NCBI GenBank assembly: GCA_945907765.1
Contig: CAMDTO010000011.1
Span: forward strand, 1-37,028
Reading direction: 5' to 3'
DNA length: 37,028 bases
From: Thermoflexus hugenholtzii JAD2
GTDB taxonomy: Bacteria; Chloroflexota; UBA11872; UBA12225
Shown here: positions 1 to 37,028 of the stretch, piece by piece
How the letters are laid out: each line of letters starts with the position of its first letter
How positions within the stretch are numbered: position 1 is the first letter of the stretch
Position numbers and translations under genes: made by a program
Notes under the pieces: generated by a model
What the model saw: the letters and a program-made list of their open reading frames with translations, nothing else
Databases searched by the model: none
Told to the model about the DNA's origin: nothing

Positions 1-426
1 GTCTCGATCGCGATCGAGATGCACCAGCACTCCCTTGCCGATAACTCGTGGAGCACACTCCACCTCCTGGACCTCATCGACCTGCCTAACGTCGGGTGCA
101 ATCCTGACCTCGGCAACCTCTACTGGTGCTATGAAGAGCCTGAGGAGTCTGTCGAGCGGTGCATCGTTGCCCTCGCACCGCGTGCGACATACTGGCATTG
201 CAAGCAACTGATCCGCGTCCATGTGCCGGAAGTGCAGAAGGCCTACTACATCAAGGTGCCCCTGCCGGAGGGCGATATGGATTACCGGTTCGCTGTCGCC
301 GCGATGTTCGGTGCCGGCTACGCCGGTGCGATGGCCATCGAGGGTGTCCGCGAAGGCGACCAGATGTACCGTGACGGCAAAAGTGCCGAGTATTGCCGCC
401 AACTCTTCCGCGACCTCGGACACTGA
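1..426 (+). CDS. Sugar phosphate isomerase/epimerase-like TIM-barrel protein, 3' part (5' end outside window)
   Basis: Frame 1 is open from base 1 (VSIAIEMHQHSLADNSW...) to TGA at 424-426. Texture such as IEMHQHS, GCNPDLGNLYW and FGAGYAGAMAIEG resembles xylose-isomerase-like TIM barrels. Family call from recall only. Confidence 0.65.
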   Translation, partial: VSIAIEMHQHSLADNSWSTLHLLDLIDLPNVGCNPDLGNLYWCYEEPEESVERCIVALAPRATYWHCKQLIRVHVPEVQKAYYIKVPLPEGDMDYRFAVAAMFGAGYAGAMAIEGVREGDQMYRDGKSAEYCRQLFRDLGH

Positions 427-446
427 TCGTCGATGGTAGCCGCCAA

Positions 447-1703
447 GTGAGTCGGAGCCGCACGTTTTCGCTCATCCTGCCCGTGTACGTCCCGTCACTG
501 CTTCTTAGTGCGGGCCAGGGCATCCTTGTGCCCACGTTGCCGCTCTTCACCCAGCAGCAGTTTGAGGTCAACTTCAGCCTGGTGTCCCTTGTGGTCGCCG
601 GGGCGGGTCTTGGGACCCTTATCGGCGACGTTCCTGCCGGCATGTTGATCGAGAGGTGGGGACGCAAGCCAGTCATGGTCGCGGGCACCATCGCCGCCGC
701 CATCGCCACCCTGCTTATGGGCACCACTCCACTGCTTGCAGGTGCGTTCGGGTTGTTCCCGGCATTCGCTCTGCTTGTCCTGCTCCGCCTCATTGCCGGT
801 GTCGGGTCGGCCATGTGGAACCTGTCCAGAATGGCCTACATTGCCGATGTCGTGCCGCTTGCCGACCGAGGACGGGCACTTTCCACATTCGGCGGTGTCG
901 GACGCATTGGCACGTTTGTCGGTCCCTTCGTCGGCGGCGTCATCGGCCTCTGGTTCGGTCTCGAAGCCTCGTTCTATATTGCCGGTGCGATGTCCGCAAT
1001 CGGTGCAGTCATCTCGGTCTTTGCAATCACCGAGACCCGCCATGTGACCGGCCGTGCTGGAAAGCACATGCAGTGGTCGGTGGTCGGTGCCGTTGCCCGG
1101 CGTCACTGGCGTGATCTGACCGCGGCTGGCTCAGCGCAGATCTTCGCGCAGATGATCCGAGCCGGGCGCCAGTTGATCGTGCCTCTCTACGGTGCGAATA
1201 CCCTCGGCCTGACCGTTGTCGAGATCGGATCGATCGTCAGCATCTCGAGTGCCGTCGATATGTCCCTCTTTCTCCCTGCGGGCATCCTGATGGACAAGCT
1301 TGGGCGCAAGTTCGCGTCCGTTCCGAGTTTCATCGTGCTTGCGATCGGCATGGCGATGGTTCCATTTGCCGTCAACTACACCACCCTCCTGATCGCAACC
1401 TGCGTCATGGGGTTTGGTAACGGTATCGGATCAGGCACGATGATGACCTTGGGTGCCGACCTCGCGCCAAAGGAGGCAACCGGCGAGTTCCTTGGGGTGT
1501 GGCGCCTTATCGGCGATTCCGGCACGTCCGGTGGTCCGCTTGCGGTGGGTGCGACCGCCGACCTCATCGGCCTCGGTCCGGCTGCGTTCTTGCTCTCGGG
1601 TACGGGGATCCTGGCCGCCGTGGTCCTCGTGGTCTTCGTTCGCGAGACACTCGTGTCACCGCAACGCATCGTCAAGGCCCCTTCTCCCGTTAACTCGGTG
1701 TGA
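447..1703 (+). CDS. Major facilitator superfamily transporter
   Basis: Multiple hydrophobic helices; MFS loop motif-like GDVPAGMLIERWGRKPVM and a second-half repeat PAGILMDKLGRKFAS. ORF opens at 393; GTG at 447 is a plausible start because the ORF upstream of it overlaps the previous CDS. Confidence 0.85.
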   Translation: MSRSRTFSLILPVYVPSLLLSAGQGILVPTLPLFTQQQFEVNFSLVSLVVAGAGLGTLIGDVPAGMLIERWGRKPVMVAGTIAAAIATLLMGTTPLLAGAFGLFPAFALLVLLRLIAGVGSAMWNLSRMAYIADVVPLADRGRALSTFGGVGRIGTFVGPFVGGVIGLWFGLEASFYIAGAMSAIGAVISVFAITETRHVTGRAGKHMQWSVVGAVARRHWRDLTAAGSAQIFAQMIRAGRQLIVPLYGANTLGLTVVEIGSIVSISSAVDMSLFLPAGILMDKLGRKFASVPSFIVLAIGMAMVPFAVNYTTLLIATCVMGFGNGIGSGTMMTLGADLAPKEATGEFLGVWRLIGDSGTSGGPLAVGATADLIGLGPAAFLLSGTGILAAVVLVVFVRETLVSPQRIVKAPSPVNSV

Positions 1704-2812
1704 CAACCAGAAGCTTCTACGCCGACCAACCGGACGACTTCCTAGCGGATGACCCCTCTAGTTCTGAGGGGCCGTCCGGGTCTGTTTCCATAGCAGTTCC
1801 GAGGACTGCGGTTTCGCTTGGTGCCGCCCGGGTGCGCTTTGGTTCAAGTCTTGTTGGCCGTTCCCCCGAGACGACCCGCAGCTACATGCAGTCTCTTGAC
1901 CACTTCTTCAACTTTCTCGATGGGCTTGGGATCTCCGACGCATCGCCAACGACCTCCCTCCCGACTGGAGTTGCCGAACGGTTCGCGGCATGGTTGATCC
2001 GGCGCTATGGTCGACGCCCGCGTGGTACGCAGGTGACCTACCTGGCCGGCATGCGTGCCTTCTACCGGTACCTCGACCGGCACGACCTCCTGCCCGCCGG
2101 GGTCACGATCGAACGGACCCGCAGCGCTGTCAGGGACGTCATCGGCAGGCCCGGGCCGTACCTTGCGCCGCGCATCGATCCCCGCCTTCCGTCCATCGTC
2201 CTGTTGGCCGAAGCACTCCCGATTCCTGTGCCCGACGGGGCGGCCTCTCAGCGCGCGCGCCTTGAACTCCTGCGCGATCGCGCCATCCTGCGTGTCCTGT
2301 ACGCGACTGGCATGCGCCGCGCCGAGGTCGCGTCCCTCACCCGTGCATGTGTTGCCGACGGGCACGCCCTCGAGGCGCTGGTGACTGGCAAGGGCCAGAA
2401 GGAACGAACCGTTTTCTTCGATCCGGACACAATGGCGGCGATCCGCGTGTATCTCGAGGCGCGGGCTGATCGTTTCGAACCCCTTTTCTTGCGCCACGAC
2501 ACCGGTCGTGGTCAACCGGGCCCCGCGGGTCGTCACTACGCGATGAGTGAGAAGACCGTCTGGAATGTCGTCCGCAAGTACGGCGAACTTGCCGGGGTCT
2601 CTGCCTCGCCGCATGACTTCCGGCACGACAAGGCGACGACCCTCCTCAATCAGGGGGCCCAACTCTCGGAAGTCCAGGACATTCTGGGCCACGCGTCACC
2701 GGAGACAACCAAAACCATCTATGCCCATTACGACCGGTCACGACTTCGCGAGGCGTTCGACCGCTTCAGTGTGGCGCCCGAAGATCGCGGGCGACCAGGA
2801 AGCCCGGCCTAA
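1700..2812 (+). CDS. Tyrosine recombinase/integrase (XerC/XerD-like)
   Basis: Catalytic motifs: ATGMRRAEVASLT (Arg I), TGKGQKER (Lys), HDFRHDKATTLL (HxxRH), LGHASPETTKTIYAHY (H and Tyr). GTG start overlaps the MFS stop (GTGTGA); start uncertain. Confidence 0.88.
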   Translation: MTTRSFYADQPDDFLADDPSSSEGPSGSVSIAVPRTAVSLGAARVRFGSSLVGRSPETTRSYMQSLDHFFNFLDGLGISDASPTTSLPTGVAERFAAWLIRRYGRRPRGTQVTYLAGMRAFYRYLDRHDLLPAGVTIERTRSAVRDVIGRPGPYLAPRIDPRLPSIVLLAEALPIPVPDGAASQRARLELLRDRAILRVLYATGMRRAEVASLTRACVADGHALEALVTGKGQKERTVFFDPDTMAAIRVYLEARADRFEPLFLRHDTGRGQPGPAGRHYAMSEKTVWNVVRKYGELAGVSASPHDFRHDKATTLLNQGAQLSEVQDILGHASPETTKTIYAHYDRSRLREAFDRFSVAPEDRGRPGSPA

Positions 2813-2931
2813 CTGCAAGGATCATCGATCTCCGAACCTGACGTTTCAGGCTTCACCTTGGCTGTCCAGGTAGCGCGCGACTTCGGGCGACTTCCCAGAT
2901 TTGCCGTCTGGGCACCGGTAGACTCCCGACC

Positions 2932-4071
2932 GTGCCCCCGGCAGTAATCCTTCCGATCGACCCCCAGCATCCGGATCGCCGTCTCCTTGTGCGAGCCGGA
3001 GCTGTCATCCGGTCAGGTGGGCTTGTCGCCTTCCCGACCGAGACGGTGTACGGGCTTGGTGCGAACGCTTTTGACGACCACGCCATCGCCAGTCTGTACA
3101 AGGCGAAGCGACGGGACGCGCGCGACCCGCTGATCGTGCATCTTGCTTCGGCCAGTGGCCTTCCGCGCGTCGCGACCGATATTCCGGAGGCCCTTGGACA
3201 CCTGACCACGCGGTTCTGGCCGGGTCCGCTGACGATCGTCGCACGCAGGCACCCGGATGTTCCCGGGCGTGTCTCTGCGAATCGTCCTACCGTTGCCGTC
3301 CGTGTTCCCGCCCATCCGGTTGCCCGAGGACTTATCGAGGCCTCCGGTGTTCCCGTTGTTGCCCCAAGCGCCAACCGGTTCATGCGGTCAAGCGCGACCC
3401 GCGCATCGCATGTGGTCGCGGACCTTGGCGAAGTCATTGATCTGATACTCGATGGAGGGCCAACTGAGATTGGTCTCGAGTCGACGGTCGTCGCTACCGA
3501 CGACGACGGGTCTGTGCGTGTCCTGAGACCCGGCGCAATTCCGGTCGAGGCGATCGTCGTGGCCCTTCGCGACGCTGGCATTGATGTCCCGGTTCACGTT
3601 GGCGCTGTGCAGCGGGTGGCCTCGAACGATGGCGAACTCTCACCGGGACTTCTTGAGACCCATTACGCCCCCCGGGCCACGCTGGTCCTTGTCTCTGGGG
3701 CGCCGGCGAGTTCTGTGAGGTTGATGGTCCAACTCCTGCATGATGCGATTGCCGCCGGTGAACGGCCCGGTCTCATCGTGTATGACGAGGATGCTGATTC
3801 GTTGATTGACCCCCGGATGCCCCATCGGGTCACGATTTCGCATGTTGGCTCAGTTGCGAGTCCGGAAACCATCGCACACAACCTCTTCGCATCATTCCGT
3901 GACCTTGATGCTGCCGGTGTGACACGCATCGTCGCGCGCACCATCGATGCTGTCACCACCATGCCCGGACGACCGCCGATTCCCGGTGGCTTCGGCCTCG
4001 CGCGCGCGATTGACGACCGCCTGATCCGCGCCGCTGGCAGCCGGGTCCACCTCACTGGATCAATGAAATGA
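2932..4071 (+). CDS. L-threonylcarbamoyladenylate synthase (Sua5/YwlC/YrdC family, long form)
   Basis: FPTETVYGLGANA, KAKRRDARDPLIVH, RFWPGPLT, VPAHPVARGL and APSANRF are YrdC-domain signatures, followed by SPGLLETHYAPRA typical of the Sua5 C-terminal region. GTG start. Confidence 0.93.
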   Translation: MPPAVILPIDPQHPDRRLLVRAGAVIRSGGLVAFPTETVYGLGANAFDDHAIASLYKAKRRDARDPLIVHLASASGLPRVATDIPEALGHLTTRFWPGPLTIVARRHPDVPGRVSANRPTVAVRVPAHPVARGLIEASGVPVVAPSANRFMRSSATRASHVVADLGEVIDLILDGGPTEIGLESTVVATDDDGSVRVLRPGAIPVEAIVVALRDAGIDVPVHVGAVQRVASNDGELSPGLLETHYAPRATLVLVSGAPASSVRLMVQLLHDAIAAGERPGLIVYDEDADSLIDPRMPHRVTISHVGSVASPETIAHNLFASFRDLDAAGVTRIVARTIDAVTTMPGRPPIPGGFGLARAIDDRLIRAAGSRVHLTGSMK

Positions 4072-4081
4072 GGCCGAGCCA

Positions 4082-4999
4082 ATGACCGCCGATGCTTCCT
4101 TCCGGAGTGCGCAGGGCTACGCACCTGACCCGCGCAACGACGACGTCCTTGTCTATGTCAACGGCGAATTTGTCCCCCGCCAAGAGGCACGCGTGTCCGT
4201 CTTTGACAGTGGGTTTGTCCTCGGTGACGGTGTCTGGGAGGGCCTTCGCCTTGTCAGTGGCACGTTGATCAGCCTCGATGCCCATATGGATCGCCTCTTC
4301 GAGGGTGCGAATTCCATCGCTCTCGACATTGGCATGACCCGTGAGGCCGTCGTGGATGCGGTCTGGCAAACCCTGGGCCGCAACGGCATGACCGACGGCG
4401 CCCATGTCCGCCTGATGGTGACCCGGGGTGTCAAACGCACTGTGAACCAGGATCCACGCTTCATCATCGGTGGCGCGACCATCGTGATCGTCGCCGAGTA
4501 CAAGATGCCGAACCCCGAATCGAAGGCGCGGGGACTTACCCTTTTCACTTCGACGTTCCGCACCAGTGGGCCTGATATCTTCGACTTGCGTCTGAACTCG
4601 CATAGTCGCCTCAACCTGATCCAGGCACTCATCCAGGCGATCAACGCCGGTGCCGACGAGGCGCTGATGCTTGACCCGCGAGGCTTCGTTGCGAGTTGCA
4701 ACTCAACGAACTTCTTCATTGTCCGCCGGGGCGAACTCTGGACCTCCTCCGGCCTCTACAGCTTCAAGGGGATCACCCAGCGCACCGTCATTGACGCCTG
4801 GGAGAGCGCAGGCAGTCGTGCGCGCGAGTGCGACTACACCCTTGCGCAGGTCTACTCGGCCGACGAGGCTTTTGTGACCGGGACGCTTGGTGGGGTCACG
4901 CCGGTCGTGCGGATTGACGGTCGGCAGATTGGGGACGGCAAGCCCGGACCACTGACGGCCCGGGCCTTTGAGCTCTACACGGCCGCGGTCATGCCCTGA
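4082..4999 (+). CDS. Class IV PLP-dependent aminotransferase (branched-chain or D-amino-acid type)
   Basis: VYVNGEFVPRQEARVSVFDSGFVLGDGVWEGLR, plus LNLIQALIQAINAGADEALMLDPRGFVASCNSTNFF, typical of the fold-type IV family. Confidence 0.9.
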   Translation: MTADASFRSAQGYAPDPRNDDVLVYVNGEFVPRQEARVSVFDSGFVLGDGVWEGLRLVSGTLISLDAHMDRLFEGANSIALDIGMTREAVVDAVWQTLGRNGMTDGAHVRLMVTRGVKRTVNQDPRFIIGGATIVIVAEYKMPNPESKARGLTLFTSTFRTSGPDIFDLRLNSHSRLNLIQALIQAINAGADEALMLDPRGFVASCNSTNFFIVRRGELWTSSGLYSFKGITQRTVIDAWESAGSRARECDYTLAQVYSADEAFVTGTLGGVTPVVRIDGRQIGDGKPGPLTARAFELYTAAVMP

Positions 5000-5017
5000 A
5001 CGGGGTTCTGGGGAACG

Positions 5018-5944
5018 TCACGCCTTCGACGGGTCGGTCATGTGGTCGGCCGGATTGCGCCATGAGCGCGTGGCCTTCCAACCCAGCAGTCGCTTGGCCC
5101 GCGCGTTGGAGATGCCCGCCTCGGTCGCACCGATCATCGCCATGCCCGGGACGTTGGCGGTGCCCGGATACGCCCGCGCGATCAGGTCTCGCGTCGGTTC
5201 CAGGCCCCATGAGTCATCTTGCACCGCATACAACTCGGTGCACGCTGCCTCGGGGTTGTCGCTCTCGAGTGCGAGCCGGAACATCGCCGCAAGGTCTCGA
5301 GGATCGGTGTAACTGAAGAGCGCCCGTTCTCCGGACAGCGGGTTGGCCTTGAAGTGGGTTTCCATGTTCGGGTAGTCCCACGGTCGGGCCACGAGGCTTG
5401 GTCGAATAGACACCACGCGCAGTTTCCCTGCCGTCCGACGGTGGATCTGTTCAGCGGTCAACTCGCCAAGCAGCTTCGACAGGCCGTACGGATCCTGTGG
5501 TCGGTTGGCGTGGGTCTCGTCGACGGGCACGAAGTCGGGCAAGTGCAGGTGCGTGCGGTACCCCTGCCCCAGCGTATTGATGCTGCTTGCCATTGCGAGT
5601 GCCTTGAGACCGAGTACGGCTGCTGCTTCGCACGCATTGAAATTACCGACGACGTTGGTCGTGAAGACGTGGGTGTCCGGGAACGTGCCTGGGGAAGCAA
5701 TGGCTGCGAGGTGGATCGCCGCATCGGCACTGGCGAAGACCTCTATGAGGTCGCCAAGGTTCTCATGGTTCCCGATCCGGTAGCGTACCCCCGGCACTGC
5801 CGGTTGGAGCCCCCGGGGTGTCGCATGCTGGGGTGGGCGTTCACGGTCCAGCACGGTCACGGTCCACCCGTGCGCGACCAGTTCGCGCACCACCCATCCG
5901 CCAATCCACCCGCACCCCCCCGTAACCGTCACTCGTCGTGTCAT
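5018..5944 (-). CDS. NAD(P)-dependent epimerase/dehydratase (extended SDR)
   Basis: MTRRVTVTGGCGWIGGWVVREL (TGGxGxIG nucleotide-binding motif), YGLSK (YxxxK), LLGWKATRSW tail. ORF opens at 5995; Met at 5944 precedes the Rossmann motif. Confidence 0.88.
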   Translation of the reverse strand: MTRRVTVTGGCGWIGGWVVRELVAHGWTVTVLDRERPPQHATPRGLQPAVPGVRYRIGNHENLGDLIEVFASADAAIHLAAIASPGTFPDTHVFTTNVVGNFNACEAAAVLGLKALAMASSINTLGQGYRTHLHLPDFVPVDETHANRPQDPYGLSKLLGELTAEQIHRRTAGKLRVVSIRPSLVARPWDYPNMETHFKANPLSGERALFSYTDPRDLAAMFRLALESDNPEAACTELYAVQDDSWGLEPTRDLIARAYPGTANVPGMAMIGATEAGISNARAKRLLGWKATRSWRNPADHMTDPSKA

Positions 5945-5964
5945 TTGTTCCACTGTCCCCTTCC

Positions 5965-6690
5965 TCATGCCCTGTGTGACTGGCGTGCAAGCCACGCACG
6001 CGCCGCTTGCACTTTGCCAGAACGTGCCGGTCGCAGTCGCGTCATGCCTGCAACCAGGTTCGAGACCTCCGTGACCACTTCCGGTGCCCCGCGGGCCAGT
6101 TCGATCTCCACGTAGCGGCGCACATACGGGTGCCCTTCCAACCGGACCTCGTCTAGCGAAAGGATGACCTCGGCGTAGTCATGCGGGGCGCCTGTGTTCG
6201 CGTGACGACGCAGTCTCAGGTTGCGCCTCGGATTGACCAGGACCGCGCCGCCGGCAAGGTCGCCGGGGTACGCAATCCCCCGTGCCCGAAGCGCGTCAAT
6301 GACGGGACGGGCTTCGGCGACTGAGCCCCATTCACGGACCGGGACGCTGACCAGCATCGCCGCCGTGAGTTCCGTCCGCGCCATGACCCCCTCGCCCGTC
6401 TCCCCTGCATGTGCATTCGCTTCGCTTGGGCCACCCGGTGCATTCCCGGCCGGTCCCTTGAGGGTCAACTCGCCGATGTCGTCTCCATCAAGTGATCGGA
6501 TCCGCAAGGTGCACCGTTGCCTCGCCAACCCATGGCCGGGAGTGTCGAAGTAGGTATCCCTCAGACGGGTCTCGGTCTGTTCCACCACCCGCCAAGGGCC
6601 AAATGCGCCGGCCTCGGCAAGGACGGCGAACGCCTGACGCGACGCCCGCAACTTCACCTCGATTTCGATCAGCGTGGGTGCTCCCGGCAT
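5965..6690 (-). CDS. CYTH domain-containing protein (triphosphate tunnel metalloenzyme superfamily)
   Basis: N-terminal EIEVK (ExExK signature), RLRDTYFDTPGHGLARQRCTLRIR, and later LRLRRH and EIELARG strands. ATG at 6690 overlaps the upstream methyltransferase stop. Confidence 0.85.
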   Translation of the reverse strand: MPGAPTLIEIEVKLRASRQAFAVLAEAGAFGPWRVVEQTETRLRDTYFDTPGHGLARQRCTLRIRSLDGDDIGELTLKGPAGNAPGGPSEANAHAGETGEGVMARTELTAAMLVSVPVREWGSVAEARPVIDALRARGIAYPGDLAGGAVLVNPRRNLRLRRHANTGAPHDYAEVILSLDEVRLEGHPYVRRYVEIELARGAPEVVTEVSNLVAGMTRLRPARSGKVQAARAWLARQSHRA

Positions 6691-7313
6691 CACCGTACCC
6701 GGCGAAGGATCGCGAAAAGGTCGGCACCATCCATCGGTGTCTCGAACTCGGGTTCGTGCGTCTCGTCGATCTCGAACCATGGCGCGAAGTGTGCCTTGAT
6801 GATCTCCCAGTCGGCGGCGAACGGTGGCCCGCCCTCGGCCGGTCCGATGAAGAAACTCGCAATCAGGCGTCCACCGGGCTTGAGGATTGCCCGGATGTTC
6901 TCCACGTACCGGTCACGGTCCGACGGGGAGATCGCGCAGAAGCATGCTCGTTCAAGGACGTAATCGAATGCCTCGTGATACCGCTCATGCAGGGTGAAGA
7001 CATCCGCCTGCTCGAAGCGTGCGTGAGCCTCAGCGCCATTGGTGCGCGCAAGTTCGGTCGCACCCGCAACCGCCGATGGCGCGAAATCGAACCCGACGAC
7101 GTCGAACCCGTGGGACGCGAACAGCAGGGCGTCATGACCGCGTCCGCACCCCGGTGCCGCCAGCCGTCCGGGTGGAAGGGCACTCGGGCCATCGAGGAGA
7201 TGGATGAATGCCGGTGTCGGCACACCTCGTTCCCAGCCGGTCCGGCCCTCCTTGTAGCGTGTTTCCCAATACGTCGGTTCGTGAACTGGAGTTGGCGTTG
7301 TCATGGGGTTCAT
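6690..7313 (-). CDS. TPMT/thiol-halide methyltransferase-like class I SAM methyltransferase
   Basis: YWETRYKEGRTGWERGVPTPAF, then APGCGRGHDALLFASHGFDVVGFDFAPSAV and ERACFCAISP. Start is Met at 7313 or 7304; the ORF opens further upstream at 7604. Confidence 0.87.
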   Translation of the reverse strand: MNPMTTPTPVHEPTYWETRYKEGRTGWERGVPTPAFIHLLDGPSALPPGRLAAPGCGRGHDALLFASHGFDVVGFDFAPSAVAGATELARTNGAEAHARFEQADVFTLHERYHEAFDYVLERACFCAISPSDRDRYVENIRAILKPGGRLIASFFIGPAEGGPPFAADWEIIKAHFAPWFEIDETHEPEFETPMDGADLFAILRRVR

Positions 7314-7366
7314 CCGATGTGCGGTAGGAGGGGGAAACCTCCGCCATTTCCGCCATTTGCGTGGAA

Positions 7367-7392
7367 ACCGGCCGGTCATCGGAGGGTACCCT
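7367..7392. promoter_or_regulatory. Candidate operator: two adjacent 10-bp palindromes in a divergent promoter region
   Basis: ACCGGCCGGT (7367-7376) and AGGGTACCCT (7383-7392), centres 16 bp apart, between divergent methyltransferase and thioesterase genes. Confidence 0.35.
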
Positions 7393-7402
7393 ACCTCCCG
7401 GC

Positions 7403-7852
7403 ATGATCTACGACCATCGGTTCCGAGTGCGCTACGCCGAAACTGACCAAATGGGGGTGGCGCACCACGCGGTGTACCTTGTCTGGTTTGAGATGGCACG
7501 GGTGGAATGGATTCGCGCGCTCGGGTTCCCGTGGGGCGACATCGAGGCCACTGGCTATGCCCAGGCGGTCCGCCAGACCCACCTGAACTATCGCCGTCCC
7601 GCACGGTTTGACCAGTTGCTGGTCATGCGTGTCGCCGTTGTGGAGATGCGCGGGCCAAGGATGCGCTTCGGCTACCGCCTTCACGATGCTGCTGATTTCG
7701 ACCAGCATTCCGCTAAGTCCGAGACACTTTCGTTCGGAAGCATCGAACTGGTGTGGGTGACCCGTGATGGACGCCCGACGCGCCTCCCGAAGGATCACCC
7801 GGCCAGCCTGATGTTCGCCTCGATGCCGGCGCATCCCGACTGGGACGCCTGA
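7403..7852 (+). CDS. Acyl-CoA thioesterase, 4-hydroxybenzoyl-CoA thioesterase/YbgC-like hotdog protein
   Basis: RVRYAETDQMGVAHHAVYLVWFEMARVEWIRALG is the hotdog thioesterase signature. ATG at 7403 chosen over the ORF start at 7361. Confidence 0.9.
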   Translation: MIYDHRFRVRYAETDQMGVAHHAVYLVWFEMARVEWIRALGFPWGDIEATGYAQAVRQTHLNYRRPARFDQLLVMRVAVVEMRGPRMRFGYRLHDAADFDQHSAKSETLSFGSIELVWVTRDGRPTRLPKDHPASLMFASMPAHPDWDA

Positions 7853-7873
7853 TCCTGGAGGATCTGGCGTCCC
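7842..7873. terminator. Bidirectional hairpin terminator between convergent genes
   Basis: GGGACGCC-T-GATCC-TGGA-GGATC-T-GGCGTCCC: 8 bp plus 5 bp stem with one T/T mismatch and a 4-nt loop, between the plus-strand thioesterase (stop 7850-7852, inside the hairpin) and the minus-strand gene ending at 7882. Confidence 0.75.
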
Positions 7874-7881
7874 ACCAAGGA

Positions 7882-9090
7882 CTAGTTGCCCGACCGCCGA
7901 ACGACCGCATCCGGGCGTTCGGTCAGTCCCGGCAGGAGTGATGTTCCCAGGCCGGGGACATTTGGCAGCGTGATGTGCCCGTCGGCCACGATGGGCAGGC
8001 CAGTCACCAGTTCGGTGTACCACCCGGTGTAGAAGGCACGCACGACCTCCTGGATCAAGGTATTCGGGGCATTCATTGCCACATGCACGCCCGCCGCCCA
8101 GGTCACCGGACCGGTGCAGTCATGCGGTGCGACTGGCAGCCCGAAGGATTCCGCCAACGTCGCGATGGCCTTGCCTTCGGAGATGCCTCCGCACCAGCCA
8201 AGGTCCAGCATGACGTAACTGGCGGCTCGCGCTTCCATGAGCTCACGGAATCCACCACGGTTCCCGAGCAGTTCGCTTGCAGTCGTCGGGATCCGCGTCC
8301 CATGCGCAAATTGGGCCAGCGATGCGATGTCGTCAGGACGGACTGGGTCCTCGATCCAGAATGGCCGGATGTCCTCGCGCTCGAATGCCTGCGCGATCTG
8401 CAGGGCCGCCGGCGTCTGCCAAAGGCCATGCAGTTCGACCATCAGGTCCATGTCGTAGCCGACCACTTCACGTACCCGCCGGAATGGACGCATCGCGGTG
8501 TCGAGTTCACGTGGCGAAATCGAGGTCCCGTTCGTCCGGTACGCAGCCTCGTCAAAGGGCCACATCTTCATGCCCGAGATGCCCATGGCCAAGAGGCTCT
8601 GGGCAAGTGGACCCGCATCACCGGTCAACCAGGCGTCGAGGTCTTCGTATGGGCCGATGCTGTCGACGCCCACGCCCCAGTTCTCACGTGCCTGGCCGAC
8701 TGTCTTGCGGACGTACCGGTAGCCGGCGCAGGTGTTGTAGACCCGCACGCGGTCGTGGGAGGCTCCGCCAAGCAATTCGTAGACGGGTGCTCCCAGGTGC
8801 TTGCCCTTGATGTCCCAGAGCGCCATGTCGATCGCGGAGAGGCCCCGGCGTTCCACCCCGGTTCCCTTCGTTCCCACGTAGCCCGGCAAACTAGTGCGCA
8901 GTCGGTCGATGCGACCGGGATCCTGCCCGATCAGCTTCGGCGCTACGGTCTCGTGCAGGTATGACGCGACTTCGGGTGCGCCGAAGAACGTCTCACCCAA
9001 CCCGACAATCCCCTCGTCGGTATGAACCTGCACGAAGAGGATGTTGCCGAACTCCTCCAGTTGGATCGTTTCGATCCCGGTCACTTTCAT
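7882..9090 (-). CDS. Mandelate racemase/muconate lactonizing enzyme family protein (enolase superfamily)
   Basis: LSAIDMALWDIKGKHLGAPVYELLGG; metal-ligand-like positions LMVELHG, WIEDPV, TTASELL; PHDCTGPVTWAAGVH; substrate unknown. Confidence 0.9.
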   Translation of the reverse strand: MKVTGIETIQLEEFGNILFVQVHTDEGIVGLGETFFGAPEVASYLHETVAPKLIGQDPGRIDRLRTSLPGYVGTKGTGVERRGLSAIDMALWDIKGKHLGAPVYELLGGASHDRVRVYNTCAGYRYVRKTVGQARENWGVGVDSIGPYEDLDAWLTGDAGPLAQSLLAMGISGMKMWPFDEAAYRTNGTSISPRELDTAMRPFRRVREVVGYDMDLMVELHGLWQTPAALQIAQAFEREDIRPFWIEDPVRPDDIASLAQFAHGTRIPTTASELLGNRGGFRELMEARAASYVMLDLGWCGGISEGKAIATLAESFGLPVAPHDCTGPVTWAAGVHVAMNAPNTLIQEVVRAFYTGWYTELVTGLPIVADGHITLPNVPGLGTSLLPGLTERPDAVVRRSGN

Positions 9091-9125
9091 CGATGCATTT
9101 CCTTTCCGGCCCCATCGTGGGCGCG

Positions 9126-9171
9126 CCTTGCCCCGTCCGCGGTCACCGATGACCGGTCTTCCGGGGCAAGG
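9126..9171. repeat. Large compound inverted repeat (hairpin) between the two enolase-superfamily genes
   Basis: CCTTGCCCCG (9126-9135) pairs with CGGGGCAAGG (9162-9171), 10 bp perfect; inner CGGTCA (9140-9145) CCGA TGACCG (9150-9155), 6 bp perfect. Confidence 0.85.
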
Positions 9172-9183
9172 ATCGATCGCGTC

Positions 9184-10317
9184 TCACCAGTTGGTGATGC
9201 TTCCATCGAGGCGACGCAACTGGGGCAGTTCGGCAATCTGGAACGGATGCTTGCGCGCCGCGTCACGGTCGAAGTCGATCCCGAGGCCCGGTCGCGTCGG
9301 TGGCAGGAGGTAGCCGTTCTCCCACGGAACCTGCACGGTCACGACGTCCATGAGTGAGGTGCCCGGTTTCCGGGGCTGTTCCTGCACGCCTACGAGTGGC
9401 GAGGCAAGATTGAGGTGCAGGCACGCCGCGGTCGAGACCGGTCCCAGCGGATTGTGGGTCGCCAACTTGATGTAATGCGTTTCGCACCAACCGGCGATCT
9501 TCTTGGCTTCGGTGAGACCACCGCAGATGCCAAGGTCGACACGGCAGAAATCCATCAGTTCTTCCTCAATGACCTGCCGGAACTCCCACTTGCTTGCGAA
9601 CTGTTCCCCGACCGCGATTGGCGAATGCACGTGTTGCCGGACCAGGCGCAGGCTTTGCATGCTTTCGGCGCGGATCGGATCCTCCATGAAGAAGGGGTTG
9701 AACTCCTCGACCGCCCGGCAAAGCCTGATGGAATCGGCCGGATCCAGCCTGGTGTGGATGTCGAAGCACAGCTCAACGCTGTCGCCAAGCGCCTTTCGGA
9801 GGGCCGCGAACTCCCGTACCGCCTGTGGAATGGCGACCGATGGTTCCAGGATGTTTCCGAACTCCGCCAGGCCCCAGCGGACGAACTTCCACCCTTCGGC
9901 AACATGCTTCTGGGCATTCTCAACCAATTCCTCGATGGACGGTCGCTGAATGTGCGGATAACACACGACCTTGTCGCGGCACAGGCCACCCAGGAGTTCG
10001 TACACCGGAACATTCAGGGCCTTCCCCTTGATGTCCCAGAGTGCGATGTCAATTGCCGCAATCGCCGAGGTCGCAATGTTCTGCGCCGGGAAGAAGCCGC
10101 CGCGCGACATCATCTGCCAAAGGTGTTCAATCCGGAACGGGTCCTGGCCGATCAGGAATGTCTTGAAGTGTTCGATGACTCCCTGGACCGCCAACTCACG
10201 ACCGGTCAGACCGGCTTCACCAATGCCCCAGATCCCTTCGTCGGTGTCGACCACCACGAAGAAGTAGTTCCGTGATCCTCCCCAGACCGGGTAGCACTCG
10301 ATATCCGTGATCTTCAT
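9184..10317 (-). CDS. Galactonate dehydratase-like enolase superfamily protein
   Basis: AIAAIDIALWDIKGKALNVPVYELLGG; ELCFDIHTRLDP (DxH), FFMEDPIR, VGEQFASKWEF, KLATHNPLGPVST, VQEQPRKPG, matching the arrangement of DgoD-type residues. Exact substrate not determinable. Confidence 0.88.
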   Translation of the reverse strand: MKITDIECYPVWGGSRNYFFVVVDTDEGIWGIGEAGLTGRELAVQGVIEHFKTFLIGQDPFRIEHLWQMMSRGGFFPAQNIATSAIAAIDIALWDIKGKALNVPVYELLGGLCRDKVVCYPHIQRPSIEELVENAQKHVAEGWKFVRWGLAEFGNILEPSVAIPQAVREFAALRKALGDSVELCFDIHTRLDPADSIRLCRAVEEFNPFFMEDPIRAESMQSLRLVRQHVHSPIAVGEQFASKWEFRQVIEEELMDFCRVDLGICGGLTEAKKIAGWCETHYIKLATHNPLGPVSTAACLHLNLASPLVGVQEQPRKPGTSLMDVVTVQVPWENGYLLPPTRPGLGIDFDRDAARKHPFQIAELPQLRRLDGSITNW

Positions 10318-10330
10318 TGCGTCTCCCTCG

Positions 10331-10376
10331 CTTCACCACGCTTCGCCACGCTTCGCCACGCTTCGCCACGCTTCGC
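10331..10376. repeat. 10-bp tandem repeat (CTTCGCCACG) upstream of the minus-strand dehydratase start
   Basis: cttcAccacg (10331-10340), cttcgccacg x3 (10341-10370), then partial cttcgc (10371-10376). Confidence 0.95.
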
Positions 10377-10517
10377 GATCGACTGGCTTTTCGCGATGCG
10401 CGCGATGCGAGGATAGCGATGATGCGCGAGTCGTGCCGGGATGGACGTGTTGCCACCACTGACGGGTCCAAGGCGCACCGGAAGTCGCGCAGTTGCAATC
10501 TCGGGCACAATGCATCC

Positions 10518-11363
10518 ATGACGATGAGTGCTGCGGACGGTTCTCCCCGGCGACGCCTTGCCGTGATCGGTGGTGGGCAGATGGGCGGCGCAATTCTGAC
10601 GAGGGCAATCGCCGCCGGGCTCTACTCGGCCGACGACGTTGTGGTCAGTGATGCCGATCCGGGGATCCGAGACCGGTTGCATGCAACATTGGGGGTCACT
10701 GCCATCTTTGACGCGCCCGCTGCGGTCGATGGCGCCACCTGCATTCTCCTGGCGGTCAAGCCCCAGATCTTGACCGCGCTAGGGCGTGACCTTCGCGGAA
10801 GGCTTCATCCGGGCCAGGTCATCCTCTCGATAGCTGCCGGCATTGAACTCGCGACCTTGCAGGATGCCCTTGGCCATACTGCAATCGTTCGCGCGATGCC
10901 CAATACCCCTGCACAGGTTGGACAGGGCGTGACTGCCTGGTGCGCAACCACGGATGTTGGGGAAGCCTCGCGTGCGGAAATCCGCGCCCTGCTGGCCGCC
11001 GTCGGCACCGAACTCGAGGTTGACGCCGAACGCTACCTGGACATGGTCACCGCGGTCTCCGGCAGTGGGCCGGCGTGGGCGATGGTCATCATCGAGGCGA
11101 TGACCGACGCTGGAGTCCAGCTGGGACTTCGGCGCGACTGGTCCTACGAACTGGTCCTTCAGACCCTTGCCGGTTCGGTTGCGCTTGCCCGCGCCACGGG
11201 GAGGCATCCCGCGGATCTGCGGAACATGGTCACGACGCCCGGTGGAACAACTGCCGCCGGCCTCGCCGCCATGGAACGGGCCGGCCTCCGGGCCGCCCTT
11301 GCCGATGGCATCGTTGCCGCCTATCAGCGCAGTGTCGAACTCGGGGCGGCGGCCCGGAAGTGA
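10518..11363 (+). CDS. proC: Pyrroline-5-carboxylate reductase
   Basis: RLAVIGGGQMGGAILTRAI Rossmann motif, AVKPQ, RAMPNTPAQVGQGVTAW, VTAVSGSGPAW, VTTPGGTTAAGL. ATG at 10518 chosen within a longer ORF. Confidence 0.95.
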   Translation: MTMSAADGSPRRRLAVIGGGQMGGAILTRAIAAGLYSADDVVVSDADPGIRDRLHATLGVTAIFDAPAAVDGATCILLAVKPQILTALGRDLRGRLHPGQVILSIAAGIELATLQDALGHTAIVRAMPNTPAQVGQGVTAWCATTDVGEASRAEIRALLAAVGTELEVDAERYLDMVTAVSGSGPAWAMVIIEAMTDAGVQLGLRRDWSYELVLQTLAGSVALARATGRHPADLRNMVTTPGGTTAAGLAAMERAGLRAALADGIVAAYQRSVELGAAARK

Positions 11364-11418
11364 CCGCGACTGCTATCGTCCCGCCGATGAGTGACCGGAT
11401 CAGGAGTGTCGAGTAGCG

Positions 11419-11748
11419 ATGTCCTTCCTCGACCGTCTCTTTGGAAGCCTCTTCAGATCGGGCGGTCCGCGGTCCTCGGGGGACCCGAACGCGGTGTACA
11501 TCCACGTTCGTTGCCGGTTCTGCAAGGAAGCGATCCGTGTGCGTCTCAACCGCACCAGTGACCTGTCCCCGGATGATGACGGTGGCGGATTCGTGGTCCG
11601 CAAGTCGATTGTTGGTCAGAAGTGCTTCCGCCGCATCGAGGTCGACCTCGCATTTGATCGCAACTATCGTCTGGTTTCCGAGGATGTCACGGGTGGGACG
11701 ATGATCACTGCCGAGGACTGGCAAACCGAACACGCGCCTGCCTCCTGA
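11419..11748 (+). CDS. Small conserved-looking hypothetical protein with a CxxC pair and a third Cys
   Basis: 109 aa: VYIHVRCRFCKEAIRVRLNRTSDLSPDDDGGGFVVRKSIVGQKCFRRIEVDLAFDRNYRLVSEDVTGG. SD-like CAGGAG lies about 12-17 nt upstream. No named family recognised. Confidence 0.7.
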   Translation: MSFLDRLFGSLFRSGGPRSSGDPNAVYIHVRCRFCKEAIRVRLNRTSDLSPDDDGGGFVVRKSIVGQKCFRRIEVDLAFDRNYRLVSEDVTGGTMITAEDWQTEHAPAS

Positions 11749-11768
11749 GCCAGGGGTTTCGCGTTCCC

Positions 11769-13391
11769 TTGGTGGTCATCCTGCCGGTGCCGCTACGAGA
11801 CCGGCACGGGATGGCAAGCGGCATCGTTCTAGCGATTGAACCGATGGTGTCCACATCGCGGCCCTCGCCACACCCTGCGTTGCCTGCCGGTTCCCTCCGT
11901 CAGGCGGATCAAGGTGGATTAGCGCCTCGGCGTGAAGGGCCGGGCCCGACACACGAGTGGATCTCCACCCACCGCATCAGCGCCGTCATCGTGGGTTCCC
12001 TTGTCGCTTCAGTGCTTCTGGGGCTGGTGTCGGGGGCCGTTTCCCCGCTCGTTCCGGGAAGTGTCGTCGCATCCCTGATCGGCATCGCCCTCGCGTTTCT
12101 CTACCCGACACTTGCCTTGGCGGGCACCGTCGGCGTCATCGCCATCCTTCCGTTTGCGGTCGTGCCGCTTCGCCTTGGCGTGGCGCCCACGTTCCTGGAC
12201 ATCCTGACCGCCGTTGTCTGGGCCGTCTGGACCGTGCGTCTTGCGACAGGCCGGGATCGTGTGCGATTTCCGGCGCCGGTCTTCATGGCGTGTCTCGCCA
12301 CCGGGGTTGTCGTTACGTCCTATCTTGCTTCGCCGGACCCGCTCAGTTTGAACGAGACCGCCCGCATGTTTGCAAAGGTCTCGCTTGGGCACCTCATCGT
12401 GATCCCGGTGGCCCATCTTCTCCGTGACCGTGCGTCTATCCATGGTCTCGTTGGAACGGTCATCGTCGTGACGTCGATCGAAGCCGTGATCGGGATTGGC
12501 CTCTACCTGGTTCCGCGCGACATTGCCTACCGTTTGTTGGCGGCACTCGAACCACTTGGCTACCCAGTTGGCGATACCGTCCTCCGCTACCGGCCAGATA
12601 CCGACATCCTGCGCGCAATCGGCACGTCCATCGACCCGAACATGTTGGGCGCACTCCTGATGACCGGAGGGGCGCTTGCTATCCCGCAACTCCTGGCCAC
12701 CCACCCGATCTGGTCCCGACCGGTCACCATTGCCCTCCTGGCCCCGATCGCCATGGGGCTACTCCTGACCGAATCACGCGGTTCGTGGCTGTCCCTCGGG
12801 GCCGCGGTCATGATTGTCGGAGCGCTCCGGTACCGGCGCCTCTGGGTGGTGATCGGCGTGGCCGGCGCCCTCGCGGTCTTCCTGCCCCAGGCGCAACGGT
12901 TCACTGAACACCTGCTTTCCGGATTGCAGGCGCAGGACCGGGCGTCCTCGATGCGGCTCGACGAAATACGCAATGCCTATACCATTATTACTGGAGCGCC
13001 ATGGATCGGCGTCGGCTGGGGGATCGTTGGCCGGAGCATCGACCTAGAGTTCACGCGGGGTGTCTCGAACATCTACCTGACCATCGCGCAACGTTCCGGG
13101 ATACCCGCCCTTGTGGCATATCTTTCCGTCTGGGTGACCATTGCGTTGGGAATGTGGCCGGCAATCCGGCGCGCCAGCGTCGAGGTGCGCGACGATGGCA
13201 TCATGCTTGGAGGGATCGGTGCGATCGGTGGTGCCTTGGTCGCCGGAATGGTCGACCACCATTTCGTGTCATTTCCCCATCTGGTCACACTTCTCTGGGC
13301 ACTGACCGGGATGGTTCTGGCGCGTGCAGCGATCAACCTGGATGGCACTTCGGTCGTGAATGGTGCACCGCAGCGAGCCAGTGCCAAATGA
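11769..13391 (+). CDS. O-antigen ligase/polymerase-like (Wzy/WaaL-type) membrane protein
   Basis: Many hydrophobic segments; LTESRGSWLSL and GAPWIGVGWGIVGRS are typical of the O-antigen ligase domain. Start uncertain. Confidence 0.82.
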   Translation: MVVILPVPLRDRHGMASGIVLAIEPMVSTSRPSPHPALPAGSLRQADQGGLAPRREGPGPTHEWISTHRISAVIVGSLVASVLLGLVSGAVSPLVPGSVVASLIGIALAFLYPTLALAGTVGVIAILPFAVVPLRLGVAPTFLDILTAVVWAVWTVRLATGRDRVRFPAPVFMACLATGVVVTSYLASPDPLSLNETARMFAKVSLGHLIVIPVAHLLRDRASIHGLVGTVIVVTSIEAVIGIGLYLVPRDIAYRLLAALEPLGYPVGDTVLRYRPDTDILRAIGTSIDPNMLGALLMTGGALAIPQLLATHPIWSRPVTIALLAPIAMGLLLTESRGSWLSLGAAVMIVGALRYRRLWVVIGVAGALAVFLPQAQRFTEHLLSGLQAQDRASSMRLDEIRNAYTIITGAPWIGVGWGIVGRSIDLEFTRGVSNIYLTIAQRSGIPALVAYLSVWVTIALGMWPAIRRASVEVRDDGIMLGGIGAIGGALVAGMVDHHFVSFPHLVTLLWALTGMVLARAAINLDGTSVVNGAPQRASAK

Positions 13392-14554
13392 CTGTCCCGG
13401 TCGTCCTTGATGCCCGGATCATGGCGTACAACCGCACCGGGATCAGCCGGTACATCCGCCATCTTTATGAGGGCATGGCTTCGCTGCGCGACCGGTCATC
13501 AACCGGCACCGACCCGTTCCCGGTCGACGTAACGGTCCTCTCGGCCCGACGCGACACGGAACACTCGCTGGCAGCCTCTTGGGTGCGTTCGGCGACTGGC
13601 TGGACGCCTCCCCATCACCGCCTCGAACGCGTCACCCTGTCTGTCGAGATTGCGCGGACACTCATGCGTGCATTTCCGGCCCGATCGGGCGCCCGGCCCG
13701 TTCTGCACAGCCCGGATCATGTGTGCCCTGAACCGCTTTCAGTGCTCGGGGCACGCCAGTGGGCATCGGTCGTGACCGTTCATGATTTGTCATTCTTGCG
13801 CGTTCCAGAGACACATTCGGTAGAGAGCCGCCGGTATTATTCGGGCATCCACCGGACTGCGCGCACGGCCGAGCGCATCATCTGTCCATCCCAGGCGACT
13901 GCGGACGATCTGCTTGACATGACGACAGCAGACCCTGACCGGATCCGGGTCATCTACGAGGCGCCAGACCCTCGGTTTGGTGAAGTTGGACCAATCTTCC
14001 AGTCCGTCGGTGGCGCGCGACCGTACATCTTGACAGTCGGTTCAATCGAGAAGAGAAAGAATGTCAAGACAATTATCGACGCTGTTGCTGCGATGAGCCC
14101 GGCAGACAGACCAGATGTAAAGATTGTAGGATCGCCAGGATCGGCCTACGATGAATGCGTCAAACAAATAGCAATGTTTAGTATAGCAAATCGTGTCGAG
14201 TTTCTTGGCCGTGTGTCAACAGAAATGATCGCGAGTCTTTATCGTGGAGCCGCGGCAATGGTGTACCCATCACTCTATGAAGGGTTCGGGCTTCCGGTTG
14301 TCGAGGCAATGGCGTGTGGTGTGCCTGTTATCACGTCTACTTCATCCTGCCTGCCCGAAGTTGCAGGAGGTGCCGCCATTCTCGTCGAGGCGGAGGATGT
14401 GGATGGCTTGCGGGATGCGATCTCGAGGGTGATCGGTGACCGCGCCTTGTCGTCCGCGATGCGTGCGCGCGGACTGCGTCGGGCTGCGTCGTTTTCATGG
14501 GAGCGCGCGGCCACGGAGACGGTTGCGGTCTTCCTCGAGGCGTCACGCGCATGA
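13388..14554 (+). CDS. Glycosyltransferase family 4 (group 1)
   Basis: DARIMAYNRTGISRYIRHLYEGM N-terminus; YILTVGSIEKRKNVKTIIDA; YPSLYEGFGLPVVEAMACGVPVITS. ATG overlaps the previous stop (ATGA). Confidence 0.93.
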   Translation: MTVPVVLDARIMAYNRTGISRYIRHLYEGMASLRDRSSTGTDPFPVDVTVLSARRDTEHSLAASWVRSATGWTPPHHRLERVTLSVEIARTLMRAFPARSGARPVLHSPDHVCPEPLSVLGARQWASVVTVHDLSFLRVPETHSVESRRYYSGIHRTARTAERIICPSQATADDLLDMTTADPDRIRVIYEAPDPRFGEVGPIFQSVGGARPYILTVGSIEKRKNVKTIIDAVAAMSPADRPDVKIVGSPGSAYDECVKQIAMFSIANRVEFLGRVSTEMIASLYRGAAAMVYPSLYEGFGLPVVEAMACGVPVITSTSSCLPEVAGGAAILVEAEDVDGLRDAISRVIGDRALSSAMRARGLRRAASFSWERAATETVAVFLEASRA

Positions 14555-16845
14555 GCGCCGACGCGCCATCGCCCGGTCGTGTCCTCTTCCTGATGCCCCA
14601 GATGCCATGGCCTGCCACGCAAGGTACCGCGCTCAGGAACTTCCATTTGATGAGAGCGATCACCGATGCCGGCCTGGAAGTCGACCTGATCACGTTTGGC
14701 GACCCTCGGCGTTCCATTCCAACGGAGATCGATGCGGTCTGCGGCCGGATTGAGATAGTCCCTCTACCAATACGGAGCCTTTTGACTCGCGTGCGCACGT
14801 TCCTTGCCGGCGAGCCCGACCTCGCCTGGCGCCTTTCCTCGTCTGAGTTTTCGACCCGGCTTGATGGCATGTTGCGTGATGGCAGGTACGACGTGGTCCA
14901 GATTGAGGGTTTCGAGATGGCCGGGTACCTGCTTGGGCCCGGCGCCTTGCGTCGAGAGGCGTGGGACCGTGCGCCGTGGACGCTTGCTGGTCACCGAGCT
15001 CCGCGCATTGTCTTTGACGATCACAATGCCGAGTACCAGTTGCAGGCGTCGGCCTCCCGGGTGGATTCGCAGCGCCCGCGCCGATGGCCACTCGCGCTGT
15101 ACTCGTGGGTCCAGGCCTCTCGCATCCGACGTCGCGAGGCACTCTACGCGTCGGCTGCCGATGCCTGTATTGCCGTGTCAGATGAGGATGCCAATCTCCT
15201 TCGCGAGATTGCCCCGGGTGTGGCTGTCCAGGTGGTGGCGAACGGGATTGATGTGCGGTCGTACCGCAACGTTTCGTCGCCGACCGTCCCGCCCATTGTC
15301 TTCTTTGCGGGAAAGCTTGATTACCGCCCGAATGTCGATGCGTGTGAGTGGCTTGTGCGTTCGGTCTTGCCAACCGTGCGTGCGTCGGTCCCTGATGCCC
15401 GGGTTGTACTCGCTGGTCGTGACCCTTCACCGTCAGTCCGGGCGCTCGCGGGTCCTGACATCGAGGTTACTGGGTACCTCTCCGACGCGGACATGCGTGC
15501 CCGTCTCGCCGGTGCGACCGTCGCGGTCGTTCCGATCCGGATGGGAAGCGGGACGAGGTTCAAGGTCCTCGAGGCGATGGCTTCGGGTGTGCCGGTGGTG
15601 GCTACCCGCTTTGGTGCCGCTGGATCCGGCATTGTTGACGGTGTGCACGGCCTCTTGTCCGAGAATGCGTCGGATTTGGCGTCTTCCCTCGTCCGTGTGC
15701 TTCGTGATGCGTCGCTGGGGAATGCCCTGACCGTGCGGGCAAGGGAACTCGCCGAGGCGCGACATGACTGGTCGGCAATCACCCCGCACTTGGTCGCAGT
15801 CCACCGTCATCTCATCGGTGACGTGATGCCTCCGGCCAGTGTGATTGCAACTGTCCGGAACGAGGCACGAACAATTGCTGAAGTGATTTCGGGTGTCGCC
15901 CGACAGCAACCAGTCCCGGCGGAGATGGTTGTTGTCGACGGTGGCTCGGACGATGGCACGCTGAGCGTGGTCCGCGAGTGCGCGTCGCGCCTGGACGCTG
16001 CCTCTGCGGGGCTGCACCTCACACTCAGGACGGAACCCGGTGCCAACATCTCACGTGGGCGGAATCTCGCTGTTGAATGCGCCAAGGGTGACGTCATTGC
16101 GGCCGTTGACGCAGGGACGGTGCTTGCCTCGGACTGGTTCTCGCGTCTCGTGGCGCCATTCAGGGGGGATGCCCGTGTCGGTGTTGTCAGCGGGTTCTTC
16201 GTTGGTGCACCAGAGACAGATTGGGAGCGCGCCCTTTCGGCGACGACCCTGCCCTTGGTTGAGGACATCGACCCGGTGCGGTTTCTGCCGTCCAGTCGGT
16301 CGGTGGGGTTCCGGCGGTCCGATTTCGTCCGGGCAGGGGGGTATCCGGAGTGGTTGGACTACGGTGAAGACCTTGTTCTCGATCTTGCCCTGCGTCGCCT
16401 GGGCGTCGTGTTCCGGTTTCAGCCGCGTGCGGTTGTCCGTTTCCGTCCCCGTCCCACTCCTCGTGCCTACTTCCTGCAGTACTACCGCTATGCGCGTGGT
16501 GATGGGAAGGCGGGACTGTTCGCACGTCGGCACGCCATCAGGTACGGCGCCTACATCGGTGGCGCGCTGCTTGCGATGGGTGCCCTTGACGGTCGGGGAG
16601 GAAGACTTCCAGCTACGCTGTTGGTAGCTGGCGCAGTGGGCTATTTGCGTCGGCCGCTGTTGCGCCTCGCGGTCACCGCCTCTTCGCCAGCAGACTTGAT
16701 GCGGTGCGCACCCCTCCTGCCACTCGTGCGCATCGTTGGGGACGTGGCAAAGATGGCCGGCTACCCCGTAGGGTTGTGGTGGAGACATTCGCGCGGGGTC
16801 CTCTCCCATGATCGCCGACCGATCACTGCCTGGACCACTGAGTAA
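14551..16845 (+). CDS. GT4-GT2 two-domain glycosyltransferase fusion
   Basis: N-terminal GT4: FFAGKLDYRPNVDACEWLV, PIRMGSGTRFKVLEAMASGVPVVAT. C-terminal GT2: ASVIATVRNEARTIAEVISG, EMVVVDGGSDDGTLSVV, GANISRGRNLAVECAKGDVIAAVDAGT, YGEDLVLDLALRRLG. Continuous frame with no internal stop. ATGA overlap with upstream gene. Confidence 0.9.
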   Translation: MSADAPSPGRVLFLMPQMPWPATQGTALRNFHLMRAITDAGLEVDLITFGDPRRSIPTEIDAVCGRIEIVPLPIRSLLTRVRTFLAGEPDLAWRLSSSEFSTRLDGMLRDGRYDVVQIEGFEMAGYLLGPGALRREAWDRAPWTLAGHRAPRIVFDDHNAEYQLQASASRVDSQRPRRWPLALYSWVQASRIRRREALYASAADACIAVSDEDANLLREIAPGVAVQVVANGIDVRSYRNVSSPTVPPIVFFAGKLDYRPNVDACEWLVRSVLPTVRASVPDARVVLAGRDPSPSVRALAGPDIEVTGYLSDADMRARLAGATVAVVPIRMGSGTRFKVLEAMASGVPVVATRFGAAGSGIVDGVHGLLSENASDLASSLVRVLRDASLGNALTVRARELAEARHDWSAITPHLVAVHRHLIGDVMPPASVIATVRNEARTIAEVISGVARQQPVPAEMVVVDGGSDDGTLSVVRECASRLDAASAGLHLTLRTEPGANISRGRNLAVECAKGDVIAAVDAGTVLASDWFSRLVAPFRGDARVGVVSGFFVGAPETDWERALSATTLPLVEDIDPVRFLPSSRSVGFRRSDFVRAGGYPEWLDYGEDLVLDLALRRLGVVFRFQPRAVVRFRPRPTPRAYFLQYYRYARGDGKAGLFARRHAIRYGAYIGGALLAMGALDGRGGRLPATLLVAGAVGYLRRPLLRLAVTASSPADLMRCAPLLPLVRIVGDVAKMAGYPVGLWWRHSRGVLSHDRRPITAWTTE

Positions 16846-17831
16846 TGGTGCAATCAATTGACCATAACGCCAACCCTCTAACGGTACATGGCTGGAGGTC
16901 TCCGGTGTCTCGAGCTGGTGCGATCGTCGACGGATCGGTCGTCCGACAAGGACCCATCGTGTCCGTCGTCATCGTCACCTACAACGTTTCCGACCTTGTC
17001 ATCCAGTGCCTTCAGTCGGTCATCCTCAGCGAGGTGACCTTCGGACTGGAGATCATCGTCATTGACGCAGGGACCGACGGATCGGCAGATCGGATCAGGT
17101 CACGGTACCCAGGAATCACGGTCATCGAGGCGCCTGAAAACCCCGGTTTCGCGACGGCGTCCAATCTTGGCCTTCGACGTTCCCGCGGTAACTTCCTTCT
17201 CCTGTTGAACCCGGACACCATCATTCCGCCCAATGCGCTGTCGTTGGCGGTCGCTGGCCTCGAGGCGAACCCTGGCCACGGGATCGTTGGTCCCAAGCTT
17301 GTCCGGGCTGATGGGACCCTGGATCTGTCGGCACGCCGGTCGTTCCCGACTCCACGCATCGCCCTATACCATTTCCTTGGTCTGCCCAGACGATTTCCAG
17401 AAGTTCGCGAGTTTGGTGCCTACAACCTGACGTATCTGGACCCAGACAAGCCGGCAATCGTCGATGCCGTCGCCGGATCATTCATGATGGTCCGTCGTGA
17501 GGCTCTCGAGATCGCCGGTCTCTTCGACGAGTCGTTCTGGATGTACGGAGAGGACCTCGACCTGTGCCTTCGGATCGGCAAGGCTGGTTGGAAGGCCCGG
17601 TACGTTCCCTCCATTGTGGTGACCCACCTCAAGGGCCAGAGCAGCCGGACCCGGCCGTTGCGGTGCACCATCGAGTTCTATCGGGCGATGCACATCTTCT
17701 ACCGAAAGCATCAATCGCCGCAGGCCGGTGTCGTCCAGAACTTCCTGGTGACCATTGGGATCGTCGCGTTGGGCGCGGTTGCCGTGCTGCGTGATCAGAT
17801 GCGCCCGGAGGCGCACCGACGCGTTTCCTAG
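16845..17831 (+). CDS. Glycosyltransferase family 2 (rhamnosyltransferase-like)
   Basis: VSVVIVTYNVSDLVIQCLQSV, NPGFATASNLGLRRSRGNFLLLLNPDT, AGSFMMVRREALEIAGLFDESFWMYGEDLDLCLRI. TAATG overlap with upstream gene; the real start could be downstream. Confidence 0.93.
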   Translation: MVQSIDHNANPLTVHGWRSPVSRAGAIVDGSVVRQGPIVSVVIVTYNVSDLVIQCLQSVILSEVTFGLEIIVIDAGTDGSADRIRSRYPGITVIEAPENPGFATASNLGLRRSRGNFLLLLNPDTIIPPNALSLAVAGLEANPGHGIVGPKLVRADGTLDLSARRSFPTPRIALYHFLGLPRRFPEVREFGAYNLTYLDPDKPAIVDAVAGSFMMVRREALEIAGLFDESFWMYGEDLDLCLRIGKAGWKARYVPSIVVTHLKGQSSRTRPLRCTIEFYRAMHIFYRKHQSPQAGVVQNFLVTIGIVALGAVAVLRDQMRPEAHRRVS

Positions 17832-17932
17832 CCTGACAGGAATTCCCATCGTGACAGCGATTGACCGGATCACTAGCCGTTTGGGCAACGCCTCAGCGAC
17901 TTGTGGGCAGTCACGGACGCTCGGAGTGGCCG

Positions 17933-19558
17933 ATGGGAACTGAACTGGGCGGGCGTCGACGGCGTACCCGGAGCAATGCGCCGGGGGCCGCGGTTGGGCT
18001 GTCAGACGACCATGCAGGGTCGCCGATGGAACCGGTCGGTGAGCGGGACCTCGGGAATCGTCCCGCGATCGCGGTTCAGGAGAGGCGCCCCGGCTCCTCG
18101 TCGATGTACCGTGCCGTCGCCCGGGCGGTCGGCGCTCCCGTGTCGTTGACGACGTTCCAGCGCATCGCCCTCACGCCCGCGTTCCTGATCGTGGTTGACA
18201 CCATCGCCATTGGTGCCGGTTTCCTGGGCGCCTATGTGTTGCGGTTCGTTCTGCAGTTGCCGGTCGCGGAGGAGGTGCATAGCCTCCGCTCCTATGCCGG
18301 TTTCCTGTCACTCGCCATTCCCGTCATCCTCATTGCCCTTGCGGCATACGGCCTGTACCAGAGCCGGCAACTCGTGAATGCCGTCGACCAGGTGTTCCGT
18401 CTGTTCACCGCCGTACTCGTGGGCCTGGTCGTCACGGTCGCCATTGCATCGTTCGTGATCCGCGGATGGCCGGACTATTCGAGACTGTTGGTCGCCTACG
18501 TCTGGCTTGCGTGTTCGCTCCTTTCCTTCCTCGGCCGGCTCATGTGGATCCGCTGGAGAGGTTGGTTGGCGTCCCGAGGGTCAGGAGTCCGCACCACCCT
18601 GATCGTCGGGGCCGGTTCCGCCGGTGTCCGGGTTGCACAGCACTTCACGCGGTCGTCACACCTCGGATACCGCGTTGCCGGCTTCATCGATGGCACGCTT
18701 CCGGTTGGTGCGACCCCTGCAGGGACGCTCATTCCGGTTGTCGGCAGGCTTGAGATGATCGACGACATCCTGATCGCGATCCAGCCTCAGGAACTGATCC
18801 TCGCCGATCCGACCCTCTCGAACCTGGAGTTGATGAAACTGGTCAGCCGGTGCGAAGGGCAGCCCGTCGGGATCCGTGTCTATCCGGACTTGTTCCAGAC
18901 CCTTGTCAACGACGCATCACTTGTGAACCTGCAGGGATTGCCGCTGGTTTCCTTGCGCGCGAGTGAACTTGAAGGATGGCAACGGACGGTCAAACGCATC
19001 TTTGATGTCCTGTTCGCGGGAACGGTCCTCATCCTGACCGCGCCGATGATGCTGGTCATTGCCTTGCTTGTCCGCCTTGGGTCCCCGGGTCCGGTCTTCT
19101 TTGCCCAGGAACGCCTCGGGCAGGACGGAAAGAGATTTCACGCCATCAAGTTCCGGTCGATGGTCCAGGACGCCGAGAAGCGCAGCGGCCAGTTCTGGAC
19201 CGTGCCCAATGACCCGCGTCGCACACGTGTCGGCACGTTCCTGCGTCGCCATTCCCTGGACGAATGGCCCCAGTTCATCAATGTCCTTGTTGGGGACATG
19301 AGCGTTGTCGGCCCAAGGCCCGAGAGACCGATGTTCGTGGCCCAGTTCAGCGAAAGTGTCCCGGACTACCTCCGGCGCTTGCGTGAACGCGCTGGCCTTA
19401 CCGGTTGGGCCCAAGTCAACGGCTTGCGGGGTGATGTTCCCATCGAGGAGCGCACGAAGTATGACCTGTATTACGTGGATAACTGGTCACTTTGGCTGGA
19501 CATCAAGATCATCATGCGAACGGCGATACTCCTGATCCGTGACCGCAGTGCGTACTGA
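17933..19558 (+). CDS. Undecaprenyl-phosphate sugar phosphotransferase (WcaJ/WbaP-like polyprenyl glycosylphosphotransferase)
   Basis: N-terminal membrane helices, TTLIVGAGSAGVRVAQH CoA-binding-like domain, then KRIFDVLFAGTVLILTAPMM, GSPGPVFFAQERLGQDGKRFHAIKFRSM, RRHSLDEWPQFINVLVGDMSVVGPRPERP. Start chosen at ATG 17933; uncertain. Confidence 0.94.
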   Translation: MGTELGGRRRRTRSNAPGAAVGLSDDHAGSPMEPVGERDLGNRPAIAVQERRPGSSSMYRAVARAVGAPVSLTTFQRIALTPAFLIVVDTIAIGAGFLGAYVLRFVLQLPVAEEVHSLRSYAGFLSLAIPVILIALAAYGLYQSRQLVNAVDQVFRLFTAVLVGLVVTVAIASFVIRGWPDYSRLLVAYVWLACSLLSFLGRLMWIRWRGWLASRGSGVRTTLIVGAGSAGVRVAQHFTRSSHLGYRVAGFIDGTLPVGATPAGTLIPVVGRLEMIDDILIAIQPQELILADPTLSNLELMKLVSRCEGQPVGIRVYPDLFQTLVNDASLVNLQGLPLVSLRASELEGWQRTVKRIFDVLFAGTVLILTAPMMLVIALLVRLGSPGPVFFAQERLGQDGKRFHAIKFRSMVQDAEKRSGQFWTVPNDPRRTRVGTFLRRHSLDEWPQFINVLVGDMSVVGPRPERPMFVAQFSESVPDYLRRLRERAGLTGWAQVNGLRGDVPIEERTKYDLYYVDNWSLWLDIKIIMRTAILLIRDRSAY

Positions 19559-19636
19559 CGGATCCACCCCGGAGCCGGGTCCGCATTTCGCACCGCGTCA
19601 CCGGATTTACTGCCCCGTTTGCTATGCTGGGTGCTG

Positions 19637-19663
19637 TTAGCAGTCTCGTTCGGTGACTGCTAA
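19637..19663. promoter_or_regulatory. CIRCE element (HrcA operator), variant
   Basis: TTAGCAGTC-N9-GACTGCTAA, a perfect 9-bp inverted repeat. Consensus is TTAGCACTC-N9-GAGTGCTAA; it differs at one mirrored position. Lies 39 bp upstream of the hrcA ORF. TATGCT (19623-19628) is a possible -10. Confidence 0.93.
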
Positions 19664-19701
19664 CGCGATGGTCGTCACCGGTCCTGCGTTGACGTTGACG
19701 G

Positions 19702-20850
19702 TTGGTGAGGGTGATTGTCGTGGAGGGACGGAACGCCGCGGACCATGTGTTGACTGAACGCCAGGCTCGGATCCTGAAGGCGGTCGTCGACCAGTATGTC
19801 CGCCATGCGTCGCCAGTTGCCTCGGAAACGCTCGTCCGCGAGCATGGCCTGGGAGTCAGTTCCGCAACGGTCCGCAATGAGCTGGCCGAACTCGAGGCGC
19901 GAGGCTACATCTGCCAGCCCCACACCTCCGCCGGACGCATTCCGTCCGAAACCGGCTACCGGTATTTCGTGCAGCGCCTGATGGCGGAACGTCAACTCTC
20001 TCTGTCCGAACGGGTCACGTTGCGCCACCAGTTCCACCAGGTCGCCCTCGTCCGCGAGGAATGGTTGCAACTGGCAGCCGTCACGCTTGCCCGCGGTGTC
20101 CAGGCCGCCGCAATCGTCACCGCCCCCCACATGCGACAGTCGCGCCTCAAGCACGTCGAGGCGGTCCAGATGCAGGAACATCTCGGACTGATCATCGTCG
20201 TCCTGCACGACGGCACCGTGAAACAGCAATTGGTCGCACTGCCCGACGGCGTCACGCAAGCGCGCCTCTCCGCCGCGACCAGTCGCCTCAATCCGGTCTT
20301 CTCCGGGCGGACCCGTGTCGAGTTCAGCTTCAAGGTGTCCGAACTCCCCGAAGACCAGCCCCTCAGCACGGATGAGTCCTTCGTGTTCAGTCATGTGTCA
20401 AACATTGTCAAGGAAATCGACACCCGAGAGACACCTGTGTATCACTCGGGACTTGTCGAATTGCTTGACCAACCCGAATTTGCGCGGAGCGACCGTGCGC
20501 GGGCGATCGTCGAGCTTCTCGAACGACCCCAGACCTTGCGTGATGTCCTGATGCCAGGATCGGACTCGGACCTTCCCGCCGCCCTCGTGGACAGCAATCC
20601 GGTGCATGTCGTCATCGGAAGCGAGAACCGGTGGGACTGGATGCGCGAATGCGCTGTCGTGACGAGCCAGTACGGTCTCTTCGGCGAACTGACCGGGTTC
20701 ATCGGCGTTCTCGGTCCCGTACGTTTTCCCTACGGCGTAGCCGTCCCGGCTGTCCGGTACATTGCGCGCCTCATGACCGAGGTCCTCGTGAACGACTGGC
20801 CCTCGGGATCGTCGACCAGACCATCAGAGGAGATTGATCGTGTCAGCTGA
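19702..20850 (+). CDS. hrcA: Heat-inducible transcription repressor HrcA
   Basis: LTERQARILKAVVDQYVRHASPVASETLVREHGLGVSSATVRNELAELEARGYICQPHTSAGRIPSETGYRYFV is the HrcA winged-helix signature. Start could be TTG 19702 or a nearby GTG. Confidence 0.97.
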   Translation: MVRVIVVEGRNAADHVLTERQARILKAVVDQYVRHASPVASETLVREHGLGVSSATVRNELAELEARGYICQPHTSAGRIPSETGYRYFVQRLMAERQLSLSERVTLRHQFHQVALVREEWLQLAAVTLARGVQAAAIVTAPHMRQSRLKHVEAVQMQEHLGLIIVVLHDGTVKQQLVALPDGVTQARLSAATSRLNPVFSGRTRVEFSFKVSELPEDQPLSTDESFVFSHVSNIVKEIDTRETPVYHSGLVELLDQPEFARSDRARAIVELLERPQTLRDVLMPGSDSDLPAALVDSNPVHVVIGSENRWDWMRECAVVTSQYGLFGELTGFIGVLGPVRFPYGVAVPAVRYIARLMTEVLVNDWPSGSSTRPSEEIDRVS

Positions 20851-21460
20851 TTCGCAGAACACCGAGGCCGGCATGCCGTCCGGGACACGCGCCGAAGTCC
20901 GTGAACTCGAGCGGCAGCTTGACGAGGCCCGTGCCCAGGTCAAGGCTGCCGAGGAACGTGCCCAGGAGAACCTGGACCGTTGGCAGCGTGCCCAGGCGGA
21001 TCTGGTCAACTACCGGCGCCGGACGCAATTCGACCGTGAACAGGAGCTCAAGTTCGCCGGGCTTCCCCTCATCACGGAAATGCTCCGCATCTTTGACGGC
21101 TTCGACCGCGCGTGGAAGTCCCTGCCGGTGGCCCTCCGGAACCTCTCGTGGATCGAGGGCATCTGGATGCTTGACCAGCAGTCCCAGGAGATCATCCGCC
21201 GGACAGGATTGACCAGGATTGACCAGGCTGACCTACCGTTCGATCCCCGGATCCACGATGCCATCGCGACCGAACCCGGTGAAGGCGATCCGTACGTGCT
21301 TGAGGTCTTTCAGGCCGGGTACGAATTGCACGACCGTGTTGTGCGGCCGGCGCTCGTGAAGGCTGGGCCTCGTCAAGTTTCCGGGACGTCCGCTGAAGGT
21401 GCAGATGGGTCAGACCCGGTCCACCAGCACGACCACACGCACGACGAGACCGGCCGGTAA
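20840..21460 (+). CDS. grpE: Nucleotide exchange factor GrpE
   Basis: Coiled-coil N-terminus, RWQRAQADLVNYRRRTQFDREQELKFA, PFDPRIHDAIATEP, VLEVFQAGYELHDRVVRPALVKAG. GTG start with AGAGGAGA upstream; overlaps the hrcA stop. Confidence 0.95.
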   Translation: MSADSQNTEAGMPSGTRAEVRELERQLDEARAQVKAAEERAQENLDRWQRAQADLVNYRRRTQFDREQELKFAGLPLITEMLRIFDGFDRAWKSLPVALRNLSWIEGIWMLDQQSQEIIRRTGLTRIDQADLPFDPRIHDAIATEPGEGDPYVLEVFQAGYELHDRVVRPALVKAGPRQVSGTSAEGADGSDPVHQHDHTHDETGR

Positions 21461-21469
21461 GCGGGATAC

Positions 21470-23350
21470 ATGAGCAAGACCATTGGCATAGACCTCGGTA
21501 CCACCAACTCGTGCGTAGCGGTCCTCGAAGCCGGTCATCCGGTCATCATTCCGAATGCCGAGGGTTTCCGTACCACGCCGTCGGTGGTGGGTTTCACGCG
21601 ACAGAACGAACGCCTCGTTGGCGCGATGGCCAAGCGCCAAGCGGTCACGAACGCCGAGAACACCGTCGCATCCGTCAAACGGTTCATGGGCCGTCGGTTT
21701 GACACCCCTGACGTCGCCCGCGACGCCGTGAGAGTCCCGTACGCGGTCAATGCGTCCGAAAATGGCGATGTCCAGATCGTGGCGGCTGGTCGGGAGTTCG
21801 CTCCTCCGGAAATCTCCGCCATCATCCTTCAGAAGCTCAAGGCAGATGCCGAGGCGTACCTGGGCGAACCGGTTTCCGGGGCGGTCATTACCGTCCCCGC
21901 CTATTTCTCTGATGCACAAAGGCAGGCGACGAAGGATGCAGGTCGCATCGCTGGTCTCGAGGTCTTGCGCATCATCAATGAACCGACCGCATCGGCGCTT
22001 GCCTACGGGTTCGACAAGCGCCATGAGGGACGCATTGCCGTCTACGACCTCGGTGGCGGGACCTTCGACGTCTCCATCCTTGATATCGGTGAGGGCGTGT
22101 TCGAGGTCCGGTCCACCAACGGTGATACCCACCTCGGCGGTGACGACCTCGATGCACGGATCGTCGACTGGCTAGCCGGTGGGTTTGCGGCAAGCAACAC
22201 CATCGACCTCCGTCAGGACCGGATGGCCCTCCAGAGGCTCAAGGAAGCGGCCGAAAAGGCGAAGATCGAACTCTCGGGAGTGCTCGAGACCGAGATCAAC
22301 CTTCCGTTCATCACCGCCGATCTCTCCGGTCCCAAGCACCTGAGTGTCGTCCTTACCCGATCCAAGCTTGACCAATTGACCCAGGATCTTCTCGAGCGGA
22401 CCGTTGAGCCATGCCGGCGCGCGATGGCAGATGCCCGCCTCACCGCAGCCGACATCGACGAAGTGATCCTCGTGGGCGGTCAGACCCGCATGCCCGCTGT
22501 CGTGGAACTTGTCACGCGTATCTTCGGGCGTGAACCAACCAAGGGCGTCAACCCGGACGAGGTGGTCGCAGCCGGGGCGGCCATACAGGCCGGCGTCCTG
22601 GGTGGTGAGGTGACCGACCTGCTCCTCCTTGATGTCACGCCGCTTTCCCTCGGCGTGCGCACCCTCGGCGGCATCTTCACGCGCTTGATCGATCGCAATA
22701 CGACCATTCCGACCGCACGGACCCAGACCTTCTCGACGGCGGTCGATGGGCAGCGTCGTGTCGAGATCCAGGTCTTTCAAGGGGAACGGGAACTCGTCGA
22801 AGGCAATACCCTGCTTGGCAGGTTTGACCTCGACGGCATTCCTTCATCTGGCCGGGGCGTTCCCCAGATTGATGTGACCTTTGACATTGACGCAAACGGC
22901 CTCCTCCATGTTTCTGCACGGGAGCGGACCACTGGTGTTGAGCAGCAGGTGACCGTATCCGGAGCCAGTCGGCTCAACGAACAGGACGTCGAGCGAATGG
23001 TTGCGGAGGCACAGAAGGCCGCGACCGGCGACTTCCAGAAGCGGTCTCTGATCGAGGCACGAAACCTCGCCGATTCCCTTGTCTACCAGGCGGACCGGTT
23101 CCTCTTCCGCGCCGCCGACGGGCTTCCGGAAGAGTTCCGCGACCAAGTATCAGCGCAGGTTGACCGGGTGCGGACCGCCCTCGCGGGTGACGACGCCGTC
23201 GCCCTCCGTCAGGTGACGAGTGTCCTGCGCGATACCCTTCGTGACCTGAATCCCGGGGTGTCCGGGGCGCCGTTGCAGCAGGCTTCAGATCATCCCGATC
23301 AGGCCGACCCTCCCGGGCATGACCCGGACGTCTCGGTAACCGGAGAATAG
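21470..23350 (+). CDS. dnaK: Molecular chaperone DnaK (Hsp70)
   Basis: [115 protein letters not shown]. Confidence 0.98.
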
Positions 23351-23354
23351 CCCC

Positions 23355-24584
23355 ATGTCCAGCAAGCGTGACTACTACGAGGTGCTTGGCGTCGCCCGCA
23401 CCGCGACCGACGACGAATTGAAGAAGGCCTATCGGGCGCTTGCGCGCAAGCTTCACCCGGATGTCAACAAGGAGCCCGGCGCCGAGACCCAGTTCAAGGA
23501 CCTGTCCGAGGCGTACGAAGTCCTGTCGAATGCCCAGAAGCGTCAGATCTATGACCGCCATGGACACCAAGGCCTGCGTGCGGGTGGCGGAGGCGGTGGC
23601 CCCGCCGGTGCCGAAGGATTCCCGTTTGGCGACATTGGCGACATCCTCGAGTCGTTCTTCGGCGGTGGTGTCCAGGGCGGGCGTCCCGGTGCCACGCGTG
23701 GGTCCGATCTCCGGACGCAACTCGAACTCACCTTCGAGGAAGCCGTCTTCGGTTGCGAGAAGGAGTTGGAAATACCCCGCTGGGAGAATTGCCTGATCTG
23801 TGATGGTTCTGGGGCAGAACCGGGCAAGCCGCCAACCCGGTGTACCTCGTGCAATGGGTCGGGTGAAGTCCGGCGTGTCCAGCAAAGCCTGTTCGGGCAG
23901 TTCGTCAACGTCACGCCGTGTGACCGGTGCCGGGGCGCTGGCCAGGTCGTCACCCACCGTTGTGTCGAGTGCAATGGTCGTGGAAGCGTCCGCAAGACGC
24001 GACGCCTGACCGTTACCGTTCCCGCCGGTGTCGATAACGAGATGGAAATCCGCCTCAACGGGCAGGGCGAAGGCGGTGAGCGTGGCGGGCCGAGCGGGAA
24101 CCTCTACGTCCGCCTCGGGGTGAAGGCACACCCGCGTCTCAAGCGCGATGGTGCCGACGTCATCTGTGAATTGTCCCTCAACGTGGCCCAGGCTGCTCTT
24201 GGTGCCGAAGTGATGATCCCCACGCTTGCCGGTGACGAATCGTTCCGCGTTCCTGCCGGGACCCAGCACGGTCATGAGTTTCGCCTGCGGGACCGGGGCG
24301 CGCCTCGCCTGCAACGCAGTGGCCGTGGGCAGTTGCGCGTCGTGACCAAGGTTGAGGTGCCGACCGCGTTGACCGAGAAGCAGCGCGCGCTCTTCTCTTC
24401 CCTTGCGGAGTCGTTCGCGCCGCCCCCCGTTGCCGGCCCGCCTCCTTCTCCTGAACCCGGAACTGCCGGCGAGACATCCGCGCAGTCGCCGGATTCTGCC
24501 GAGGGTCGCACGGGCAAGTCCCGCAAAGGCAAGGGCATCATCGACAAGATGAAGGATGCGTTGGGCATCGACGGCGATGAGTGA
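23355..24584 (+). CDS. dnaJ: Chaperone protein DnaJ
   Basis: J domain with HPD ([12 protein letters not shown]), Gly-rich region, four CxxCxGxG repeats ([32 protein letters not shown]). Confidence 0.98.
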
Positions 24585-25578
24585 CCCGGTGGTACCGAAC
24601 CCTGCCGCATCCTTGCAGCGCCCCCGTGCCCGATGGTTGGAGGCAAGTATCCGCGCAACTGCCGAGGCTGCCGAAGCAATCTGCGCGCTGTTCGAACAGG
24701 CTGGTCAGGGTGGGGTGGTCATTGAACCGGAGATCGTTCCCGGCCGGGATGCCGATGAGGGCACGGCGGACCCGAATGGGTTCACGCTGCTCAAGACCTA
24801 TCTTGCTGACGATCCCGGCATCAAGGCACGACGCGAGATCCTCGAGTCGCGCATCAGCCTCCTGCGTGCGTTCGACCTCGCGCCAATGGGCGAACTCGAG
24901 TGGCGGTGGCTTGACGAGGACGACTGGGCAAACGCCTGGAAGAGCCACTACGCAATCCAGAGGCTCGGACGGTCATGGGTTATCAAGCCCGAATGGCAGG
25001 AGTTCACTCCTGAACCGGGCGACATCGTGCTGGAACTCGATCCCGGCATGGCCTTCGGTACCGGTCTCCATCCGACAACCCAGACCGTTCTCATCTGCCT
25101 TGAGGAATTGGTCGGGAACGGCAGTCTTGCCGGGCTGGATATCCTGGATCTGGGCACGGGGTCAGGCATCCTTGCGGTCGGCGCAGCCCGTCTTGGGGCA
25201 ACGTCGATCCTTGCCCTCGATGTTGATCGCATCGCGGTCACCGCCGCTGCCCACAACGCGCGCCTTAATGGCGTGTCCGCATCGATCACCGTCGAGCATG
25301 GCACCATCGGCGAACCGTTGCCCGGACTCGATCCGGTACCCGGTCTGCTACCGGTCGAGGCATACGACGGTGTGATGGCAAACATCGTGGCAAGGGTGAT
25401 TGGTGAACGCGCATCCGCAATCGCCCAGGCGGTCCGTCATGGTGGGTGGTTGATTACCAGCGGGATCATCGTGGATCGCGAAAATGAGGCGACCGACGCC
25501 CTCGTGGCTTCTGGACTGCAACTGGTTGCTCGACACCTGCGGGGCGATTGGGTGACGCAGGTCTGGCATCGTCCCTAG
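24577..25578 (+). CDS. prmA: Ribosomal protein L11 methyltransferase
   Basis: [41 protein letters not shown]; position directly after dnaJ. ATG at 24577 overlaps the dnaJ end. Confidence 0.94.
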
Positions 25579-25605
25579 ACGACCGAGAGCCGCTTTCGAT
25601 CAGGA

Positions 25606-26346
25606 GTGCCGTTGGGACGTCCGCACCGCTTCCATGTCGACCTGCCTCTGACCCCGGGTGCGGGTTCGGTCGTAACGCTCGCCTCCCCAATCGCACACCA
25701 GGTCGCCCGCGTCCTGCGAATGCGGTCAGGCGACGTCATTCACCTGTTCGACGGCAAGGGTGGTGAGTGGCGCGCGTTCATCCAGATTGGTGGAGGGAAT
25801 GCCGCCACGGCGACCCTCGACACTTTCCTCGCTGACCCCACCCCCGTCGGTTCGGTCGTCCTCTGCCTGGGTCTTCTCAAGGGTGAGAAGTTTGACTGGG
25901 TCATCCAGAAGTCGACGGAACTAGGCATCGCGCACATCGTTCCCATGGTCACCGAGCGGTCGCTTCCCGGTTCCGGGCGTCCGGACCGGTGGCACCGGAT
26001 AGCCGTCGAGGCGTCGGAACAGTCCGGCCGGACCACGATCCCGGAAATCACGCCCCCGATGCCACTGCGCGATGCCTTGAACTTCCAGCCGAACCAGTCA
26101 GACCCGGCGCGCAGGCTTATCTGCTGGGAGGATGAGCGGACAGTCCCGTTTCTGGCACCGGTTCGGTTGGCGCGTGGGACCGGGACCCCGGTTTTCCTCT
26201 ACGTCGGCCCTGAAGGTGGGTTTTCCGCGTCCGAGGTTGACCTCGCGGTAGGATCCGGCGCGCAAGCCGTTTCGCTGGGATCGCTCATCCTTCGCAGCGA
26301 AACCGCCGCCATCGCCGCCGTCACCCTTGCCATGCACGCGATCTGA
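25606..26346 (+). CDS. rsmE: 16S rRNA (uracil1498-N3)-methyltransferase RsmE
   Basis: HQVARVLRMRSGDVIHLFDGKGGEW, KGEKFDWVIQKSTELGIAHIVPMVTERS, EASEQSGRTTIPEI, YVGPEGGFSASEVDLA, LGSLILRSETAAIAA. Start GTG 25606 or TTG 25612, the latter better placed from CAGGAG. Confidence 0.95.
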   Translation: MPLGRPHRFHVDLPLTPGAGSVVTLASPIAHQVARVLRMRSGDVIHLFDGKGGEWRAFIQIGGGNAATATLDTFLADPTPVGSVVLCLGLLKGEKFDWVIQKSTELGIAHIVPMVTERSLPGSGRPDRWHRIAVEASEQSGRTTIPEITPPMPLRDALNFQPNQSDPARRLICWEDERTVPFLAPVRLARGTGTPVFLYVGPEGGFSASEVDLAVGSGAQAVSLGSLILRSETAAIAAVTLAMHAI

Positions 26347-26390
26347 CGTAGCCTGCCCGGACTTCGGGCCAAACCCACGGAGGAGTGCCG

Positions 26391-26741
26391 ATGACCGCAC
26401 TGACCTGCATATTCTGCAAGATTGCCCTCGGTGATATTCCCGCGCGCACTCTGTACCGCGACGATGAGGTCCTGGCATTCCACGATGTATCGCCACAGGC
26501 ACCCGTCCATATCCTGGTGATCCCGGTTCGCCACATCTCCGGTCTATCGGCACTCGGTCCAGACGACACGGGACTGGCGGGCCGGCTTGTGCAGGTTGCG
26601 AACCAGGTTGCGCGGGAGGCAGGCATCACCCCCAACGGGTTCCGTCTGGTGGTAAACGATGGCGCCGATGGTGGCCAGAGCGTTCCGCACCTGCACCTTC
26701 ACGTCCTTGGCGGACGCCAACTCGGTTGGCCTCCGGGATGA
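26391..26741 (+). CDS. HIT family protein (HinT-like)
   Basis: CIFCKIALGDIPARTLYRDDEVLAFHDVSPQAPVHILVIP ... QSVPHLHLHVLGGRQLGWPPG (HxHxH triad). SD GGAGG upstream of the ATG. Confidence 0.96.
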   Translation: MTALTCIFCKIALGDIPARTLYRDDEVLAFHDVSPQAPVHILVIPVRHISGLSALGPDDTGLAGRLVQVANQVAREAGITPNGFRLVVNDGADGGQSVPHLHLHVLGGRQLGWPPG

Positions 26742-26899
26742 TCCACGGGTCGTCCCGGAACCCTGATCCGTCGAAGTCCCCGTGGGTGTGGAACAATCCA
26801 CCGGAGAGATGGTCCTGCCGGGTTGCCGCGCAGGTCACCAAACCCCGAAACAGGTGCGCCGGTCGCGCATCGTGACACTTCGCGAGCGAGACAGCGGCG

Positions 26900-29101
26900 A
26901 TGTGGCTACCCTGGGATCGTCGGGTACAAGCCGGACTTCCCCTGATCGATCCCGCCGCCGGGGATGACCCGGAGACCAACATCATCAATTTCCGGCCACC
27001 GCGCACCATCGTGCAGGAGGCTTGGCGTCGTCGTGCGTATGCGGTCGGCTTTGCTCTCGCTCTCTTTCTCGTCTCGATGACCGTGCTCGCGTGGCAATCT
27101 TCGCCCGGGCGCACCCCGGTAAAGCCAGGCGATACCGTCGTCGAATCCATCCGGGCACCAAGACGCGTGACGTTCGTCAGTCAGACGCGCACCCGAATCA
27201 GCCGCGATCAGGCTTCGGCCCAGAGCCCGGCAATCTACGACTACGACAGCAACCTTCTCCGTCAGTTCCGCGGTCGCGCCGCCGACCTCCTCCGGAACCT
27301 CTCGGCCGTCAAGGCCGACACACTCCTCCCCACGGAACAGCGTCGCCGCATGGTGATCCGCCTCGAGGCAGGTTTCAATGGCGATGCTGTCGAAGCGATG
27401 CTGTCCATGGATGACGTCGACTGGCGCGTGACGGTCGGCGAGGCCTTGCGCGTCCTGGACGAGAATGTCCGGGAGCGTCTGCGTGCCGAACAGATTGCCG
27501 AGCGCCGTGCCTCCATCATTGCGCAGATCAGTGCCCAACTGACGGAACCGCAGCAGGTCATCCTGACCGACATCTTGACCCTCTATCTCCGCCCCAATGT
27601 CCTCGTGAATGACGTCGAGACCGAGCGGGTTCGCAAGGAGGCACGCGATCGCGTCGTGCCAGTTTCGGTCACGATCGAACCGGGTGAAGTGATCGTCCGC
27701 GCCGGGGATGTCATCACTCCTGAGGACGCCGAGAAGTTGCAGGCACTCGGACTCGGAACGCGCGCGTTTGATGCCTTCGGTCTCGCCGGCGTGTCCGTCT
27801 ACGCCGCCGTCATCGTCACCCTGTTCACCGTCGCATTGGGATCCTTGTACGGGGACATCCTCCTTCGACCCCGGCGCCTCGCGATGATCGGCGTTGTCCT
27901 TGTTGGATCGATGGTCGCGGCCCGCTTGGTCATCCCGGGACAGCCGTGGGTTGCATACGCCTTTCCATCGGCCGTGGCAATCATGCTGGTCTCCAACCTG
28001 CTTGACGCCCCGTTGGCCGTCCTGGTCGCAGTCGTCCAGGCGGCACTGCTTGCGCCGATTACCGGGTACTCGTTCGAACTGGTCATCCTGTTCCTTGCCA
28101 AGGGCATCGTCGGCGCCATAGCGGCCCGCCGGATCGACCGCCTGAATGCCTTCTTCATTGCCGGCCTAGCCGTCGCCGTCACGAACCTTGCCGTCGCGTT
28201 TGCGTTCCGTTTGCTCAGTTCGGATCTCGATAGCCAGGCACTCCTGAACATCGCATCAGGTGCTGCGGTCGACGGCGTCCTGTCGGCAGTCCTGACGATG
28301 GGGAGTTTCAGCCTGGTCGGAAGTGTGTTCGGCGTCACGACGATGCTTCAGCTGCTCGAACTTGCGCATCCCAGCCAGCCATTGCTCAGGCGCATCCTCA
28401 CCGAAGCGCCCGGAACCTACCATCACTCGATCCTCGTCGGGAACCTGGCCGAGCGCGCTGCCGAGCAGATTGGGGTCGATTCTCTTCTGGTGCGCGTCGG
28501 GGCCTACTACCATGATGTCGGGAAGTTGCGACGTCCCTACTATTTCGTCGAGAACCAGTTCGACGGTGACAACATCCACCATCGCCTCTCCCCCGAAGCA
28601 AGCGCCACGGCGATCATCGATCATGTGATCCACGGCCTGGAACTTGCCCGCGAATACCGTTTGCCGGTCGCCGTGCAAGCCTTCATCGTCGAACATCACG
28701 GCACGCGCCTCGCGGGCTTCTTCTACCGGGAAGCACTCAAGGTGGCCGGGGCAGATAGCGTGGACGAGCGTGCGTTCCGGTACCCCGGTCCCCGGCCCCA
28801 ACGCAAGGAAACCGCACTCGTCATGCTTGCGGATACGGTCGAGGCAAGCGTCCGGGCGGCATCGAACCGTTCGGCGAACAGTCTCGAGAACCTCGTCGAG
28901 CGTGCGGTAAATGAGCGTATCCTCGAGGGTGAGCTCGACGACAGCACCCTCACCTTGCGCGACCTGGACACTGTCAAACGGTCCTTTGTCCAGCAATTGC
29001 GGGGTGTCTATCACCGGCGTCTCGACTACACGGATGGTGCCGATGCCGAACTTGCCATCTTGGGACGGCGAGGCGGAGAGTTGCCGGAACGTGAGGCCTG
29101 A
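26900..29101 (+). CDS. 7TM-HD (PgpH-like) HDIG-domain membrane phosphodiesterase
   Basis: N-terminal TM, extracytoplasmic 7TMR-HDED-like region, 7 TM helices, then EAPGTYHHSILVGNLAERAAEQIGVDSLLVRVGAYYHDVGKLRRPYYFVENQ HD domain. Next to ybeY as in other bacteria. Confidence 0.94.
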   Translation: MWLPWDRRVQAGLPLIDPAAGDDPETNIINFRPPRTIVQEAWRRRAYAVGFALALFLVSMTVLAWQSSPGRTPVKPGDTVVESIRAPRRVTFVSQTRTRISRDQASAQSPAIYDYDSNLLRQFRGRAADLLRNLSAVKADTLLPTEQRRRMVIRLEAGFNGDAVEAMLSMDDVDWRVTVGEALRVLDENVRERLRAEQIAERRASIIAQISAQLTEPQQVILTDILTLYLRPNVLVNDVETERVRKEARDRVVPVSVTIEPGEVIVRAGDVITPEDAEKLQALGLGTRAFDAFGLAGVSVYAAVIVTLFTVALGSLYGDILLRPRRLAMIGVVLVGSMVAARLVIPGQPWVAYAFPSAVAIMLVSNLLDAPLAVLVAVVQAALLAPITGYSFELVILFLAKGIVGAIAARRIDRLNAFFIAGLAVAVTNLAVAFAFRLLSSDLDSQALLNIASGAAVDGVLSAVLTMGSFSLVGSVFGVTTMLQLLELAHPSQPLLRRILTEAPGTYHHSILVGNLAERAAEQIGVDSLLVRVGAYYHDVGKLRRPYYFVENQFDGDNIHHRLSPEASATAIIDHVIHGLELAREYRLPVAVQAFIVEHHGTRLAGFFYREALKVAGADSVDERAFRYPGPRPQRKETALVMLADTVEASVRAASNRSANSLENLVERAVNERILEGELDDSTLTLRDLDTVKRSFVQQLRGVYHRRLDYTDGADAELAILGRRGGELPEREA

Positions 29102-29102
29102 G

Positions 29103-29627
29103 ATGAGACCGGTGTCGCGCCGTGCTGCCCCGTGGCGCCGTACGCAGGTGAAGGGCCGGCGTCGCGCACCGTCGGCGCTTGCCCGCATCACGGTCGTGCG
29201 TGAGGTGCCATTCCCGTTTGATGACACGTGGTTCACGACCGTTGCGACCGCAGCCCTGCATTCCACCGGCCGGATATCACCAGCCGACATTGCCGTACTG
29301 CTTTCGGATGACCAGACGTTGCGCCGCTTGAACCGGACCTACCGGGGGCATGATTACGCGACCGATGTCCTCTCGTTTTCCCCGGGTGGCCCATCCCCGT
29401 CCAGGTTCATCGGGGACGTTGCATTGTCCGTGGCCCGCGTCATCGAGCAGGCTGACACGCATGGGCATGGGCTACCCCGTGAGGCGGGATACCTGCTGGT
29501 CCACGGAATCCTGCACCTCCTCGGACACGATCACGAGAGTGACGAGGACCAGAAGGTCATGCGCGCCGCTGAGGAAGCCGCCCTTGCGATCGTCGGCCTC
29601 GGGCGTCCGATCAGCACGGAGGCGTAA
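29103..29627 (+). CDS. ybeY: Endoribonuclease YbeY
   Basis: LRRLNRTYRGHDYATDVLSFS and the HGILHLLGHDH zinc motif. ATG at 29103 inside a longer ORF. Confidence 0.95.
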   Translation: MRPVSRRAAPWRRTQVKGRRRAPSALARITVVREVPFPFDDTWFTTVATAALHSTGRISPADIAVLLSDDQTLRRLNRTYRGHDYATDVLSFSPGGPSPSRFIGDVALSVARVIEQADTHGHGLPREAGYLLVHGILHLLGHDHESDEDQKVMRAAEEAALAIVGLGRPISTEA

Positions 29628-29631
29628 CCGG

Positions 29632-30123
29632 ATGTCTGGGGGTCCGACGCGCCGGGCGGTGGTGACCGAGGTTCCGCGTTCGGGCACCTTCCGCGGGAAC
29701 GACCGACCGTCCGTCTCGGTCAAGCCGTCCCGCGCGCGCGGGACACCGCCGGGGCCGCCGTGGCGTCGCTGGTCGATCGCCATTGGACACGCAAGGGACG
29801 GCATCTCCCACGCATGGGAGACCCAACCGAACCTCCGGATCCACCTGGCAGTCGCGGCAATGGTGGTCGGGCTTGGAACATTCGTAGGCCTTGACGCCGG
29901 CGAATGGATTGCCGTTGTCTTGTGCACGACCCTGGTGATCGCGTTGGAACTGGTCAACACCGCGGTCGAGGCGTGCGTCGATTTGGTGACGCGAGAGGTG
30001 CACCCCCTTGCACGCACCGCCAAGGATGTCGCGGCTGGCGCAGTCCTTGTCGGTGCCGTCGGGTCCATCCTCATCGGTGTGATCATCTTTGCGCCCCGTC
30101 TCTACCACCTGATCGCTTGGTGA
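29632..30123 (+). CDS. dgkA: Diacylglycerol/undecaprenol kinase DgkA
   Basis: GISHAWETQPNLRIHLAVAAMVVGLG and ALELVNTAVEACVDL (ExxNxAxE); follows ybeY. ATG at 29632. Confidence 0.92.
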   Translation: MSGGPTRRAVVTEVPRSGTFRGNDRPSVSVKPSRARGTPPGPPWRRWSIAIGHARDGISHAWETQPNLRIHLAVAAMVVGLGTFVGLDAGEWIAVVLCTTLVIALELVNTAVEACVDLVTREVHPLARTAKDVAAGAVLVGAVGSILIGVIIFAPRLYHLIAW

Positions 30124-30130
30124 CCGCCCG

Positions 30131-30955
30131 TCACTCGGGTTTGAGGAGTTCGGTTTCGACCGCTGCCATGAGGTCGGGCCAGTCCGCCTCCGTGAGACCG
30201 ATCTCGCCAAGGTGCCCGATGTGGTCCCGCAACACGGACGCAACCTCCTCCTGGCGTGCCACGTCGACGGCAAGGGTCCTCGCCATTGCCATTGCGTCGA
30301 ACTCCGAGTGGACACCAATCTGGTAGAGGACCACACCCCGCCGGCGAATCTGAGAAAGTCCGACAAGTTTGATAGGAAGGCTTTCCGGATCGTCCAACGT
30401 GCGTTGCCAAGCGACTTCGTATGGGGAGAGGGTTCCGAAACAGACGGATTCGCGCCATCGTTCTGGCGTGCCCGCCGGACATGCCAGAACGATGGCGCGA
30501 TCACGGCGGGCGAGGGCGACCGGAACCGCGCTGATGCGGGTGTCGGTTTCATCGGCTGGATAGCCCCGATCTGCACGGACGCGACAGATCGCCCGACGCC
30601 ATGCCTCGCCGGGCCAACGGTACGCCTCGACGACGTCATGCCCGGCATGTGTCGAGGTTGAAGGCACGATCACGTCAAGTGCCAGGAACGATGCGTCCGC
30701 AAGGACCGCAGCGCCCCCTGACGACCGTTTGACGATGACGGGTGCGCTGGGATCTGACGCCAGACCGGGCCGGACAATCGTGTCTGGCTGCCCGACCCCA
30801 AGGATCACCGTCCAACCGACATAGCCATACCAGCGGAGCGTGGGTCCGCACTCGCCTCGCGCCACGGCAGCGGTGAGTTTGTCTGTGCATGCGATCTGTT
30901 CAGCTGCCGTCGCCCGCCCGAAAGGCAGGCGCGTCCACTCATCCGTCTTTCCCAC
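30131..30955 (-). CDS. Lipoate--protein ligase-like (BPL/LPL catalytic domain) protein
   Basis: TLRWYGYVGWTVILGVGQPDTIV, VKRSSGGAAVLADASFLALDVIVP (RxxGGxAV-like), GLSQIRRRGVVLYQIGV. GTG at 30955 with GGAAGG upstream; ORF opens at 31111. Confidence 0.83.
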   Translation of the reverse strand: MGKTDEWTRLPFGRATAAEQIACTDKLTAAVARGECGPTLRWYGYVGWTVILGVGQPDTIVRPGLASDPSAPVIVKRSSGGAAVLADASFLALDVIVPSTSTHAGHDVVEAYRWPGEAWRRAICRVRADRGYPADETDTRISAVPVALARRDRAIVLACPAGTPERWRESVCFGTLSPYEVAWQRTLDDPESLPIKLVGLSQIRRRGVVLYQIGVHSEFDAMAMARTLAVDVARQEEVASVLRDHIGHLGEIGLTEADWPDLMAAVETELLKPE

Positions 30956-31062
30956 CGCATTTCCTTCCGTATGGCTGCGTCGCAGTGTCCGTTTACCTGA
31001 CGCGTGACGCAACCCGGTGCGGACCGCGATGGCGATCAGGCGAACGGATACGATTTGGCGCC

Positions 31063-31983
31063 ATGATTGTGTCGGAAACACCCGGCCGGATCGAAATCTC
31101 CGCCCCGGCAAAACTCAATCTCACTCTGGAAGTCGTCCGCCGCCGCGATGACGGCTTCCATGAACTCCGGTCGGTCTTTCTCGCCCTGGACCTCGTCGAC
31201 ACGATCACTGTGGAGGGATCGCCATCCATCACCCTGTCGTGTTCCGACCCCGACCTCGAGACGCCTGAAAACCTTGTCTGGCGTGCCGCCGAGGCCCTGC
31301 GCAAGGAAGGCGGTTTGCGGACTGGTGCCTTGCTGACACTGGTGAAGCGTATCCCGGTGGCTGCCGGCCTGGGTGGCGGAAGCAGTGATGCCGCATCGAC
31401 CCTGCTCGCCCTGAACGCCCTCTGGAACCTTGGCTACCCTCGTGCGCGCCTCCAGGAGATCGGCGCCACGTTGGGGTCAGACATTCCATTCTTTCTTGGC
31501 ACAAGTCCGCTCGCCCGCGTGACCGGACGAGGCGAGCTCCTCGAGCCGTTGCCCATGCCATCCCACCTTGGCGCGACTCGGTTTATCCTGGTCAAGCCCC
31601 CTGTCGGCATCAGTGCCGGTGCGGTCTACCGGGCGTATCCGCCGTCACGGTGGTCGGATGGGCATGACCGGACCGGCTCATGGTTCCGGGAACTGACCGC
31701 CCTCCTGCCGTCTGGGGAGGTCCGCGTTCCGGCGCCATTCAATGATCTGGAAGCCATCGCGTTGCAAGTTGCCCCGGAGGCAGCGGTGGCCCGCGACCTG
31801 CTCCTCGAGGCCGGGGTGACGCGCCCGGTGATGGCGGGGAGTGGTTCCACCTTCTTCGCCCTGGTTCACGGTGATGATGAGGCAGCACACGTGGCCAAGA
31901 CGGTCATTGCGTCGCGCCCAACCCCGGCCATCTCCGTCTTCCGAGCTTCGCCGGGCATGCTTGCAAGTATAGAAATGGTTTGA
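31063..31983 (+). CDS. ispE: 4-(cytidine 5'-diphospho)-2-C-methyl-D-erythritol kinase
   Basis: SAPAKLNLTLEVVRRRDDGFHELRSVFLALDLVD, KRIPVAAGLGGGSSDAASTLLALN, GSDIPFFLG, VMAGSGSTFFALV. Confidence 0.96.
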   Translation: MIVSETPGRIEISAPAKLNLTLEVVRRRDDGFHELRSVFLALDLVDTITVEGSPSITLSCSDPDLETPENLVWRAAEALRKEGGLRTGALLTLVKRIPVAAGLGGGSSDAASTLLALNALWNLGYPRARLQEIGATLGSDIPFFLGTSPLARVTGRGELLEPLPMPSHLGATRFILVKPPVGISAGAVYRAYPPSRWSDGHDRTGSWFRELTALLPSGEVRVPAPFNDLEAIALQVAPEAAVARDLLLEAGVTRPVMAGSGSTFFALVHGDDEAAHVAKTVIASRPTPAISVFRASPGMLASIEMV

Positions 31984-32007
31984 CATCAACGTACGGTCCT
32001 CAGGCGA

Positions 32008-32037
32008 TTGACAGTCTGCGGTGCCGGACGGTACGCT
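32008..32037 (+). promoter_or_regulatory. Sigma70-type promoter for tRNA-Gln
   Basis: TTGACA (32008-32013) - 18 nt - TACGCT (32032-32037); predicted start about 32044, a few bases before the mature tRNA 5' end at 32047. Confidence 0.72.
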
Positions 32038-32046
32038 GCCCCCAGA

Positions 32047-32120
32047 TGGGGCGTAGCCAAGCGGTAAGGCACGGGACTTTGAATCCTGCATCCTAGGTTC
32101 GAATCCTAGCGCCCCAGCCA
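32047..32120 (+). tRNA. tRNA-Gln (anticodon TTG), with encoded CCA
   Basis: Acceptor TGGGGCG/CGCCCCA, D-arm GCCAAGCGGTAAGGC, anticodon arm CGGGA-CTTTGAA-TCCTG (anticodon TTG at 32079-32081), T-arm CTAGG-TTCGAAT-CCTAG, discriminator G, CCA at 32118-32120. Confidence 0.97.
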
Positions 32121-32197
32121 CCCTTCTCCTGTGGGGTGATGTTGGTCCGTCCCACCCTTGGCGTTGTTCCCAAATCCCCGCTTGGCTGGACTGACGC

Positions 32198-33304
32198 ATG
32201 AGCTCGTTGCTTGCAGATGGTGCAGAGGCGTCGCCTTCGTCCCCGTCCCCAGATCGTGTCGGTGCGGTTGTCCTTGCGGCCGGATCTGGCACCCGGATGC
32301 GGTCTTCCCTGCACAAGGTCCTGCATCCTGTCGTCGGTCGCACCATGCTGTGGCACGTCCTGGAGGCGGTCCGCGGTGCCGGAGTTCTGCCTTCCTCGAC
32401 GGTGATCGTCGTTGGTGACCGCGCCGGACAGGTTGTGGCTTCGGTCGATCAGGACCGGGCTGGTGCCGGGTACACGTATGCCGAGCAGGCCGAACGGCTT
32501 GGGACCGGGCACGCCACGTTGGTTGCTCGTCCGCAGGTGAAGGGAAACCCGTCGACGATCGTGGTCGCCTACGGAGATACCCCCCTCTTGCAGGCGTCGA
32601 CCGTCGAGCGGTTGCTGCGTACACACCACGAAACCGGCGCGCTGGTCACCCTCGTGACTGGCGTTGTCGACGACCCGTCCGGGTATGGGCGCATTGTCCG
32701 CGACCCCGAGACTGGCGACGTCACCGGGATCGTCGAACACCGCGATGCGACGCCGGAACAGCGTGCCATCCGCGAGATCAACTCGGGTTTCTGTGCCTTC
32801 GATGCCGCGTGGATGTGGGCGAACCTGCCGCTTGTCCCGACGGCCCCGAACGGGGAGATCTACCTGACCACGCTTGCAGAACTGGCATCGCGCGAGGATC
32901 CGCGCCGGGTCGCCACCACCGTCCTCGACGATGTCTTCGAGACCGTGGGCGTGAACACGCGATTGCAACTTGCCCAGGCCGAGGCGCGGCTAAGGCGACG
33001 TCTTGTCCTCCAGATGATCGGCGCTGGTGTGACCTGTGAGGATCCGGCGACGGTCTACCTGGAACCGGGCGTTGAAATCGGTGAGGAGACGGTCATTCGC
33101 GCCAATACCCACTTGCGCGGAACGACACGCGTCGGGAGAGGCTGCATCATCGGCCCGAACGCAATCCTCACCGATGCGACCGTCGGTGATGGCGCGATGG
33201 TGGTTGCCTCGGTCATTGATGGCGTTGCGGTTGCGCCGGGTACGTCAGTCGGGCCGTTCTCCAATCTCGCGCTTCCGGGGGGCGCAGTTGCGCGCCACGT
33301 GTGA
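32198..33304 (+). CDS. GlmU-like UDP-N-acetylglucosamine pyrophosphorylase, short form
   Basis: VVLAAGSGTRMRSSLHKVLHPVVGRTML, YAEQAERLGTGHA, YGDTPLL, DDPSGYGRIVRD, EINSGFCAFDA, GEIYLTTL, VNTRLQLAQAEA. Left-handed beta-helix starts but ends at GPFSNLALPGGAVARHV (368 aa). Confidence 0.92.
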   Translation: MSSLLADGAEASPSSPSPDRVGAVVLAAGSGTRMRSSLHKVLHPVVGRTMLWHVLEAVRGAGVLPSSTVIVVGDRAGQVVASVDQDRAGAGYTYAEQAERLGTGHATLVARPQVKGNPSTIVVAYGDTPLLQASTVERLLRTHHETGALVTLVTGVVDDPSGYGRIVRDPETGDVTGIVEHRDATPEQRAIREINSGFCAFDAAWMWANLPLVPTAPNGEIYLTTLAELASREDPRRVATTVLDDVFETVGVNTRLQLAQAEARLRRRLVLQMIGAGVTCEDPATVYLEPGVEIGEETVIRANTHLRGTTRVGRGCIIGPNAILTDATVGDGAMVVASVIDGVAVAPGTSVGPFSNLALPGGAVARHV

Positions 33305-33413
33305 CAGTTACGGCCGTGAGCGCGACCGGGGTTCTCGTGCGGCCGCATGGCTGTCGAGGTTTGACTGAAATGTTCGCGTTACCCGGTGTGCCGGATGGGA
33401 GGAACGCAGGTTG

Positions 33414-34439
33414 ATGGCCACGACGTCGCACTCGTTGGTCGAACAACAGTCCCGCACGGACGAGTTCATCCTCGATCAGGGCATGCCTCTTTATGGCACG
33501 GAGCGCGAAATGCTTGTCTTTTCCGGCACATCGAACCCGTCACTGGCCGCGGAGATCTGCCAGCACCTCGGCATGCGCCAAGGAGGTGCACTCGTCTCGA
33601 CCTTCAAGAATGAGGAAACCCGTGTACGAATAGAGGAAAACGTACGTGGTGCGGATGTGTTCGTCGTGCAGTCGACTTCATCGCCGGTCGACCACCACAT
33701 CATGGAACTCCTCCTCATGATCGACGCCCTTCGGCGCGCCTCGGCACGCCGGGTCACGGCGGTGATCCCGTACTACGGGTACGCCAAGCAGGAGAAGAAG
33801 CTCGCCGGTCGCGAACCGATCTCGGCCAAACTCGTCGCCAACCTCATCCGCACCGCCGGTGCCGACCGCATCGTGGCCATCGACCTCCATGCACCCGCCA
33901 TCGAAGGGTTCTTTGACATTCCGGTCGATCACTTGCGCGCCAACCCGATCATGGCCCGGTGGGTGCAGGAGCACCTGGGCGGTACAGACCTTGCAATCGT
34001 GAGCCCGGACTCAGGTGGGGTCGCCCGCGCCAATGACTTCCGTCTCCGCGTCGGTGGCCAACTTGCCATCGTTGCCAAGCAGCGTCCCCAACCGGACGTC
34101 GCCGAGGTCCTCGAGATGGTCGGTGACGTTCGTGGACGCACGGCAGTCATCGTTGATGACATGATTTCGACCGGTGGCACGCTGATCGAAGCTGCCGAGA
34201 TGCTCCGTTCACGCGGGGCTACCGAGGTCATCGCCTGCGCGACCCATGGAATATTCGCCGGCGACGCCGTCGACCAGATTGATCGATCCTGCATCTCCCG
34301 TGTGGTCACCACGAACACGATTCCACTCGCCGCCGGGGTACACTCGGAGAAGATCGTTCAGGTCAGCATGGCCCCATTGCTTGCCGAGGCCATTCGACGC
34401 ATCCACCACCATCATTCGGTAAGTGCGTTGTTCTCATAG
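33414..34439 (+). CDS. prs: Ribose-phosphate pyrophosphokinase
   Basis: LVFSGTSNPSLAAEICQHLG, VQSTSSPVDHHIMELLLMIDALRRASARRVTAVIPYYGYAKQEKK, DLHAPAIEGFFDIPVDHL, IVDDMISTGGTLIEAAEML. TTG 33411 or ATG 33414 start. Confidence 0.96.
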   Translation: MATTSHSLVEQQSRTDEFILDQGMPLYGTEREMLVFSGTSNPSLAAEICQHLGMRQGGALVSTFKNEETRVRIEENVRGADVFVVQSTSSPVDHHIMELLLMIDALRRASARRVTAVIPYYGYAKQEKKLAGREPISAKLVANLIRTAGADRIVAIDLHAPAIEGFFDIPVDHLRANPIMARWVQEHLGGTDLAIVSPDSGGVARANDFRLRVGGQLAIVAKQRPQPDVAEVLEMVGDVRGRTAVIVDDMISTGGTLIEAAEMLRSRGATEVIACATHGIFAGDAVDQIDRSCISRVVTTNTIPLAAGVHSEKIVQVSMAPLLAEAIRRIHHHHSVSALFS

Positions 34440-34496
34440 GTGATGGCGGGACGCGTGGACCGCCTTTCCGGGACGTAGACAGGTATCAAACGCGGC

Positions 34497-35936
34497 GTGC
34501 GGATTGTAAATAGTGCACTTCTGGCCACCCTTGCCTCAGGCGTGGTCATCGTTGTTGCTCCCGATGTCGTCGTTGACACACTCCCGTTTGTCCGCAACTT
34601 GCGTCTGGAACTCGGCGGTGTCCTCCTCTCAATCGGCCTCCTCGGCCTTGCCGGAATGCTTGCCACCGTCGAGGCTGCGGTTGGGGCGACCCGGCGTTCC
34701 CGCCTGATGCAAGTCTCCGATGATGCTTCGGGCCGGGCCATGGATCTCCGGATGATCCAGGGCAGGATGGGCGAACTCGGTGCGGTCACCCGCTTTTTCC
34801 AGGCCTTTGCCATCGCGACTGCGTCGGTGCTTCTCGTCTCGGTCGCCGGCACCGATCTCGCAGCGTCGTTTGGGTGGCCGGGTACGTTGCTCGGCATCGT
34901 CGGAGTGGTCACGCTCGTCGCGGTCCTCTTCGGTGACCTCATTCCGCACGCAGCGGGTGTCGCGAACCCCGAGCCGATCGCGTTGGAACTGACTGGCACC
35001 GCACGGGTCTGCCTTGCGATTGGCGCACCCATCTTTGTTGTCTTGCGCTTCGTCGCACGGTTGATCCTGCGCGCACCGGTTGACATCGGCCACGCACGCG
35101 GGTCGGCCCCTGCGGTCTCAGAGGCGGGCATCATGCGTCAGGTCAATGTCGCCAAGGAGGAGGGTGTCTTCGAGGCCGATCAGGGCGCGATGATCGAATC
35201 CATCTTCACGCTCAATGAGACCATTGCCCGCGAGATCATGGTGCACCGCATCGATATCGTCGGTGTCCCCACGACCGCATCGGTTGCCGAGGCCGTCAAA
35301 CGTGGTCTCGACGCCGGACACTCCCGCATCCCCGTGTACGAGGGGACCGTCGACCAGATCGTTGGCATCTTCTACCTCAAGGACGCCCTCCGGCTCCGCC
35401 GGATCGAGGACACGAGGTCCGTTGGCGAGATGATGCGCCCGGCCTATTTCGTGCCTGAGACCAAGAAGGTGGACGACATCCTGCGGGAGATGCAATTCCG
35501 GCGGATCCACCTTGCGACTATCGTCGATGAATATGGTGGCACTGCCGGCCTCATCACCATCGAGGACATTCTCGAGGAGATCGTCGGAGACATCCGCGAT
35601 GAGTTCGATATCGAGGAACCGCCGGTCCAGCGTCTCAGTGAAGACATCGCGGTCGTGGACGCATCTGTGGCGCTTGACGACCTGAATGAAATCCTCGGTC
35701 TTGAACTGGCCTCCGATGATGTGGACACCCTCGGTGGCCTGATTTACGAATCCCTTGGACGTGTCCCGTTGGTCGGGGATGTCATCAGTACGCCGTCGGC
35801 ACGCCTTGTTGTTGAGGAAGTCGACGGGACGCGCATCAACAAGGTGCGTGTCGTCAAGTCCGTGCCCGGGTCCACACCCACGTCCAAGCCGGTTGCCCCT
35901 GACATCGCCATCACGCGTCCCCCTACAGGAGACTGA
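34497..35936 (+). CDS. CNNM/HlyC-CorC family transporter with CBS pair and transporter-associated domain
   Basis: N-terminal TM helices, VFGD-like LFGDLIPHAAG, MIESIFTLNETIAREIMVHRIDIVGVPTTAS, HSRIPVYEGTVDQIVGIFYLKD, ATIVDEYGGTAGLITIEDILEEIVGDIRDEFD. Confidence 0.94.
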   Translation: MRIVNSALLATLASGVVIVVAPDVVVDTLPFVRNLRLELGGVLLSIGLLGLAGMLATVEAAVGATRRSRLMQVSDDASGRAMDLRMIQGRMGELGAVTRFFQAFAIATASVLLVSVAGTDLAASFGWPGTLLGIVGVVTLVAVLFGDLIPHAAGVANPEPIALELTGTARVCLAIGAPIFVVLRFVARLILRAPVDIGHARGSAPAVSEAGIMRQVNVAKEEGVFEADQGAMIESIFTLNETIAREIMVHRIDIVGVPTTASVAEAVKRGLDAGHSRIPVYEGTVDQIVGIFYLKDALRLRRIEDTRSVGEMMRPAYFVPETKKVDDILREMQFRRIHLATIVDEYGGTAGLITIEDILEEIVGDIRDEFDIEEPPVQRLSEDIAVVDASVALDDLNEILGLELASDDVDTLGGLIYESLGRVPLVGDVISTPSARLVVEEVDGTRINKVRVVKSVPGSTPTSKPVAPDIAITRPPTGD

Positions 35937-35942
35937 CCGCGA

Positions 35943-36374
35943 ATGGCCGTGCACAATCTTGATGCCGATGTCGAAGCGCGCCTGATCGCCGCCGCCCGTG
36001 ACGTCTGGGACCGCGCGTATGCACCGTATTCCAGGTTCAAGGTTGGGTCTGCGGTCCTTGCCTCCACGCCAGAAGGCACCGGGATCTTCTCCGGGTGCAA
36101 CGTGGAGAACGCAAGCTTCGGCCTGACCATCTGCGCCGAGCGCAACGCGGTCTTCCACGCCGTCGCCTCGGGTGCCCGGTCCATCATCGCCGTCGCGGTG
36201 GTGACCGATGCGCCGGTCCCCACCATGCCGTGTGGGGCGTGCCGGCAGGTCCTCCGTGAGTTTGGCCCGGACATGGTTGTTGTCGGGGCGACGCTTGACG
36301 GACAGATCCGTCACTACCGGCTCTCCCATCTCCTGCCAGACTCCTTCGGTCCCGAGGACTTGCCCTCCCGCTGA
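35943..36374 (+). CDS. cdd: Cytidine deaminase
   Basis: AYAPYSRFKVGSAVL, GCNVENASFGLTICAERNAVFHAVASG (HAE replaced by CAE, as in the tetrameric class), PCGACRQVLREFG. Confidence 0.96.
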   Translation: MAVHNLDADVEARLIAAARDVWDRAYAPYSRFKVGSAVLASTPEGTGIFSGCNVENASFGLTICAERNAVFHAVASGARSIIAVAVVTDAPVPTMPCGACRQVLREFGPDMVVVGATLDGQIRHYRLSHLLPDSFGPEDLPSR

Positions 36375-36410
36375 CCGTTCCCGCCTTCCCCGTGCGACAG
36401 GACCACGACC

Positions 36411-37028
36411 ATGCCCGCCGACCGCCTCTACCGGACAGATGCCGTGGTCCTGCGCCGTCACAACACTGGTGAGGCGGACCGCATCCTCACCCTCTTCACC
36501 CCCGGCTACGGCAAGGTCCGCGCGATCGTCAAGGGGGTGCGCCGTGCGAAAAGCCGGATGGGCGGTCACATCGAACTGTTCACACACGTCAATGTCCTGA
36601 TCGCGCGAGGCCGGTCACTCGACATCGTGACCCAGGCGGAGATGCGCCACCCGTTCGGACACCTGCGCGACGACCTCTGGAAGACCGCCTACGCCTCCTA
36701 TGTTGCCGAACTGATCGATCACTTTGCCGAGGAACGCCATGAAGGCCCGGAGAGTGATGACCTCTTCACCATCCTGGTGGATGCCCTCGGGTTCTTCGAT
36801 GCGCTTCCGGACCCGGACCCAGTCGACGGGTCATCGGGTGCGAGCGGGCCGGATGCCCACCTGGTGGCGCGCGCCGTCGAACTCAAGGTCCTCACGGTCC
36901 TTGGATACGCGCCGGAACTTTTCCACTGCGTGCACTGCCGGTCGCGACTGCAACCGGGTGAGAACCGCATCAGCGCACCTGCGGGAGGTGTCATTTGCCC
37001 GGAGTGCGGGCGCCGTGACCAATCCGCC
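36411..37028 (+). CDS. recO: DNA repair protein RecO, 5' part (runs off the window)
   Basis: ATG at 36411: MPADRLYRTDAVVLRRHNTGEADRILTLFTPGYGKVRAIVKGVRRAKSRMGGHIELFTHVNVLIARG; YVAELIDHF; CVHCRSRL...CPECGRRD zinc motif. Absent from the ORF track because no stop lies inside the window. Confidence 0.92.
   Translation, partial: MPADRLYRTDAVVLRRHNTGEADRILTLFTPGYGKVRAIVKGVRRAKSRMGGHIELFTHVNVLIARGRSLDIVTQAEMRHPFGHLRDDLWKTAYASYVAELIDHFAEERHEGPESDDLFTILVDALGFFDALPDPDPVDGSSGASGPDAHLVARAVELKVLTVLGYAPELFHCVHCRSRLQPGENRISAPAGGVICPECGRRDQSA

Follow-up and report, generated by a model that had tools for sequence, protein, structure and literature searches.

An ancient, probably single, in-place fusion of GT4 and GT2 glycosyltransferase genes in a Chloroflexota polysaccharide locus

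Results and discussion

The gene at 14551-16845 on the plus strand of the window, the 37,028-nucleotide stretch of DNA analysed here, encodes a fused GT4-GT2 glycosyltransferase of 764 residues. We propose that it derives from a single ancient in-place fusion of adjacent, coupled GT4 and GT2 genes on the stem of the window's family, and that the product has been selected as one protein (probability of about 0.85). One such event accounts for the fused gene throughout the family, the separate gene pairs of the outgroups, the common order of the locus and the gene trees of both halves.

The fused gene encodes a GT-B and a GT-A domain

The earlier note had described an uninterrupted frame of 764 codons carrying a GT4 and then a GT2 domain, and both the reading frame, which is open throughout and followed by a stop codon, and the Pfam matches agree with this description. 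A mechanical ORF finder starts the gene earlier, at an ATG at 14497. However, in the congener G001 no more than four in-frame codons precede the homologous start, which supports 14551 as the start of the gene. The N-terminal half (residues 1-421, 14551-15813) matches PF13439 at residues 27-235 and PF13692 at residues 248-386 (3.6e-27), and its GT-B fold together with the GT4 sequence models places it in CAZy family GT4. The nearest named NCBIfam model to this half is TIGR03087 (stp1, a glycosyltransferase of the PEP-CTERM/XrtA system), but the score of 189.4 bits lies below the cut-off of 316.65, and no exosortase locus was seen within the window. A linker of approximately seven residues (422-428, 15814-15834), delimited by comparison within the family and by the AlphaFold model, leads into the C-terminal half (residues 429-764, 15835-16842). 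The PF00535 match at residues 430-561 (4.6e-17) assigns this GT-A domain to CAZy family GT2, and the half includes C-terminal helices at residues 658-748.

The AlphaFold model of the whole protein has a mean pLDDT of 92.8 and a pTM of 0.92. The last helix of the GT4 half (residues 407-422) ends six residues before the first strand of the GT2 half (residues 429-435), and the high pTM across two domains suggests that the predicted domain arrangement is a settled one. All 50 PDB matches listed by Foldseek cover the GT4 half and include the GT4-type enzymes PimA, MshA and BshA; no PDB chain spanning both halves was found among these 50.

The fusion is conserved across five genera

A whole-genome search recovered the fused junction in all nine genomes examined from the window's family, which represent five genera with 53-95% identity. 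In each, the junction lies within one open frame, so that a single frame with both domains is kept between species. Full-length homologous frames are present in G001-G003 and G005-G007, while G004 and G008 contain partial frames that span the junction; the ends of their genes lie on other contigs and the junction itself is seen whole. The joint, measured between the HDW motif that closes GT4 and the TVxNE motif that opens GT2, spans 26 residues in eight of the nine genomes and 62 residues in G005. The linker of G005 (L136) contains a 36-residue insert rich in glycine and charged residues, the sole change in junction length in the family. In the four congeners the gene has 764 codons each, with zero indels, and a dN/dS of 0.13-0.25 in each half. 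Both halves evolve under purifying selection.

The two halves are separate genes outside the family

Separate but adjacent GT4 and GT2 genes are found in the sister family f2 and in three further families of the class, f3-f5, mostly with a short overlap or gap between them. The gap is approximately 50 bases in f2, whereas the pair overlaps by ATGA or GTGA in f3, by 8-14 bases in f4, and by TGATG in two genomes of f5. The order wzy-GT4-GT4-GT2-GT2-priming transferase is common to the fused family and to the families with a separate pair. The halves of the fused gene are orthologous, by position and by tree, to the unfused pair of the sister Chloroflexota families (e.g. G009, G016 and G013), which has the same gene order and neighbours but consists of two genes, adjacent or slightly overlapping. 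In a 400-genome sample of the phylum, in which UBA2235 has given its name to a class-level lineage (PMC10608941), homologues occur as separate genes, often with intervening genes or on different contigs, and the pair was nowhere detected as a same-frame fusion outside the window's family. Some genomes of the phylum showed long open frames (745-1010 aa) around one of the halves; of those examined (G176, G204, G119, G074, G050 and G190), none contained a same-frame GT4-GT2 fusion.

The fused family forms one clade in both the GT4 tree (SH-aLRT 100) and the GT2 tree (SH-aLRT 93, a moderate value from a quick tree), and the inner branching of this clade agrees between the two. Because both trees are unrooted, with moderate support for GT2, the direction of the event, fusion and not repeated fission, is taken from how widely the two genes occur separately in other families and classes. 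The earlier note had suggested a recent fusion of two coupled genes, a view to be abandoned if close relatives all had two separate genes. The fusion of neighbouring genes is borne out but its recency is not, as the fused form is found in nine of nine family genomes from five genera; separate genes are the rule only outside the family. With fused and unfused forms at the same locus in sister families, the state of a glycosyltransferase gene pair before and after fusion can be compared cleanly in nature.

Active-site motifs depart from the consensus in fused and unfused enzymes alike

Both halves of the protein deviate from canonical motifs, which raises the alternative that one half alone is catalytic and that the other functions in docking or membrane binding. 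In the GT4 half the EX7E region (residues 325-341, 15523-15575) includes SGTRFKVLE, with serine in place of the first glutamate of EX7E and the second glutamate kept; the GT4 assignment accordingly follows from fold and profile and not from this motif. The GT2 half has D-A-G where a D-x-D metal motif would be expected, aligned with the D-A-D of 6yv7. Against this alternative, the unfused enzymes share both departures throughout the family: the first position of EX7E is serine or glycine in fused and unfused members, and serine in most of the unfused homologues sampled, while D-A-G or D-G-G occurs throughout this GT2 family, fused or unfused. As the same departures are present in unfused homologues, they did not come from the fusion. 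Furthermore, of the columns that are at least 90% conserved in unfused homologues, the window protein keeps 47 of 49 in the GT4 half and 65 of 66 in the GT2 half, in addition to the purifying selection that acts on both. We consider a single catalytic half unlikely. The motif departures nevertheless weigh against the two-transferase reading that we favour, and they do not fix the donor or the mechanism.

The TGATG at the junction is coincidental

The earlier note placed an out-of-frame TGA at 15824-15826 and an ATG at 15826-15828 at the domain junction. Both are present, and the ATG is in frame as codon 426. The pentamer (15824-15828, plus strand) is formed by the in-frame GTG-ATG codons of Val425-Met426 and arises at Met426 because the preceding codon ends in TG. 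Such a combination is frequent: TGATG occurs 10 times in the fused gene and 69 times on the window's plus strand, and an NTG codon precedes 16 of the 108 internal ATGs found in a sample of genes from the window.

An in-frame ATG at a domain boundary, which in the window species follows closely on a weak GGTGA, could also allow internal initiation at 15826 and thereby yield a stand-alone GT2 protein. The congener G002, however, has AGG in place of this ATG, and the other genera have no methionine at the place of Met426, except for G005, in which a methionine lies inside the insert. The GGTGA is missing in G001 and G002. We therefore judge internal initiation very unlikely.

The pentamer could alternatively be read, as the earlier note implied, as the relic of an old stop/start overlap left by a recent fusion, and a real TGATG overlap between the two genes does exist in some unfused members of the class, namely those of family f5. 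Yet the fusion is common to five genera, four of which, all but the window's own, have no TGATG at the joint. That a relic should survive in a single genus is very unlikely, and even within that genus G002 has lost the ATG. Given how common the pentamer is, a recent fusion marked by it is highly improbable. With the ATG absent from G002 and the other genera, the GGTGA not kept and TGATG frequent, nothing points to a conserved site of restart or to a fusion scar; codon comparison and chance counts lead us to reject both roles, and the TGATG is a coincidence, no more than expected by chance.

Finally, a sequencing or assembly indel that joined two really separate genes, the other origin offered by the earlier note, is rejected as practically negligible: although the neighbouring genes overlap by few bases, such that a one-base error could join frames, and hrcA is apparently frameshifted in the MAG contig of G002, nine genome assemblies are concordant in the open junction, eight of them with the same 26-residue joint, and the congeners combine the absence of indels with low dN/dS across the gene.

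The locus suggests a role in repeat-unit assembly

The fused gene lies in a plus-strand series of overlapping genes. A Wzy/O-antigen-ligase-like membrane protein (PF04932) is encoded at 11769-13391; its start was assigned mechanically and the true one may be downstream, and the gene has the same place in the f1-f5 loci. It is followed by a separate GT4 glycosyltransferase gene (13388-14554), the frame of which was read from the sequence and which has an ATGA overlap on either side, with wzy at 13388-13391 and with the fused gene at 14551-14554. A separate GT2 glycosyltransferase gene (16845-17831) overlaps the end of the fused gene by TAATG (16843-16847). The ATGA and TAATG overlaps between neighbours noted earlier are thus confirmed. 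Further downstream, at 17861-19558 (mechanical start), is a polyprenyl-phosphate sugar-1-phosphate transferase of the WcaJ type, which scores 436 bits against TIGR03023 (cut-off 411). Matches to the flippase family PF01943 are found elsewhere in the genome.

Considering the WcaJ-type primer and the Wzy-like protein in the locus, and PF01943 elsewhere, the likeliest role of the fused enzyme is to add two sugars to a lipid-linked repeat unit, in keeping with the earlier note, which expected a real fusion to add two consecutive sugars. The glycosyltransferase most likely acts in two steps, within an exopolysaccharide locus of the Wzy type; the two transfers, their order and the sugars are inferred. 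In the proposed pathway the WcaJ-type transferase would prime undecaprenyl phosphate, and the fused enzyme would then add two sugars, one by its retaining GT-B half and one by its inverting GT-A half, with the lipid-linked acceptor possibly handed between the two active sites. Further sugars would be added by the separate GT4 and GT2 enzymes, and polymerisation or ligation of the unit would fall to the Wzy-like protein. A stricter version, in which a rigid two-site enzyme channels the lipid-linked acceptor from GT-B to GT-A and the D-A-G site perhaps works without the usual metal, is speculative and in our view doubtful.

Comparison with known fused glycosyltransferases

Fused transferases that act sequentially are well known, and the GT4-GT2 fusion, whose evolutionary history is clean, belongs to this broad kind. 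The capsule polymerase of Neisseria meningitidis serogroup W combines a GT4 domain and a GT97 sialyltransferase domain (PMC10361700). Like the protein described here, it carries a retaining GT4 domain at the N terminus and an inverting transferase at the C terminus of a single polypeptide, and it adds two sugars in turn, as we propose for the fused enzyme; it differs in that its second domain is GT97 and not GT2 and in being a capsule polymerase, and we claim no homology between the two fusions. Sequential sugar additions have also been shown experimentally for Klebsiella pneumoniae O7 ORF6, which has two GT2 modules (PMC11231755), and for Streptococcus dGT1, which joins GT-D and GT-A modules (PMC5063993). 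These too are fused transferase modules, but of other domain families and pathways. A text search of the literature for GT4-GT2 fusions, of partial coverage and so weak as evidence, returned as its sole match the label of a gene cluster and not a fused protein. The fusion opens no new kind of system. By a Rosetta-stone argument, the two separate enzymes would be expected to catalyse successive steps at many polysaccharide loci of Chloroflexota.

Further features of the region

At 11769-24584 of the window and in loci L129, L130 and L136-L138, the hrcA-grpE-dnaK-dnaJ genes follow downstream of the polysaccharide locus, an arrangement of families f1 and f2 that gives the heat-shock genes an unusual and conserved neighbour. 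In G002 (L141), the hrcA matches at 5420-6500 are split over two overlapping ORFs, probably owing to a frameshift in that MAG contig. Upstream of wzy, a 109-aa frame at 11419-11748 is shared with other genera of this family and has no Pfam match. On the minus strand, at 7882-9090 and 9184-10317, two tandem genes related to galactonate/mannonate dehydratases are divergent from proC; their nearest models are NF010624 or ManD-type.
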